Shown here: positions 1 to 64,000 of the stretch, one piece after another
How positions within the stretch are numbered: the stretch's first letter is position 1
Layout of the letters: every line of letters begins with the position of its first letter
NCBI GenBank assembly: GCA_018333515.1
Contig: JAGXSZ010000030.1
Coordinates: forward strand, 64,501-128,500
Length of the DNA stretch: 64,000 bases
Direction of reading: 5' to 3'
Origin: Actinomycetota bacterium
Lineage (GTDB): Bacteria > Actinomycetota > Aquicultoria > Aquicultorales > Aquicultoraceae
The notes under the pieces: model-generated
Told to the model about the DNA's origin: nothing
Seen by the model: the letters and a program-made list of their open reading frames with translations, nothing else
Database searches by the model: none
Made by a program: the position numbers and the translations under genes

Positions 1-12
1 GAGTGCTTCGCT

Positions 13-1833
13 CTATTTGCGGCGACCCGGTAGGTCTTCGAGTATGCCCTTGAGTTCATGCGGGGTCTCGACGGCGGGGAGACACATTCTGCCGATGCAT
101 GGGTAGATTACCGGGTGCTTCTCCGCCGGATACCCCAGAGCTTCGACGACCTCGTAATCGCTGATAGGGTCGAGGATCTTTATGGCTTTACCCGGCACAT
201 AGGTTCGAAACGCTTCGCGCAACAGTTCCTTGGCGCCCGGCTCCGAACCTGTCACGACAGCCGTCAAGACCACCGGTTGGGTTAAGAACTCGTCGACTGC
301 CAGCACAAATAGAGCGAGCGCGGTAATCGGGGTAGACGAGCCAAGCTCAAGACTCGCGAGGGTTCTGCCGACCATCTCTTCGTACCTGGAGTCATCGCCG
401 AGGTAGGACAATCGATAGAGTTGTCGGGCGAGCAACGCGTTTTCCTGCACGGGAGTGGTTTTGACGGCCAGCGCTCCGAGGTGCGGTTCGCCGCTGATAT
501 CAGAGCTGTCGGCGAAAGTGCCGTCGCTGTTTAAGAGGGTTTTCTCACAGATACCGGCGAGTGCCATAGCGCTGTCCAGGTACTTATGCGTACCTGTAAC
601 ACTGTAAGCATCGAGCAGCGCCCCGATAGTGCCGGCTTGGCTCGATATGCGGCCGAAAAGGTGAGCTTCGCCATCGAAGTAATGGGCCATGCCGGCCTCG
701 GCCGAATAGCAGGTCTCCATCAGGAAGTTCACGGAGCGCAGCGCGAAATCGCGATAGGCTTCGTCGCCGAGGACTTGATAAGCCTCCAGGTAAGCCGAGA
801 CCATCGCCGCATTCGTATCGACGTAGATGATTCGGTCGATGAATGGGAGTTTATGCTTGAGGCGTTCATCCGCGTCAAGCTTATAGAACGCCTCGCCGGC
901 GTCCTGGCTGCCCGCGAAGCCGCCGTTTTTCTTGTCGGCGAAGTACGAATCGATGAAAGCGAGCGTCTTTTCGGCGACATCGCGGTACTTGATGTTGCCG
1001 GATACTTGATATCCGCGCAGGTAGTCGAGGATGAGCGCCGCGTTGTCTCCGAGCATCTTCTCGTAGTGCGGCTCGCTCCAATCACTCTCGGTTGAGTACC
1101 TGAAGAAACCGCCCCACTCCTGGTCGAAGAGGCCGCCATCGGCCATCCCGTTGAGTGTCCGCGACGCCATCTCCAGCCAATCGGTGTTGTTTTCAAGGTA
1201 GGCGCGTCGAAGGAGCAGCTCTGTTACGGGTGAGTTGGGGAACTTGGGCTTGTCTGAGAAGCCGCCATGCTTCGCATCGAAGGTGCGCTGTAGCATATCC
1301 AGAGCGTCGCTTACCAGGCTCTCATCGAGGTTAAAATGCGCGGCCTCCTTCATCGACGCGGCCTGAAGAATCTGCTTGCGCTGTTCTTCGGCCGCCTCTT
1401 CCAGGCGGTCGCGGTGTTCAGCGTAGTAGTCGGCGACTTTTTCGAGGAGCGATATGAGTTCATGCGGCGGGACATATGTTCCCCCGCTCATCGTCTCGCC
1501 GTTGGTTGTCAAAATCGCGGTAGTCGGCCAGCCCCCCATGATGTAGCGCTCCTGAATATCGGGTCGTTTGTCGGCGTCGACTCTGACCGGGACGTAGCGC
1601 TCATTGATTATCGATATAATCTGCTCGTCGGAGTAGGAGGTCTCATCCATCACGTGACACCAGTGGCACCAGACCGCCGACAGCGACAGCAGGATGGGTT
1701 TCTTCTCGCTCGCGGCGCGCTCGAAGACCTCCGGCCCCCAGCTCAACCAGTCGATGGTGTGGGCCTTATTCGGATTGGGCGAGAAGCGAAATTCCGGCGT
1801 TGTGCTCTCGGGTTGCGGCTTTGGAGAACTCAT
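13..1833 (-). CDS. DUF255 thioredoxin-like domain protein (YyaL/SSP411 family)
   Basis: The 606-residue protein has an N-terminal thioredoxin-like DUF255 domain (about residues 22-180) with the family signature WCHWCH at 55-60, followed by a long alpha/alpha-barrel region resembling N-acylglucosamine 2-epimerases or glycosidases. This is the usual full length for the YyaL/spermatogenesis-associated protein 20 family, whose reaction is not established; a redox or protein-quality role is usually guessed from the first domain. No signal peptide is visible, so it is probably cytoplasmic. The gene is complete: the stop lies a few bases inside the window edge. The ATG is preceded by a purine-rich stretch. 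Confidence 0.88.
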   Translation of the reverse strand: MSSPKPQPESTTPEFRFSPNPNKAHTIDWLSWGPEVFERAASEKKPILLSLSAVWCHWCHVMDETSYSDEQIISIINERYVPVRVDADKRPDIQERYIMGGWPTTAILTTNGETMSGGTYVPPHELISLLEKVADYYAEHRDRLEEAAEEQRKQILQAASMKEAAHFNLDESLVSDALDMLQRTFDAKHGGFSDKPKFPNSPVTELLLRRAYLENNTDWLEMASRTLNGMADGGLFDQEWGGFFRYSTESDWSEPHYEKMLGDNAALILDYLRGYQVSGNIKYRDVAEKTLAFIDSYFADKKNGGFAGSQDAGEAFYKLDADERLKHKLPFIDRIIYVDTNAAMVSAYLEAYQVLGDEAYRDFALRSVNFLMETCYSAEAGMAHYFDGEAHLFGRISSQAGTIGALLDAYSVTGTHKYLDSAMALAGICEKTLLNSDGTFADSSDISGEPHLGALAVKTTPVQENALLARQLYRLSYLGDDSRYEEMVGRTLASLELGSSTPITALALFVLAVDEFLTQPVVLTAVVTGSEPGAKELLREAFRTYVPGKAIKILDPISDYEVVEALGYPAEKHPVIYPCIGRMCLPAVETPHELKGILEDLPGRRK

Positions 1834-1919
1834 AAAATTCGACCCTTTCTTTAAATAATAATCTGCCGGTCTTTCTGCGCACCGCAGCCTATCTTTGGCA
1901 TCCTTTATTTATAACCATT

Positions 1920-2915
1920 CTAGCCGGCCTTTGAACGCTCGTCCTCGGGATGTGTGTCGACGCAGGTCGGCAGTCCGGCATATATGGTCGGATACTTTGG
2001 CTTAAAGCCCAGCTCGTCGCGTGTTTTAGTAGTGTCCGCCGCAAAGTCGGAGAGGCTAAAATTCAAGACATCGCGGTTGATGATCGGAGCCGTTTTGCTT
2101 ATCGCGGCCCACGCCGTCGCCAGCGATGCGAAGCCCTTGAACAACCAAACCGGGGCGCTGCCCGGTCGCGGCACTCCCAGAAGGTCGGCCAGCTCATAGA
2201 CGAAATCCTTAAAGCGCACGGGCTTGTCGTCCGCGACGTTATAGACCCGGCCCGAGGCGCGCTCGTTCGAGAGCGCCAGGAGCATCCCTTGAACGACATC
2301 ATCGACGTGGGCGAAGTGGGCGAGGTTATTGCCCGACCCCGGGATGCGATAAAGCCCGGCTTGCATAAACTTCTTGAGCGTTGTTATCAGCCGAATATCG
2401 GGGCCGTACACCGTCCCGAGCCGCAATATGGTGGCCGAAAGCTTACCTTGTTCGTTCAAGACGCGCAGGTGTTGCTCGCAGAGCCTTTTGTAGAGGGCGT
2501 GAAAGCTGGTAGTCGCCATTTTAGCCGACTCGATATCCATCGGGGGAGACGGAGTCGTATGCGGGCCTAGAACCAAAGGAAAGCTGGGGAAGATAAAGCG
2601 CTTGACGCCCTTGTCGATACACTCGTTGGCGATATTGACGGTCCCCTCGTAGTTGATTATGCGCAGTGTCTTCTCGGCGTTTACGACGAAGAAGGCCGCG
2701 GCGAGGTGAAAGGCGGCATCCATGCTGTAAGCGGCCCCGTTGAGTGTTCGCGGGTCGGTGATGTCGCCGACAAATATCTCGACCCCGTTTCTTCGCGCCC
2801 GGTCGGCTTCTCTTAGGTCTTTTACGAGCGCCCTAACGGTGTGTCCTTGCTTGAGAAGCGCCGGAACAAGGTGCGAGCCGATGTCTCCGGCCGCGCCGGT
2901 CACAAGTATTTTCAA
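1920..2915 (-). CDS. NAD(P)-dependent epimerase/dehydratase-like SDR protein
   Basis: Extended short-chain dehydrogenase of about 331 residues with an N-terminal nucleotide-binding glycine motif (VTGAAGDIGSH, about residues 5-15) and an acidic GDITD segment, as in nucleotide-sugar epimerases and 3-beta-HSD-like proteins. I place the start at a TTG (2913-2915) with GGGGAG six bases upstream; an in-frame ATG further up (2966) lacks such a site and would add an unconserved tail. The usual catalytic YxxxK appears here as YKRLC, so the active-site lysine seems to be missing and the chemistry is uncertain. It stands alone between convergent and codirectional neighbours. Confidence 0.8.
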   Translation of the reverse strand: MKILVTGAAGDIGSHLVPALLKQGHTVRALVKDLREADRARRNGVEIFVGDITDPRTLNGAAYSMDAAFHLAAAFFVVNAEKTLRIINYEGTVNIANECIDKGVKRFIFPSFPLVLGPHTTPSPPMDIESAKMATTSFHALYKRLCEQHLRVLNEQGKLSATILRLGTVYGPDIRLITTLKKFMQAGLYRIPGSGNNLAHFAHVDDVVQGMLLALSNERASGRVYNVADDKPVRFKDFVYELADLLGVPRPGSAPVWLFKGFASLATAWAAISKTAPIINRDVLNFSLSDFAADTTKTRDELGFKPKYPTIYAGLPTCVDTHPEDERSKAG

Positions 2916-3049
2916 AGTATTCTCCCCGATTGCTGTCGCTATGTTATCTGCTCTTAAGATACCCAAAAAGTGACGCGCCGGAACAGATGAGTGTGAGAAT
3001 TGCCATGGGTGTCGGTGGATGTGGGCAGTTGATATCTTAGAGGGGGTGA

Positions 3050-3529
3050 TTATATTCCTTCGCCGATAAAGGATTTTGTGTCGACGGCCTGCGCTCTCAT
3101 GGCGAGACCCTTGTTTTTTGCACTAAAGACCAGCCATGTTGCGCTCGACCAGGAGACAAGCATGACGGTTAAGTGGAAGACAAGCTCGCGTGAGGAGATG
3201 CCGATGGTGCTGCCCCGGAGCGTGAGCTGCGCGGAGGTCGCGCCGTGCAGGAAGAAGAGATACATCGCCGCCGGGAATACATTGAGCAACCCCTGGAGGG
3301 TAGCCGTAAACGCGGAGAGGCTTCGCGCCAACTCCTTGCCTTTGAGGTTGGTATCCACCGAGAGCAGGGCGAAGATGAAGAGGAGCGAGGCGATGAATGC
3401 CTGGTACTTGGACCAGAGCCACAGCTCTTCGAGCTTGATACCGGCGAAGAGGTACAGTGGTGATTCGGGATAATAGAGAAGAGCGATTGCGAGGCCGAGA
3501 AATGCGTTGGCCAGTATTATAAATCCCAT
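3050..3529 (-). CDS. small membrane protein, unknown function
   Basis: A 159-residue hydrophobic protein with about four predicted membrane segments (roughly residues 2-22, 40-60, 75-97, 118-138), resembling uncharacterised four-helix integral membrane proteins. AGGAGG lies about 11 bases upstream of the ATG. No catalytic motif is visible and no function can be assigned. It stands upstream of the SDR gene on the same strand but with a gap of more than 130 bases, so a shared operon is possible but not shown. Confidence 0.6.
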   Translation of the reverse strand: MGFIILANAFLGLAIALLYYPESPLYLFAGIKLEELWLWSKYQAFIASLLFIFALLSVDTNLKGKELARSLSAFTATLQGLLNVFPAAMYLFFLHGATSAQLTLRGSTIGISSRELVFHLTVMLVSWSSATWLVFSAKNKGLAMRAQAVDTKSFIGEGI

Positions 3530-3681
3530 AAACCGGTAGACCTCCTGAAAAGCGCTGTATGCTTGGTATTTCGACAGAAAAGAGGGCCCGGTTTAGGGCT
3601 TTTCGCATCAATATTCGCTTACGGCCGCTGTCAAAGGCACAATCAGGAATGTTCGTGTCCGAGCTGGTATAATATCATATT

Positions 3682-4617
3682 ATGAATAATTCTAAACGAA
3701 GGACGGGCCGGCTTCGGGGTGCCGTAGGTCTGGGACCGGCGTTTCTAGCGGGGGCACTTATTGCGGGGGCATCGTGGTTGAAACGCAAAGAGAGCACGAA
3801 AGCGCTGGCGAGGTTTCATGGTGCGCGTTTACACGACCTTCTCCACAGCTATTTCTATTTCAGGTGGAACGCAACCTATCTCAAGCCCGTTAAATATATC
3901 CTTGAGCATCCCGAGAAATTTCCCAAGCGCATTTATATGGGCGCGGGCAGAAGGCTCATGCAGACACACCATTCAAAGGTCGTAAGCACCGGCACCGCCA
4001 GGCGACTGGTCGGCATAGAAGAGCCGGTTCGTATGAGCAACTCCGAGCAGGTGTTGCCTTTCGAGAGAGCGCGCGACATCATCCTCGAGAACCCGGGATG
4101 TATCGCGGTCACCGGGTGCGCCTGCCGCAAAATCGCCGATGACCCGTGCGGCCCGCTCGATGTCTGTCTCGTCCTTGGGGAGCCGTTTGTAAGTTTTGTC
4201 GTCGAGCACCAAAAGGACGGCGCGAGAAGGATAGATTCGGGTGAGGCGCTCGCCATCCTAGAGCGCGAGCATGAGCGCGGACGTGTCCACACGGCCTGGT
4301 TTAAAGACGCCGCCGGGGATCGGCTGTACTCTATCTGCAATTGCTGTTCGTGCTGCTGCCTGGGCATCCACGCGCTCTCGCACGGCTTTGATGTCGTCGC
4401 GTCATCCGGCTATGTCGCGCAGGTGGACGACGCTGAATGCGTACTTTGCGAGGAGTGCCTGGACGCCTGCCACTTCGGCGCGCTAAGCGTGACGGACGCG
4501 GTCGAAATCGATACGGATAAGTGCATGGGCTGCGGCGTATGCGTCAGCGAATGCCCCGAAGACGCGATAACTCTGTACGAAGACACCGCCAAAGCGCATC
4601 CCTTACTTCTCCTATAG
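3682..4617 (+). CDS. cysteine-rich 4Fe-4S protein, probably frameshifted near its 3' end
   Basis: The 311-residue reading frame starts with a short hydrophobic stretch (about 15-33). It carries two unusual cysteine clusters, CAC...C...C at 146-162 and CNCCSCCC at 219-226, and ends with two classical CxxCxxCxxxC [4Fe-4S] motifs (253-263 and 281-291). This is a membrane-associated ferredoxin-like protein of unknown partner. The frame ends with AHPLLLL, which looks unnatural. An adjacent frame continues without a stop to 4718 with a plausible basic-acidic helical tail (HKFKEWAKANKSRFDDL). A one-base deletion or sequencing error near 4590-4610, or a -1 frameshift, would give a protein of about 345 residues. 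Confidence 0.75.
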   Translation: MNNSKRRTGRLRGAVGLGPAFLAGALIAGASWLKRKESTKALARFHGARLHDLLHSYFYFRWNATYLKPVKYILEHPEKFPKRIYMGAGRRLMQTHHSKVVSTGTARRLVGIEEPVRMSNSEQVLPFERARDIILENPGCIAVTGCACRKIADDPCGPLDVCLVLGEPFVSFVVEHQKDGARRIDSGEALAILEREHERGRVHTAWFKDAAGDRLYSICNCCSCCCLGIHALSHGFDVVASSGYVAQVDDAECVLCEECLDACHFGALSVTDAVEIDTDKCMGCGVCVSECPEDAITLYEDTAKAHPLLLL

Positions 4618-4718
4618 TAGCGACTACGTTTGTTAGGCATAAATTCAAAGAATGGGCCAAGGCGAACAAATCGAGATTTGACGACCTTCGCGCCATGGTA
4701 GAGCAAGCGCAATACTAG
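4590..4718 (+). other. out-of-frame continuation of the 4Fe-4S protein
   Basis: In the frame one base behind that of the preceding 4Fe-4S gene, the sequence encodes a helical C-terminal tail ending MVEQAQY at a TAG (4716-4718). The composition looks like genuine protein, whereas the annotated frame closes on a run of leucines. Most simply this is the true C-terminus of the ferredoxin-like protein, separated by a single-base deletion or a sequencing error. Confidence 0.5.
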
Positions 4719-5326
4719 AATCAGCCACCTGCCGGCCGTTTCCCCATGGGTACTTGCCCGAAGGGTAGAGGTCGCTCGCTCTGTTTGTTTAGGAGCGCGC
4801 GGTTTAGGGAATAAACAAAAAAGTAAGAACTAGGCCAGATTCTTGCTCGTATATCGACGGTACAGCAAGAATTCTATACCCCGGCCTCAGTCCAGTGTGA
4901 GTTGCATGCGAAAAAAAGCAAAGACCAAGAAGACCTACGAGGAATTGCTGGGTGGGCGATGGTCAGCCGCGCTCTACGTCGGCGACCAGCGCTTTGTGCC
5001 GGTTAGGCAGGAATGAGATGGAGGATGTATGATTACGATATCTAATTCCCAAGAACCCGATGAACTCAACGGCGATAAGGGTTCCGCTCTGCGTATGCGG
5101 ATTCAAGCAGCGCCGGCCTTTATCGGCAAGAAGATAAAGGAGAAAAAGCCTAGCTTCAAGTCGACAAGCGGGAAAATCAAAGTAGCGGTTGGCGCCGGTT
5201 TTACGGCACATCGAAAGCCCAGGGGTCTGCGATAGGCGTATCGCGAGCATGATGCGGTTACTACTGGATACCTCGGCGCAAATCTGAGATAATTCTCGCA
5301 AACACAAAGATAGAGGTTTTGCTTTC
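4719..5326. other. intergenic stretch with two doubtful small ORFs
   Basis: About 600 bases with no recognised gene. Two small plus-strand frames occur. At 4906-5016 a 36-codon ORF begins MRKKAKTKKTYEELLGG and has a weak ribosome site. At 5029-5235 a 68-codon lysine-rich ORF sits behind GGAGG. They follow each other closely and could be a tiny bicistronic unit or the remains of a decayed gene, but neither resembles a family I know. A GATAAT-like -10 element near 5288 may belong to hemW. Confidence 0.3.
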
Positions 5327-6448
5327 ATGCCCGCGGTCTATGTTCACATCCCTTTTTGCAAGCAGAAGTGCGTTTACTGCGATTTCAATTCGTACCCCGG
5401 GCTCGATGCGGTCCACGGGGCATATATCGATGCGCTTGTTTCGGAGATAAGCGCCGGGGCCGCGCGCTTTAACCGCGCCTCGACCAGCACCATCTATATA
5501 GGCGGCGGCACGCCGATGCTACTCGGGCCGGAACAGATAGGACGCGTGCTCAGTGCGATACAAGCGAACTTCACGGTCGTTTCCGACGCCGAAATATCGA
5601 TCGAAGCCAACCCTGAAACCATAACCCACGAAAAACTCGCGGCTTTGCGTGACGCCGGGATAAACAGGCTGAGCATGGGTTTCCAGTCGCTCGACGACGA
5701 TTTGCTGGAGCTTTTAGGGCGCAAGCACACGGCCGCGCAGGCGGTCGACGCCTTCAGGGTGGCGCGCGGCGCCGGTTTTGAGAACATCGGCATCGACCTC
5801 ATCTTCGGGATACCGGGCCAGTCGCTCGCCAATTGGGCGCTCACGCTGGAGCAGGCCATCGCGCTCGACCCCGAGCATCTCTCGTGCTATGGTTTGACCA
5901 TCGAGTCTGGGACAGCGCTGGAGCGGTCAATCGACGCGTCGGTAGTCGCAAGCCCCGACGAGGACCTCCAGGCGGACATGCTCCTTTACACGATGGACTC
6001 GCTCTACGAGTCGGGCTACGAACATTACGAGATATCCAATTACGCGAAACCGGGCTTTGCGTGCAAGCACAACCTTACCTATTGGGACGGTGGCGACTAC
6101 CTGGGGTTCGGGGCCGGAGCGCACTCGAAGGCCGGGCGCACCAGGTTTAGCAATGTCGCGGAGCCGGTGAAATATATGGAGAGCGCGGGGAGCGACGCGC
6201 GTATCGCCGAATCGGTTGAGCAGTCGGTCGCGGACGAGATGAGCGAAGCGATCTTTCTCGGGTTGCGCAAGATGGACGGCGTTAACCCGGAAGAATTTCA
6301 CGCGCGCTTCGACCAAGCTATCGATAGCGTCTTCGGCGAGGAGATAGAAGACCTGGTGGGACTAGGACTTCTGGCTCGAAACACGAACCTGCGTCTGACC
6401 CCGAGAGGCATTCTGCTGGGAAATGAAGTCTTTTCCAGGTTTGTGTAA
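5327..6448 (+). CDS. hemW: HemW-type radical SAM heme chaperone
   Basis: A 373-residue radical SAM protein starting MPAVYVHIPFCKQKCVYCDF; cysteines 11, 15 and 18 bind the [4Fe-4S] cluster and the following phenylalanine is typical of HemW/HemN relatives. The length and the C-terminal HemN-like winged region match HemW, formerly called oxygen-independent coproporphyrinogen oxidase. Known HemW proteins deliver heme to cytochromes and lack the N-terminal extension needed for decarboxylase activity. A heme-handling role fits an organism with the multiheme cytochromes NrfHA at 12.8-14.5 kb. The ATG has only a weak Shine-Dalgarno sequence. Confidence 0.92.
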   Translation: MPAVYVHIPFCKQKCVYCDFNSYPGLDAVHGAYIDALVSEISAGAARFNRASTSTIYIGGGTPMLLGPEQIGRVLSAIQANFTVVSDAEISIEANPETITHEKLAALRDAGINRLSMGFQSLDDDLLELLGRKHTAAQAVDAFRVARGAGFENIGIDLIFGIPGQSLANWALTLEQAIALDPEHLSCYGLTIESGTALERSIDASVVASPDEDLQADMLLYTMDSLYESGYEHYEISNYAKPGFACKHNLTYWDGGDYLGFGAGAHSKAGRTRFSNVAEPVKYMESAGSDARIAESVEQSVADEMSEAIFLGLRKMDGVNPEEFHARFDQAIDSVFGEEIEDLVGLGLLARNTNLRLTPRGILLGNEVFSRFV

Positions 6449-6478
6449 CGCTCTTCAACCCGACCGGTCTTGCGACAG

Positions 6479-6509
6479 TTGACTTTTCCTGCGGTTTTGA
6501 TAGTATATT
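6479..6509 (+). promoter_or_regulatory. candidate promoter of rplM-rpsI
   Basis: TTGACT (6479-6484) is followed by -10-like TAGTAT (6501-6506, spacing 16) and an overlapping TATATT (6504-6509). It lies about 65 bases upstream of rplM, so the messenger would have a short leader. Assigned by match to the housekeeping sigma consensus only. Confidence 0.5.
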
Positions 6510-6571
6510 ATGGTTGCAATATTAACGATTTTCGATTATAGTTTACTTTTGTATGTAAGGTTGGAGGAGAG

Positions 6572-7015
6572 ATGAAGACATATTCTGCAAGGCCGAAAGA
6601 TATTGAGCGCGAGTGGTTTGTCGTCGACGCAGCCGGCATTCCCCTGGGTCGTCTTGCGACAAGAGTCGCGCATATATTGAGAGGCAAACACAAAACGATG
6701 TATACGCCGAGCATGGACGTTGGTGACCATATAGTCATCATCAATGCCGAGAAAATCGCCATGACCGGTCGCAAAGCTCAAACCAAGATGTACTACCGTC
6801 ACTCCGGCTACATCGGTGGCCTGAAAGAGATGACATTCGAGAAGTTGCAGGCGAAACATCCCGAGCGCATTCTAGAACTCGCTATAAAGGGTATGCTTCC
6901 TCACAACAGCCTCGGCAGGGCAATGTTTAGGAAATTGAAGGTCTATGCCGGGACGGAGCATCCACACAGCGCCCAGCAACCAAAAATTCTTGATATCAGG
7001 GCGGAAGGAGAGTAG
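6572..7015 (+). CDS. rplM: 50S ribosomal protein L13
   Basis: A 147-residue protein with the typical L13 opening ([15 protein letters not shown]), the central KIAMTGRK segment and the GMLPHN(S)LGR motif. Length is normal for the family. It binds 23S rRNA early in large-subunit assembly. GGAGGAGAG directly precedes the ATG. The gene is immediately followed by rpsI, the near-universal bacterial pairing, with only two bases between the stop and the preferred rpsI ATG. Confidence 0.98.
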
Positions 7016-7017
7016 TG

Positions 7018-7413
7018 ATGGCGGACAAAGTTGTTTATGCGGGAACCGGACGCAGGAAAGATGCTGTCGCTCGAGTTCGCTTGATGCCCGGCACGGGAAC
7101 CTTTAGTATCGGCGGCAAAACACTCGAGCAATATTTTGGACGCAAGACGCTGCAGGCGCTAGTCCAGCAGCCGTTTAACGTAACCGGCACATTGGCCAGG
7201 TTTGATGTTATCGCCAAAATCGAAGGCGGCGGCATTAGCGGTCACGCCGGAGCGTTGCGTCATGGTATCGCTCGCGCGTTGCTCGAAGCCGACGACGGTT
7301 TTCGCGCCGAGCTTAAGAGAGCGGGGCTTTTGACCCGCGACCCGAGAATGAAAGAGCGCAGGAAGTACGGCTTGAAGAAAGCGCGTAAGCGTCCGCAATT
7401 CTCAAAGAGGTAA
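7018..7413 (+). CDS. rpsI: 30S ribosomal protein S9
   Basis: A 131-residue S9 with the hallmark [14 protein letters not shown] near the start and the basic tail ending [11 protein letters not shown], whose terminal residues contact P-site tRNA in known ribosomes. I chose the ATG at 7018, which has AAGGAG at normal distance; a GTG at 7015 overlapping the rplM stop is also in frame. Cotranscribed with rplM and followed by a strong terminator. Confidence 0.98.
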
Positions 7414-7428
7414 TTCTATCGCACCGAC

Positions 7429-7467
7429 AGAGGTTAGAGAAGTTCGCTTCTTTAACCTCTTTTTTTG
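7429..7467 (+). terminator. rho-independent terminator of rplM-rpsI
   Basis: The arms AGAGGTTA-g-AGAAG and CTTCT-t-TAACCTCT enclose a TTCG tetraloop and are followed by seven T residues, 15 bases after the rpsI stop. The TTCG loop makes the hairpin especially stable. Confidence 0.9.
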
Positions 7468-7520
7468 ACTCACGCAATGGCTTTGCGTGCCCTTCATCGT
7501 TCCGGCCCAAGAGGTGTGAT

Positions 7521-8555
7521 TTGTCGCTGCCGAGAATAGTCATCGATTTAACCAAAATAGAGCATAATACGCGGGTTTTGATGTCGACCCTCGGCGGGTT
7601 CGGTATCGAGCTGGCCGGCGTGGTCAAGGCGGTCCTCGGAAGTCCCGAGGTCGCTCGGGCGATGCTAAACGGCGGCGCTACGATTATCGGGGATTCACGG
7701 CTCGCCAACCTGAGGCGTCTGGCTAGCGTGGGCGCGCCGTTGATGATGCTGCGGCAGCCGATGCGTGACGAGGTCGAAGAGGTCGTGTCGATAACCGACG
7801 TCTCTCTCGTCTCCGAGCTGCGCGCTATCGAGTGGGTCGCCCGCGCGGCGCGCGCGCAGGGCAAGCGATATAAAGTCATAATCATGGTCGAGACCGGGGA
7901 CCTTCGCGAGGGGGTGCTCCCCGCGGAGCTAGAACGTTTTGTCGGGGAAGCCCAGCGCCACGATTCTATTGAAATCGCAGGCATTGGCACCAACGTAGCA
8001 TGCCTGCGGGGCGCGCCTCCCACATCCGCCATGCTAGATCGCCTTGTGAAAGGTGCCGAGGCTTTGCGCGCAGGCCGGCATTTGGCCCTGCCCGTAATCT
8101 CCGGCGGAAATTCCAGCGCCTGGAAGTTACTAGAGGCGGGGCTCGTCCCGTCGCAGGTGAACCAGGTACGCCTCGGTGAAGCTATTTTACTAGGGCAGGA
8201 GACGGTCGATTACGATCCTATCCCCGGGCTTTTTCAAGATGCCGTCACGTTAGAGGCCGAGTTTATCGAGGTGCGGGACAAACCGATCGAAATCCACTTA
8301 GGACGCATGGGAAACAACGTCCCCTCTTGTATTTTAGCGCTGGGCTCACAGGACATCTGTCGGGGCCGGCTCAGGGCGCTCGATGCGGGCATTCGTGTCT
8401 CGCGAAGGAGCAGCGACCATCTGGTCGTCGATATTTCGGCATCCGACAGAACGTATGAAACCGGCGACACCGCCAAATTTATCCCGAGCTACGAGGCACT
8501 GCTCGCGGCGATGACCTCACCCTTTGTTGAGAAGTCGTTTCTGTGGCCGTCTTGA
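7521..8555 (+). CDS. alanine/ornithine racemase-family PLP enzyme
   Basis: A 344-residue protein of the fold-type III PLP racemase family in the YhfX/ornithine racemase branch rather than true alanine racemase. The PLP lysine is Lys36 in ELAGVVKAVLG, and a C-terminal region with an IHLGRMGNN motif replaces the Alr domain. Some relatives interconvert L- and D-ornithine, the first step of anaerobic ornithine degradation, but no other genes of that route are nearby, so the substrate is open. The start is a TTG behind AGAGGTG, which gives the expected MSLPRIVIDL N-terminus. A separate alr gene lies at 24.5 kb. Confidence 0.8.
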   Translation: MSLPRIVIDLTKIEHNTRVLMSTLGGFGIELAGVVKAVLGSPEVARAMLNGGATIIGDSRLANLRRLASVGAPLMMLRQPMRDEVEEVVSITDVSLVSELRAIEWVARAARAQGKRYKVIIMVETGDLREGVLPAELERFVGEAQRHDSIEIAGIGTNVACLRGAPPTSAMLDRLVKGAEALRAGRHLALPVISGGNSSAWKLLEAGLVPSQVNQVRLGEAILLGQETVDYDPIPGLFQDAVTLEAEFIEVRDKPIEIHLGRMGNNVPSCILALGSQDICRGRLRALDAGIRVSRRSSDHLVVDISASDRTYETGDTAKFIPSYEALLAAMTSPFVEKSFLWPS

Positions 8556-8593
8556 TGGCGGGTTTTGTAGAGTAGTTTAAGCGTGTAGTATTT

Positions 8594-8622
8594 TTGTAGG
8601 CTTATCAATAACATGTTATACT
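8594..8622 (+). promoter_or_regulatory. candidate promoter of glmM
   Basis: TTGTAG and TATACT are separated by exactly 17 bases, about 90 bases upstream of the glmM start. The match to the vegetative consensus is good and no other gene lies between. Confidence 0.55.
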
Positions 8623-8713
8623 AAACCGATTGTGACGTAGTAGCAGCCGCACCGAGAAGCATCTTTGCGGCGCCTGGGAGTCGGGCGTCTATTCATAAAC
8701 CTGGAGGTGGAGT

Positions 8714-10042
8714 TTGACGAGGATATTTGGTACTGATGGGGTTCGCGGCATCGCCAATGCCGACCTCACGGCTGAGATGGCCTTTAAGCTAGGGCAGGCT
8801 GGAGCGGGTGTTCTCAGTAAGGGACGCGGGGGCATCTTCGTCATCGGAAAAGATACGCGCGTATCGGGAGACATGCTCGAAGCGGCGCTCGCCGCCGGCA
8901 TTTGCTCGGTCGGCTCTAACGTCATAAAAGCGGGTGTCTTGCCGACACCCGCAATCGCTTATTTAACGAAGGCACTCAGGGTAGACGGCGGTATCGTGAT
9001 ATCCGCTTCGCACAACCCCGCCGAATATAACGGGATAAAGTTCTTCGGGGCGGACGGATTCAAGTTGGCCGACGGCGCAGAAGATGAGATAGAGAATGCT
9101 ATGGGAAACCAGAAGGACCTTCCCACCGGCTCGAGCATCGGCACGATCAAGTCGCACCCCGGGGCGGATGATTTATATATCGACCACGCGGTCGCTAGCA
9201 TAACCGGAGGGCTGGACGGTTTGCGGGTGGCGATAGATTGCGGCAACGGCGCGGCCTACAAAGTCTCACCGGCAGTCTTCAAGCAGCTCGGAGCGGACGT
9301 GTTAGCGGTAAACACCAACCCCAACGGCGCCAACATCAACCTGGGCTGCGGTTCGACCTATATTGAATATCTTCAGGAGATAATCGGCTCGCACAACGTC
9401 GATGTCGGGTTCGCGCACGACGGCGACGCCGACCGCGTCATCGCCATCGATGAGAACGGCGACGTCGTCGATGGCGATTTCATGCTTGCGATATGCGCTG
9501 CCTATATGAAGGAACAGGGGAAGTTGCCCGAAAACGCCCTGGTCACAACGGTCATGGCGAATCTAGGCTTTGATTTGGCGATGAAGGACCACGGCATCGA
9601 GCTGGTCAAGACTAAGGTCGGCGATCGCTATGTTCTAGAAGAGATGCTTAAGAGAAACATAAGAATCGGCGGTGAGCAGTCGGGGCACATCATATTTCTC
9701 GACCACGCGACGACCGGCGACGGTGTTATAACAGCTCTGCAGCTTGCCTCGGTTATCAAGCAGACCGGCAAACCCTTGTCGGAGCTGAGAAAAATCATGG
9801 CGAAGCTACCGCAAGTCTTGATAAATGTCAAAGTGAAGCAGACAAACGGCTGGCAAGAGATATCCTCCATAAGGGAGCGAATCAAGAAGGCCGAGGACGA
9901 GTTGGGCAACCGTGGACGGATTTTAGTGCGGCCGTCCGGGACGGAACCTTTGATCCGGGTGATGGTCGAGAGCGATAGCGGCGAGAACGCGAGCTTTATC
10001 GCGTCGAGCGTGGCGGATATGATACGAAATGAATTAGGGTAA
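8714..10042 (+). CDS. glmM: phosphoglucosamine mutase
   Basis: A 442-residue member of the alpha-D-phosphohexomutase family that converts glucosamine-6-phosphate to glucosamine-1-phosphate for UDP-GlcNAc and cell-wall synthesis. Visible motifs are the N-terminal FGTDGVRG, the phosphoserine loop SASHNP with the catalytic Ser at about residue 99, the metal loop DGDADR at about 240, and the C-terminal phosphate-binding RPSGTEPLIRVM. Length is normal. The start is a TTG behind CTGGAGGTGGAG. Its product-supplying partner glmS follows about 540 bases downstream. Confidence 0.97.
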   Translation: MTRIFGTDGVRGIANADLTAEMAFKLGQAGAGVLSKGRGGIFVIGKDTRVSGDMLEAALAAGICSVGSNVIKAGVLPTPAIAYLTKALRVDGGIVISASHNPAEYNGIKFFGADGFKLADGAEDEIENAMGNQKDLPTGSSIGTIKSHPGADDLYIDHAVASITGGLDGLRVAIDCGNGAAYKVSPAVFKQLGADVLAVNTNPNGANINLGCGSTYIEYLQEIIGSHNVDVGFAHDGDADRVIAIDENGDVVDGDFMLAICAAYMKEQGKLPENALVTTVMANLGFDLAMKDHGIELVKTKVGDRYVLEEMLKRNIRIGGEQSGHIIFLDHATTGDGVITALQLASVIKQTGKPLSELRKIMAKLPQVLINVKVKQTNGWQEISSIRERIKKAEDELGNRGRILVRPSGTEPLIRVMVESDSGENASFIASSVADMIRNELG

Positions 10043-10076
10043 ACGAAGAAACGCAAGCTTTAGAGATTCTTCGTTT
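10041..10076 (+). terminator. possible weak terminator after glmM
   Basis: Inverted arms AAACGAAGAA and TTCTTCGTTT begin at the glmM stop codon. There is no T run directly after the hairpin, so it could equally be an mRNA-stabilising structure or part of a dispersed repeat. Confidence 0.35.
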
Positions 10077-10235
10077 CACTCAGAATGACAACTCATAAAA
10101 CGTGTGACGGAATCCTAGCGAGCGCTGTAAAAAATAGGTATAATAGTATTGTTTTTAAGCACATTGTGTTCAACCGGGGGGGTGGCCCAAGAAAATAAAA
10201 ATGACCTGCGGCTAGAGCTTCGGGGCTAAATAGGG

Positions 10236-10470
10236 GATAGAAAGCGCCAGAACCGGCCTAACGCAAAGCAACACCAAGTACGCACTACTCTTGCGATAGG
10301 GCCAGTTGACGAGGGAGAGGTTAATCGAGAAGTCTTCGGGAGAGTCCCGAAGCATTCGGCGGGTGCCTCTCGGCAGGCCACAGTCGTTATGGAATCCACA
10401 AAACCGGCGGGCGACCACCGGGACAAATGGATGCCAGCGTGGCGGTAGAACCGGTATGTCCATATATCGA
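10236..10470 (+). ncRNA. glmS ribozyme (glucosamine-6-phosphate-dependent self-cleaving leader)
   Basis: The leader of glmS contains the conserved ribozyme core in order: GCGCCAGAACCGGC at the cleavage site, GTTGACGAGG, an AGGTTAATCGA segment, CGGCGGGTGCCT, then CACAGTCGT and AAAACCGG-type 3' domain elements. Cleavage is expected between A10243 and G10244. In known cases glucosamine-6-phosphate acts as the cofactor, and the cleaved messenger is degraded, lowering GlmS. A TATAAT-like -10 element at 10139-10144 may start the transcript. The 3' boundary is approximate. Confidence 0.9.
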
Positions 10471-10581
10471 CACCACACCGGGGCTGCTAATCAGGACCAT
10501 TCAGTAATTCAGTAATCCCCTAAGCGACTTCAATTGATTTATTGCCAATATCGTTGTGATGCGATAACGAAGGGAGAACTT

Positions 10582-12405
<1,824 letters not shown>

Positions 12406-12516
12406 CCTTACTTAAATAGCGAGCCTGGAATGGGCAGCGCCTTTACATTTACCATCCCCGTGGTATCGGATACCAAAGAGCACCTCAGGCCCGAGGGGGA
12501 AGTTAATTATGGGTAA
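12406..12516 (+). pseudogene. 3' remnant of a sensor histidine kinase gene
   Basis: Directly after the glmS stop, and in the same frame, the sequence reads LNSEPGMGSAFTFTIPV and then runs to a TAA at 12514-12516. SEPGxGSxFTFTxPV is the typical end of a histidine-kinase ATPase domain. The rest of the kinase, several hundred codons, is missing, so only the last ~35 codons survive. Its stop overlaps the start of the following receiver-domain fragment (ATGGGTAA), the usual coupling of a two-component pair. Confidence 0.75.
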
Positions 12517-12691
12517 AGAAAAGATCCTGGTCGTTGATGATGAGCCAAAAATATTAAAAGTTATCGAGCACTCTTTGCGCAACGAAGGTTTTCACATCCT
12601 GAAGGCCTCTGATGGCGCCGAAGCGCTAAGTCGCTCTCTCAAGTCAAACTTTTTCAGGCAATATTGTTATAGATTTGTAAGATTTGTTTAA
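12509..12691 (+). pseudogene. truncated response regulator (receiver domain fragment)
   Basis: Encodes MGKEKILVVDDEPKILKVIE and continues as a normal receiver start through ASDGAEAL at about residue 42, then loses similarity and stops at residue 60. The acidic pocket (VDDE) is present, but the phosphorylated-aspartate strand and all of the output domain are gone. Together with the kinase tail just upstream it is the remains of a two-component operon deleted on both sides; the junction lies near 12635. Confidence 0.75.
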
Positions 12692-12702
12692 CAACTTGTT
12701 AA
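12688..12702. promoter_or_regulatory. palindromic operator candidate upstream of nrfHA
   Basis: A perfect 15-bp palindrome, TTAACAA-c-TTGTTAA, stands about 95 bases before nrfH, in the only non-coding stretch ahead of the operon. It could be a regulator site for respiratory control; the sequence alone does not identify the regulator. Confidence 0.4.
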
Positions 12703-12795
12703 CTTTTTGTCGTATCTTCTATTTAAGACTATTTTTGCAAACGATTTTTCAACCAGGGTCGTCACTGAAAGCTCGGGGGAAGGGGGTGGATCGAT

Positions 12796-13227
12796 TTGAA
12801 GCTTAAAGGTCTAACTTCGCTTAAGGGACTGTCTTTAGTCGCCGTCCTTCTTCTTTTTTTCGGCGGGATATCCTACGCCGGTTTTGAAGCGACTTCTACC
12901 AACGAGTTCTGCGGAAGTTGCCATGTGATGGAGCGGGCATATGAATCCTGGTATCACTCAGCCCACAGAGAGCCCATCAGCTCATGCGAAGACTGTCATC
13001 TGCCAAAAAACCTCGGCAATAAAATAGTGTACAAGATTGGCTCGGGTGCTAATGACATCTACAAGAATTTAACCGGGCCTCCCGATGTCATCCATGCTAA
13101 AGATAATACCAGGGAAATCGTTAATGAGAACTGCGTGAGTTGCCACGCGGAGTTAATAACCAAGATTGACTTGAGCGGGGGCGGCAAATGTGTAGACTGC
13201 CACCGCGGCACACCTCATGGGCGCTAA
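12796..13227 (+). CDS. nrfH: cytochrome c nitrite reductase small subunit (quinol-oxidising NrfH)
   Basis: A 143-residue tetraheme cytochrome of the NapC/NrfH family. One N-terminal membrane helix (about 11-29) is followed by four CxxCH heme sites at Cys39, Cys64, Cys113 and Cys132. NrfH oxidises menaquinol and passes electrons to NrfA outside the membrane. The TTG start has GGGGGTGG at the right distance and gives a normal basic N-terminus. nrfA follows 23 bases downstream, so the two form an operon. Confidence 0.92.
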   Translation: MKLKGLTSLKGLSLVAVLLLFFGGISYAGFEATSTNEFCGSCHVMERAYESWYHSAHREPISSCEDCHLPKNLGNKIVYKIGSGANDIYKNLTGPPDVIHAKDNTREIVNENCVSCHAELITKIDLSGGGKCVDCHRGTPHGR

Positions 13228-13250
13228 TTTAAAGGAAAGGTCGTGAAGAC

Positions 13251-14525
13251 ATGAGAAAATGGGTTGCTCTGTTGTTATCAACGTTAATATTATTGACCTT
13301 AGTCGCTGTTATTGGTTGCGGAAACCGCGAGGCGGATGTCGCATCCACCACCCCTGTAAGCTTCTCAATTCCGAAGGATGAGCTTGACCCCGCCGTATGG
13401 GGCAAGGCCTTCCCCGACCATTATGCCAGTTATTTAAAGAACAACGAGGGCGGTATGACCGAGTACGGGGGGTCCGATCCGGTATCCAAATTTGAGAGCC
13501 AACCACTTTTGACCGAGCTTTTCAAGGGTCATGGTTTTAGCATCGAATTCAAAGAAGACCGCGGCCATACTTTATCCCTGAAGGACGTAAAGGAAACTAA
13601 GCGAATTACCGCTAAGAGCACGGCATCGTGTATGATGTGCAAGACTCCGACCGCGCCAAAACTCGTCGCGGAAATGGGAATCGACTTCTACAAACAGCCC
13701 TTTTCTGAAATGATAAAAAAAGCCGAGCATCCCATCGTCTGTGCGGATTGTCATGATCCAAAAACCATGCAACTGAGGGCGGTGCGTCAGCCTTTTATTA
13801 AGGCAATGGAGCGGAGGGGTGTTGATATCAGTAAGGCCGGCAGGCAAGAGATGCGTTCTTATGTTTGCGCGCAGTGCCACGTCGAGTATTACTTCGAGCG
13901 TGACACCAAGGAAGTAACCTTCCCCTGGGATAAAGGTTTTACGCCCGATGAGATGGAGTCGTATTACGAGGAGGTTGAACCCGGCTTCTCAGACTGGGAA
14001 CACCCGGATTCCAAGGCCCCGATGATAAAGGCGCAGCATCCCGAATTCGAGGCTTTCCAGAACAGCACGCATGCAAGTGCGGGATTGGCGTGTGCGGATT
14101 GTCATATGCCCTACATGAAGGTCGGCAAGAACAAAATCTCCTCTCACCAGTGGACCAGTCCCCTCAAGACCATCTCCCAGAGTTGCGGTACCTGCCACCG
14201 CCAAGGGGAAGATTGGCTCAAGGAAAGGGTCAACTACATCCAGTCAAAGACCTTCAATCTATTACTAGAAGCGCAAGCCGCCTCAAATGACGCCCACAAG
14301 GCGGTACAAAAAGCCCTCTCCGTGCGGGGCGCGGATGAAAAATTAATTAAAGACGCCCAGGTGCTTGTGGTAAGGGGTCAGTGGAGATGGGATTATGTGG
14401 CCGCGGAAAACAGCACCGGCTTCCATAACCCAGTATTACTTATTGAAACACTCGGCAAATCGATCGATCAATCCAGGCAAGCCCAGATATTGGCCGAGGG
14501 GGCTATTGCGGGGGCGAAACAGTAG
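13251..14525 (+). CDS. nrfA: ammonia-forming cytochrome c nitrite reductase
   Basis: A 424-residue pentaheme NrfA that reduces nitrite to ammonium with six electrons. The active-site heme motif is CMMCK (Cys127-Lys131), where lysine replaces the usual histidine ligand; four CxxCH sites follow at 164, 206, 281 and 312, and VEYYF at about 211-215 lies in the calcium/active-site region. The N-terminus has a lipobox-like VIGC (Cys23), so the enzyme is probably a lipoprotein on the outer face of the membrane beside NrfH, as in Gram-positive bacteria. All catalytic features are intact. Confidence 0.95.
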   Translation: MRKWVALLLSTLILLTLVAVIGCGNREADVASTTPVSFSIPKDELDPAVWGKAFPDHYASYLKNNEGGMTEYGGSDPVSKFESQPLLTELFKGHGFSIEFKEDRGHTLSLKDVKETKRITAKSTASCMMCKTPTAPKLVAEMGIDFYKQPFSEMIKKAEHPIVCADCHDPKTMQLRAVRQPFIKAMERRGVDISKAGRQEMRSYVCAQCHVEYYFERDTKEVTFPWDKGFTPDEMESYYEEVEPGFSDWEHPDSKAPMIKAQHPEFEAFQNSTHASAGLACADCHMPYMKVGKNKISSHQWTSPLKTISQSCGTCHRQGEDWLKERVNYIQSKTFNLLLEAQAASNDAHKAVQKALSVRGADEKLIKDAQVLVVRGQWRWDYVAAENSTGFHNPVLLIETLGKSIDQSRQAQILAEGAIAGAKQ

Positions 14526-14565
14526 AAAAAAGAAGGCTGTTTTCTTTGCTTTGTGCCGGAGACGG

Positions 14566-14581
14566 GCGTGACGGTGGAGTA
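14566..14581 (+). repeat. 16-bp direct repeat, right copy
   Basis: Identical to the glmS terminus at 12389-12404 (GCGTGACGGTGGAGTA), 40 bases after the nrfA stop. It even keeps a stop codon (TAG) in the corresponding position. No glmS sequence extends beyond the 16 bases. Confidence 0.8.
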
Positions 14582-14654
14582 GAACATCGCCGCGGCTGAT
14601 TTAGTGTCAACAAAAATTTAGGCAAAGCTCACGGCTTTGATATTATTGTTCGCG

Positions 14655-15929
14655 TCAGTGGACTTGGGCGGTGTCTCCGAGGATGTTGACGACCGTTCCG
14701 TAGGGCTCGGACATGTCGCGCAGTTTCTTGAGGATGGATGTCGCGGCGCAGCCGGCGGCGATGCTCGGCTTGCCGTTGTAGTCGATGACGACGGGAACGA
14801 CTTCGGCGCCGACTATCATGCCTTTTGCGAGCGATAGTTTCAGAATAAAGGTCTCGTTATAGTCGATGGACCCGGGGGCGAAGATGAAGTCGCCCATGTT
14901 GTACGCGATTAACTTGCCGTTGTAGAGTTCGATGCCGTGCATCGCGCGTGGATGGTGTCCCATGACTATATCGGCGCCCGAGTCTATGGCCTTACGGGCG
15001 AATCTGCGCCGGCTTTCGCCGACGGCGTCTCCGAACTCCTCGCCCCAGTGACAAGATATGATAAGGTAGTCGCTTTCCATAGCGGCCTCGCGGATGATGG
15101 TGCTTATCTCACTTCGCTCCGGGAAGCCCGCCGTTCCGGCTTTATCGCTCGTAGCGAGTTCGCCATCGGCGGTTACGTCGGAAAAAGCCAGGAGCGCGAC
15201 TTTCTTACCCTTAACCTTCATTATCGTACCGGTATATGCTTCCTGGGAATTGTTGCCGGCTCCGGCACTCGCTATTCCCGCCAGGTTGAGTGCGTTTACA
15301 GTGCTTCGCAGGCCGTTATCGCCGAAGTACATTATGCGGTCGTTAGCGAGCGAAACCAGATTTATGCCCGCCGCTTTCATGCCCTTGGCCGCTTCCGGCG
15401 TGCCTCGCATGTAGTAACTCTTATCGTCCGACGGGCTGGTTCCCGGCGCGAGCGCGGACTCCAGATTTCCGAAGACTACATCGCCGTTCTTTAGGGCCGT
15501 CGAGATATCGGAGAAGGGCTCCTCGACGCCTTTGTCTTTTATCATCTCGCCGACCTGTCCGCCGAAGGACGTGTTGCCAAGGCCGAGGAAGAATATCGTC
15601 TCGGTGGTCTCTTCTTCGACGACCGGCTGACCTATCGTTGTAGACGTTATGGCGGCGAGGGTGGTCGTGGTAGTAATGGCGACCTTTTTAACCGGCGCTT
15701 CGGTCGTCACAGCCGAGGCGCTCCTGGGTTTATCGGCCACGGTCTGTGCGGGCTCTGATTTAAGATAGGCCGCCGCAAGGATTACCGGGGGAACAAGGAG
15801 CCACGCCAGCTTTAGCGTCTTAGCGCCATAGCGTTTAACGAGTTCCTTTTGTATTTGTTTTTGCCGTGTTCTACTTAGGTTGGAAGATTTAGGCTGGGAT
15901 TGTTCTTCTTCGAAGTCATCTATTCGCAT
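14655..15929 (-). CDS. CapA/PgsA-like metallophosphatase-fold protein, divergent
   Basis: A 424-residue protein with a short cytoplasmic N-terminus, one membrane segment (about 43-60), a Thr/Ser/Ala-rich linker and an extracytoplasmic CapA domain (about 110-400). Family motifs NLES, CHWGEE, GHHPRAMHGIELYNGKL and NMGDFIF are present. However, the usual SLANNH metal-site motif reads SLANDR and the first GD motif reads GN, so two likely metal-binding positions are changed. It may be a non-catalytic or altered member. CapA relatives take part in polyglutamate capsule synthesis, but no capB/capC is nearby. ATG 15929 is chosen because AGGTG precedes it. Confidence 0.8.
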   Translation of the reverse strand: MRIDDFEEEQSQPKSSNLSRTRQKQIQKELVKRYGAKTLKLAWLLVPPVILAAAYLKSEPAQTVADKPRSASAVTTEAPVKKVAITTTTTLAAITSTTIGQPVVEEETTETIFFLGLGNTSFGGQVGEMIKDKGVEEPFSDISTALKNGDVVFGNLESALAPGTSPSDDKSYYMRGTPEAAKGMKAAGINLVSLANDRIMYFGDNGLRSTVNALNLAGIASAGAGNNSQEAYTGTIMKVKGKKVALLAFSDVTADGELATSDKAGTAGFPERSEISTIIREAAMESDYLIISCHWGEEFGDAVGESRRRFARKAIDSGADIVMGHHPRAMHGIELYNGKLIAYNMGDFIFAPGSIDYNETFILKLSLAKGMIVGAEVVPVVIDYNGKPSIAAGCAATSILKKLRDMSEPYGTVVNILGDTAQVH

Positions 15930-16040
15930 AATCACCTAGCGCTTATTGTAAAACGAAATGGGAAATATTGCAAGTTTATTCGTATGCCTCCGGCCTATTG
16001 CAGCGATGAGCTAATATCTTTGTCTTATTGATAGTGCTGA

Positions 16041-16078
16041 AGGCCCTCGGGATTCTTGGCCGCGGGGGCCGTTTTTTA
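16041..16078 (+). terminator. terminator-like hairpin in the leader of the MFS gene
   Basis: GGCCC and GGGCC arms with CG-rich flanks are followed by six T residues. The hairpin lies about 60 bases upstream of the MFS start and on its strand, with no other plus-strand gene before it since nrfA, so it may be a transcription attenuator rather than an operon end. Confidence 0.5.
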
Positions 16079-16137
16079 CTTTTCAAACGCCCGGCGCCGG
16101 AGTAAACTTACAACTATTGTCGTGAGTAGGCCTTGCG

Positions 16138-17559
16138 GTGGATCCGCGTGAAAAAGGGGAGTTGGCCGGGTTGCAGCAGCAAAACGACGCATTGCAAACG
16201 AGAATAGACGAAAGTGCGGGGACGAAGTTGGTCGCCGTGCTCAGCGTCGCGCTCTTCTTTTCGGTGATGAACGGCTCGATGTTTGTAGTCGCGCTCCCGG
16301 ACATCGCGCGCCAATTCACTCTCTTGCCTTCGCAGGCCGGTTGGGTCATCATCGGATACGCCGTCATCTTCGCGCTCGGCTCGATGACCTACGGAAAGTT
16401 GGCCGATATATACTCGTTGCGAAGACTTATAACAGTCGGGGTCTTGCTCTTCGCTATCGGGTCGCTCATTGGTTTATTCTCGAACGGGTTTGCGATGCTG
16501 ATAGCGGGCAGGCTGGTGCAGGCGCTCGGCGCGTCAGCCATACCCGCGCTCGCGATGCTCATCCCGATACGTTATTTTCCATTCAGTGAGCGGGGGCGGG
16601 TCTTGGGGATAGCCGCTTCGAGTATCGCATTCGGCGCCGGCATCGGCCCCCTGACGGGCGGACTGGTCACCGGCTTGTTACATTGGCGCTATCTCTTTCT
16701 GGTTTCGCTCGGTATGTCGATCACGCTCCCGTTCTTTCGCTTATGGCTGGCGGACGAGCCGAAGAAGGAGGGTTCGTTCGACTTTATCGGTGCGGTTACG
16801 CTGGCGGTAGCGGTAGCCGCCCTTTTGCTCCTAATAACCAAATATTCACCGCTGCTGATGGCCGTGTCTATAGTATCGTTCGGGCTCTTCCTGATACGGG
16901 TCAACCGGGCTCGCAATCCTTTCATACAGCCGACGTTGCTCGCTAACCGCTACTATCGCAACGCGCTTGTCAATGGATTTCTGGCGATGGGATCGGCCTT
17001 CGGAATCATGTTTCTGGTGCCTCTCATGCTCAGCCATACGAATCAACTCAACACGGCCATCATCGGGATGGTCATGTTTCCCGGCGCTATGAGCGCCGCC
17101 ATTATGGGCCGCAAAGGCGGTAAGCTCGCCGACAGAAAAGGCAGCGTTTCGGTTGTATATATGGCGTTGGCGCTGATGTCGCTGGGGTTTATAGCATTAT
17201 CCACCTTTGCGGGTTCGAGTATTTATGCGATAGTGCTCTCTTTAGTAGTCGGCAACACAGGGTTCGCGTTCATACAAGCCGCTCTGGCCAAGGTCGTCTC
17301 GACTACGCTCCCGCATAAGCAGGCGGGCGTCGGCATGGGTATCTATAACCTCGTTAATTTTATGGCCGGCGCCTTGAGCGTCGCGGTTCTCGGTAAGTTT
17401 CTGGATATATCCTCAAGCTCTATGGCAATCAATCCGCTCGCGATAAAGCCTGCGGCGTTTATTTACAGCAATCTCTTTTTCGGGCTGGCGATTGTCACTC
17501 TAGTTAACATCGGCTTGTTCCACCACACCTTCAAGGGCTTTAAGAGCACCGGCGAATAG
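16138..17559 (+). CDS. MFS drug/proton antiporter, DHA2-like
   Basis: A 473-residue integral membrane protein with the major facilitator layout of 12-14 helices. Motif A-like GKLADIYSLRR lies between helices 2 and 3, and the antiporter motif C region (GAGIGPLTGG) lies in helix 5, which points to multidrug efflux of the DHA2 type. The first ~30 residues form a cytoplasmic hydrophilic segment. The start is a GTG; the ribosome site is weak. The substrate cannot be predicted. It converges with hppA and shares a bidirectional terminator. Confidence 0.88.
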   Translation: MDPREKGELAGLQQQNDALQTRIDESAGTKLVAVLSVALFFSVMNGSMFVVALPDIARQFTLLPSQAGWVIIGYAVIFALGSMTYGKLADIYSLRRLITVGVLLFAIGSLIGLFSNGFAMLIAGRLVQALGASAIPALAMLIPIRYFPFSERGRVLGIAASSIAFGAGIGPLTGGLVTGLLHWRYLFLVSLGMSITLPFFRLWLADEPKKEGSFDFIGAVTLAVAVAALLLLITKYSPLLMAVSIVSFGLFLIRVNRARNPFIQPTLLANRYYRNALVNGFLAMGSAFGIMFLVPLMLSHTNQLNTAIIGMVMFPGAMSAAIMGRKGGKLADRKGSVSVVYMALALMSLGFIALSTFAGSSIYAIVLSLVVGNTGFAFIQAALAKVVSTTLPHKQAGVGMGIYNLVNFMAGALSVAVLGKFLDISSSSMAINPLAIKPAAFIYSNLFFGLAIVTLVNIGLFHHTFKGFKSTGE

Positions 17560-17604
17560 CCGCTTGCCGCGGCGCGCTTAGTCGGGCCTTTGAAAGCATC
17601 CGGC

Positions 17605-17645
17605 ATAAAAAGAACGCCTTGCGTTATACAAGGCGTTCTTTATCC
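17605..17645. terminator. bidirectional terminator between MFS gene and hppA
   Basis: A 13-bp perfect stem, AAAGAACGCCTTG / CAAGGCGTTCTTT, with a 7-base loop and A/T runs on both sides serves the two convergent genes. Confidence 0.92.
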
Positions 17646-17663
17646 TTTCGTTCTATCCGGTTC

Positions 17664-19724
17664 TTAGAGGAACGGGATTATGAGGAGCGCGACGATGTTG
17701 ATGACCTTGATCATCGGGTTGATCGCCGGGCCCGCAGTGTCTTTATACGGGTCGCCGACGGTGTCGCCGGTTACCGCTGCCTGGTGGGCAAATGAACCCT
17801 TGCCGCCGAGGTTGCCGTCTTCGATATATTTCTTGGCGTTATCCCATGCGCCACCGCCGGTGGTCATCGAGATAGCGACAAAAATACCGGTGATGATGCT
17901 GCCGACGAGCACGCCGCCGAGCATCGTGGCGCCGACCGCGGGTCCTGCCGTTCCCACGAGCGCCTTGCCGATGAATAGAATAATAATCGGTGTCAGCACC
18001 GGGATGAGCGCCGGCGTAATCATTTCTTTGAGTGAAGCTGTCGTAACGATATCGACGCATTTCGCGTAGTCGGGTTTTCCGGTTCCTTCCATGATCCCCG
18101 GAATCTCGCGGAATTGGCGCCTTACCTCATCGACAACCGCTCCCGCCGCACGGCCGACTGCGCCCATGCTGTAAGAAGCGAAGAGATACGGCAACAAACC
18201 ACCGATAAAGAGACCGACGATGACGTAAGGATCGGAGAGGCTAAAGGTAAGCTCTCCCGCCGCGATAGCCGCTTTCAAGGCTTCGCTGCCGAGGTTCTGC
18301 AGGTCTGCCGTATACGCCGCAAAGAGGGCGATAGCGGCCAGACCGGCTGAGCCGATAGCATAACCTTTGGTAACCGCTTTGGTCGTGTTGCCGACAGCGT
18401 CGAGCGCGTCGGTGACCGTTCTAATCTCCTCGGGAAGCTCCGCCATCTCAGCGATACCGCCTGCGTTATCTGTGATTGGGCCGAAGGCGTCGATGGCGAC
18501 TACGATACCGGTCATCGATAGCATAGCCATCGCCGCGATCGCGATGCCGTAAACACCGGCGAGAGAGAAGGCGGCCAGGATGCCGGCACCGATGACGATA
18601 ACGGGCAACGCGGTCGATTGCATACCGATAGCAAGACCCTGGATGACATTAGTGCCGTGGCCGGTCGTGCTGGCGTTGGCGATAGCTCTTACCGGAGCGT
18701 ACCTCGACGCAGTGTAGTAGTCGGTGATTATTACTAGTGCCGCTGTGACAAGAATACCTACGAGGGAAGCGCCGAATAGAGCGCCGACCGAGATATTGAG
18801 TGGGTTGCCCTCCATAAACATCTGGGTAATCGGGTAAAAAGCGATAGTGGCGAGAATCGCCGATGCGGCGAGGCCTTTGTAGAGTGCGCCCATGATGTTG
18901 TTGCTCTTGCCGAGCTTGACAAAGAACGTGCCGAGGATAGAAGCGATAATCGATACTCCTGCCAGGGCTAGGGGATAAAGCACCGCGTTCTCGTAACCCG
19001 GGAAGTACAGGGTTCCTAGGAGGATCGCGGCTACGGCGGTTACTACATAGGTCTCAAACAGGTCGGCCGCCATACCGGCATCGTCACCAACGTTGTCGCC
19101 AACGTTGTCGGCGATGACCGCTGGGTTTCTCGGGTCGTCTTCCGGAATACCCGCCTCGACTTTTCCGACTAGGTCGGCGCCGACGTCCGCGGCTTTAGTA
19201 AAGATACCGCCTCCTAGTCGGGCGAAAACAGATATAAGGCTTCCACCAAAACCAAGTCCTATCAGAGCGTGCGTGTTCTCTGTCGCAAACCAAAAACCGG
19301 ATGTGACCAGTATTCCCAGACCTACGACGAGGATTCCAGTTACGGTTCCTCCCTTGAACGCCAGGTCGAGGGCCTTGGCCAGACCGTCTTTGGCGGCTTC
19401 CGCTGTTCTGACATTAGCGCGTACGGCTACGCTCATGCCGATATAACCCGCTGCTGCGGAGGCGAGAGCCCCTACGACGAACCCTATAGCGGTTAACGCT
19501 CCGAGGCCCGCAAAGAGAAGTATAAATAGCAGAATTAACACAATCGAAACTGTCATATACTGCCGTTTAAGATAGGCGGCAGCGCCTTCTTGGATCGCTT
19601 TCGCGATTTCCTGCATCTTTGCATTTCCTGCGGGCTTACGAAGGGTAGCGGCGATTAGATAGAGACCAAAAATAATGGCCAATACACCCGAGCCGAAGGA
19701 AATAAGCATTGCTTGTTGCTCCAT
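17664..19724 (-). CDS. hppA: membrane-bound proton-pumping pyrophosphatase, K+-independent type
   Basis: A 686-residue polytopic protein with about 16 helices that couples hydrolysis of pyrophosphate to proton export. The substrate loop [21 protein letters not shown] and DNVGDNVGD motifs are present, as is the C-terminal acidic [10 protein letters not shown]. The segment [10 protein letters not shown] carries lysine where K+-dependent enzymes have alanine, which marks the K+-independent class. The pump would recover energy from pyrophosphate released in biosynthesis. The gene stands alone, with a palindrome in its upstream region. Confidence 0.97.
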
Positions 19725-19802
19725 AATCCACTCCTTTTCTAAGATTTTTGTTGTTTACCGAGGAAGCCATCTCTGTTTGAGACTAATTTAATATAGCAAA
19801 AC

Positions 19803-19824
19803 AGCGCTTGTATATGCAAGCGCT
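19803..19824. promoter_or_regulatory. inverted repeat upstream of hppA
   Basis: An 8-bp perfect inverted repeat around a 6-base spacer. Read toward hppA it is followed by GTTTTG, so it could be an operator or a weak attenuator hairpin. Confidence 0.4.
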
Positions 19825-19913
19825 AAACAACGCATACAGCGATAATAAAAAGAGCCAAAAGTCAAGGTGAACTGCTTTGTACCGGGCGTCCACGATAGCA
19901 AGAGTACCGCCGT

Positions 19914-19933
19914 ATTGTAACATTCATTACAAT
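19914..19933. promoter_or_regulatory. AT-rich palindromic operator candidate
   Basis: ATTGTAA and TTACAAT are separated by six bases. The 20-bp size and symmetry suit a dimeric repressor. It lies about 130 bases upstream of the CoADR promoter and 190 bases upstream of hppA, so the target is unclear. Confidence 0.4.
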
Positions 19934-20066
19934 GAAACGCTATTAAATTATCAAAATTTCCTTAAAAAACTATCGCTAAATAAGTAGTTTAGCAGGCGGT
20001 TAGCACGGGTGTTCGCGATGGTTGGTGCCATACACATACCTGGCAGGGTATAACATAAGAAATATT

Positions 20067-20095
20067 TTGTCTATTCGAATGTTTGGTTGTATATT
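20067..20095 (+). promoter_or_regulatory. candidate promoter of the CoADR-rhodanese gene
   Basis: TTGTCT and TATATT are separated by 17 bases, a close match to the vegetative consensus, about 105 bases upstream of the start codon. Confidence 0.6.
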
Positions 20096-20200
20096 TAATA
20101 ATCACCGGAGGCGGTTTGCGCGGGCGGACGGAAATCTAGGGCGCGTAGACGGTCGAAGCACCCTATCTAAATTATTGTTGCCGCGAGGAGAGGATTTATT

Positions 20201-21868
20201 TTGCCACAAAAGGTCGTCATAGTCGGTGGTGTCGCCGGAGGTGCGGGCGCCGCGGCGCGACTTCGCAGGCTCGATGAGGAAGCCGAGATAATACTCTTCG
20301 AGCGCGACGAGTATATATCATTCGCCAACTGCGGCCTTCCTTATTACATCGGAGAGGTCATAAAGAAGCGCGACAATCTGCTTGTGCGGACGCCTAAGAG
20401 CATGCGCGAGCGCTTCCGAGTCGAGGTGCGCGTCAAAAGCGAAGTCACCAGGATACTCCGCGAAGAAAAGAGCGTTGAGGTATTCGACCGTGAAACCGGT
20501 AAGACCTATGCCGAGAGCTACGATAAGCTGGTTCTCGCTCCCGGCGCGGCGCCTTTCCGTCCGCCGATACCCGGTCTTGACGACGCGCGGGTTTTTTCGC
20601 TTAGAAACATCCCCGACACCGATACCATAAAGGGCTTTGTCGATGAGCGCAAGCCCGGTAAAGCGGTTGTCGTCGGCGCCGGATATATCGGCCTCGAGAT
20701 GGCGGAAAACCTGCGCTTTCGCGGCGTCGAAGTCACCGTCGTCGAAATAGCCGACAGGGTCTTGCCCGGGCTGGATTTCGAGATGTCGGCCTTGGTCTAT
20801 CAGCACCTCCTCAAGAAGGAGGTCGGGGTCATAACCGGTAACGGGGTGAAGGCGATATTGCCGGGTGAAGACGCCGTCACGGTCGAGCTGGCGGACGGGC
20901 GGCAAATCGGAGCCGACCTGGTAATTCTCGGACTCGGTGTCAAGCCGGAGACGAAATTGGCGGCCGAGGCCGGTCTTAAGCTCGGGGTCACCGGAGGAAT
21001 CGCCGTCGATGAGCACCTTAGGACGTCCGACCCCGACATCTACGCGCTGGGCGACGCTATCGAGGTAAAAAACTTTGTCAGCGGCGAGCCCGCTTTGATC
21101 CCCCTTGCCGGACCGGCGAACAAACAGGGGCGGATGGCGGCCGATATCATCTGCGGGCGCGACCAAAGCTACAGCGCGACACAAGGAACCGCCGTGCTCA
21201 AGGTCTTTGATATGTCGGTCGCCGTGACCGGGCTTAACGAAGAAGCGCTCCGCCGCGCCGGGCTCGATTACCGGAAATCGATCATACACACCGCGTCTCA
21301 CGCGACCTACTATCCCGGGGCGAGCACCCTATCCATTAAACTGCTCTTTGCGCCCGCTGACGGCAAGCTTCTCGGCGCCCAGGTGGTCGGCGCGGACGGG
21401 GTCGATAAAACCATGGATGTGCTGTCGGTTGCGATGCGAGCCGGTATGAGCGTCCACGACCTCGAAGAGCTGGAGTTATCGTATGCGCCACCTTTTTCAA
21501 GCGCCAAAAGCCCGGTGAATGTCGCCGGCTACGTCGCCTCCAACATCCTCAAGGGCGATTGCGATGTCTTCTACTGGGACGATATAGTCGCGATGGATAA
21601 AGAAAAGAGTATCTTGTTGGATGTTCGCTCGTCGTCCGAGTTTAAGAAGCCGGGGACTATCGAGGGCGCCCTGAATATACCGATAGACAAACTCAGGGAC
21701 AGAATCGATGAGCTTCCGAAAGACAAGGATATATACCTCTTCTGCCAGGTCGGCCTGCGGGCGTACCTCGCTTGCCGGATTCTCAATCAGAAAGGCTACC
21801 GCACGAAGAATTTGAGCGGCGGCTATAAGACGTTTAAAGCGGCAAACGAAGTAAACGCCGGCAATTAA
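20201..21868 (+). CDS. CoA-disulfide reductase / NADH-dependent persulfide reductase with C-terminal rhodanese domain
   Basis: A 555-residue FAD/NAD(P)-disulfide oxidoreductase. The FAD motif GGVAGGAGAAARLRR is at 9-23, the redox cysteine Cys44 sits in SFANCGLPYYIG, and a second Rossmann motif GAGYIGLEMAE is near 165. A rhodanese domain (about 460-550) carries its catalytic cysteine at 515 (LFCQVGLR). This architecture is the CoADR-RHD/Npsr type, which reduces CoA disulfide, CoA-persulfide or polysulfide and links sulfane sulfur to NAD(P)H. It fits the sulfur-oriented genes elsewhere in the window. The start is a TTG behind GAGGAGAGGA. Confidence 0.9.
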   Translation: MPQKVVIVGGVAGGAGAAARLRRLDEEAEIILFERDEYISFANCGLPYYIGEVIKKRDNLLVRTPKSMRERFRVEVRVKSEVTRILREEKSVEVFDRETGKTYAESYDKLVLAPGAAPFRPPIPGLDDARVFSLRNIPDTDTIKGFVDERKPGKAVVVGAGYIGLEMAENLRFRGVEVTVVEIADRVLPGLDFEMSALVYQHLLKKEVGVITGNGVKAILPGEDAVTVELADGRQIGADLVILGLGVKPETKLAAEAGLKLGVTGGIAVDEHLRTSDPDIYALGDAIEVKNFVSGEPALIPLAGPANKQGRMAADIICGRDQSYSATQGTAVLKVFDMSVAVTGLNEEALRRAGLDYRKSIIHTASHATYYPGASTLSIKLLFAPADGKLLGAQVVGADGVDKTMDVLSVAMRAGMSVHDLEELELSYAPPFSSAKSPVNVAGYVASNILKGDCDVFYWDDIVAMDKEKSILLDVRSSSEFKKPGTIEGALNIPIDKLRDRIDELPKDKDIYLFCQVGLRAYLACRILNQKGYRTKNLSGGYKTFKAANEVNAGN

Positions 21869-21968
21869 AACGTGGTGCTCGAATAAATTACTTCTCTCGC
21901 ACTGACACCATCCCTTTCATCGTATAAAATAGAAGAAACAGGTCAATATCACCGGCAAAAGAGGCATC

Positions 21969-22346
21969 ATGATAAAGGGAATCGGCGTAGACATCGTCGA
22001 AATAAGCCGCATAGAGCAGGCGATTAATCGCCGTTCAAAATTTACCGAGCGTCTATTTACCGATTTAGAACGTGATTATTGCCTGAGCAAACAGAAACCG
22101 CACCTCCATTTCGCCGCCCGTTTTGCGGCCAAAGAAGCCGCGGTAAAAGCGCTCGGCTCCGGAATGCGCGGCATGAAGTGGACCGACTTTGAAGTGCGCA
22201 GGGATAAATGGGGCCGTCCCTACCTGCGTCTCAGCGGAAACGCGGCGAACGCGGCGCAAGAGCGCGGTGTTTGCGATATCTTTTTGAGCCTTTCTTTCAG
22301 CCGCGAAGCGGCGATTGCCTCGGCGATAGCTGTGGGGATGGAGTGA
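21969..22346 (+). CDS. acpS: holo-[acyl-carrier-protein] synthase
   Basis: A 125-residue AcpS-type phosphopantetheinyl transferase that activates acyl carrier protein with the CoA prosthetic group. GIGVDIVEISRIE at 4-16 holds the magnesium-binding aspartate, and FAAKEAAVKALG holds the second glutamate. Length is typical. A CTGACA/TAAAAT element upstream may be its promoter. The stop overlaps the start of the nnr gene. Confidence 0.97.
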   Translation: MIKGIGVDIVEISRIEQAINRRSKFTERLFTDLERDYCLSKQKPHLHFAARFAAKEAAVKALGSGMRGMKWTDFEVRRDKWGRPYLRLSGNAANAAQERGVCDIFLSLSFSREAAIASAIAVGME

Positions 22347-23890
22347 TTTTGCGCGTAGTCACCAGCGTTGAGTTGACGACGATAGAAGAGAAGGCCGAAG
22401 CCTCCTATGGTTTAGATGCAGGCTTATTGATGGAGCGGGCGGGGGCCGCCGTCGCCGAAGAGGCGGCGCGCATGGCCTCCGAACGAGCCCGCGTGCTGAT
22501 TGTTTGCGGCAAAGGCAACAACGGCGGGGATGGTTTTGTGGCCGCCAGGCTGCTCAGCGAGGCCGGATTCAAAATCACGGTCGCCGCGCTCGCCCCGCGA
22601 GAGACACTAGCGCCCCTCGCCAAAGCGGCCTATGAAAAAATGCCGCCCGAGGTCAGCGTGTTAACGAGCGGGGATAGCCAAGCTCTCGACAGCGCGATTG
22701 ACGAAGCCGACCTCATAATCGACGCTATCTTCGGGTTTAACCTCAAGGGCGCGGTGCGAGGCGTCGCGGTCGAAGCCATAGATAAAATCAACGGGTCGCA
22801 CAAGCCCGTCCTGGCGGTGGATATGCCCTCGGGTCTCGAGGCCGACACCGGCAAAGCCCACGGCCGCGCGGTCAAAGCCGATGCGACGGTGACCTTTACG
22901 GCGCCGAAGGTCGGCGCGATGTTATATCCGGGTCTTGAGCTTACGGGCGCGACCGTCGTCGCCGATATCGGTATTCCCGAGGAACTCATCGAAGAGAACA
23001 GCGGTTATCGTTATCTCGATGCGCAAGAAGCCGGCGACTTATTGCCGGTGAGAGACCCTATGTCACATAAGAAATCGGTCGGCCAAGTACTGGTTATCGC
23101 CGGGTCGTGCGGGATGAGCGGCGCCGCTGTCTTGACTGGTCACGCCGCCTATAGGATGGGCGCCGGCCTTGTGGCCTTCGCTCCGCCCCAGGGAATCGTG
23201 CCGGTCTTAAGCGGCGCGCTAATCGAGGCGATTGTATGGCCGCAGCCCGAGACGGAGGCCGGTTCGCTCTTTTGGGACGCGCGCGGCTCGTTGTTCGAGC
23301 TTGCCGGCCAATACGATGTGGTCGCGCTCGGGCCGGGGCTCTCCACCAATCCGCGGACAGTCGAGTTCGTTAAAAAACTCGTTGCAACCATAGAGAAACC
23401 GCTCGTCATCGATGCCGACGCTCTGAACGCGCTCGCCGATGACCCGGATATTTTGAAGAATAGGGACGCCGTGACGGTAATCACGCCCCACCCCGGTGAA
23501 TTGGCGCGTCTATACGGTGTGTCCGGCAAAGACGTGTTGGGGGATTGGCTCGGGTTCGCCAGGCGCGCCCGAGAGCGGTTCGGAGCGGTCGTTGTCTTAA
23601 AAGGCGCGACTACTGTTATCTGTGGCGCCGCTGAGACGACTATCAATGTGACCGGCAACCCCGGTTTGGCGACCGCCGGGACCGGCGACGTGCTGACCGG
23701 CTTTATCGCGGCTTTGATGGCGCAGGGAGTCGACCCTTACAACGCCGCGTGCTTGGGGGTCTACCTCCACGGTTTTTCGGCGGATATCGCGGCGGAAGAT
23801 ATCGGTGAACTCTCGTTGATGGCGTCGGATGTCATAGAGTATTTACCCGAGGCGCTGGCCTGGGTGATGGGCTGGGAAAGCCGCGCTTGA
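22343..23890 (+). CDS. nnr: bifunctional NAD(P)H-hydrate epimerase / ADP-dependent NAD(P)H-hydrate dehydratase
   Basis: About 515 residues combining the YjeF N-terminal epimerase domain (about 1-215, with GKGNNGGDG and a later VDMPSG motif) and the ribokinase-fold dehydratase domain (about 225-515, with NPGLATAGTGDVLTG). Together they repair hydrated NADH and NADPH. I start at the GTG (22343), whose bases overlap the acpS TGA; a TTG six bases later is an alternative, and the longer open frame beginning at 22208 lies inside acpS and is rejected. The acpS-nnr-alr order is a common Gram-positive arrangement. Confidence 0.95.
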   Translation: MILRVVTSVELTTIEEKAEASYGLDAGLLMERAGAAVAEEAARMASERARVLIVCGKGNNGGDGFVAARLLSEAGFKITVAALAPRETLAPLAKAAYEKMPPEVSVLTSGDSQALDSAIDEADLIIDAIFGFNLKGAVRGVAVEAIDKINGSHKPVLAVDMPSGLEADTGKAHGRAVKADATVTFTAPKVGAMLYPGLELTGATVVADIGIPEELIEENSGYRYLDAQEAGDLLPVRDPMSHKKSVGQVLVIAGSCGMSGAAVLTGHAAYRMGAGLVAFAPPQGIVPVLSGALIEAIVWPQPETEAGSLFWDARGSLFELAGQYDVVALGPGLSTNPRTVEFVKKLVATIEKPLVIDADALNALADDPDILKNRDAVTVITPHPGELARLYGVSGKDVLGDWLGFARRARERFGAVVVLKGATTVICGAAETTINVTGNPGLATAGTGDVLTGFIAALMAQGVDPYNAACLGVYLHGFSADIAAEDIGELSLMASDVIEYLPEALAWVMGWESRA

Positions 23891-23943
23891 GGCGGAGTCC
23901 TGAAATAAGTAGTTTATAGTCCAAAGTGAGAGGGGTAGTGGAG

Positions 23944-24411
23944 ATGGTACAACTAAAGACCGAGGTCAAAGACATCATGACCACCGAGATTATCACGTTC
24001 AAGCCGGATATGCCGGTAAAAGAGGCCGCTAAGGAACTATCGGAGGCGAATATCGACGGCGCGCCGGTCTTAGACGACGAAGGACGCATCATCGGCATAG
24101 TAGTCGAGAGCGATTTGATAATGCGGGAGGTCCGGCTGCATTTCCCGACCTACGTCCAGCTTCTCGACGGCTACATATACCTTCCCGGCAGCATGAGCCG
24201 TTTCGAAAAGGAGTTCAAGAAAGCGGTAGGCGCCAAGGTTGCCGATGTGATGAGTACCGATGTGGTCACTATCGACGTCGGCGCGACCGTCGAAGACGCG
24301 GCGACGATGCTGGTCGACAAAGACATCAACATGCTCCCCGTAATGGCCGAAGGAGAGCTGGTCGGCGTGGTTTCCAAGCGTGACCTCGTCAAAGCGATAG
24401 GCAGGAGTTAG
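23944..24411 (+). CDS. tandem CBS-domain protein
   Basis: A 155-residue protein made of two CBS motifs (about 5-62 and 98-153) linked by a segment with an aromatic YVQLLDGYIYLPGS stretch. Pairs of CBS domains bind adenine nucleotides and act as regulatory modules; no catalytic domain is attached here. I prefer the ATG at 23944 to a GTG at 23926. It lies between nnr and alr on the same strand. The ligand and partner are unknown. Confidence 0.85.
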   Translation: MVQLKTEVKDIMTTEIITFKPDMPVKEAAKELSEANIDGAPVLDDEGRIIGIVVESDLIMREVRLHFPTYVQLLDGYIYLPGSMSRFEKEFKKAVGAKVADVMSTDVVTIDVGATVEDAATMLVDKDINMLPVMAEGELVGVVSKRDLVKAIGRS

Positions 24412-24496
24412 GCCGTTTTTAAAAGCGCGGCTTTCTGAGAGCGGCGTTTTGGCTAAAACTAACGATAACGACACAACTAAAGAAGCGAGGAGAACG

Positions 24497-25615
24497 ATGA
24501 TTACGCGGCCCCTGAGGGCTGAGATAGACCTATCCGCTATCAAACATAACTTCCGCGAGGCGCAGAGGGTCGTCGGCGAGAACGTCAAGGTGATGGCTGT
24601 CGTAAAAGCCAACGCCTACGGGCACGGGCTTGTCCGCGCGGCCAAGGCGGCGAGCGAAGTCGGGGCAGCCTCGTTTGGCGTGGCCATCCCCGAAGAAGGC
24701 GCAATCCTTCGGGAAGCCGGCATCGTCGAGCAGATTCATGTCCTCACCGAGGCGGCGAGCGAAGCCGGCCCGCTTATCCTCGACAACGATTTGACGGCAA
24801 CCGTCTTTTCGCGCGGCTCGGCGCGCGCGCTTTCGGACGAAGCTCTAAGGCGCGGGCGGGTCGCGCTCGTCCATATCAAAGTCGATACGGGGATGAACCG
24901 CGTCGGTTTAACCCCCGAGCGCGTCCCCGAACTGATTCGAGAGATGCGTTCATTGCGGGGCCTGGAGATTCAGGGGATTTTTACCCATTTCTCCGAGGCG
25001 GACGACCCGGCCGGCGATTACACGGCGTATCAGATGCAACGCTTCAAGGTTTTGGTTGATGCGCTCGAAGCCGAAGGGATTTGTCCGCGGGTCAAACACG
25101 CGGCGAACAGCGCGGGACTATATTTGTATCCCGATTCTCATTTCGACATGGTGAGGGTGGGCATCTCGCTCTACGGCCTGCACCCGAGCGAGGCCACCAG
25201 GGGCGTCGCTGATTTGCGGCCGGCGCTCTCCCTCAAGGCGCGGCTTTCGTATATAAAGAACCTCGCCCGAGGTGAGGGCGTAAGCTACGGCCGGACATAT
25301 AAAGCGCCGTGCGATACGGTGATAGCGACGGTTCCGGCCGGCTACGGCGACGGATACTCGAGATTGCTTTCGAACAAGGCGGAGGTGCTTATCGGGGGAC
25401 GCCGGTATCCGGCGGTCGGAAATATCTGCATGGACCAGTTTATGGTCGATGTCGGCCCGGACTCTACTGTCAAGGCCGACGATGACGTCACCCTGATCGG
25501 TCGCCAGGACAACGAAGAGATTACTGTGGACGAGATTGCCTCTTTGCTCGGGACCATTAATTATGAGGTTGTTTGCATGATAAATGGGCGCGTCCCACGG
25601 GTATACAAGGAGTAG
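24497..25615 (+). CDS. alr: alanine racemase
   Basis: A 372-residue PLP-dependent racemase supplying D-alanine for peptidoglycan. The PLP lysine is Lys37 in VVKANAYGHG, and the C-terminal domain has the expected VPAGYGDGYSR and NICMDQFMVDV motifs. The ATG at 24497 has GAGGAG four bases upstream and gives the normal N-terminus (MITRPLRAEIDL). A TTG at 24449 without a good site would add 16 polar residues and is not used. Confidence 0.96.
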   Translation: MITRPLRAEIDLSAIKHNFREAQRVVGENVKVMAVVKANAYGHGLVRAAKAASEVGAASFGVAIPEEGAILREAGIVEQIHVLTEAASEAGPLILDNDLTATVFSRGSARALSDEALRRGRVALVHIKVDTGMNRVGLTPERVPELIREMRSLRGLEIQGIFTHFSEADDPAGDYTAYQMQRFKVLVDALEAEGICPRVKHAANSAGLYLYPDSHFDMVRVGISLYGLHPSEATRGVADLRPALSLKARLSYIKNLARGEGVSYGRTYKAPCDTVIATVPAGYGDGYSRLLSNKAEVLIGGRRYPAVGNICMDQFMVDVGPDSTVKADDDVTLIGRQDNEEITVDEIASLLGTINYEVVCMINGRVPRVYKE

Positions 25616-25618
25616 AAG

Positions 25619-26179
25619 ATGTCTGCCGCCAAAATCGTAGCTATCGTCGTAGGTGTCGTGTTCTTATGCGTCGTGCTTTTAGTGTTATACGTTTCATTCG
25701 GTCTTGTGGCCGTAAGGACAACGGGGGTGAACATTAGTCAAGAGCGAACAGGCAACGAGGAGGGTCGAACCATAGAAATATCCAAAGGAATCGATGACAT
25801 GATTGTCTCCCTATCCTTGAAACCAAACCCGGTGGCGGTCGGCGAAGACCTTGCGATGACCGTATCGGTAACGAATACAGCCAAAGAACCCCGCGAACTC
25901 TCGTTTCGTTCGAGCCAACGATATGACTTCCGGGTCGTCGACGCGAACGGCGACGAAGTCTGGCGGTGGTCGGAGGGGAGGATGTTCGCCCAAGTCCTCG
26001 AAGACGTCGTTCTACAGAGTGCCCGGAAAACCGAATACTCGGAGAGTTGGAGCCTTGTCGATTCGAGGGGAGCGCCGGTCAAAGCCGGCGAATACAGAGT
26101 ATTCGGCGCTATCGTTGCCGATGAGTTGAAAGGTGAAGAACTCGAAATCGATGTCGGGGTCGAAGCCGCTGAACGATAG
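25619..26179 (+). CDS. membrane-anchored BsuPI-like domain protein
   Basis: A 186-residue protein with an N-terminal membrane helix (about 5-29) and an immunoglobulin-like domain of the BsuPI intracellular proteinase-inhibitor family, recognised by the SSQRYDF and VWRWSEGRMF signature at about 98-125. The helix suggests the domain faces outside, unlike the Bacillus intracellular inhibitor, so a protease target is not assured. It starts three bases after the alr stop and is probably cotranscribed. Confidence 0.75.
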   Translation: MSAAKIVAIVVGVVFLCVVLLVLYVSFGLVAVRTTGVNISQERTGNEEGRTIEISKGIDDMIVSLSLKPNPVAVGEDLAMTVSVTNTAKEPRELSFRSSQRYDFRVVDANGDEVWRWSEGRMFAQVLEDVVLQSARKTEYSESWSLVDSRGAPVKAGEYRVFGAIVADELKGEELEIDVGVEAAER

Positions 26180-26228
26180 CCGCTAAACCAACTGTCGGTC
26201 TGCCGGCGCCCTTTAGATAAATCAGTAT

Positions 26229-26252
26229 TTGCCACTTACTTAAGTGTGGCAA
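26229..26252. repeat. inverted repeat before the small leader ORF
   Basis: TTGCCAC...GTGGCAA with an inner ACTTA/TAAGT pairing forms a hairpin of about 12 bp with one bulge. It may act as an operator or as the end of the preceding transcript; no T run follows on the plus strand. Confidence 0.4.
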
Positions 26253-26290
26253 GAAATTAAGATATGAGGAGGTGGTGGAAGGGTAAACAG

Positions 26291-26380
26291 ATGATGAGCG
26301 AAATCAACAGCAGCGACAGCGTAACAGAACATACCGCAATATTTGGGCTGACCTGTTTTTTAAGGAGGGATAGTGCATGA
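26291..26380 (+). CDS. 29-residue leader ORF, translationally coupled
   Basis: A short frame, MMSEINSSDSVTEHTAIFGL and nine further residues, starts behind purine-rich GAGGAGGTGGTGGAAGGG. Its TGA overlaps the ATG of the next gene (GCATGA). The AAGGAGGGA ribosome site of that gene lies inside the small ORF. It could be a coupling leader peptide or a small protein; I recognise no family. Confidence 0.4.
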   Translation: MMSEINSSDSVTEHTAIFGLTCFLRRDSA

Positions 26381-26802
26381 GTGAAAAGATCTGCACGAAA
26401 TGCATGGCCGTGTTCGATGGGCAGAAGTGGTTTTACGACGAAGGTAAACACTCTCGGCTCACGCGGATGCGGCGTGCGGAAGAGACTCTATGCCCGGGAC
26501 ATGAACGTATCGAGAAAAGAAGAATAGACGGTGTCGTGAGCTTAAAAGGGGTGTTTCTCAAAGACCATCTCGATGAGGCGATGAATCTCATTGATAATAT
26601 CGCCGGCAAGCAAGTCCATAGAAATGTGGCGGCGCGCATATACAATGTCCACCGTAACGGCGAAGGCATTACCGTGGAGACGACAGAGACATCGCTCGCT
26701 GAGCGAATCGGGAAAGAATTCGAGAAAGCGTTTAGCGGCGATTTGACTATTCAATGGCTGAGGGATTCCGAGTTTGTAAGGGTAAGCTGGCAGAGGGATT
26801 AG
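26377..26802 (+). CDS. BCAM0308-like small protein with N-terminal zinc-finger cysteines
   Basis: A 141-residue protein with an N-terminal CTKC pair (about 6-9) and a further cysteine at LCPGH, likely a zinc-binding knuckle resembling the first part of NMD3-type proteins. It resembles the uncharacterised BCAM0308 family. AAGGAGGGA precedes the ATG. The rest is mixed alpha/beta without known catalytic residues. It overlaps the preceding leader ORF by four bases and is followed four bases later by a nitroreductase gene, so these form one unit. Confidence 0.65.
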   Translation: MSEKICTKCMAVFDGQKWFYDEGKHSRLTRMRRAEETLCPGHERIEKRRIDGVVSLKGVFLKDHLDEAMNLIDNIAGKQVHRNVAARIYNVHRNGEGITVETTETSLAERIGKEFEKAFSGDLTIQWLRDSEFVRVSWQRD

Positions 26803-26806
26803 TGGT

Positions 26807-27325
26807 ATGGATATCTATGATGCTATAAACAGTCGGCGTAGTGTCAGGAAGTTCGACGGCGAGAGAGGCGTGGACAGGGTTCTGGTCGAGAAGTTGCTGC
26901 GCGCCGCGGTGAGGGCTCCGAACGCGGGCAACGCTCAACCCTGGAGGTTCGTAGTCGTCTATGACACGGCGCTGAGAGAACGGCTAAGTGAGGTGGCTCA
27001 AGGCCAGAAGTTCGTAGCGAATGCCCCGGTTGCGGTGGTCGTATGTGTCGACCTTGCCGCCGCCGATAAGGCTTACGGCCAAAGAGGCACGGAACTATAC
27101 TGTCTTCAAGATACGGGGGCGGCCATAGAGAACCTGATGCTTGCCGCCTGCGCCGAAGGACTCGGCACATGCTGGGTCGGCGCTTTCGATGAGCGAGCGG
27201 CGGCGCTTGCGCTCGGTCTTTCCGCCGATGTAAGGCCGGTCGCGATGGTGGCAATCGGTGTCCCGGCAGCGCAACCGAGGGAGAAAGGACGGTTGGAACT
27301 CGACGAAATAACCGAATGGCGCTAA
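26807..27325 (+). CDS. nitroreductase-family FMN protein
   Basis: A 172-residue nitroreductase-fold protein with the N-terminal FMN-binding SRRSVRKFD, the APNAGNAQPWRF motif at about 37-49, and the C-terminal GLGTCWVGAF motif. Such small flavoproteins use NAD(P)H to reduce quinones, nitro compounds or other acceptors as homodimers; the substrate is not predictable. It is the last gene of a short unit and is followed by a hairpin terminator. Confidence 0.88.
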   Translation: MDIYDAINSRRSVRKFDGERGVDRVLVEKLLRAAVRAPNAGNAQPWRFVVVYDTALRERLSEVAQGQKFVANAPVAVVVCVDLAAADKAYGQRGTELYCLQDTGAAIENLMLAACAEGLGTCWVGAFDERAAALALGLSADVRPVAMVAIGVPAAQPREKGRLELDEITEWR

Positions 27326-27347
27326 GCTTCGCACCACTTGAGAACAG

Positions 27348-27376
27348 AAGGCCTTCAGTAAACCGGAGGCCTTTTC
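27348..27376 (+). terminator. terminator after the nitroreductase gene
   Basis: AAGGCCT and AGGCCTT arms enclose a 12-base loop and end in TTTTC, about 20 bases after the stop. Confidence 0.7.
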
Positions 27377-27466
27377 AATTAATAAAGATCCCTCTTTGGC
27401 AAAAAAACGCAAAGCTGGTAGAATTTAAAGGGTCACAAAACCGGATATCAACAGTAGTTATAGTAG

Positions 27467-27691
27467 GTGAGCCTTATTCCCATATACGAATTTAAGTGCG
27501 GAGAATGCGGGTGCGTCTTTGAGAGGCTGGTGCCTGTCGCCTATGCCGAGACGCCGGCCTGCGCCGAGTGCGGGGGCACGCAAGTCAAGAAGCTCTTCTC
27601 GTCATTCGGGTTCGCCTCGGGCGGCAAGAGCGGTTTCGGTGCCGGGTGCGGCCCGTGCACGAGCACTAACTGCGGTACTTGCGGACATTAG
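27467..27691 (+). CDS. FmdB-family zinc-ribbon protein
   Basis: A 74-residue protein with two CxxC pairs (about residues 11-14 and 32-35) in the FmdB/putative regulatory protein pattern IYEFKCGECG...CAECGG, followed by a Gly/Cys-rich tail. The function of the family is unknown. The start is a GTG; an ATT four codons later would give the shorter family N-terminus. It lies immediately before the uracil-DNA glycosylase gene, and the two are probably cotranscribed. Confidence 0.75.
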   Translation: MSLIPIYEFKCGECGCVFERLVPVAYAETPACAECGGTQVKKLFSSFGFASGGKSGFGAGCGPCTSTNCGTCGH

Positions 27692-27699
27692 GCGGTTTA

Positions 27700-28350
27700 A
27701 TGGAAGAACTTTCGAAACTAGCGGAATCATCGATTGGCTGCATGCTGTGTCCGCTTGCGGAGCAAGGTCGGACGCAGGTTGTCTTTGGCCACGGCAACCC
27801 TCGCGCCGATATCATGTTTATCGGGGAAGGTCCCGGGTCTAACGAAGACAAACAGGGCATACCGTTTGTGGGCGCGGCCGGCAAGCTTCTCACACAGCTT
27901 CTGGAGACAATCGGTCTGGAGCGCGAAGACGTATATATAACAAATATCGTTAAGTGCAGGCCGCCCGGCAACCGCGACCCGAAACCCGAAGAGATAGAGA
28001 CATGCACGAACCGGTATCTCTTCTCGCAGATGGATTTGATTGGGCCAAAGGTCATCGCCACGCTCGGGCGTTTCGCCTCGTCCGTGATTCTAGAGATGAA
28101 AAACGTAGCGATGGGCGGCATTCACGGGCGGAAATTCACCAAGGGAACGCATCTCGTGGTGCCGATTTACCACCCGGCCGCCGCGCTCCATTCACGGGCC
28201 AACATGAAGCCGCTAACCGAGGATTTCGAAAATCTCCGGCGCTACGTAGAAGAGAAGGCCGGAGAAGAACAGCGCGTTCTTGCCGAAGCAGTTCAAATCG
28301 AAACCCACCATGTCTTCGACGAAAAAGCCGAGCAGATGGGACTGTTCTAG
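27700..28350 (+). CDS. type-4 uracil-DNA glycosylase (Fe-S)
   Basis: A 216-residue family-4 uracil-DNA glycosylase that removes uracil from DNA to start base-excision repair. The four cluster cysteines 14, 17, 86 and 102 fit a [4Fe-4S] centre, the uracil-binding motif GEGPG is at 42-46, and the C-terminal motif YHPAAALH is present. I use the ATG at 27700; an upstream TTG overlapping the previous gene is less likely. It leads the tsaE-tsaB-rimI-tsaD run, after a gap of about 60 bases. Confidence 0.93.
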   Translation: MEELSKLAESSIGCMLCPLAEQGRTQVVFGHGNPRADIMFIGEGPGSNEDKQGIPFVGAAGKLLTQLLETIGLEREDVYITNIVKCRPPGNRDPKPEEIETCTNRYLFSQMDLIGPKVIATLGRFASSVILEMKNVAMGGIHGRKFTKGTHLVVPIYHPAAALHSRANMKPLTEDFENLRRYVEEKAGEEQRVLAEAVQIETHHVFDEKAEQMGLF

Positions 28351-28411
28351 CGGTTGCGGCAGCGCGCGCGGCGCATCATATAATGAAGAGTAAATGAGGT
28401 TTTAAGTCTGT

Positions 28412-28891
28412 ATGTTGACGGTCATAACACATTCATCAGAGGAGACCTGGGAGTTGGCTCGCAAGCTGGCTCCCATATTAACGAAAGGCGATCTCATAAG
28501 CTTAAGCGGCGACCTGGGGGCGGGCAAGACGGTCTTTGCGAAAGGGCTTGCCGCCGGCCTCGGCATCGATGCGCCCGTTACCAGCCCGACCTTTACGATT
28601 ATCAAGGAGTATGAAGGCAAGCTGCCGCTCTTTCATTTCGATGTCTACCGGCTGGCCTCCGCGGAAGAACTCGAAGAGTTAGGCGCTGACGAATACTTCT
28701 ACGGCGAGGGTGTCTCGGTCGTCGAATGGGGCGATCGGGTCGAAGAGATCTTGCCCGAGGAGCGCCTGTCGATAAGGATACTGCGCCTGGTCGACGAAGA
28801 CCTGCGACGGATAGAGGTCACGTCCCACGGCGAACGATGGAAGAAGCAGGTCGATAAATGGTTGGATGGAGAAGAGTGTGTTGATTCTTAG
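28412..28891 (+). CDS. tsaE: tRNA t6A synthesis ATPase TsaE
   Basis: A 159-residue P-loop ATPase with Walker A GDLGAGKT at 33-40 and the family motif TSPTFTIIKEYEG. TsaE stimulates the TsaB-TsaD complex that places threonylcarbamoyl on A37 of ANN-decoding tRNAs. Gene order tsaE-tsaB-rimI-tsaD is the classic bacterial arrangement. Its end overlaps the start of tsaB. Confidence 0.96.
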   Translation: MLTVITHSSEETWELARKLAPILTKGDLISLSGDLGAGKTVFAKGLAAGLGIDAPVTSPTFTIIKEYEGKLPLFHFDVYRLASAEELEELGADEYFYGEGVSVVEWGDRVEEILPEERLSIRILRLVDEDLRRIEVTSHGERWKKQVDKWLDGEECVDS

Positions 28892-29585
28892 TCTCGATAC
28901 ATCGAGCCCGGTGCTGACGGTCGCGCTTCATAACGGGGATAGTATAGTCGGCGAAGAGACGACCTGGATGCCCCGGGGCCATATGGCCAAACTCATCCCT
29001 TTCATCGACGAGCTGTTAACCGCGAAAGGCTTTAAAGTAGACGATGTTACGCATATGGTCGTCGGAAGCGGGCCGGGCTCGTATACGGGTTTGCGAATAG
29101 GTATGGTCATCGCGCGCACCTTCGCCCAGCTCTTGGAGGTTCCCATCATCGGTGTTCCGAGCGCCGACGCCATCGCGTACGGGAACATACCGGAGGCAGG
29201 CGTTGCCTGTCCGATAATCGACGCGAAGCGAGGAGAGGTCTACACCGCGCTCTATCGCCCGCACGACGGCTCGGTCGAGCGGATTACGGAGTTCATGGCC
29301 ATACACCCGGATGAACTCGCGAAAAAGCTGCGGGATGAGAGGTATGAGCGGGTTGTTTTTGCCGGAGACGCGGTCAAACTCTACGAAGGGGTTCTGGCCG
29401 AGGCGCTAGGTGGGCGCGCCGTCTTTGCGGCGGAAGAGGCCTGGTGGCCGCGGGCTTCCGATTTGGCCTCGCTGGCGCTGCCTCTGATTATCGCGGGCGA
29501 ATTCGATGAGCTGTATAAATTGGCGCCGATTTACGTGAGATTGTCTCAAGCCGAGGAGATGTGGGAAAAACGACATCGGGGGTGA
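28878..29585 (+). CDS. tsaB: tRNA t6A synthesis protein TsaB
   Basis: About 235 residues of the ASKHA-fold TsaB family, the inactive partner of TsaD in t6A synthesis (LILSLDTSSPVLTVAL at the start, GSGPGSYTGLRIG in the middle). I favour the GTG at 28878, which has GGAG six bases upstream; the ATG at 28866 and a TTG at 28881 are alternatives. The coding region overlaps the last codons of tsaE, suggesting translational coupling. Confidence 0.95.
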   Translation: MLILSLDTSSPVLTVALHNGDSIVGEETTWMPRGHMAKLIPFIDELLTAKGFKVDDVTHMVVGSGPGSYTGLRIGMVIARTFAQLLEVPIIGVPSADAIAYGNIPEAGVACPIIDAKRGEVYTALYRPHDGSVERITEFMAIHPDELAKKLRDERYERVVFAGDAVKLYEGVLAEALGGRAVFAAEEAWWPRASDLASLALPLIIAGEFDELYKLAPIYVRLSQAEEMWEKRHRG

Positions 29586-29592
29586 GCGTGTC

Positions 29593-30108
29593 ATGATAAC
29601 GATAAAACCGGAAGTCCGCGAGATGGCGGCGGTCGATGTCGATCAGGTATACGCCATTGAAGCAAGCGCTCACGTTACACCCTGGAGCCGTCTCACGTTT
29701 CAGAGAGAGATAGCGAACAAGCGGCATAATATATGCCTGGTCGCGGAAGTCGGCGAGAGTGTCGTAGGGTTTGTGTGCCTGTACCATGTGCTCGATGAGG
29801 GGCACGTGACCAATATTGCGGTGGCGGCTCCGTACCAAAACAAAGGCATCGCGACTCGCTTGATGCTCGAAGCCGTCGAGCGGGTTGTCAAGCGGGGCAT
29901 TAAGCGCTTGACGCTAGAGGTGCGAAAGTCCAACACCAAAGCGCAATATCTCTACATCAAGTTTGGCTTCAAGATGAGTGGTTTGCGCAAGGCTTACTAT
30001 ACCGACAACCGGGAAGACGCGCTCGTCTTCTGGACCGGGGATATTTCGGATGGGAATTATCAGCGGCTTTTTAAGGAGATTCGCGAAGGCCTCGACGATA
30101 GGGAGTAG
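29593..30108 (+). CDS. rimI: ribosomal protein S18 alanine N-acetyltransferase-like GNAT protein
   Basis: A 171-residue GNAT acetyltransferase with the acetyl-CoA loop VAAPYQNKGIATRLM and the RimI-like ending LYIKFGFKMSGLRKAYY. RimI acetylates the N-terminus of S18 in Escherichia coli; targets elsewhere are less certain. Its place between tsaB and tsaD is typical. The ATG follows GGGGGTGAG with a short spacer and sits 7 bases after tsaB. Confidence 0.92.
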   Translation: MITIKPEVREMAAVDVDQVYAIEASAHVTPWSRLTFQREIANKRHNICLVAEVGESVVGFVCLYHVLDEGHVTNIAVAAPYQNKGIATRLMLEAVERVVKRGIKRLTLEVRKSNTKAQYLYIKFGFKMSGLRKAYYTDNREDALVFWTGDISDGNYQRLFKEIREGLDDRE

Positions 30109-30149
30109 CGTTCCGGTTGAGCGGCGATACCGGCGGAGGGCATAGTGTT

Positions 30150-31184
30150 ATGGCAAAAGATATCTACATATTGGGAATCGAGACCTCATGCGATGAGACC
30201 GGTGCCGCTATCGTTAAAAACGGTAGCGAGATAGTCGCGAATGTCGTCGCGTCGCAAATAGAGTTTCATAAGAAGTTCGGCGGGGTCGTCCCGGAATTGG
30301 CCTCGCGGAAGCACCTCGAGATAATAAACCCCGTCCTCGATGAAGTGCTGGAGCAGGCGGGTATGGGATACGGCGACCTCGATGCCGTCGCGGTCACAAT
30401 CGGGCCGGGTCTTGTCGGCGCGCTCTTGATGGGACTCGGTGCCGCCAAGGTCATCTCATACGTTAAGAAGCTGCCGCTCGTCGGCGTCGACCATATCGAA
30501 GCTCACATCTACGCGAACTTTGTCGACCATCCCGACTTAAAGCCGCCGTTTGTCGCGCTGGTGGTCTCGGGTGGACACACGATGCTCGTGTATATCGAGG
30601 AGTACGGCAGTTACGAGCTTATGGGCCGGACCCTCGACGACTCGGTGGGCGAAGCCTATGATAAGGTCGCCGCGTTTCTGGGGCTCGGCTATCCCGGCGG
30701 GCCGATCATAGACAGCTTAGCTAAAGAGGGGGACACCGAAGCCATTCGGTTCCCGCGCGCCATGATGAGTAAAGGCGAGTTAAATTTCAGCCTGAGCGGT
30801 TTGAAGACGGCGGTTCTAAATTATGTCTCAAAGTTGAAGACTCAATCGGTTGAGTTGCCACTGCCCGACCTCACGGCGAGCTTTCAGGCGGCCGTCGTCG
30901 ACGTGCTTGTCTCCAAGACGCTTCGCGCCGCTAGTCAGAAAGGCGTTGATAAAATAGTTATGGCCGGCGGTGTCGCCGCGAACAGCTATCTCCGCCGGCG
31001 CATGACCGATGCCGCCCGGGACGAGGGTATGGTTCTCTACTACCCGAGCATGTCGTTATGTACCGACAACGCCGTCATGATAGCGGCGTCCGGCTACTAT
31101 CGCTTTATCGCCGGCGAGCGGCTCTCCCTCGCGGCGAACCCCATACCTAATCTTCGCTTAGGCCAGAGCGTTCAAAGCCTATAG
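30150..31184 (+). CDS. tsaD: tRNA N6-adenosine threonylcarbamoyltransferase
   Basis: A 344-residue Kae1/TsaD enzyme that transfers threonylcarbamoyl from its AMP ester to A37 of tRNA. Metal-binding His115 and His119 lie in DHIEAHIYANF, and the N-terminal GIETSCDETGAA motif is intact. I place the start at ATG 30150, with GGAGG about nine bases before it, rather than at the upstream TTG 30117. It closes the t6A gene run. Confidence 0.97.
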   Translation: MAKDIYILGIETSCDETGAAIVKNGSEIVANVVASQIEFHKKFGGVVPELASRKHLEIINPVLDEVLEQAGMGYGDLDAVAVTIGPGLVGALLMGLGAAKVISYVKKLPLVGVDHIEAHIYANFVDHPDLKPPFVALVVSGGHTMLVYIEEYGSYELMGRTLDDSVGEAYDKVAAFLGLGYPGGPIIDSLAKEGDTEAIRFPRAMMSKGELNFSLSGLKTAVLNYVSKLKTQSVELPLPDLTASFQAAVVDVLVSKTLRAASQKGVDKIVMAGGVAANSYLRRRMTDAARDEGMVLYYPSMSLCTDNAVMIAASGYYRFIAGERLSLAANPIPNLRLGQSVQSL

Positions 31185-31264
31185 CCGTTCTGGATTCTCG
31201 CGTTCGACTCCGGTATGCTTAAAGGTGATAAGTTTGTCGCAAATTTTTATTTAAAGATGTAATC

Positions 31265-32761
31265 ATGGTGTTTTCCGTAAACCTTTTGCTCGCGTCGCTA
31301 ACCGGGGTTTTGCTCGCGTCGGCCTTTCCTTATCCCTCGATATCCTTGCTCGCCTGGGTCGGCTTAGTGCCTCTGTTTTCCGCTTTGAAACGAAGCGACT
31401 TCAGGCACGCTCCGTTGTTGGGGCTTCTCGCGGGCGCAACCTTCTTCGCGACGGTACTTTATTGGATAAACATCTTCGGCTATATAGCTTGGATTTCGCT
31501 GAGCCTGGCGCTATCCGGCGCGTTCGTTCTCTTTGCGACCGCATCCTGGTTGGTGATGAAACGGTATGCGGGCACCGGTAAATTTATCGTCATACCTTCG
31601 CTCTGGGCGGTATTCGAGTTTGCGCGCTCACTCGGACCTTGGGGGTTTGCCTGGGCGTATCTCGGCTCTACGGTTGAGCACCCGTTTTTCTTGGGGGTCG
31701 CGTCATACGTCGGCGAGGTGGGGCTCGGAGCGCTCATAATCCTCGGGAACCTGGTTCTCTTTAGCCTAATCGACGGCGAAGGTCTTCGCGGGCGTCTGCG
31801 GCAGGCTGCCCCGGGCATAGCAGTCGGCGCGGTCTTATTGGTACTTATGTCGCTCTATGGTCAGACAGCCTCGGCTTTGTTAACGCCGAACGTGCTCGAC
31901 GGGAAGTCGCCTGTTGTGAGAGCCGCCATTATCCAGCCGAATCTCGCCCAAGACCTCAAAGCCGACCTTACCAACAACGACGCGATTAAAGCACTCTATA
32001 TCGCTATGACCGAAGAGGCGCTCAAAGCCGAACCTGAGTTGATAATCTGGCCGGAGAGCACGCTCATCACGCGAATCGACGATGAACCCGAGTTCTTGGA
32101 ACGGGTCGCGAAACTGCTGCGTCCCACTGAGACGGCGTTGGTCTTCGGCGGGGTCGAAGGGGTCGAAGACCGCATCCACAACACCGCGTTCTATCTCGAC
32201 GCCGACAGCCGTCTTCACCGATATCGCAAGATACACCTGGTGCCGTTTGGTGAGTATATGCCGATGCGCCCGCTTGTCGAGCGCATCAACAGCATGGCGG
32301 CGCTGGTCAATGATTATACCCCGGGACGCGAATACAAAGTCTTTGAGATGGGCGGTTCCCGTCGGTTTTCGACGGTGATTTGCTTCGAGTCGTCCCAATC
32401 CGGCCTGGTCGGGCGGATGGTCCGGGAGGGGGCGAAATTTCTGGTCATCGTTACCAACGATGCCTGGTTCGGCAAAACGGCCGCCGCCGAGCAGCACTTT
32501 CGCATCACCCGGATGCGCGCCGCCGAATACGGCATCCCGATTGTGCAAGCGGCGAATACCGGGATATCCGGCTTTATAAACGCGGATGGTATAGTCGACA
32601 AGCGAAGCGGTCTCGACAAGCGTATTGTTCTCAGCGACGCCGCGGTCCTTTCCGGAGGAGCGACGCTTTACACAAAAATCGGCTTTATCTTTCCTTATAT
32701 TTATCTTCTGGTAGCGGGCGTCGGCTTGGCGCTTACGACGAGGCGTGGGGAAAATGCTTGA
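31265..32761 (+). CDS. lnt: apolipoprotein N-acyltransferase
   Basis: A 498-residue membrane enzyme with about six N-terminal helices, a carbon-nitrogen hydrolase domain (about 215-465) and a last membrane helix. The expected Glu-Lys-Cys triad appears in WPESTLITR, YRKIHLVPFGEYMP and VICFESS. It N-acylates the N-terminal cysteine of lipoproteins in the membrane. Its presence agrees with the lipobox seen in NrfA. Length is typical. Confidence 0.94.
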   Translation: MVFSVNLLLASLTGVLLASAFPYPSISLLAWVGLVPLFSALKRSDFRHAPLLGLLAGATFFATVLYWINIFGYIAWISLSLALSGAFVLFATASWLVMKRYAGTGKFIVIPSLWAVFEFARSLGPWGFAWAYLGSTVEHPFFLGVASYVGEVGLGALIILGNLVLFSLIDGEGLRGRLRQAAPGIAVGAVLLVLMSLYGQTASALLTPNVLDGKSPVVRAAIIQPNLAQDLKADLTNNDAIKALYIAMTEEALKAEPELIIWPESTLITRIDDEPEFLERVAKLLRPTETALVFGGVEGVEDRIHNTAFYLDADSRLHRYRKIHLVPFGEYMPMRPLVERINSMAALVNDYTPGREYKVFEMGGSRRFSTVICFESSQSGLVGRMVREGAKFLVIVTNDAWFGKTAAAEQHFRITRMRAAEYGIPIVQAANTGISGFINADGIVDKRSGLDKRIVLSDAAVLSGGATLYTKIGFIFPYIYLLVAGVGLALTTRRGENA

Positions 32762-32846
32762 GCGTGTGTGCGCTATGGGTGGGTGGAGGTTCGACGTTTT
32801 GAGCATCGAAAAGAGCTGCAAGGTACTTGATAGCAGCTCTTAATGA

Positions 32847-32999
32847 CTAAGCGGGCTCCGAACTACGGTTGCTTATGGGCTCAATAGAAAAGCTGAATTT
32901 GCCGCAATCCGGGCAAGACTCGACGCTGACACTGAGTAAAGGGGGAACACATACCCGCCAAGTCTTACCGCATTTTTCACAGACAAGTACCTCTACCAA
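32847..32999 (-). CDS. 50-residue zinc-ribbon protein
   Basis: A small minus-strand frame encodes MVEVLVCEKCGKTWRVCVPP, a spacer, and a second CPDCGKF pair, so two CxxC knuckles lie 22 residues apart in a typical zinc-ribbon spacing. The TTG start has GGGGGT seven bases upstream. It lies just downstream of another small minus-strand gene. The function is unknown; nucleic-acid or protein binding is usual for such ribbons. Confidence 0.55.
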   Translation of the reverse strand: MVEVLVCEKCGKTWRVCVPPLLSVSVESCPDCGKFSFSIEPISNRSSEPA

Positions 33000-33058
33000 G
33001 AGCGCGACCCCCAATACTTAAAAGTTAGAAAATTTGGTGTCGGATGATGCTGAACGAA

Positions 33059-33346
33059 TTAGCCTATTCTTCTTGCCAGGAAACCATAGTCCGGGAGCGC
33101 TTGCATAACCGCTTCGAAGTGCTCCTCGGAGCCGGGCTCCAGTGGCTCTGCTAAGGAGACCGATAAGGCGTTTGCCCCGGAACCAATATACCGAGGCATG
33201 CTGTACTCCTTATTTAAAAGGAATTCGATTTCTCGCGCGGACTTAGCGTCGTACCCGGTTAGGGTTGCCTTGTCGCCGGCGAATTCGGCCGTGACGACTC
33301 CGAGCGCGACCCTTCCCTTAAACCTGTCGATCACAAATCTAGACAT
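33059..33346 (-). CDS. small conserved-looking protein, unknown function
   Basis: A 95-residue protein starting MSRFVIDRFKGRVALGVV. The start is well supported by GGAGG just upstream of the ATG; the longer frame to 33370 would cross this ribosome site. The sequence is mixed alpha/beta with a C-terminal acidic helix (PGSEEHFEAVMQALPDYG). I do not recognise a family. The zinc-ribbon gene follows 60 bases downstream on the same strand. Confidence 0.55.
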   Translation of the reverse strand: MSRFVIDRFKGRVALGVVTAEFAGDKATLTGYDAKSAREIEFLLNKEYSMPRYIGSGANALSVSLAEPLEPGSEEHFEAVMQALPDYGFLARRIG

Positions 33347-33502
33347 AAAACCTCCGGTGTTTTTCGGCACTACTAATCCTTATTATCGGTAGTGGGTTTA
33401 CAAATATTAATACCCTTAGAGTCAATGCTTTGCCGGGCATTTGCGACAAAGGTTGGGAGTGGGCGGATAAACGGTATTAAAAGTGCCGGGAATTACTATA
33501 AT

Positions 33503-33625
33503 CACTAAAGAACTACGCAAAAGCAGCCGATAACTACGGTACAAAAGGAAATGCGGTATCCCTAGAAATAAAAGGTGGGGGAGATAGGACCACCCGGGGG
33601 CTGCATTTCTTTTATTTATTTATAG
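33503..33625 (+). ncRNA. structured RNA candidate with terminator-like end
   Basis: In the divergent gap ahead of groES, three nested pairings stack around one axis: GAAATGC/GCATTTC (33548-33554 with 33603-33609), CCC/GGG (33560-33562 with the G run at 33596-33600) and GGTGG/CCACC (33574-33578 with 33590-33594). They are followed by TTTTATTTATTT. A TATAAT element at 33497-33502 could start a transcript of about 115 bases, although its -35 is weak. It may be a small RNA; no known class was recognised. Confidence 0.4.
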
Positions 33626-33671
33626 AAGAGGTTTAACCCGCACTGTTTTGGCAAAAATTTAATTCAGGATG

Positions 33672-33700
33672 TTGATTTAGCAGTCAAGCTATTGTAATAT
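33672..33700 (+). promoter_or_regulatory. groESL promoter
   Basis: TTGATT and TAATAT are separated by 17 bases. The start point predicted just downstream falls in the CIRCE operator, the usual arrangement for HrcA-controlled groE promoters. Confidence 0.75.
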
Positions 33701-33704
33701 ACGT

Positions 33705-33731
33705 TTAGCACTCGCAGGAGCAGAGTGCTAA
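33705..33731 (+). promoter_or_regulatory. CIRCE operator (HrcA binding site)
   Basis: A perfect match to TTAGCACTC-N9-GAGTGCTAA, 25 bases before the groES start. HrcA represses through this element in many bacteria and is released on heat shock. The hrcA gene itself is not in the window. Confidence 0.95.
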
Positions 33732-33755
33732 AAATACTGTTGGGAGGGTCGATTT

Positions 33756-34046
33756 ATGAATCTAAAACCTTTGCGTGATCGTGTGATTGTAAAGCCGATA
33801 GAGCCTGAGGAGGTAACCAAGAGCGGTATTGTCATACCTGACACCGCCCGGAAGGAGAGGCCTCAGGAAGGCGAGATCGTCGCCGCCGGCGACGGCAAGC
33901 TCGACGATAGCGGCAAGCCGATTCCTATGGTCGTAAAAGTAGGGGACAAAGTCATTTACTCGAAGTATGGCGGCAGCGAGATCAAACTCGATGACGAAGA
34001 GTTCTTGATTATGCGCGAGGAAGATATTCTCGCAATCGTTGAGTAG
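33756..34046 (+). CDS. groS: co-chaperonin GroES
   Basis: A 96-residue GroES with the standard MNLKPLRDRVIVKP opening, a mobile loop (about 17-34) and the GDKVIYSKYGG beta motif. It caps the GroEL ring during folding. The start follows TGGGAGGG. groEL is 61 bases downstream under the same CIRCE-controlled promoter. Confidence 0.98.
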   Translation: MNLKPLRDRVIVKPIEPEEVTKSGIVIPDTARKERPQEGEIVAAGDGKLDDSGKPIPMVVKVGDKVIYSKYGGSEIKLDDEEFLIMREEDILAIVE

Positions 34047-34107
34047 GGCGGATGTTGCCGTTTAGCATTTGTTAAAGTTTATTTTACCAAAGGGAGGGAA
34101 CGCTTAA

Positions 34108-35742
<1,635 letters not shown>

Positions 35743-35807
35743 GCCGATCGGATAATTTCGAGTGCCGGATTCATAGCGCTCGATGCTTACATAAAGAACA
35801 GGATTTC

Positions 35808-35841
35808 AGGCGGAGGCGGGGTCGAGAGGCTCCGCCTTTTT
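35808..35841 (+). terminator. groESL terminator
   Basis: GGCGGAG and CTCCGCC arms are followed by TTTTTC, about 65 bases after the groEL stop. A/T content on the far side is low, so it mainly serves the plus strand. Confidence 0.85.
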
Positions 35842-35852
35842 CTGTCCCTCGG

Positions 35853-37430
35853 TTACTTCGAGATTCCCCCGCGGTCGTCATCCTCGGTGTTGACCGCCCA
35901 GATATTATCTTTGGAGACGACGCCGTCTATCAAATTTTCGACCGCGACCATGGCGGTGAGCATCGAGTGGTCCGCGTTGTTGTACCGGTGCATGCCGTTT
36001 CTGCCAATCAGGAACAGATTGGTCACGCTATCGGTAAAGTCTTGTATGATGCCGAACCGGTCGTAACTTCCAAAGTAGGCCGGGTAGGTTTTGGGTATCC
36101 TGATTACCGTGCGGTCCAAAACGTCGTGTTCTTCTATTATGTCGATTTTCCCTAACTCGGCGATGGCAAATTCGGCAAACTCATCGTCCGTTTGGCTCCA
36201 TAAATCATCGCCTTCGTTGCAGAAGTATTCCAATCCTATCCAGACGGTGTTGGGGTCGGCCACCATGTAGGGGCTCCAGTTGTTGAATATCTGCAACCTT
36301 CCGAGCTTTACATCACGCTCCTGGATATATATCCAGTTATCCGGAACGATGTTATTAATCGTTTTGAACTCCGTCTCGTTGCCGATTTTGAGTTTGTTCA
36401 AAAGCAGCCCGACTGTTATGAAATCCCTGTATAAGAGGCCGCCCGCCACTTCTTGTACCGCTTGCGGGACGGTGTCGCCGAGCGCCTCTATTAAATCCTT
36501 AACCGGCATCGTCGAAAAGTAGAAATCCCCTTTGAAGTAGACGGAGTTGCCCGCTTCGTCTTCTGCGAGGACCTCGGTAATCAGGTTTCCCGAGCGTCTT
36601 ACGGCGATAACTTTGTGGCGCATATATAGCTCTCCGCCGGCCTCGACGACCTGGCGGGCTACCTCTTCCCACATCTGGCCGGGCCCGAACTTCGGGTAGG
36701 TGAACTGTTCGATAAGGCTGGTCTCCGTATTGCTCTGCCGTATCGAGTCGTCCTTTGCGACCGTGCTTCTGACGGCGTGGAGAATCGCTCTTGTGACCGA
36801 GAGCCCTTTAATTCGTTGCGCGCCCCATTCGGGCTTTATCCGGCCGCAAGGGACGCCCCAGACTTTCTCGGTGTAGTCCTTGAAGAAGGTGAGGTAGAGT
36901 TCTTTGCCAAACCGGTTAATAAAGAAATCCTCGAGGGATTTCTCTTCTTTTATAGGGCTGAGGCGGGCCTTTGCGTAGCTCGCGCCTATTTTGGCGATTC
37001 TGACCAGGCCGAGGTTTTTGATTGTGTTGCCGTTCAAGGATATCGGGTAGTCAAAGAATTTGCGCAGGAAGAATATTCTTGAGAGCCGGCTTCTGACCAG
37101 CATGACCTTGTCGGTTTGCTCCGGGTCGGGCGCGTCTTTTTCCTTGGACAACGCGACGTCTCTTCCGAGAAGAAGGTCGTCGCTTGCCGGTCTGCCTTGT
37201 AGCGGGAGAATCGTCTGCCACCAGTCCGTAACCCTGCTCGACTTGGAGAAGAACCTGTGGCCGCCGATGTCGATTCGGTTTCCTTTGTAGTTTACGGTTT
37301 TGGAGATGCCGCCTATATCACCGGTCATCTCCAGCACGATTGGTTTGATGCCGGTCTTTTTGAGCAATTCATACGCGGCTGTCAGCCCGGCGGGACCCGC
37401 TCCGATTATGATTGCGGTCTTTTGATTCAT
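35853..37430 (-). CDS. FAD-dependent amine-oxidase-like oxidoreductase
   Basis: A 525-residue protein with an N-terminal FAD dinucleotide motif ([16 protein letters not shown], 8-23), then GDIGGISKT and [10 protein letters not shown] motifs as in UDP-galactopyranose mutase and protoporphyrinogen-oxidase-like enzymes. The C-terminal [15 protein letters not shown] motif completes the FAD site. Members are often found near polysaccharide genes and are thought to act on lipid-linked or sugar substrates; this one has no experimental counterpart known to me. A GtrA gene remnant lies directly upstream on the same strand, supporting an ancestral surface-glycan operon that has decayed. Confidence 0.82.
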
Positions 37431-37439
37431 ATGCGCCCC

Positions 37440-37562
37440 TTAATTGAACAAGATGTATTTCCCGGCAAGGAAGTTCCAAAGATAGATGAAGACGGTTGCG
37501 ACTATTTTCGCCGTCAAGTAGCGATAATGCGAGTAACCCGTTGTAGCCTCACAGTTTTTTGA
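37440..37562 (-). pseudogene. 3' remnant of a GtrA-family membrane protein gene
   Basis: The minus strand just before the oxidoreductase encodes GYSHYRYLTAKIVATVFIYL followed by WNFLAGKYILFN and a stop. The KIxATxxxYLWNFxxxKYILF pattern is the conserved last helix of GtrA-like flippases. Only about 35-40 codons remain; the first three helices are absent and upstream sequence shows no matching frame. A 5' deletion is the simplest explanation. Confidence 0.65.
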
Positions 37563-38117
37563 CTGAGCCAAGGCTGCCGTCGCCGATGAGCATGGATGCT
37601 CTAACCTCCAGTGAATTGGTGTCGGTAGTCCGTCGTCGCCTGTCGCTTAGCTTAAACCCAGTATAGGTATTTATTTGGAAGGCTGCAAACAACGGTACGA
37701 TTAGGGGATATTGGTTGACGATTCGAGTTAAGGACAAGCGCATGCACGAAAGGTCGGGCGACCGCATCGTTTTCTTGACATAACAGGTCATCGGGTGTAA
37801 GATAATCGAAATTTTACCCCTGAAATTGAGCACTTATTCGATTGGCTCCAGTCATATGTAGGTCTATAAGCCCGGGAAGCTCAACCCCGACGGGGACGAG
37901 CAGAGCCGGGTCTTTGTTTAACGCTAAGAATGCGGGCGCCGTGCGGCTATATGTCTGCTGAGGCATAGAAAACATGGCCGCGTTGGCGCGGATTTCACGG
38001 CCTGAGCTTGGCCGCGCTGTAGGTTATGTCGTGTCCGGGGTACTGTTTCAATAACAGCGCGTGTTAGTGTAGACTAAGAACATTAACCATATTTATAATT
38101 ACTTATCGGGAGGGAGT
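37563..38117. other. gene-poor gap with decayed coding sequence
   Basis: About 550 bases between the GtrA remnant and guaB3. Apart from the minus-strand fragment at 37814-37975, listed separately, no gene or clear terminator is seen. A TATAAT at about 38092-38097 may be the -10 element of guaB3, though its -35 partner is not convincing. Confidence 0.5.
37814..37975 (-). pseudogene. unidentified coding remnant
   Basis: An open minus-strand frame of 53 codons from an ATG, extendable upstream without a start to about 69 codons, encodes MFSMPQQTYSRTAPAFLALN, then an aliphatic LLVPVGVELPGLIDLHMTG stretch. The composition is protein-like but no ribosome site or family is evident. It is probably a fragment of a gene lost together with the GtrA gene. 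Confidence 0.3.
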
Positions 38118-39275
38118 ATGGAGATAGAGATTGGGAGAGGAAAAAAGGGGAGACGGGCGTACGGTTTTGACGACATCGCGATTGTCCCGAGCAGGCGGAC
38201 GCGTGATCCTGAAGATATCGACATAATCTGGGAACTTGCGGGAAACAAGTTCGAGCTGCCGTTGTTGGCTTCGGCGATGGATGGGGTAGTCGACCCTAAG
38301 CTCGCGATCGCGTTGGGCAAAATGGGGGGGCTGGCGGTACTCAATCTCGAGGGTATCCAGACGAGATTCGAAGACCCCGACCCGGTGCTCGACCAGATAG
38401 CGGCCTTGTCCAACAAGGAAGCGACACGCGGTTTGCAGGAGCTATACCGGGAGTCGGTAAAAGAAGAATTAATAGCTAAGCGAATAAAAGAGATAAAAGC
38501 GGGTGGTGTGTTGGCTGCCGCCTCGCTCACGCCGCAAAAGGTCGAGAAGTATTATAAGACGGCGATAGAGGCCGGCCTCGATATCCTTATCATCCAGGGT
38601 ACGGTCGTCAGCGCCGAGCATGTCAGTACCCAGGTCGTGCCGCTCAACTTGAAAGAGTTTATCGGCCGTCTCGATATACCGGTAATCGTCGGCGGTTGCG
38701 CTTCGTATTCGACCGCGCTTCACTTAATGAGAACCGGCGCGGTCGGCGTCCTGGTCGGTGTGGGGCCGGGCCACGCGTGCACGACGCGCCGCGTGCTCGG
38801 TATCGGTGTGCCGCAAGCGACCGCTATCGCGGACGCCGCGGCGGCCAGGATAACCCACCTCGAAGAGAGCGGTCGTTACTGCCATGTAATCGCCGATGGC
38901 GGCATGCGCACCGGCGGCGATATCGCCAAGGCTATCGCCTGCGGCGCGGACTCGGTCATGATAGGCTCGCCTATCGCGAAAGCGGAAGAAGCGCCTGGCC
39001 GCGGGTATCACTGGGGCATGGCGACATTTCACCCGACGCTTCCGCGAGGCACGCGGGTTCACGCGGGACAGCGTTGCACGCTCCGGGAGTTGCTTCTCGG
39101 GCCGGCGCGCGAGAATGACGGCACGCTCAATCTCTTCGGCGCTCTCAGGACATCTATGGCGACTACCGGTTACCAGAACATCAAGGAGTTCCAAAAAGCC
39201 GAGGTCTTGGTGGCACCGTCGCTTCAGACCGAGGGCAAGGTCTTGCAGCAATCACAGGGTGTCGGGATGTGCTAG
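38118..39275 (+). CDS. guaB3: GuaB3-type IMP dehydrogenase/GMP reductase-family protein
   Basis: A 385-residue TIM-barrel protein of the IMPDH/GMPR superfamily in the GuaB3 branch common in actinobacteria and cyanobacteria. It lacks the CBS domains of canonical GuaB. The catalytic cysteine is Cys221 in [12 protein letters not shown], and the phosphate loop [12 protein letters not shown] is intact. GuaB3 members have been called IMP dehydrogenase-related, and at least some may act as GMP reductases, so direction and substrate are open. The gene is followed by a terminator and then guaA. Confidence 0.88.
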
Positions 39276-39375
39276 TACGCGGCCGCAAGCCGTTCGTTAG
39301 AGATTTTAGACGCGGCGCATTATGGGGCCGATTAAGTGGAGCCGCCGATTGACGGCAATGCAATAAAGGAGTCGG

Positions 39376-39405
39376 GAGCCGGTTCTCCGGCTACCGGCTT
39401 TTTGC
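39376..39405 (+). terminator. terminator after guaB3
   Basis: AGCCGG and CCGGCT arms around an 11-base loop, followed by TTTTTG and then a second T-rich tract, about 100 bases after the guaB3 stop. Confidence 0.7.
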
Positions 39406-39526
39406 GCTTTTGTCGTGTAAATCGAGCGTGAAAGCTGTATTCTATTTACAAATATGACTATATGCAGGCATAATAGATGTTTTAAGCGGCCAATTCGTTG
39501 GCTTACCATGAAGGAGACGAACCCGA

Positions 39527-41080
39527 TTGACAACGCCTGATTTAACAAGCGAATTTCAAACAGTTTTAGTCGTCGATTACGGCGCACAATATGCGCAGTT
39601 GATTGCGCGGCGCGTTCGAGAGTGTAAGGTATACTCCGAAATAGTGCCGCACAACATCTCGATTGAAGAGATAAAAGCGAAGAACCCGAGCGGGATAATT
39701 CTCTCGGGAGGGCCGGCGAGTGTCTACGCCGAAAACGCGCCCGCCGCAAACCCGGAACTCTTTAGACTTGGTGTCCCCGTACTCGGAATCTGCTACGGGA
39801 TGCAGCTTATGGCGCATTCGCTCGGCGGTGAAGTCGCCCGCACGGGCAACCGCGAGTATGGCAAGACCGACCTGGTCGTCGACAGTGACGAGGAGCTTTT
39901 TCACAATATCCCGCTAAGCCAAGTCGTTTGGATGAGCCATTCGGACGCGGTAAAGAGCGCGCCCGACGGCTTTAAAATCACCGCGCATACCGATAGTTCG
40001 CCGGTGGCGGCGATGGAGAACCACGACCAAAAACTTTATGGAGTCCAGTTCCACCCCGAAGTCGCGCATACGGTCTATGGGATGGAGATGCTCAAGAGTT
40101 TTCTATATGGGCCGTGCGATTGCGTCCCGAACTGGACGATGGTCTCGATAATCGAGGACGCCGTCACCAAAATTCGCGAGCAGGTCGGCGACGACAAGGT
40201 CGTCTGCGGCTTGAGCGGCGGGGTCGACTCGTCCGTTGCGGCGATTCTCGTCCACAAAGCTATCGGAGACAACCTCGTTTGCATCTTCGTCGACCACGGG
40301 CTGCTCCGCAAGGGCGAAGCGGTCAAAGTCGAGGAGACCTTCCGCAAGCACTTCCACATAAACCTTATACACGTGTCGGCGCAAGACCGCTTTCTCGATA
40401 AACTAAAAGAGGTCACCGACCCCGAGCGCAAGCGCAAGATAATCGGCGAGGAGTTTATCAGGGTCTTCGAAGAAGAGGCCGCCAAGTTCCACGACGCGAA
40501 GTTTCTGGTCCAAGGGACGCTCTATCCCGACGTAATAGAGAGCGGGACCAAAGACGCCGCGCGGATAAAGACGCACCACAACGTGGGCGGGCTCCCCGAT
40601 GACATGGTGCTCGAGCTGGTCGAGCCGCTCCGTCTCCTGTTTAAGGATGAGGTGCGCGCGGTCGGCGAAGAGCTGGGCTTGCCCGATGAGATAGTCTGGC
40701 GCCACCCCTTCCCGGGACCGGGCCTGGCGGTGCGCATTATCGGCGACATAACCGCGGAGCGCCTCGATATCTTGCGCAACGCGGACGCGATATTCGAAGA
40801 GGAGATAAAGCGCGCGGGTCTCTACCGCGAGATATGGCAGTCGTTCGCCGTACTTCCCTGCATCAAGAGTGTCGGTGTTATGGGTGATGAGAGAACTTAC
40901 GCCTATCCTATTATCATACGCGCCGTCACCAGTGAGGATGCGATGACCGCCGATTGGGCGAGGATACCCTATGATATCCTTGAGCGGATATCGAGGCGGA
41001 TTATAAACGAGGTCGACCACGTCAATCGCGTGGCGTATGATATCAGCTCGAAACCGCCGGCGACGATCGAGTGGGAGTAA
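39527..41080 (+). CDS. guaA: GMP synthase (glutamine-hydrolysing)
   Basis: A 517-residue GuaA with the glutaminase domain first (about 12-200; nucleophile in [14 protein letters not shown] and FHPEV), then the PP-loop ATP pyrophosphatase domain with [10 protein letters not shown] at about 230, and the C-terminal dimerisation domain ending [13 protein letters not shown]. It converts XMP to GMP. The start is a TTG behind AAGGAG. Length and motifs are normal. Confidence 0.98.
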
Positions 41081-41149
41081 ACTCGCGTTCATATGATTGG
41101 TGCGAGATTGTAAGTTTCAATTTGTAAGGTTAAATTTAGGAGGAATGAT

Positions 41150-41419
41150 ATGAGCGAGGACTCGATGCGCGAGATAGAGGAGTTGCGCGCTAAAATCGAT
41201 GTTATCGACAATGAGCTGGTCGAAAAACTCAACACGCGCGCGGAACTCGCGCTGAAAATCAGGGCGCTTAAAGCCAAAAGCAGCTTGCCCCTTTACGACC
41301 CCGGGAGAGAAGAAGAGATATTCCAGAAGATAACCGCGGTAAACAACGGCCCCCTTTATGATGACGATTTAAGAAGAATCTACGACACCCTGCTGCAGAC
41401 GATGAAGAGCTTGGATTAG
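41150..41419 (+). CDS. chorismate mutase, AroQ type
   Basis: An 89-residue all-helical protein with the AroQ pattern IEELRAKIDVIDNELVEKLN near the start and the RRIYDTLLQTMKSL ending. It rearranges chorismate to prephenate for phenylalanine and tyrosine. AGGAGG precedes the ATG. It is immediately upstream of the DAHP synthase gene, and in other bacteria such pairs form a regulatory complex or a fusion. Confidence 0.92.
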   Translation: MSEDSMREIEELRAKIDVIDNELVEKLNTRAELALKIRALKAKSSLPLYDPGREEEIFQKITAVNNGPLYDDDLRRIYDTLLQTMKSLD

Positions 41420-41428
41420 GTGGCCGGA

Positions 41429-42193
41429 ATGATAAAGAATGGTGAATTGACGATAATCTCGGGGCCGTGCGCGGTCGAGAGCCGCGAGCAGGTGATGGAG
41501 GTCGCTAAGGCCGTCGCCGAGCTTGGCCTCACGTATCTGCGCGGCGGTGCGTTCAAGCCGCGCACCTCACCCTATAGCTTCCAGGGCCTCGAGGAAGAAG
41601 GGTTGAAATATCTTACCGAAGCGACCAAGACCTATGGGTTAAAAGCGGTGACCGAGGTAATGGATACCGAACATGTCGAGCTGGTGCTGAGCTATGTCGA
41701 CATGATACAGGTCGGCACCCGCAACATGGCTAATTTCGCGTTGCTCAAGAAGGTGGGCGCGCTCAGCGCCGAGCGCCGTATCCCCGTTATCTTAAAGCGA
41801 GGGATGTCGGCGACGATCGACGAGTGGCTGCTCGCCTCCGAGTACATCACCCGGGCGGGCAACCCCAACGTTATATTGTGCGAGCGCGGTATTCGCACCT
41901 TCGAGACGGCGACACGCTTTACGCTCGACATCGCCGCCGTGCCGGTGGTGAAGAAACTCAGCTCGCACCCGATAATCGTAGACATCAGCCACGCCATGGG
42001 CCACAGCGACTATATTATCCCGATGAGCCGCGCCGCAGTCGCAGCCGGCGCCGACGGCCTTATGATAGAGGCGCACCCCAACCCGAAAAAAGCCCTCTGC
42101 GACGGCGCGCAATCCTTGACGCCCGAGCAGCTCAGGCAGTTGGTCGGTGAGGTACGCCCGATTGCTGAAGTGTTGGGGAAGCGGGTTGTGTAG
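41429..42193 (+). CDS. aroF: 3-deoxy-7-phosphoheptulonate synthase, type I-beta core
   Basis: A 254-residue DAHP synthase catalysing the first step of the shikimate pathway. [10 protein letters not shown] near the start, the [11 protein letters not shown] loop and the late [10 protein letters not shown] metal motif are present. It lacks the N-terminal ferredoxin-like regulatory domain of Thermotoga-type enzymes, so feedback control may come from the separately encoded chorismate mutase just upstream. I use ATG 41429 with AGGTGG upstream; a GTG at 41420 is the alternative. Confidence 0.94.
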
Positions 42194-42234
42194 GATTAGC
42201 TTTAGGTTTTCCTGGAAATGTATTTAACAAATGT

Positions 42235-42275
42235 TGACAAGTGCTTGTCTTAAGGATGGGCACTTGTTTAATTTA
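42235..42275 (+). terminator. terminator after aroF
   Basis: ACAAGTGC and GCACTTGT arms around a 15-base loop are followed by TTAATTT, about 45 bases after the aroF stop. Confidence 0.7.
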
Positions 42276-42289
42276 ACGGGCTTGTCAGT

Positions 42290-42529
42290 TTAATTCAGTA
42301 AAGCACTGACCGAAATATCTTCATCTAACTCATCCCAGTGTATGCCAACGCCTTTACCGATCAGTCGCCAGTTCTCTCTTTGCTCTTTTGTTGCATCTCT
42401 TAATTTGGGAAACCACCCAAGAGGCACACCAATTTCCCGCCCATCTACGAGGCGTATATGCATCATATCATCGTCAAACCATACTGTAGAAGCCATTGCC
42501 TCGGGTTGTTTAGCTACCGAAGTGCTCAT
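42290..42529 (-). CDS. DUF2442 protein, probable partner of the DUF4160 gene
   Basis: A 79-residue protein with the DUF2442 pattern VWFDDDMMHIRLVDGREIGVPL and a later tryptophan-rich segment (WFPKLRDATKEQRENW). DUF2442 genes are usually paired with DUF4160 genes, and the pair has been predicted to be a toxin-antitoxin-like module. Here it overlaps the end of the DUF4160 gene by about 20 bases and is translated second. Confidence 0.85.
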   Translation of the reverse strand: MSTSVAKQPEAMASTVWFDDDMMHIRLVDGREIGVPLGWFPKLRDATKEQRENWRLIGKGVGIHWDELDEDISVSALLN

Positions 42530-42746
42530 GCCATTTCTCCTTAAAAAATTTTACGTTTCCAATAGCCAGCTTTCTTAGTTCGTTCAACTCCCGTGCGTTA
42601 TACCCTACTGATCTTGCAAGCTGCACAGGGTCAAGCCAAAACTTAGCATAACAGTCACCGGATTCAACATGTATATGCGCCGGCTCATGCCCCTCATTGC
42701 TAAAAAAGAAGAAACGAAACCGTCCAAGCCTTAAAACTGTTGGCAT
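42510..42746 (-). CDS. DUF4160 protein
   Basis: A 78-residue protein with the DUF4160 signature: LGRFRFFFFSNEGHEPAHIH near the N-terminus, followed by AKFWLDP and a C-terminal FKEKWHEHF. It is the upstream member of the DUF4160-DUF2442 pair and possibly the toxin-like partner; no activity is established. It lies next to other signs of gene flux (truncated SPFH gene, AT-rich gap). Confidence 0.85.
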   Translation of the reverse strand: MPTVLRLGRFRFFFFSNEGHEPAHIHVESGDCYAKFWLDPVQLARSVGYNARELNELRKLAIGNVKFFKEKWHEHFGS

Positions 42747-43026
42747 GTTTAATTATACCTCGTTTCTTAAGATTTTTAAAAAGTCGAAGTAAATATGTTC
42801 TAGCTTTTTCTATTCATTCAAGCGTCTGGAGTCTGGTTAACCCTTCAGTCGGCTTCATTAGACAGACCCACCGTGATTCTCATATATGCTTTAACACATA
42901 GGACTATATATACAAGCGATAGTATAATTATAAGAACCACAGGTTTCAAGTCATTTTAAGAAATATTGTTTCAATAATGGCAAGCAAGAATATTAACAAT
43001 GCTAACATCGTGATATTTTTATGATA

Positions 43027-43543
43027 TCATTTCGTTTGGCGTGTTAATGATACCGCGCAAGCCGTTTTTGATGTCGATGACTATAAGAAATACGTCGCGA
43101 TGCAGAGCGAGTCGGCGCTGCGCCATGTAGCTACCGCCTACGCCTATGACCACGGTGACGATACCGATATCTCGCAAGAGGAAATCACGCTGCGCAGCAA
43201 CATCCGGGAGGTTTCAGAAGCGTTGCTTATCGAACTTGGGGAGCGACTCGGGGTGGCGGGTATCGAGGTTGACGACGCGCGCCTGACGCACCTCGCTTAT
43301 GCCCCTGAAATCGCCCAAGTAATGCTCCGTCGCCAGCAGGCTGAAGCCGTCATCGCCGCCCGCCGTAAAATTGTCCATGGCGCGGTCAGTATGGTCGAGA
43401 TGGCCCTCTCAGAACTCGCCGCAAAAGGCGTTTTAGACCTTGATGACGAACGCAGGGCAGCGATGGTCAGCAATCTAATGGTCGTCTTGTGCGGTGAGAG
43501 TGAAGTGCATCCGGTTGTTAATGCGGGCACGCTCTATTCGTAA
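43027..43543 (+). pseudogene. 5'-truncated SPFH/band-7 protein gene
   Basis: After an in-frame stop at 43024-43026 the frame reads continuously as [20 protein letters not shown] and on to a normal SPFH C-terminal half, including [26 protein letters not shown] and LMVVLCGES, ending NAGTLYS. About 172 codons remain of a family usually near 300, and no start codon with a ribosome site precedes the conserved part. The N-terminal membrane segment and first half of the SPFH domain are missing. Confidence 0.75.
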
Positions 43544-43623
43544 AACGCAATATTGCTATGGATATAGACGCATTTTCTGGGTAGCCGAACAAAGGACATT
43601 TCCAATATTTGAAGGTGTATGAC

Positions 43624-43791
43624 ATGGCTTCACGCAAACAATTCTTATTGCGCATCGACGCCGACCTCTGGGCGGAACTTGAGAAATGGGCTGCGGATGA
43701 GCTTCGGAGTGTCAACGCCCAAATAGAATATGTTCTTCGCGATGCCGCGCGCAAACGGCGCCGCAAACATAAAAGCGAAAGACAAGGATAG
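43624..43791 (+). CDS. small Arc/ribbon-helix-helix-type protein
   Basis: A 55-residue protein, [20 protein letters not shown] then [20 protein letters not shown] and a very basic tail. The pattern is that of Arc-type ribbon-helix-helix DNA-binding proteins that commonly follow SPFH genes, where they may regulate or partner the SPFH protein. GGTGT lies just upstream of the ATG; a start 15 bases earlier is possible. The gene survives intact although its SPFH neighbour is truncated. Confidence 0.7.
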
Positions 43792-44290
43792 ACAAGGGGA
43801 CACTGGTTTTCTGTAAGTTCTAATTATATGGCGCAGATTTTTGCTAGGGTCTGAGGATTGTAGCGAAGCGCGAGCAGTAATTCTCGATAGTCTTACCCCT
43901 GTATTTGCACAGCCAGCATCACCTTATGCCAAGCGGCTGATGGCTTAGGTCGGGCCGATAGCGGATGTGTTGGGGGCTAGGTTGATGGAGGAGGTTTGGT
44001 GTAAGAGGCCTGCTGCGAGCAAGCGAGCTGATGCAGGCTGATGGTCGCTTTGAATCATCAAAAAGGTACTCGAAACGATCGATTGGCGGCCTCGCGCCGT
44101 GGTCATGGCGAAAATCCGTTGAGGGCTTAGAAATGAGCGGGCCGATGCGCTATAATAAGCAGTGCGGCAGGAGATATCGAAGGCCTGGACTTTTAAGGCC
44201 TTTATTTTTTGCGCCGCGTTCACAAACAGACACAGTATAGAATTGCGCGACAAAACGAATTTTAAGGGGTCGAATTTTGCGAGGTAGCAG
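43792..44290. other. gap before pcrA, no gene seen
   Basis: About 500 bases without a supported gene. A TATAAT at about 44150-44155 has a moderate -35 (TTAGAA, 18-base spacing) and is followed by a hairpin terminator at 44180-44210, so a short attenuated transcript is conceivable. The pcrA promoter itself is not clear. Confidence 0.5.
44180..44210 (+). terminator. terminator-like hairpin upstream of pcrA
   Basis: AAGGCCT and AGGCCTT arms around a 9-base loop are followed by TATTTTTT, about 80 bases before the pcrA start. It ends whatever is transcribed from the left, or attenuates pcrA. Confidence 0.7.
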
Positions 44291-46393
44291 ATGTTAGATA
44301 AATTAAATCCGGTCCAGTGCGAAGCGGTAACGCACGGCGAAGGACCCCTGCTGGTTCTGGCCGGCGCGGGGAGCGGCAAGACCAGAATACTCACCCACAA
44401 AATCGCCTACCTCATCAAGGAGCGGGGGATAAGCCCTTTCGAAATACTGGCCATCACTTTTACGAACAAAGCCGCGAAAGAGATGAAGGAGCGCGTGGCG
44501 AACCTGGTCGGCAGCGTAAGCCGCGCGATGTGGGTGAGCACGTTTCACTCGACCTGTGTGCGCATCTTGCGGCAAGAGGCCGAGCGCCTCGGTTATAATC
44601 GCAACTTTGTCATTTACGACGCCGCCGACTCGCTGCGCCTCGTCACATACTGTATGCGCGACCTTAACATCGACACCAAGCGCTACCCCGCAAAGAAGGT
44701 CGCGGGGGCGATATCCAACGTTAAAAACGAGATGATAGACGCCGAGGCGTTCGCGATGCGCGCCGCGACCTACGCCGAGACGGTCATCGCCGACGTCTAT
44801 GCGCTCTACCAGGAGCGCATCTATAAGAGCAACGCGTTCGACTTCGACGACCTCATAATGGTGACGGTCAACCTTTTCGAGCTTTTCCCGTCGGTCCTCG
44901 AGGCCTACCAGGATAAATTTAAATATGTTCTTGTCGACGAGTACCAGGATACCAACCTCGCCCAGTACGAGCTGGTGAAGATTTTAGCGGGCAAACACCG
45001 TAATCTCTGCGTTGTTGGTGACGATTGTCAGTCGATTTACGGGTTCCGTGGGGCCGATATTCGCAACATCCTCGAGTTCGAGCGGGATTATCCGGATTCG
45101 CGGGTCGTCAAGCTTGAGCAGAATTACCGCTCGACCAAGACCATCCTAAGCGCGGCCAACCACGTGATGCAAAACAACCGGGCGCGCAAGCCTAAAGCGC
45201 TCTGGACCAAGAACGAGGCTGGTGAGCTTATAACCCGCTACCAGGGAGAAAACGAGCACGAAGAGGCGACCTTCGTCGCGAGCGAGATAGAGCGGCTGGT
45301 AAAAGCGGGCAGAAGCTATAAAGAGTGCGCGGTCTTCTACCGCACCAACGCCCAGTCGCGTGTGCTCGAGGAGATATTTTTGCGCTACGGCGCGCCCTAT
45401 AAAATCGTCGGCGGTTTGAAGTTTTACGACCGCGCCGAGATAAAGGATGTTCTCGCGTACCTGCGCGTGCTGTCAAACCCGCAGGATACGGTGAGCTTGA
45501 AGCGCGTCATCAATGTGCCGAAGCGCGGCATCGGTGACACCTCTGTCGCTAAAATCGACGCCCACGCGCTTAAGAAGAACATCGTCTTCAGCGAGACTTT
45601 GAAGAATGTCGATGAGATAGGCGCGCTCTCCGCCGGGGCGAAGAAGAACATAAAGAAGTTTCTCGCGCTAATCGATGAGCTGCTCGCGCTAAAGGAGAAG
45701 GAGACGCTCGAGAACCTGGTGCGGGCGATGCTCGATATGACCGGCTACCTCACGGCCTACGAGGACGAAGGGACGATGGAGGCCCAGAACCGGGCGGAGA
45801 ACGTCAAGGAGTTTATCGGCGTCGTCAAGGAGTTCGAGGACACCCGCGCCGAGAGCGGGCTCGACGCCTTTCTAGAAGAGGTCGCGCTCATCGCCGATAT
45901 CGACAACCTCGACGACGAGAACAACGCGGTGACCCTGATGACCGTCCACAACGCCAAAGGACTCGAGTTTAACGTTGTCTTTATCGTCGGCATGGAGGAC
46001 GGCGTCTTCCCGCATATCCGCTCGATGACCGATACGACCGAGCTTGAGGAGGAGCGCCGGCTCTTTTACGTCGGCATCACCCGCGCGATGCAAAAACTCT
46101 ACCTCTGTAATGCCTGGTCGCGCAATCTCTGGGGCGGCCTAAACTATAATTCGGTCTCGCGATTCCTGCAAGAGATACCGCCGGAGCTGACCGATGACGC
46201 CGTAAAAGTCGACACCCAGGCTAAACCCCCGTCCCAAATAGGTTCGTTCAAAGTCGGCGATAACGTCTTCCACCAGAAGTTCGGCGTGGGCCGCGTCGTC
46301 TCGGTCAAGAGCGAGGAGCAGCTGACCGTCTTCTTCGAAGCCGAAGGTGAAAAGACGCTGCTATTGAGTTATGCGCCGTTGGAGAAGCGGTAG
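44291..46393 (+). CDS. pcrA: ATP-dependent DNA helicase PcrA/UvrD
   Basis: A 700-residue superfamily-1 helicase. It has the Q-motif LNPVQCEAV, Walker A AGAGSGKT at 24-31, motif II VDEYQDTN, motif III GDDCQSIYGFRGAD, and motifs V-VI including MTVHNAKGLEF and VGITRAMQKL. The C-terminal segment (FKVGDNVFHQKFGVGRVVSV) is the Tudor-like RNA-polymerase-binding module of PcrA/UvrD. It acts in nucleotide-excision repair and in resolving transcription-replication conflicts. Confidence 0.97.
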   Translation: MLDKLNPVQCEAVTHGEGPLLVLAGAGSGKTRILTHKIAYLIKERGISPFEILAITFTNKAAKEMKERVANLVGSVSRAMWVSTFHSTCVRILRQEAERLGYNRNFVIYDAADSLRLVTYCMRDLNIDTKRYPAKKVAGAISNVKNEMIDAEAFAMRAATYAETVIADVYALYQERIYKSNAFDFDDLIMVTVNLFELFPSVLEAYQDKFKYVLVDEYQDTNLAQYELVKILAGKHRNLCVVGDDCQSIYGFRGADIRNILEFERDYPDSRVVKLEQNYRSTKTILSAANHVMQNNRARKPKALWTKNEAGELITRYQGENEHEEATFVASEIERLVKAGRSYKECAVFYRTNAQSRVLEEIFLRYGAPYKIVGGLKFYDRAEIKDVLAYLRVLSNPQDTVSLKRVINVPKRGIGDTSVAKIDAHALKKNIVFSETLKNVDEIGALSAGAKKNIKKFLALIDELLALKEKETLENLVRAMLDMTGYLTAYEDEGTMEAQNRAENVKEFIGVVKEFEDTRAESGLDAFLEEVALIADIDNLDDENNAVTLMTVHNAKGLEFNVVFIVGMEDGVFPHIRSMTDTTELEEERRLFYVGITRAMQKLYLCNAWSRNLWGGLNYNSVSRFLQEIPPELTDDAVKVDTQAKPPSQIGSFKVGDNVFHQKFGVGRVVSVKSEEQLTVFFEAEGEKTLLLSYAPLEKR

Positions 46394-46449
46394 GGGTGTG
46401 GCGTTGCGGGGGTTGCGGTGCCGCTGTATGAGTAAATAGTGCCGGTGTG

Positions 46450-47292
46450 ATGACTGGTTCAAGCACGGAATTACAGGTGATACCAATAAAACTGTACATA
46501 ATCTCCGCCGGGGCGGCGCCCCGGGTGCTTAATAAGGAAGAAAGCGAATACGCGCTCGCTTTTAACGAGAATTTCGCACAACGCTTCATCAAGCACTTGA
46601 GCAACGATGAGAGCCTCTGCACCGCGTGCCACGACGATTGCGTCGAGTGCCGGCTGAGCCTGGTAGACGACCTATCCGGCAATATCGCGGGCCAACACAA
46701 GCTGCCGCTCTTAACCGACCAGTTCATCGACGACCCGCAAGAATACCTTCCCGCATCCGTGCCCGGTCACGATATCACGCTCGCGTTCAACATCCATTTC
46801 GATATCCTGCTTGACGTGCCGAAATTGGCCGCGAAGGCGGGGAGCAGGGCGCTCATCGCGCCGGTGGAGGACCCGGATTGGCTCGGCGGCTGGACCAAAG
46901 CCCGGCTCGAAGAGGAGTGCGCGGAACTCGGACTGGAGTTCGCCGCGCCTAAACCGTTCTGCCGCTTGACCGGAGACGGCTATGAGTACATCAAAGCGTT
47001 CATCGAAGAGTTTAAGGTGGGCCGTCCCGAGGTCGAACTCGATATCGACGGCGGCATCGTAACCCATGCCCATGTAATAACGAGCGCGCCCTGCGGCGCG
47101 ACCTACTATCTCGCCCGCCTCTTCAAGGGCGCGACGGCCGATGACAAACTACTCGAAGTCGCCTGCAAGGGGCTTTCAAGCTACCCGTGCACGGCAAGCA
47201 CGAAAATCGACCCCGAGTTCAAAGACAGTATCACGCACGAGGCCAACTACATAATGATGGATGTGCTCAAAGAGAAGCTAAACTCGCCTTAA
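46450..47292 (+). CDS. DUF166 family protein
   Basis: A 280-residue protein matching the DUF166 family known mainly from methanogens and other anaerobes. A cysteine cluster CTACHDDCVEC lies about 60 residues in, followed by alpha/beta sequence with conserved GG.TKARLEEECAELG and APCGATYYLARLFKG stretches. The family has been loosely linked to thymidylate-synthase-like proteins, without biochemical proof. The cysteines suggest a metal or Fe-S site. The start is either this ATG or the GTG directly before it. It is followed by a bidirectional terminator. Confidence 0.75.
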   Translation: MTGSSTELQVIPIKLYIISAGAAPRVLNKEESEYALAFNENFAQRFIKHLSNDESLCTACHDDCVECRLSLVDDLSGNIAGQHKLPLLTDQFIDDPQEYLPASVPGHDITLAFNIHFDILLDVPKLAAKAGSRALIAPVEDPDWLGGWTKARLEEECAELGLEFAAPKPFCRLTGDGYEYIKAFIEEFKVGRPEVELDIDGGIVTHAHVITSAPCGATYYLARLFKGATADDKLLEVACKGLSSYPCTASTKIDPEFKDSITHEANYIMMDVLKEKLNSP

Positions 47293-47321
47293 CGACGGCG
47301 TAAGCCGGTTTACGCGAAAAC

Positions 47322-47354
47322 AAAAAAGCGGGGTGTTGAAACCCCGCTTTTATC
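47322..47354. terminator. bidirectional terminator
   Basis: AAAAAAGCGGGGT and ACCCCGCTTTTA around a 6-base loop lie between the convergent DUF166 gene and the small minus-strand gene. Confidence 0.9.
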
Positions 47355-47376
47355 GGCTCTTTGTTTGTCGTAAACC

Positions 47377-47676
47377 CTAGGCTTTAGCTTCGAACTGCCA
47401 GGAACCGACCTTCAGCTTCATGTCCTCGTTTATCTTGCCTAAAATCAGGTTGTAATCGTGCGAAACCTCTGACGGAACCGTGTGGAGCATGATTTTCGTA
47501 AGGTCTTCCGGATGCCTGAGCTTAACAGCCTTCGCCTGATACATAAACTCATACTCGCTGATACCGAGTTCATCGAGCATCTTCTCGACTTTGATAACAC
47601 TCCAGGCGTCTTTCTTTACGCTTTTAACACCAGCCCAATCGAGTAGTCTACCAAATGTTGTCGTCCTTGTCGTCAT
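47377..47676 (-). CDS. 99-residue protein of unknown function
   Basis: The ATG at 47676 has a consensus AGGAGGT eight bases upstream, which rules out the longer frame reaching 47748. The product begins MTTRTTTFGRLLDWAGVKSV and is predicted mostly helical and charged, with no cysteines. I recognise no family. It has a clear terminator and stands alone, so it is probably a real expressed gene. Confidence 0.6.
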   Translation of the reverse strand: MTTRTTTFGRLLDWAGVKSVKKDAWSVIKVEKMLDELGISEYEFMYQAKAVKLRHPEDLTKIMLHTVPSEVSHDYNLILGKINEDMKLKVGSWQFEAKA

Positions 47677-47969
47677 CGATCTCACCTCCTGATAAGATGT
47701 CCGTCTTCTAAATCCTATGCCGCGAATGCGGCGTTTTCGCTTAATCACACTATACTAGGGTATTCCCAAAGTGATAATTAAAACCTGGCAAACGCATAGG
47801 GATTAGCTTGAGCGGGCTTTTTAGGGAGTGAGTGGTATCGAAAAATGATGTTCCGCACGCGGCGCCGCCCGCCCGCCGGTCACGATGCTCGTGGCGGGCC
47901 GGTAATCGGCAACCCCCAAATCCATTTTGTTATCGCGCGGAAGAGCGGCGCGGCAAAGCCGCGGCGCAA

Positions 47970-49196
47970 CTACATAAACCCCTGTTGGCCTGTTTCGACC
48001 GCCCTCTTGATGGCGTTTTCGAGATGCGGGGGCAAGCCCATTATCCTTACATCGAGGAATCCCCGGATGATGGTCGACTTCGCCTCTTCCTCGCTTAAGC
48101 CGCGCGCCATCAGGTATTCGATCTCCTCCTTGGCGATCTTGCCGACGGCGGCCTCGTGCGACATCTCGACGTCGGCGACGCGCCCCTCAAGCTCCGGGAC
48201 CGCCGCGACTATGCCGTGCTCGCTCAGGATAAGGCCGTTGCACTCCATGTGCGCTTTGACGCCGGGCACCTCGCCTATCATGTGGCCGCGTGAGATAACG
48301 GTGCCGCCGGTGCTTATGGTGCGCGAGATTATCTCGGCTTTCGCGCCGGGCGCTCGCAGGTAGGTGCGCGCTCCGCCATCGACGTGCGAGCCCTCGGGCA
48401 CGGCTATGATGGAGTTAAACCGCGCGGTCGCGTTTGCGCCGTTGAGGTAGGCGTTGGGGTACATCTGCAGCGAGTGCGCCCGCCTGAGCAGGATATAGTT
48501 CGAGAGAAAGACCCCGTCCTCATCGATGATGATACCGGTTCGCGGGCGCACGGCGACATTTTCGTTCCAGCCGTGTATCATCGTAAACGAGACCTTGGCG
48601 CCTTTCTTGATGAAGAACTCCGAGACCCCGAGATGGATGCCCTCTTTGACGTGCGGACCGGTCGTGCAGCCGGTGATAATATGAAGCTCCGAGCCTTCCT
48701 CGGCGATGATTATGTTGTGGACGTTCTGCGTGATTTGCTCTTCTTTGAGGTAGAGGCAGGCCTGGAGCGGGAAGGTGGTCTTCACCCCCGGCAGCGTGCG
48801 TATGAAATAGCCGTCGTTTTGGTGGAGCTGGACGTGCGCGGTGTATTTATCCTGGTCGACGGCGACCGCCTTCCACCAGTACTCCTCCATCCAGTCATAT
48901 TTCGCGAGCGCTTCGGCGGTGCCCATCACCTCGACGCCCTCTTGCGTCGAGTCGCGGTGCCTAACCGTCGTGTCGTGCTGGATGAAGCTTCCCGAGCGCT
49001 GCTCGGCCTTAGTGTCGATGCCGACGGCCATCAGGCGCTCTTTTTCTTCCGCGCTAAGGGTCTCGAGGTTTTCGACATACTCATAGCGTTCGGACGGCTT
49101 GATATATTTCTTCAAATCGATATCCTCGCCGAAGGGCGCCTTTTTGTCGACGGCCGCCTCGGCCCGTTTCGTCAAATCATCTAGCAGCTTGGACAT
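47970..49196 (-). CDS. sufB: SufB/SufD-like scaffold of a minimal Suf system (SmsB)
   Basis: About 408 residues of the SufB/SufD family, whose C-terminal beta-helix builds Fe-S clusters. The order sufC-sufB with no sufD, sufS or sufU alongside corresponds to the two-gene SmsCB (SUF-like minimal) system found in archaea and anaerobic bacteria. The ATG at 49196 has GAGGAG nine bases upstream; a GTG at 49205 is possible. The start overlaps the end of sufC by 16 bases, indicating tight coupling. Confidence 0.92.
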   Translation of the reverse strand: MSKLLDDLTKRAEAAVDKKAPFGEDIDLKKYIKPSERYEYVENLETLSAEEKERLMAVGIDTKAEQRSGSFIQHDTTVRHRDSTQEGVEVMGTAEALAKYDWMEEYWWKAVAVDQDKYTAHVQLHQNDGYFIRTLPGVKTTFPLQACLYLKEEQITQNVHNIIIAEEGSELHIITGCTTGPHVKEGIHLGVSEFFIKKGAKVSFTMIHGWNENVAVRPRTGIIIDEDGVFLSNYILLRRAHSLQMYPNAYLNGANATARFNSIIAVPEGSHVDGGARTYLRAPGAKAEIISRTISTGGTVISRGHMIGEVPGVKAHMECNGLILSEHGIVAAVPELEGRVADVEMSHEAAVGKIAKEEIEYLMARGLSEEEAKSTIIRGFLDVRIMGLPPHLENAIKRAVETGQQGFM

Positions 49197-49906
49197 ATCG
49201 CACACTCCTCATAACCGCTTTTTTTGATGTGCCCGAGCATCTCCCTCGGGTTTCCCGAGCAGGAGATTCGCCCGCCGAGCAGGATGTGCCCGACATCGGC
49301 CTCGACGTAATCGAGGATATAGCCGGTATGGGTGATAATAAGGCACGAGTTGACGCGTTGGCGCTTCATGTCTTTTTGCAGGAGCTTGTTGATGGCGCTT
49401 CCCAAGAGCGAGATGTTCTCGAGGTCGACGCCGCTCTCCGGCTCGTCGAGCAAGACGAAGTTTGGCTGTTGCGCTATGAGCTGCGCTATCTCGGAGCGCT
49501 TTATCTCACCCCCCGAGAAACCGTCGTTGACATCGCGGTCGAGGAGGTACCCGAGATTTACCTCCCCCGCTATCTCGTCGATATTCGCCCCGCCGCGCCC
49601 CGAAAGCTCGATTATCTGGCGGGTCTTTAATCCTTTAATCGTCGGCGGTCGTTGGAAGCTCATCCCCATCCCGAGCCGCGCCCGCTCGTGTAGCGGCAGG
49701 CGCGTAACGTCTTCTTCGTTAAAGAGTATTTGGCCGCCGGTAACCTTATATTCCGGAAAACCCATTATCGACATTAGAAGCGTCGTCTTCCCGGCGCCGT
49801 TCGGCCCGAACAGGATGTGCGTCTGTGCCGTGTCGATTGTAAGGTTGACCCCGTGCAGGATTTCTTTTCCAGAAACCTCTACCTTTAAATCGGTCAGTTC
49901 CAACAT
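49181..49906 (-). CDS. sufC: Fe-S assembly ATPase SufC (SmsC)
   Basis: A 241-residue ABC-type ATPase with Walker A GPNGAGKT at 34-41, signature FSGGEIKR and Walker B FVLLDEPESGVD. The SGVD ending of Walker B and the short size are typical of SufC. It powers cluster assembly with the SufB dimer. The ATG at 49906 follows AAAGGAG; a start 48 bases upstream is not supported. The C-terminus has two late cysteines (CAICPSC), which is unusual for SufC and may be worth noting. Confidence 0.94.
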   Translation of the reverse strand: MLELTDLKVEVSGKEILHGVNLTIDTAQTHILFGPNGAGKTTLLMSIMGFPEYKVTGGQILFNEEDVTRLPLHERARLGMGMSFQRPPTIKGLKTRQIIELSGRGGANIDEIAGEVNLGYLLDRDVNDGFSGGEIKRSEIAQLIAQQPNFVLLDEPESGVDLENISLLGSAINKLLQKDMKRQRVNSCLIITHTGYILDYVEADVGHILLGGRISCSGNPREMLGHIKKSGYEECAICPSC

Positions 49907-50137
49907 GAGGTCTCCTTTCTTTACCTCGGTATAAATCAAGCAAAATATACCCAAATTAACGGTATTTTAAGCGCCTGCTTGCATAGGGAAGGTCTTTAAG
50001 CGAGATTGCGGGTTTACCGGCAGACATATAGGGAGATAAGGAGATAATACCGACAACGGCTACTCTTGTTATCTGACGGACACATCGAAACCTTTATCGA
50101 TATTTAAATAGGGTTTCAAGAAAGGGATGAGCGACAT

Positions 50138-50563
50138 ATGAAAGCGAACGTTAAATGGGTGGACGGGCTGCAATTTGTCGGGATAAACGAGCGCAATTCC
50201 GCGGTGGTCATGGACGGTCCGCCCGCGGCCGGCGGGGAGGGTGTCGGGATGAAACCGACCGAGCTGCTACTAATCGCGCTGGCCGGGTGTACCGCGATGG
50301 ACGTTATCTCCATCATGAGGAAGAAGCGCCAAGAAGTGCGCGAATTCTCCGTTGCTGTAGAAGGGAGCCGGCGCGAGGAGTATCCCCAATCGTTCAACGA
50401 GATAAAGTTGGTCTATCGCGTCAAGGGCGACAATATAGACGAGGAGGCGCTAAAGCGCTCAATAGAGCTTTCAGAAGAGAAGTATTGCTCGGTGCGCATG
50501 ACCATGCTTGCCATACCGCAAGCCGCCAATATCACATATTCTTACGAGATAGAAACTCTATGA
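50138..50563 (+). CDS. OsmC/Ohr-family protein
   Basis: A 141-residue OsmC-fold protein with the two conserved cysteines, Cys51 in ALAGCTAMDV and Cys117 in EEKYCSVRM, that in known members reduce organic hydroperoxides through a cysteine pair. It belongs to the general OsmC branch rather than Ohr. It may protect against peroxides or handle sulfur species. GGGATGAGC precedes the ATG. It lies divergent from sufCB. Confidence 0.9.
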   Translation: MKANVKWVDGLQFVGINERNSAVVMDGPPAAGGEGVGMKPTELLLIALAGCTAMDVISIMRKKRQEVREFSVAVEGSRREEYPQSFNEIKLVYRVKGDNIDEEALKRSIELSEEKYCSVRMTMLAIPQAANITYSYEIETL

Positions 50564-50607
50564 TAAGTTTGAGAAAATCCTATTAAAAAGATATGAATTT
50601 AACTATG

Positions 50608-50637
50608 TTGACAACCCGCTCAAAGGCGTGCTAGCGT
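50608..50637 (+). promoter_or_regulatory. candidate promoter of the T-box operon
   Basis: TTGACA is followed 18 bases later by TAGCGT. The perfect -35 and the position about 50 bases before the T-box stem I make it the likely start of the leader. Confidence 0.45.
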
Positions 50638-50679
50638 AAGACAAAACATATAGCTATTAGCGACAAAGAGAATGAGTAG

Positions 50680-51020
50680 ACCGACAATTAACGCGAGAAG
50701 CGACCTGGGGTTGGTGAAAGCCGGGGCGGTGATGCGGTCGAACATGGTCTCGGAGCTTCCGGAAGAAAGGGCGAGCGCCCAAGTAGAGCCGGACGGGTTT
50801 CCGCCCGTTATGCGGATAAGAGTGCGGCAGGCATCGCCGGCGAAACGCCGGCATCTTAAGCACCAGCGCTAATAAGTGTCGGTGCTAAGCGCGTGGAGTA
50901 TTGCGGCGCGGCGCAGCGCAGTTGAGTAGACGCGCTATCGCAATTAATATGCCTGCTGAATTTGGGTGGTACCACGGGAGTTTCCTCTCGTCCCATACGG
51001 GATGAGGGGTATTTTTATTT
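50680..51020 (+). promoter_or_regulatory. T-box leader, probably methionine-tRNA responsive
   Basis: The leader shows T-box elements in order. Stem I carries a GGTTGGTGAAAGCC apical part. A specifier region GAACATGGTCTCGGAG offers AUG as the most likely specifier codon (50743-50745). The antiterminator T-box GGGTGGTACCACGGG lies at 50964-50978. A terminator hairpin CTCTCGTCCC-atac-GGGATGAGGGG is followed by TATTTTTATTT. Uncharged tRNA is expected to stabilise the antiterminator and allow reading into the homocysteine genes. CAU (His) in the neighbouring register is the alternative; gene content favours AUG. Confidence 0.88.
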
Positions 51021-51084
51021 GCGGGCGGTTTATGCCGGCCGCAACCGACAGGGAGACAGAGTCAAAGGTGAAAAGGAGGTTGAT

Positions 51085-52257
51085 ATGGCCGTCACAAAGA
51101 CTTACGAAGAGATTAATGACAAAATCAGACGGGGCGAAGCGGTAGTCGTAACCGCGGAAGAAATCATCGACATCGTCAAGGAGGACGGTGTGGCGAAAGC
51201 CGCACAAAAGGTAGATGTTATAACAACGGGGACTTTTGGGCCCATGTGCTCGTCGGGCGCGTTCATCAATTTCGGCCACTCCGACCCGCCGATAAAGATG
51301 GCCAAAGTGTGGCTAAACGATGTGCCGGCTTATGCGGGCCTCGCCGCTGTCGACGCCTACGTCGGCGCGACCGAACTCTCCGAGACACTCGGTATGGCGT
51401 ATAGCGGCGCGCACGTCATCGAGGATTTGATTGCCGGCAAGAAAGTAAAATTAGTCGCCACCGCATACGGCACCGATTGCTATCCGCGAAAAGAGATAAC
51501 CACCTATATCAACAAGGATGTGGTAAACGAAGCCTATCTCTTTAACCCGCGAAACGCCTACCAGAACTACGCGGTCGCCGTGAATTCGTCGGCGCGAATT
51601 ATGTACACGTATATGAGCACCCTTATGCCTCGCCTGGGCAACGCGACCTACTGCAGCGCGAGCCGGCTGAGCCCGCTCATTAACGACCCGTTCTACCGTA
51701 CCATCGGTATCGGGACGAGGATATTTATAGGCGGCGCGCAGGGCTATGTGGCCTGGCAGGGGACGCAGTTCAACCCGACGCAGGCGCGGACCGAGAACGG
51801 TGTGCCGGTAGCGCCGGCGGGGACGCTCGCGCTCATCGGTGATTTGAAGCAGATGGAGACCGAATTTATGCGCGCGGCGGTCTTCCACGGCTACGGCGCC
51901 TCGTTGTTTGTGGGCGTGGGCGTGCCGATCCCGGTTCTCGATGAGGATGTAGTCGAAAAAGCGAGCATTGAGGATAAAGATATCTATGCTACGATATTCG
52001 ACTATAGCGTGCGGCAGCGCTCGCGGCCGAATCTGGGCAAGGTTAGTTACGCCCAGCTTCGAAGCGGGAAAATAGAGATAAACGGCAAGCAGGTTCGGAC
52101 CGCCCCGATATCCAGCTACAGCAAGGCGAGAAAGATAGCGGCTACGCTCAAGGAGTGGGTCGAAGCGGGTAAGTTCTTCCTTCAGGAGCCGATTCAGAAT
52201 TTCCCGATGGACAGCACCTTCAAGCCGCTTGAGATCGTGTCAGAGGAGGAGATTTAA
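51085..52257 (+). CDS. homocysteine biosynthesis protein (HcyBio/DUF39)
   Basis: A 390-residue member of the DUF39 family, whose methanogen relatives make homocysteine from aspartate semialdehyde and sulfide. Two cysteines in conserved surroundings are visible, Cys55 in FGPMCSSGAF and Cys132 in YGTDCYPRKE. The ATG at 51085 has AAAGGAGG upstream; the open frame extending to 50962 lies in the T-box and is not coding. The next gene begins at the base after the stop and encodes the NIL/ferredoxin partner, the same pairing as in methanogens. Regulation by a T-box supports a role in methionine supply. Confidence 0.92.
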   Translation: MAVTKTYEEINDKIRRGEAVVVTAEEIIDIVKEDGVAKAAQKVDVITTGTFGPMCSSGAFINFGHSDPPIKMAKVWLNDVPAYAGLAAVDAYVGATELSETLGMAYSGAHVIEDLIAGKKVKLVATAYGTDCYPRKEITTYINKDVVNEAYLFNPRNAYQNYAVAVNSSARIMYTYMSTLMPRLGNATYCSASRLSPLINDPFYRTIGIGTRIFIGGAQGYVAWQGTQFNPTQARTENGVPVAPAGTLALIGDLKQMETEFMRAAVFHGYGASLFVGVGVPIPVLDEDVVEKASIEDKDIYATIFDYSVRQRSRPNLGKVSYAQLRSGKIEINGKQVRTAPISSYSKARKIAATLKEWVEAGKFFLQEPIQNFPMDSTFKPLEIVSEEEI

Positions 52258-52662
52258 ATGGCGAAGAAAAAAATCGTCCTTCACTTCCCGGAAGAGAGCA
52301 TAGGGAAGCCAATCACATATCACCTGGTGAAAGATTACGGTCTCATCCCGAATATCCTGCGCGCGAAGATAGATGAGAACGAAGGAACCCTTGTCATGGA
52401 CTTGGAGGGCCCGAAGGAGAAGATAGGCGAAGCTATCGAGTTTCTCAAAGAGCAGCACGTCACCGTCGAGGAGGCCATCAAAGACATCGTCGTCGACCGG
52501 GTCATCTGCGTCGACTGCGGCTCGTGTGTCGGTGTCTGTCGCCCCGGGGCGCTCTCGATCAACGTCGATGACTGGACGCTCCTCTTCGACCAGGAAGAGT
52601 GCAATTTCTGTCAGCTTTGCATCGACACCTGCCCGGTAAGGGCCATCAAGTTGATGTTCTAA
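52258..52662 (+). CDS. NIL-domain 2x[4Fe-4S] ferredoxin, partner of HcyBio
   Basis: A 134-residue protein with an N-terminal NIL domain (about 1-76), the domain seen in methionine ABC importers, and two [4Fe-4S] motifs at Cys84-Cys94 and Cys115-Cys125. In methanogens the homologous pair is needed for sulfide incorporation into homocysteine; the ferredoxin presumably supplies electrons. Its ATG directly abuts the upstream TAA (TTTAAATG), so the two genes are translationally coupled. Confidence 0.92.
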   Translation: MAKKKIVLHFPEESIGKPITYHLVKDYGLIPNILRAKIDENEGTLVMDLEGPKEKIGEAIEFLKEQHVTVEEAIKDIVVDRVICVDCGSCVGVCRPGALSINVDDWTLLFDQEECNFCQLCIDTCPVRAIKLMF

Positions 52663-52680
52663 CATAAAATGCTATCATGT

Positions 52681-52714
52681 ATACAGGCTTCATCGACTAT
52701 GATGGAGCCTGTAT
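52681..52714 (+). repeat. hairpin between the ferredoxin and methyltransferase genes
   Basis: ATACAGGCT-t-CATC and GATG-g-AGCCTGTAT form a 13-bp stem with an internal mismatch. No T run follows, so it is more likely an mRNA stability or processing element than a terminator; the next gene has its own AAAGGAG site 15 bases on. Confidence 0.6.
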
Positions 52715-52739
52715 CGTGTAAGCATTAAAGGAGACGACC

Positions 52740-53798
52740 GTGTCAATTGAAGCCGGATGTATGGCGACGGCGATAGGAAGCGTACCCCACACCGACCCGG
52801 AGGCCGCGTGCCGGCTGGTCCTCGACAACCTGCGCGAGATACCGATGTGGCCGCAACTGCCGAACATCAGTTACCGGGAGAGCATTTACGCGCAGTACGG
52901 AGAGGGGATGCCGGGTCTTGTAGTAGACGAGGCCGAGCGGAGGTGCTATTTCGACCAGACGCGCGACATAGCCGGCGAGTTCGAAACGCTCTATGAGAGT
53001 TACCTCAACGACGACGCCGACGCGCTCGCGATAAGCGGCGAGTACGCCCGAGGGCTCCACCGGTTTCTCGATATTCTGAAGGATGAGGAGTATCCCGGGA
53101 TAAGGATGCTCAAGGGACACATCGTCGGGCCGCTCACGCTCGGTTTTACCGTGGCCGACCTCGACAAGAAACCCGGGTTCTACGATGATATTCTTCGCGA
53201 GGGTATTCTTAAAACGCTCGCGCTGAAAGGCAAATACCAGGTCGAGAAATTTAGGGAAGTCCGCCCCGAACTTCCGGCGCTCATCTTCATCGATGACCCG
53301 TATCTTATGCAGATAGGCTCCGCGTACGTCAGCCTCAACAGAGACGACGTCATACGGTACTTAGACGAGATAATCAACACCATCGACGCGTTCACCGGCA
53401 TCCACTGCTGCGGCAACACCGACTGGGGCTTGCTGACCGAGACCGCCGTCGACGTCATAAGCTTCGACGCTTACGATTATAGCGAAACCGTGGCGCTCTA
53501 TCCCGCCGAACTGAAGGCGTTTTTGGAGCGCGGGGGCGCGCTGGCCTGGGGTATAGTCCCATCCGGCCTGCCCGACCCCGAGCAGGTAGCCGGCGAGACC
53601 GCCGAAAGCCTCGTCGAGCGGCTTGAAGCCGGCATGAAGCTTCTCGTCGATAAAGGCATCGACAAAGACCTTATCGTCGAGCGCGCGCTCATAACGCCGA
53701 ATTGCGGTACCGGAACCATGAGGCGGGATTTAGCCGAGCGGACGTTTACGCTCACACGCGAAGTCTCCGAGGTTATGCGCGGGCGCTATTTCGGCTAA
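52740..53798 (+). CDS. MetE-core-like zinc methyltransferase, putative folate-independent methionine synthase
   Basis: A 352-residue TIM-barrel protein resembling only the C-terminal catalytic half of MetE. A MetE-type zinc site can be traced: H222xC224 in GIHCCGN, an acidic residue in ISFDAYD (about 243), and Cys322 in ITPNCGTGT. The N-terminal folate-handling half of MetE is absent, as in the short methionine synthases (Mes families) thought to take methyl groups from corrinoid proteins. Its place after T-box-controlled homocysteine genes supports a homocysteine methylase. The exact Mes family cannot be told here. Start GTG behind AAAGGAG. Confidence 0.75.
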   Translation: MSIEAGCMATAIGSVPHTDPEAACRLVLDNLREIPMWPQLPNISYRESIYAQYGEGMPGLVVDEAERRCYFDQTRDIAGEFETLYESYLNDDADALAISGEYARGLHRFLDILKDEEYPGIRMLKGHIVGPLTLGFTVADLDKKPGFYDDILREGILKTLALKGKYQVEKFREVRPELPALIFIDDPYLMQIGSAYVSLNRDDVIRYLDEIINTIDAFTGIHCCGNTDWGLLTETAVDVISFDAYDYSETVALYPAELKAFLERGGALAWGIVPSGLPDPEQVAGETAESLVERLEAGMKLLVDKGIDKDLIVERALITPNCGTGTMRRDLAERTFTLTREVSEVMRGRYFG

Positions 53799-54072
53799 CC
53801 GGCAAGATTCGCCTCGCGGTCGACCACGCCCTTATCCTCTCTTGGCCAAGACGAGTTTAACCCCGCAGTTATGACAGGCGACCGAGCGCCGGCTGTTTGA
53901 AGGTGCGCGCCGGGCGTGGTATGCTGCATCTATTGACCGCGAGTGTCGGGTGGTAAGCATAATGGTGATGCGCCGCGAGAACTCGCTACGATTTGGTAGT
54001 ATGCCGTGAAGCTCATGATGTTTACGGCGCTACCGATACTAGCAGTGAACATGGAAGTTTGAAGGGATATGG

Positions 54073-54870
54073 ATGGACTGGGATAAAGACCTCGCCGAGG
54101 CCGCGAATGGTGAAAACGCTTTGTCGAGAACGAACAAGGCCATATACAGGCAATTCGTCGATTGCCGGGTGCCGGCGATGATAGCCGCCAAGCCCGCGTA
54201 TAATCTGGCGCAGATGTATCTCCAGGCGCTCGATTTTAATACCAAGCTCGTCGAGCTTTTCAAAGTCGAGACCACGACTGATTTCGCTGAAAAGATATTG
54301 GAGCTGCGCGAGTCGGTTAAGACGCTGCGCTACTTTTCGGAGCGCTTCGCCCGCGGCTATTACACGCTAATGGACAGGTTGAATGCGATGACCGATAAGT
54401 GGTATGACGACGAGGGTCGCAAGGATGCTGAAGCGACGGATGACTTGGATGAGATACTCGAAAGTTTGCAGAGCCCCGATTTAGAGAATGGGCTGGACGA
54501 TGAGTTAAAAGCGCACACGCGCCGCCAAAGCGGACAACTAATGCGCAAACTTATAGCCAAAGGGTGCCCCGAGGATGTGTCGAACTATTTTGTCGACAAC
54601 CTCTTCGAACTGAGGGTGGAGACGACCAACCTTATCGCACATATAGACAGGATGATAAGCCTCGACGACGAATTCGAAGACCTGGTCCTCGACGTCGAGG
54701 AAATTCTGGTCGAGATATCAATCCCCTGGATAGGCTTTAGTCCGGGCGAGACCGCGCACGCGCTCTGGCATATCGGAGATCATGATGAAGACAACTTCTT
54801 CTTCATGGGCTTTCTAGGCTGGTCCTTGGCGGTTCTCGAGAACTTACAGGACAACATAGAGAACCTTTAG
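54073..54870 (+). CDS. acidic helical protein of unknown function
   Basis: A 265-residue, strongly acidic protein predicted almost wholly helical, with no signal peptide, membrane segment or cysteine motif beyond isolated residues. A central Asp/Glu-rich linker (about 120-145, DDEGRKDAEATDDLDEIL) separates two helical halves. GAAGGG lies about ten bases before the ATG. I recognise no family. It stands upstream of the surface-anchored protein gene on the same strand, with a gap of about 160 bases. Confidence 0.6.
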   Translation: MDWDKDLAEAANGENALSRTNKAIYRQFVDCRVPAMIAAKPAYNLAQMYLQALDFNTKLVELFKVETTTDFAEKILELRESVKTLRYFSERFARGYYTLMDRLNAMTDKWYDDEGRKDAEATDDLDEILESLQSPDLENGLDDELKAHTRRQSGQLMRKLIAKGCPEDVSNYFVDNLFELRVETTNLIAHIDRMISLDDEFEDLVLDVEEILVEISIPWIGFSPGETAHALWHIGDHDEDNFFFMGFLGWSLAVLENLQDNIENL

Positions 54871-55028
54871 CGTTCTATTCTGAACGCAATTAAAAGCCTC
54901 CAACGGATAATCTCGCAAATCATCGCTTGTTAGCCGGAAATCTTATAAAATGGACTAAGATATGGAGTCGGCAGGCCAAAATGTTTGGCCGATAGGATCA
55001 AGCGGGCCATATCGGCAAGGTGGACTGG

Positions 55029-56357
55029 ATGAACAATAAAAGGTTCGTTTTTAGCTTACTCGTTACCGCGCTCTTCGTTCTCTTCATACCCGCAATCGCG
55101 CAAGCAAACAGCATGTATCTAGGTTCTTCGGGGCTTCCCCTAAAGGCGAAAGAGAGCGCTTCGATAACCCTGGAACGCCAGGTCATGCAGGTATGGCTGC
55201 GCTATGGTTATGCGGAGGTTGAAAACGTATATCAATTCCATAATTCCGGCGAAGCTCAGACGTTTTTTATCGGCTTGCCGGAGGAGATAAACACCAAAGA
55301 CCAGTTAAAGTACGGGGTTTATAATTTTAGCGCTTATGTAGACGGAGAGCCGGTCGATGTCAAGACATCTAAGACCAATGATGAGCAGCTAGGTTTTATG
55401 AACGGCACTATAAACTGGCATAAACACGAAATGTTTTTAGCGGAGGGTCAGCGCCGAATCGTCGTACACCGCTATTGGCTGCGGATATCACCGTCAAAGA
55501 ACAAGTTGCTAATTAATTTGGCGCCGGCGGCGAGTTGGAAAGGCACGGTCGGCCATGCGGATTACATCCTACACCTGGCCGGAGGCGTGACCGAACAGAA
55601 TGTGGTATATCCGAAGGGCTTCGGGGAGGTTACCGGCAAGTATGCGATACAGCCGGTCGGTTTTGAGCCGAGTCAAAATCAAATGCGATGGACCCTCGAT
55701 AACTTTGAGCCCAGCGGGGAGATTAGCGTCGAGCTTTTCGGCAAGAAAAGCAGGCAGCTGTCGCGGTTGAGGGTATCCCTAGTCTACACTGACGGCAATA
55801 CTATCTTTGAGGGAACCAACCTCTTCGACGAGGATTTCTCGACTGCCTGGGCCTATGGGGGTCCCGGTAAGGGCGAATGGTTTATAGCGTACTTCGAGAA
55901 AAAGAAATGGATAAGGGAAGTTCGCATAATCCCGGGGTATGGTCAACTGGAGAGCATGTACAAGTATTTCAACCGCCCGCGTCATGTTACCGTTTATTTC
56001 AGCGACGGCACGAAACAGCAGTTCGAACTTAAAGACCGCCTGGAGATGCAGTTTCTCAAAGTCAAGCCGACACAGACGCAGTATGTAAAAATCGATGTAG
56101 ACAGCGTTTACAAGGGAATCTATCCGGATGTCACATATATAAGCGAAATCGAATTCAGCGATATCGCCTCCACCACGAGGATTGAGCCGGACGAGTGGAA
56201 GATAGGCTTAAAGCAGGCCAGGGAGGTCGAGGGAAGCTCGAGCTACTCCACCTTTGATTTGATTACCATCGCCGCCGCCGCCGCCGTCTTCATACTTATC
56301 GGCTGGCAGTTATTTGTGCTCATGAGAAATAGGAGAAAGAAGGAAACGTTAGAATAG
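55029..56357 (+). CDS. surface-anchored protein with DUF4424-like and discoidin/NADase-type glycan-binding-like domains
   Basis: A 442-residue exported protein: a signal peptide (about 1-27, cleavage near AQAN), an N-terminal beta domain reminiscent of DUF4424, then a jelly-roll-like domain (about 265-380). That domain has features of discoidin/NADase-type glycan-binding modules, namely LFDEDFSTAWAYGGPGKGEW and a late YISEIEF. A C-terminal membrane helix (about 408-430) with a basic tail follows. It would be anchored outside the cell and could bind carbohydrate. I use the ATG at 55029 (AGGTGG upstream) instead of the GTG at 55020. Domain names are by pattern only. Confidence 0.65.
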   Translation: MNNKRFVFSLLVTALFVLFIPAIAQANSMYLGSSGLPLKAKESASITLERQVMQVWLRYGYAEVENVYQFHNSGEAQTFFIGLPEEINTKDQLKYGVYNFSAYVDGEPVDVKTSKTNDEQLGFMNGTINWHKHEMFLAEGQRRIVVHRYWLRISPSKNKLLINLAPAASWKGTVGHADYILHLAGGVTEQNVVYPKGFGEVTGKYAIQPVGFEPSQNQMRWTLDNFEPSGEISVELFGKKSRQLSRLRVSLVYTDGNTIFEGTNLFDEDFSTAWAYGGPGKGEWFIAYFEKKKWIREVRIIPGYGQLESMYKYFNRPRHVTVYFSDGTKQQFELKDRLEMQFLKVKPTQTQYVKIDVDSVYKGIYPDVTYISEIEFSDIASTTRIEPDEWKIGLKQAREVEGSSSYSTFDLITIAAAAAVFILIGWQLFVLMRNRRKKETLE

Positions 56358-56410
56358 TTGCCCGATTCGCCGGGTGCCGGTGAGGGCTAAGGAATCCAAC
56401 GTGTCCGTTG

Positions 56411-57196
56411 CTACCGGGTGTTTTCAATTTCGACGTCGGTGCTCTTGCTGACATAGACCGGCTGTTTGATTACCGGCTCGAATTTTCCTATGGAGTAAGA
56501 AGCGCTGGTGATGTCCATGATAGTGGTTATGGGCGCTCCGACCAGTTTTCGCGACTCGCTCAAGATGCTCGTCCGCGAGACCCGCTGTTTTTCGGCCAGC
56601 CTGTCCAGGTCGCCTCTGAGGATATCGATCTCTTTTGCATCGGCGTCGTTTTTGCGTTCCAGTTCGTGGAGTTTTCGCGTCTTGACGATTTGGTCGATGA
56701 CCAGCTTGTCTATTTGGCGCTCACGCCGCTCTATCTCATCGAACTCCTCTTCGAGAACGATGCGCCATTCCTCGATGCAGACGCTTATATCGTTGTATAT
56801 CTCGACGACTTGGGTGCGGATGTTTTGGACAAACTCGTGCGCAAGCGCCCGGTCCAAGTCTTTATCGGTGTTGCTGTTGAGGATGGTCGCGGCTTTCATA
56901 TCGATGTTGTCGAGGGTGCGGTTGGCGGTCTTGAGGAGTTCGAAGGTTTTTCTGATGGAGTTTCTGGCGAGGTCTTTCTCTTTCTTTATCGTCTTTCGCT
57001 TTGAATAGCCATAAGTGAACGCCCATATCGCAATGGTTGCCGCGACCAATAAAAGGATTTCGATTGCTAACGATGAAGTTTTCGCGCCGCCTGAAAATTC
57101 GGCGGCCAAGCGCACGCCGATGATGGTTCCGAGGAGAATATAGAGTATAGATAATACAAGTTGCCAAGCTTCAACCTTACTAGAACCTTTGGCCAA
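56411..57196 (-). CDS. membrane protein with long cytoplasmic coiled coil
   Basis: About 261 residues: two membrane helices near the N-terminus (about 12-33 and 44-64), then a long charged helical region (about 70-230) rich in Glu, Arg and Lys and likely coiled coil, and a short C-terminal tail. I prefer a TTG start at 57196, which has GGGGGG eight bases upstream and gives MAKGSSKVEAWQ; the ATG 69 bases earlier is the alternative. No family or catalytic motif is recognised. A structural or scaffolding role is possible. Confidence 0.6.
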   Translation of the reverse strand: MAKGSSKVEAWQLVLSILYILLGTIIGVRLAAEFSGGAKTSSLAIEILLLVAATIAIWAFTYGYSKRKTIKKEKDLARNSIRKTFELLKTANRTLDNIDMKAATILNSNTDKDLDRALAHEFVQNIRTQVVEIYNDISVCIEEWRIVLEEEFDEIERRERQIDKLVIDQIVKTRKLHELERKNDADAKEIDILRGDLDRLAEKQRVSRTSILSESRKLVGAPITTIMDITSASYSIGKFEPVIKQPVYVSKSTDVEIENTR

Positions 57197-57349
57197 AGTA
57201 AGGACCCCCCAATAGGTGCCGCAATGATTGCCGGAAAAAGCTATTTTGCCAATATTATAGAACATGCTTAGTTAATAGTTAACCGCTTCCAGATAAATTA
57301 TAAAGATTGTTAAAAGAAAACCGTATAAGAGGCTGGTGTTGCAATTCTT

Positions 57350-57379
57350 TTGTGGGTTACCGGGGTTTTAGCCTATAAA
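57350..57379 (+). promoter_or_regulatory. candidate promoter of the GerW-like gene
   Basis: TTGTGG and TATAAA are separated by 18 bases, about 50 bases upstream of the start. Confidence 0.4.
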
Positions 57380-57431
57380 ACATCAAGACTTTGGGAATAT
57401 CTAAGAAGAATACACGGAGGTGGTGATTGTT

Positions 57432-57881
57432 TTGTCTGAGTTTGAGCACATGGTCGCAAATGTCGTAGGCCAAATCGGTAAGATGAACACGGAGACCATA
57501 TTTGGCGAATCCCGCCAAGCCGGCGACAAAGTAATAATTCCGGTTGGTAAGATATCATACGGATGGGGCGGCGGCGGCGGGAAAGGCGAGATGAAGGCGG
57601 AAGAGAAACAAGAGGGCGAAGGAAGCGGCTTAGGAATGGGCGCGCACATAAAGCCCGTAGGATTTATTACCGTCACGCCCGAGAGCGTCTACTATGAGCC
57701 GATTACCGATACCGGGCCGCTCGTGGTGATCTTCGGTCTCTTTCTGGGCTGCTTGTTCTTGTCCTATTTCAAGCTGATGGGTAAGGCTATGCTGATGCAT
57801 AAGGGTCCCCATGCTTGTAAATGCGGGGGTAGGCGCGGTCTGTGGCATATGCACCACCAGCCAAAAGAAGGCGGTAAGTAG
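57432..57881 (+). CDS. GerW/YtfJ-family protein
   Basis: A 149-residue protein of the GerW (YtfJ) family with the conserved core VIIPVGKISYGWGGGGGKG and GFITVTPESVYYEPI. In Bacillus the family member is a sporulation/germination protein, but homologues are widespread in non-spore-formers, so sporulation should not be inferred. A C-terminal hydrophobic helix (about 94-112) and a His/Cys-rich tail follow. The TTG start lies behind GGAGGTGG; a GTG 12 bases earlier overlaps that site. Confidence 0.85.
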   Translation: MSEFEHMVANVVGQIGKMNTETIFGESRQAGDKVIIPVGKISYGWGGGGGKGEMKAEEKQEGEGSGLGMGAHIKPVGFITVTPESVYYEPITDTGPLVVIFGLFLGCLFLSYFKLMGKAMLMHKGPHACKCGGRRGLWHMHHQPKEGGK

Positions 57882-57977
57882 GGTTCCCGGTGTCGCATGG
57901 TTAGACGGACACACTTATTCGGCGATCTTTTTTGCTAAGCCCATGACCCCAGATGCGGGCTGGGGTAGAATACTATT

Positions 57978-58874
57978 ATGAAAGAAGCGCGCTTCTACGA
58001 AAAACGCGACGACGATGTGGTCGGATGCAGGCTCTGTCCGCAGCTATGTCTAATCGAGCCCGACGATACCGGCTTTTGTTTCATACGCAAGAACATAGGC
58101 GGGGTACTCTATGCCATGGGGTACGGCCGCGTCAGCTCGACCCATCTCGACCCCATCGAAAAGAAGCCCCTTTACCACTTTCATCCGGGCTCTACCATCT
58201 TTTCAATCGGCGGCATCGGCTGCAACTTGCGCTGCCCATGGTGCCAGAATTGGAGTATCGCTCAACCGCGCGACAGCGCCCCGGGCCTTGCGGTCGAGGA
58301 CGCGCTGGAGCGACTGACTGAAGAGATGACCCCCGAGCGGGTAGTCGAGATAGCAAAGCAATACGCCCCCGGCGGATGCATTGGGGTGGCCTATACCTAT
58401 AACGAGCCTTTTATCTGGTACGAATATGTCAAAGATATCGCGGCTCTGGTCAAAGAGGCCGGCCTCTACAACGTTCTGGTGACCAACGGCTATGTGCTGG
58501 AAGAGCCCCTGCGGGAGCTGCTCCCCCTCGTCGACGCCATGAATATCGACATAAAAGGCTTCAACGAAGATTTCTACCGTCTGCTGGGAGGCCATTTCAG
58601 GCCCCCGTTGAAAACCGCCGAGACCGTGAAGAGAGCCGGGTGCCGCATCGAAATCACCAACCTGCTCATCCCCGGACTTAACGACGCGAAAGAGGATATC
58701 GAAAAGCTGGTGGATTGGGTTGCGAATAAGCTCGGCAAAGACACCCCGCTTCATTTTAGCCGGTATTTCCCCTCGTATAAGATGACGGCCGGCCCTACCC
58801 CAATCGAGACATTGCGCACGGCAGAGGCAATCGCCAAGCGGAAGCTCGACTTCGTCCACCTCGGCAACGTCTAA
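57978..58874 (+). CDS. amrS: AmrS-like radical SAM enzyme (AmmeMemoRadiSam family)
   Basis: A 298-residue radical SAM enzyme. The SAM cluster motif CNLRCPWC is at Cys82, Cys86 and Cys89, preceded by an N-terminal CRLCPQLC (17-24) and Cys34 that suggest another metal site, as in AmrS and PflA-like activases. The later VTNGYVLEEPLRELL and MNIDIKGF stretches match the AmmeMemoRadiSam family. The two usual partners (AMMECR1 and Memo) are not adjacent. The substrate is unknown. Confidence 0.9.
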   Translation: MKEARFYEKRDDDVVGCRLCPQLCLIEPDDTGFCFIRKNIGGVLYAMGYGRVSSTHLDPIEKKPLYHFHPGSTIFSIGGIGCNLRCPWCQNWSIAQPRDSAPGLAVEDALERLTEEMTPERVVEIAKQYAPGGCIGVAYTYNEPFIWYEYVKDIAALVKEAGLYNVLVTNGYVLEEPLRELLPLVDAMNIDIKGFNEDFYRLLGGHFRPPLKTAETVKRAGCRIEITNLLIPGLNDAKEDIEKLVDWVANKLGKDTPLHFSRYFPSYKMTAGPTPIETLRTAEAIAKRKLDFVHLGNV

Positions 58875-58983
58875 CGCTCAACGCCTTACTTTTGACCGGC
58901 GCGATTTATTCCGGCAGCTGAGTTTGGTATAATTAACCAGTATAGGCAGGTAATAAGGCCCGGCGATTTGAATCGCGGTAATT

Positions 58984-59694
58984 ATGCAGAAATACAAAAT
59001 AGACCTTCATAATCACAGCCCCATAATAACGAGCGACTATCGGGGTCACGCCGACACAAGCGCCGCCGATATCGTACGGGCGGCTCAGCTTGCGGGCCTC
59101 GATGTGCTCGGCATAAGCGACCACTTTGCGGTGGAGTTTTTCAGAGCTGCCTATGACGCCGCCGAAGAGTTGTCTACGGGGGGCGCGCAAAAGCTGATGG
59201 TCGTCGCCGGCAGTGAACTTAAAATCACCTGGAGCAGCGAAGAGGTTCATCTGATAACGCTTTTGCCACCCGATACGGCTGAAGCCGGGTTCGAGGAGTT
59301 GATGGGCTTCTTAGACTTTCCGAAGGCCGAGCGCATCATTGAGCTGTTGCCGAGAGTTCTTATCGAATTTGACCCTGCGCGCGTCGCGGAAAAGGTCGCT
59401 TTGCTGGGAGGGATGACCTTTATCGCCCACATCGACCGTTTTTTCGGGGATTATTCCCTGATGAACCGCCCCATCGTCGAGTACCTCGTCCAAGACGCCC
59501 CGTTGTCGGCGATCGAGGTTGTTGACAAGAAGAGCCGCGAGATTTTGCGTGCGCGCACCAACGGCGTTCGCTATATCCAGTCATCGGATTCTCACAGCGT
59601 CAACGAGATAGGGAGGCGTTACTCGGAGCTTGCCATGGAGGACTTAAGCTTTGAGAGTCTAAAACAAGCTCTCCTGATGAAGGATTCTTCGTAG
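58984..59694 (+). CDS. PHP-domain metal-dependent phosphoesterase
   Basis: A 236-residue PHP-fold protein. DLHNHSPI near the N-terminus, GISDHFAVEFF, a central FIAHIDRFFGDY and the late SSDSHSVNEIGRRYSEL supply the histidines and aspartates of the metal site. Relatives hydrolyse phosphoesters such as histidinol phosphate or nucleotides; the substrate here is not evident. It ends two bases before the convergent aPGM-like gene. Confidence 0.85.
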   Translation: MQKYKIDLHNHSPIITSDYRGHADTSAADIVRAAQLAGLDVLGISDHFAVEFFRAAYDAAEELSTGGAQKLMVVAGSELKITWSSEEVHLITLLPPDTAEAGFEELMGFLDFPKAERIIELLPRVLIEFDPARVAEKVALLGGMTFIAHIDRFFGDYSLMNRPIVEYLVQDAPLSAIEVVDKKSREILRARTNGVRYIQSSDSHSVNEIGRRYSELAMEDLSFESLKQALLMKDSS

Positions 59695-59695
59695 C

Positions 59696-61012
59696 TCAAC
59701 TCTCTTCTTCCACCTCAAACGCATTAAGCTCTTTTGGCCAGTAGATACCGTTGAACGGCTGCAGCTTCGCGCTCATGTATTTAATGCGGTCAAGCTGGTT
59801 GAGGACGATCGGCATCATCTCTTTCCCTTCGATTCTGCCGAGACTTCCGTAAACGCATGACTTTTCGTTAAAAACCCTCACGTCGTCCGCGTAGGTATAC
59901 CTGCCGAGCATAAGGAGCGGAACCGGCTCGCCGGAGTGGAGCAGCCGCGTGCCGCTCGGGGTGCCGTGGTCGCCGGTGATTATGATAAGATTATCGTCGC
60001 TGATGAGAGAGTTCTCGAAGAGATAGCCGAGCCCCTCGTCGAGACTGCTTATGACATCGCGTTTGAGTGCGGGGTCTTTCTTGTGGGCCGCCTCATCGGG
60101 GCCTTTGGTATGGACATGGATGAACTCATAACCGTCATCGAGAGCTTTTTCGGCTAACTTGAGCCGGTTTACCAGGTCATCGCACCAGTCGGGGAGGTAT
60201 TTAGTCCCAATCCAGTCCATCCCTATCTCGGCCGCGAGCCCTTTATACATAAGCCCGGTCGAGACGCTCGCCCCTTTTAAACCGTTTTGTTCTTCGAACG
60301 GGCGCAAGAAGCGTTTTCTTCCGCACCACTTTATCAGGAGGAAGTTTACCGGCGGCAAGCCGTTCGCCGCGCGCTCTTTGTTGATGCGGTGCTCCGAGAG
60401 ACGCCGGTAGGCCATGTTTAAATACGAGTTGAGGCAAGCAGCGGTCTTCGCCGCGCTCGAAGGTTCGCGCGCGTCTTCGAGCGGCTCTACCTTGATGACC
60501 GGCAAATCTTCGATATACGGGTCGGCGTCGGTGACATCCTCGCTCGCCCCGCCGCGCAAGAAAAGAATGCCCTCCTGGCGCGTGTTGAAGATGAATTCAC
60601 ACGAAACACCGTCTTTCTCAAAGTGCGCTATCTCTTTGGACAGCTCGGCGCAGGCGTCATCATCGGCGCCCATAAAGCGCCGCATTACCCGCAGGCCGCC
60701 CTCTCGTTGTTCAACCGATGAAAAGAGACCGCGGTAGACTACCTCGTCACCGGTTAAAACATGTCCCTCGGCGGTTGCCTCGAAGACGGCGCGCCCGGGG
60801 TAATCTTCCTGCGGGTAACCGAAGATAACGAAGTGCGCGATCTCGCTCGCGGGTGCGTGGCCCCGTCCGAGCGATTGTAGAAGCCCCGTCTGCCCCATAG
60901 CGGCCAGCTTGTCGAGGTTGGGCGTATGCGCGGCTTCCAATGGTGTTCTTCCATCGAGCTGGGGCCAAGGCCGGTCGGCCAGCCCATCGAGGATAATCAG
61001 AATCGCTTTCAT
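59696..61012 (-). CDS. aPGM-like alkaline-phosphatase-superfamily enzyme
   Basis: A 438-residue protein close to archaeal-type 2,3-bisphosphoglycerate-independent phosphoglycerate mutase. Metal-site residues are visible: Asp9 in LILDGLAD, the likely phosphorylated Ser56 in GHAPASEIAHF, KGPDEAAH and TGDHGTPS. The motif usually reads SDxAHL, so SEIAHF departs from typical phosphoglycerate mutase and the enzyme may use another phosphoester. Its ATG overlaps the stop of the upstream PP-loop-like gene (ATGA), so the two are coupled. Confidence 0.8.
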   Translation of the reverse strand: MKAILIILDGLADRPWPQLDGRTPLEAAHTPNLDKLAAMGQTGLLQSLGRGHAPASEIAHFVIFGYPQEDYPGRAVFEATAEGHVLTGDEVVYRGLFSSVEQREGGLRVMRRFMGADDDACAELSKEIAHFEKDGVSCEFIFNTRQEGILFLRGGASEDVTDADPYIEDLPVIKVEPLEDAREPSSAAKTAACLNSYLNMAYRRLSEHRINKERAANGLPPVNFLLIKWCGRKRFLRPFEEQNGLKGASVSTGLMYKGLAAEIGMDWIGTKYLPDWCDDLVNRLKLAEKALDDGYEFIHVHTKGPDEAAHKKDPALKRDVISSLDEGLGYLFENSLISDDNLIIITGDHGTPSGTRLLHSGEPVPLLMLGRYTYADDVRVFNEKSCVYGSLGRIEGKEMMPIVLNQLDRIKYMSAKLQPFNGIYWPKELNAFEVEEES

Positions 61013-61845
61013 GCTCGTGAACCGGCGACAATTTTCAAAATATCCTTAACTATCCGAGAGTAATCGACAGTGGCGTTCGTACGCCACGTATCGATTACGG
61101 CTTTGCCGGACGGTATCAAGAATTCGTCGAGATATCGTCGGTGGGCTCCTTCGTCATAAGCGACATCCGTATCGAGGCCGGCATAATTGCCGCTTAAGAC
61201 GCATTCGAGCTGACGCTGGCCTTGCTCCCAGCCGGGGCCGACCAGGCGCCTTATCTCAGCGTTGTCTTCCATATGGCGGACAGGGAGGAGCAGCTCGATG
61301 CCGGCATAGGCGAGCACCTCGACCGAGGCGTCGATACCGAGCGGCGTTTGACTAAGCTTAATGACTCCCTGGTGCGTCTCGCGCTCTCCTGAAATAATAG
61401 GCGCGTTGTCTAGCGCTTTGGCCAGGGGCACGCGACACAGGTGCATATAGAGGTGGCATGCCAAGCATGGTGAGTAGACGCCGAATTCTTGGGCTATGAC
61501 TGTCGCATACTTGCCGCTGAGCGCCGCCCAAAGTTCGGGATTGCCTAAAAAGACCGGCTCGAACACGGCGCATCGTTGCCCAAGCGCTTTCTTTAGGAAT
61601 TCGATGTTTCGCAAGGGTGTGCCCCAATCGCCATACTCCGTGCCGGTGTAGACGACGGTAGGCAATACCGCATCTATGTCGTGTGCCTCGCACGCCTTGA
61701 TAATAGCGGCGACACTGTCTCTGCCCGCTATCTCGCCGACGGCTAGACCTTCGCTATCTCTCATAACAGCAAATCGCTCAGACGAGATGATATATTCGGG
61801 GCGCTCTATATTGCCGCTCTTCGCGGCGAGGTATTCAAAATTAAT
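61009..61845 (-). CDS. PP-loop-ATPase-like protein, unknown substrate, probable ATT start
   Basis: About 278 residues. AGRDSVAAI at 40-48 resembles the SGGxDS ATP-pyrophosphate loop of nucleotide alpha-hydrolase-type ATPases with the glycines changed. A CLACH cysteine pair (127-130) and a GERETHQG motif (153-160) recall zinc- and ATP-handling residues of QueC-like or sulfur-transfer PP-loop enzymes. No ATG, GTG or TTG near the conserved start has a ribosome site, but AGGAGGGG stands seven bases before an ATT at 61845. The longer frame reaches 61914. It is coupled by ATGA to the aPGM-like gene. Confidence 0.6.
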   Translation of the reverse strand: MNFEYLAAKSGNIERPEYIISSERFAVMRDSEGLAVGEIAGRDSVAAIIKACEAHDIDAVLPTVVYTGTEYGDWGTPLRNIEFLKKALGQRCAVFEPVFLGNPELWAALSGKYATVIAQEFGVYSPCLACHLYMHLCRVPLAKALDNAPIISGERETHQGVIKLSQTPLGIDASVEVLAYAGIELLLPVRHMEDNAEIRRLVGPGWEQGQRQLECVLSGNYAGLDTDVAYDEGAHRRYLDEFLIPSGKAVIDTWRTNATVDYSRIVKDILKIVAGSRA

Positions 61846-62085
61846 GGTTGCCCCTCCTAAAATCGCCCAGGAAAGTTGTGCTATCATCGACATATCTATT
61901 GTATCCGCAAACAACCACGTTAATCAAATAGTCAATAGGAAATAATGTAAGCGCTAGCGGCGGCTAAGAAGCGTTACCCTTATCGTTTAGAAATATTCGG
62001 TACGAAACTCTATAACTTAGCGGCGAGGGGCGGCACGTGCCCAAGGGGTAGTCATTCTCGAGATTCTAAATTTTAAGGAGTCTGA

Positions 62086-64000
62086 ATGTCTGATAGTAAA
62101 ACAGTGTTGACGACATGCACGAGGGATTGCCCTGATACTTGCGGGGTGAGCGCTCGCGTAGTCGGTGGAAGGCTCGTAGCCCTAAACGGCGTTCGAGGAC
62201 ATGAGATAACGCGCGGTTTCTTGTGTCGCAAGGCGGTCGACTATATGCGCCGCGTTTACAGCGGCGAGCGTCTTTTGAAACCCGTTCGCAAAGTCGACGG
62301 CCAATGGCGGGAGATGAGCTGGGATGAGGCGTTCACCCTGGTGGCCGCCGTGATTAAGAATACGATTGACAAGTACGGATGTCTAGCTATCCTTCACTAT
62401 CAGAGCGCGGGCTCGACAGGCGCTCTGAAAATGCTCAACAAACGGTTTTTCAACCTCCTCGGTGGGGTGACCGAAGCCGCGGGGAGCTTATGTGGAGGCG
62501 CGGCAATCGCCGGTCAGACATTAGATTTTGGTAAGCGGGAGAGTCATGACCCTAACGACCTTCTAAATTCAAGGTTGATCTTATTGTGGGGGAGGAACCC
62601 CGCTGATACCAATCCTCATCTTATTCCGATTCTAAAGTCGGCAAAGTCGCAGGGGGCAAAGGTCATCCTAATCGACCCCTTAGTAACCGACACGAAGCGC
62701 TTTTGCGATATGCAAGTGCGCCCGCGCCCCGGTATGGATGGTTATCTGGCGCTTGCGATTGCGAAAGCTATCATTCAATCCGGCAATGCCGACGAGGGTT
62801 TTCTGCAAGAGCACACCGACAACACCGAGGCGTTTCTGGAGATGCTCAAGAGCCGGGATATGGCCGAGTTATCCGCGATGTCGGGGGTGCCGGTCGATGA
62901 AATCGAGCAGCTGGCGCGGTTGTATGCCGGTCATAAGCCGGCGGCAATTGTTTGCGGCTGGGGATTACAGCGTTATCAGTGGGGCGCCGAGACTTTTCGT
63001 TTGATCGATGCGCTCGGAGCGGTCACCGGCAACTTAGGCGTCGCCGGCGGCGGGGTAAGCCATGGCCGTGATAACGACGGTCTCTTCAACCAAGCGGTAA
63101 AAGGCAAGAGGTTCGCCCGGCACTCGCGAACCATCCCCAAGCCGCTTTTGGCCGCGGCGCTGCGCGAGGCGCAGGACCCGCCGATAAAGATGGCGTTTAT
63201 CAACGGGGCAAACCCGCTCAACCAGTCGCCGGACGCGCCGGCGGTTGCCGGGGCGTTCAAGGATTTGGACTATGTCGTCGTGGTGGAGCAGTTTATGACC
63301 GACACGGCGGAAGCCGCCGACATCGTGTTGCCCGCGACGACCTTTCTCGAAGAGACCGACGTGGTCGCGAGCTTCTGGCACGGCTTTATCGGGTCGGTCA
63401 ACCCGGCTATCGCGCCGGTCGGTGAGGCGAAGTCGGATTTTGAGATATTTCAGGAACTGGCGAATCGTTTGGGTGTCGGGCGCGAGATGGCGGGGAGCGC
63501 CGACGAGTGGCTGGAGCGGATTCTCGAGCCGCTCAAAAGGGAAGGCATCACGCCGGCGTCGCTCCGCGAAGGCCCCCAAAGAATTCCGAACCTGCCGGCG
63601 GTACCTTATGAGGGGGGCGTCTTCCCGACGGAATCGGGGCGTCTTAACCTTATTACGAGTTTCTCGCGACCGCGACTGGGCTCCGACGAGTACCCGCTTA
63701 TCCTGTTGACGCCCCATTCGCGGCGCTGGGTGCACTCACAGGTGTTGCCCCAAGACCATGACGCGCCGCTGGAAGCGAAGGTCAACCCTGAGACCGCCGG
63801 CGCAAACGGCGTCGAAGACGGGGGAGCGGCGACAGTCGTATCCGAAGCGGGAAGCCTCGCGGTAGTCGTGCGGCACGACGAGGGCGTACCTGTCGGGGTC
63901 GTCAGTATCGAGCAAGGCCGCTGGATGAAATACCACCAATCCGTAAACCGGCTTACCTCACCGATCATGAGTTTCGAGGGCGAGAATGCCTGCTACTACC
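62086..64000 (+). CDS. molybdopterin oxidoreductase, DMSO-reductase family (3' end outside window)
   Basis: An incomplete frame of 638 codons, still open at the window end. The N-terminus binds a [4Fe-4S] cluster: Cys11, Cys15 and Cys19 in TCTRDCPDTCGV with Cys46 in GFLCRKAVDY. The Mo/W ligand is probably the cysteine in AAGSLCGGAAIAG (about residue 143). There is no twin-arginine signal, so the enzyme is likely cytoplasmic. Later stretches (NPADTNPHLIPILKSAKSQG, NGANPLNQSP, VVVEQFMTDTAEAAD) are standard for the family. The substrate is not determined. AAGGAG precedes the ATG. Confidence 0.93.
   Translation, partial: MSDSKTVLTTCTRDCPDTCGVSARVVGGRLVALNGVRGHEITRGFLCRKAVDYMRRVYSGERLLKPVRKVDGQWREMSWDEAFTLVAAVIKNTIDKYGCLAILHYQSAGSTGALKMLNKRFFNLLGGVTEAAGSLCGGAAIAGQTLDFGKRESHDPNDLLNSRLILLWGRNPADTNPHLIPILKSAKSQGAKVILIDPLVTDTKRFCDMQVRPRPGMDGYLALAIAKAIIQSGNADEGFLQEHTDNTEAFLEMLKSRDMAELSAMSGVPVDEIEQLARLYAGHKPAAIVCGWGLQRYQWGAETFRLIDALGAVTGNLGVAGGGVSHGRDNDGLFNQAVKGKRFARHSRTIPKPLLAAALREAQDPPIKMAFINGANPLNQSPDAPAVAGAFKDLDYVVVVEQFMTDTAEAADIVLPATTFLEETDVVASFWHGFIGSVNPAIAPVGEAKSDFEIFQELANRLGVGREMAGSADEWLERILEPLKREGITPASLREGPQRIPNLPAVPYEGGVFPTESGRLNLITSFSRPRLGSDEYPLILLTPHSRRWVHSQVLPQDHDAPLEAKVNPETAGANGVEDGGAATVVSEAGSLAVVVRHDEGVPVGVVSIEQGRWMKYHQSVNRLTSPIMSFEGENACYY

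Follow-up and report, generated by a model that had tools for sequence, protein, structure and literature searches.

Met T-box leaders on classical methionine genes are known from staphylococci and Lactobacillales (PMC3771891, PMC4239095). The DUF39 (HcyBio)/NIL pathway, which makes homocysteine from aspartate semialdehyde and sulfide and which the initial annotation of the present locus had described for methanogens, is indeed established, but in bacteria as well as methanogens, and COG2122 is required for it in Desulfovibrio (PMC5764234). In Methanosarcina HcyBio, two cysteines are nearly universal, of which the first (Cys54) is essential and the second (Cys131) is not (PMC12068725). Among methionine synthases, a core-MetE of Dehalococcoides has been characterized, with zinc ligands published as residues 215/217/236/312 (PMC7005905); an Asp replacing Glu is the mark of MesB, and every proteome with MesB contains AcsC or AcsD (PMC7857596). 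At least one more homocysteine/methionine pathway reportedly awaits discovery (PMC5764234).

Here, we discuss a locus within a window of 64,000 nucleotides, the whole stretch of DNA analyzed, from a genome of 2.33 Mb (40 contigs, rated 100% complete and 0.25% contaminated). The closest named match to the 352-residue third protein of the locus was that of Candidatus Aquicultor secundus (73%), class Ca. Aquicultoria, Actinomycetota. On the forward strand, the order is T-box leader, terminator, HcyBio/DUF39 gene, NIL/ferredoxin gene, and core methionine synthase gene (mes). With a probability of about 0.86, we consider this a methionine operon controlled by the charging of methionyl-tRNA, a reading in which we infer tRNA binding, the enzyme activities, the methyl donor, and read-through into mes. 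A probable promoter upstream (TTGACA, 18 nt, TAGCGT; 50608-50637, with −35 at 50608-50613 and −10 at 50632-50637) was recognized by eye; it is weak and absent from the list of a consensus scan. The equivalent site in loci L011 and L012 reads TTGACA-N17-TAGCTT.

The genes had been described as three tightly packed ones. This holds for the first two, as the HcyBio gene (51085-52257) and the NIL gene (52258-52662) abut, with the stop codon at 52255-52257 and the ATG at 52258, but not for mes (52740-53798), which starts 77 nt further downstream behind a strong intercistronic hairpin found by folding (52676-52718; −26.2 kcal/mol, z = −7.8). This gap and hairpin, together with a promoter-like match at 52651-52678, would suit an arrangement in which the T-box controls HcyBio and NIL alone and mes is transcribed from its own promoter, so that the genes are neighbors rather than one regulated unit. 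We regard this arrangement as unlikely: the strand and order of the three genes are kept in nine genomes, the hairpin lacks a U tract, and a gap of 36-54 nt precedes mes in two class members without a T-box. The promoter-like match is weak, and two such matches were found against 1.3 expected; the hairpin is identical only within the genus, and other genera have other hairpins or none.

We investigated how far the coupling of T-box and HcyBio is conserved. An AUG T-box precedes HcyBio, NIL, and mes in all eight HcyBio-bearing Aquicultoraceae genomes (G000, G002, and G004-G009), the same order occurs in a genome from another family of the class (G030), and G026 carries a second copy of HcyBio that likewise follows an AUG T-box. 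Overall, T-box and HcyBio are found together at ten loci of the class, in Aquicultoraceae and two other families; the codon is AUG at 10/10, and NIL and Mes come next at 9/10 (eight Aquicultoraceae and G030). No T-box was seen with the Rfam or stem I model at the remaining HcyBio genes in other families of the class. One genome of the same genus (G003) is without HcyBio, but its mes gene lies approximately 400 nt from a contig end and the NIL gene is cut off; the missing HcyBio is an assembly break. In the HcyBio tree, the eight family members group together, and the position of the other two T-box-associated copies is unsettled.

The first protein (390 aa) matched PF01837 over its whole length (E = 3.6e-158) and has no CBS domain, and its Cys55 and Cys132 were kept in 49 of 49 sequences. 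The second (134 aa) contains a NIL domain (PF09383, E = 2.4e-17) and Fer4, with two CxxCxxCxxxC motifs for two [4Fe-4S] clusters. The full-length PF01837 match, the two conserved cysteines, and the NIL/ferredoxin partner place the first protein in the COG1900a type, predicted to be the core of an L-aspartate semialdehyde sulfurtransferase. An identity as methanogenesis marker 16 (CoM synthase) was rejected (TIGR03287, 129.6 bits versus a cut-off of 363.95). The same genome also encodes a protein matching NCBIfam PRK04334 (E = 4.1e-74; G000:C40:85357-86067), which we take to be COG2122/UPF0280. Among 36 class genomes, 19 contained both HcyBio and COG2122, 2 HcyBio only, 3 COG2122 only, and 12 neither (p = 2.6e-5 for co-occurrence, by a statistic that ignores relatedness). 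The three genomes with COG2122 only include G003, with its contig-end break, and G001, which is 77% complete.

Profile searches said little about the third protein. It had no match in Pfam, PF01717 (Meth_synt_2, the MetE/MesA profile) included, and in NCBIfam only a weak match to PRK00957, archaeal methionine synthase (E = 5e-6; 25.8 bits, cut-off 258); a PDB sequence search gave chance matches only. Its zinc ligands are nevertheless almost invariant, with H222, C224, and D243 present in 81/81 homologues and C322 in 80/81 (one gap). The HxC...C zinc site first noticed in the sequence was thus found (H222, C224, C322), and calling it MetE-like is apt for the His/Cys pattern but not for the fourth ligand, which is Asp (D243) and not the Glu of MetE. 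The predicted fold (pLDDT 94) most resembles MetE chains (TM about 0.58), followed by MesD (3rpd) among others. Both this model and the length of 352 aa agree with a lone barrel of the MetE C-terminal type without the folate half, as had been proposed. The protein shares 41-47% identity with the homologues sampled from Dehalococcoidia, in several of which the ligand columns fall on residues 215/217/236/312, the numbering of the characterized enzyme. Zinc ligands, predicted fold, and homologues together support the assignment of 52740-53798 to the core methionine synthases of MesB type, with a putative activity to match. The fold search also returned a Methanosarcina methyltransferase (4ay7) and uroporphyrinogen decarboxylases, and MesB-like paralogues with unclear function exist (PMC7857596); along with the lack of a Pfam match, this would be compatible with membership in the MetE/UroD superfamily as a corrinoid methyltransferase acting on another thiol or in catabolism and not making methionine. 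We consider such a role improbable, since in nine genomes mes follows the homocysteine genes downstream of a Met T-box, all zinc ligands are retained, and no other methionine synthase was found in the genome.

MetE, MetH, and MetB/C/Y/Z were not found in this genome, despite its rated completeness. Searches of the genome with PF01717 and PF02574 (S-methyl_trans) gave no match, whereas the same searches of 14 control genomes found them in 10 and 9, respectively. Five weak matches to PF01053 (Cys_Met) proved to be DegT, cysteine desulfurase-like, class V aminotransferase, HisC, and SelA proteins. The expectation that MetE/MetH and homoserine-based sulfhydrylation would be missing was therefore borne out, with no PLP enzyme of the Cys_Met family found. 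Conversely, one cluster contains fhs, RACo, folD, acsD, cooS, acsB, and acsC, so that the genome encodes the corrinoid protein (CoFeSP) AcsC/AcsD, on contig C13, in agreement with what has been published for proteomes with MesB (PMC7857596); this protein, of the acetyl-CoA synthase system, is the likely methyl donor. The lack of classical enzymes, together with HcyBio, NIL, COG2122, MesB, and the ACS/CoFeSP cluster, suggests that methionine would be made from sulfide through these genes, which is the best-supported reading, the enzymatic steps being predicted ones. The proposal of a complete sulfide-to-methionine unit is upheld as to the route to methionine, but the module is not self-contained, as it would need COG2122 from contig C40 and the methylated corrinoid protein.

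The leader, from stem I to the antiterminator, matched the Rfam T-box model RF00230 at 50654-50998 (97.7 bits versus a gathering threshold of 93, E = 3e-20, full model 1-219). Stem I shows compensatory changes and is kept in the five genomes compared. In the covariance alignment, the antiterminator with the T-box bulge UGGU lies at 50964-50994, and UGGU recurs in every AUG leader of the class. A terminator scan and folding identified an intrinsic terminator at 50984-51020 (CCTCTCGTCCC-ATAC-GGGATGAGGGG followed by TATTTTTATTT), whose stem of 11 bp with 7 GC (50984-51009; −19.8 kcal/mol, z = −5.3) is followed by a U-rich tail and whose 5' arm is common to the antiterminator. With a specifier codon, a UGGN bulge, and mutually exclusive terminator and antiterminator, the clear T-box leader noted upstream of the three genes is confirmed, from its sequence, as a canonical transcriptional T-box, in which tRNA binding and switching are to be expected.

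The 3' strand of the specifier loop (GAACATGG, 50740-50747) places the codon AUG at 50744-50746; the loop reads GAAC-AUG-G and closes on UCUC. About 60 T-boxes of the Aquicultoria class served to calibrate the register, with a stem I model made from nine leaders and run over the T-box loci of 36 class genomes. At the calibrating loop position, class T-boxes present AUC (ileS), CUC (leuS/leuA), UUC (pheS), GGC (glyQ), UGG (trpE/trpG), and GUC (ilvD). The genome has five T-boxes including the HcyBio leader; the other four read GAAC-GUC-G (ilvD), GAG-UGG-G (two trp operons), and GAAG-GCC-A (an aminotransferase gene). The bulge is UGGU in 13/13 AUG rows of the class (11 distinct sites), UGGC in 16/17 Trp rows, and UGGA in the glyQ leader. 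The discriminator base of tRNA-Met is generally A, which UGGU fits; no tRNA gene was found in the stretches of sequence searched for the host's own. The base preceding AUG varies (C or U in the class, G in other Actinomycetota), whereas AUG itself is constant. Hence, the covariance model and the specifier loop bear out AUG, which had been named as the likeliest codon, through the calibrated register and the UGGU bulge of AUG leaders; in the alignment, the HcyBio leader specifier is AUG. Because the loop GAACAUGG holds both CAU and UGG and one-base frame shifts are a recognized ambiguity in reading T-box specifiers (PMC7778990), we also considered that the leader reads Trp (UGG, +1 base) or His (CAU, −1 base) and that its link to the genes is accidental, but both readings were rejected as highly improbable, since the in-genome Trp leaders combine GAG-UGG-G with a UGGC bulge while the class HcyBio leaders have UGGU throughout, which argues strongly against Trp, and the −1 frame is not kept across leaders (CAU, UAU, GAU).

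Beyond the class, HcyBio was present in 28 of 50 MesB-bearing genomes sampled from several phyla. AUG stem I matches precede HcyBio in six of these genomes, which all belong to the Actinomycetota; five of the six matches read GAAG-AUG-G. These six leaders were detected with the stem I model only; the Rfam gathering threshold and a regular expression for GGGTGGNACC found none outside Aquicultoria. No T-box was found near mesB outside Aquicultoria at the loci examined, and its absence near mesB in the other sampled phyla suggests that the coupling is lineage-specific. In leaders of the Geothermincolia type, UGGN is absent in four of five, while the AUG-bearing stem I, stem III, and the terminator are kept; in one locus (L204) the bulge is UGGC, which does not fit Met. 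It is tempting, but somewhat doubtful, to suppose that the charging of tRNA-Met generally controls the synthesis of homocysteine from sulfide among deep Actinomycetota, with canonical T-boxes in Aquicultoria and UGGN mostly lost in Geothermincolia-type leaders. If this were true, the loss of UGGN would mean altered sensing of the charged state.

For the operon in the window, the following mechanism may be proposed. Transcription would start upstream of 50654, and the leader RNA would bind tRNA-Met through its AUG specifier. When the tRNA is uncharged, its 5'-ACCA-3' end would pair with the UGGU bulge, the antiterminator would form, and the operon would be read; with charged tRNA, the terminator (50984-51020) would form instead. 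HcyBio, probably carrying a persulfide on Cys55, would then make homocysteine from aspartate semialdehyde and sulfide together with the NIL/ferredoxin protein and COG2122. The third protein would hold homocysteine through the His-Cys-Asp-Cys zinc site and convert it to methionine with a methyl group supplied by a corrinoid protein, for which AcsC/AcsD of the Wood-Ljungdahl pathway is the most likely candidate. Methionine may also exert feedback through the NIL domain.

All parts of this system (T-box, HcyBio route, and MesB) are known, and their regulatory link was not found: the open-licence literature yielded no T-box connected with DUF39, COG1900, HcyBio, MesB, or core methionine synthase, which is not proof of novelty. 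The locus would join two non-classical enzymes of anaerobes, a direct sulfide-to-homocysteine system and a corrinoid-fed methionine synthase, in one unit regulated by the charging of tRNA-Met. The coupling to a T-box lends independent regulatory support to both functions as methionine synthesis in uncultured organisms, and AUG T-boxes could be used as pointers to undiscovered homocysteine or methionine genes.

Compared with S. aureus metICFE-mdh and the Met T-boxes of Lactobacillales (PMC3771891, PMC4239095), the transcriptional T-box, the AUG codon, and the link to methionine synthesis are the same, but the targets there are classical metI/C/F/E or transport genes, whereas here, in Actinomycetota, they are HcyBio, NIL/ferredoxin, and a core methionine synthase. 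The S. aureus leader favors the initiator tRNA; the AUG specifier alone does not separate initiator from elongator tRNA-Met. The same three families as here make up Methanosarcina MA1821-MA1822-MA1715 and the Desulfovibrio pathway (PMC5764234, PMC12068725), and Cys55/Cys132 correspond to Cys54/Cys131 of Methanosarcina (PMC12068725). Our locus differs from these in its T-box control, in having COG2122 on another contig, and in an HcyBio without the CBS domain, described as SAM-sensing in M. acetivorans. Finally, the third protein shares its size, barrel, His-Cys-Asp-Cys site, and AcsC/AcsD-encoding genome with the MesB/core-MetE of Dehalococcoides mccartyi (cbdbA481; PMC7005905, PMC7857596), but mes here lies within a homocysteine operon behind a T-box.

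T-box-like leaders precede the HcyBio gene, which encodes the DUF39 homocysteine-synthesis protein, in five loci from Ca. Solincola and other Actinomycetota (L200, L203, L205, L212 and L217). Each of these leaders carries AUG as the stem I codon (GAAG-AUG-G) together with an intrinsic terminator, and none was matched by Rfam at the gathering threshold. In four of the five, GGGUGAUACGG or a different sequence occupies the expected GGGUGGUACCG position, and the L217 leader retains UGGU, the bulge expected for tRNA-Met. A further HcyBio leader with an AUG specifier (L204, 629-891) has the bulge UGGC, which does not correspond to the expected tRNA-Met discriminator. L203, L200 and L205 share a short conserved stretch, GGTGGTGGTGG..TATGGATCATG.GCAGCCTCCC, which follows the terminator and sits just 5' of HcyBio; a short leader ORF and an anti-Shine-Dalgarno arm are two possible readings of it.

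An AUG T-box was also found without HcyBio in G021, a genome of the same class as that of the window (L137, 1501-1799, and L197, 645-7908). Its loop reads GAAC-AUG-C and its bulge UGGU, and behind it lies a gene for a threonine-synthase-like enzyme, and after that gene come those for a sulfite reductase-like protein, AprA and sulfate adenylyltransferase. Matches to HcyBio, MetY-type enzymes and MesB, the core methionine synthase, were all absent from this 89% complete genome; the threonine-synthase-like enzyme, encoded first behind the T-box, might be a homocysteine synthase. Another class member, G019 (C100), is an exception to the either/or pattern: it bears HcyBio and two full-length Cys_Met PLP enzymes, and lacks COG2122.

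The MesB-type protein of the window has His127 at the HxxG motif, which has been proposed for cobalamin binding in core-MetE. Among the homologues compared (L023-L089), this column holds Gln in 67 of 81, including most of those from Dehalococcoidia. Between the window's NIL and mes genes lies a very stable hairpin without a U tract (52676-52718; z -7.8), which is conserved inside the genus; some other genera have unrelated hairpins instead, and at least one has none.

Elsewhere in the window's genome, a T-box with the Ala codon GCC precedes a PLP aminotransferase gene (C13, 12136-12390; L003). Equivalent GCC T-boxes precede this gene in several genomes of the class, which suggests that the enzyme's role is related to alanine. 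The window also contains a glmS ribozyme (RF00234, 88.3 bits; 10232-10445) directly 5' of the glmS gene (10534-12405) of this actinobacterial genome; the arrangement is an ordinary one.
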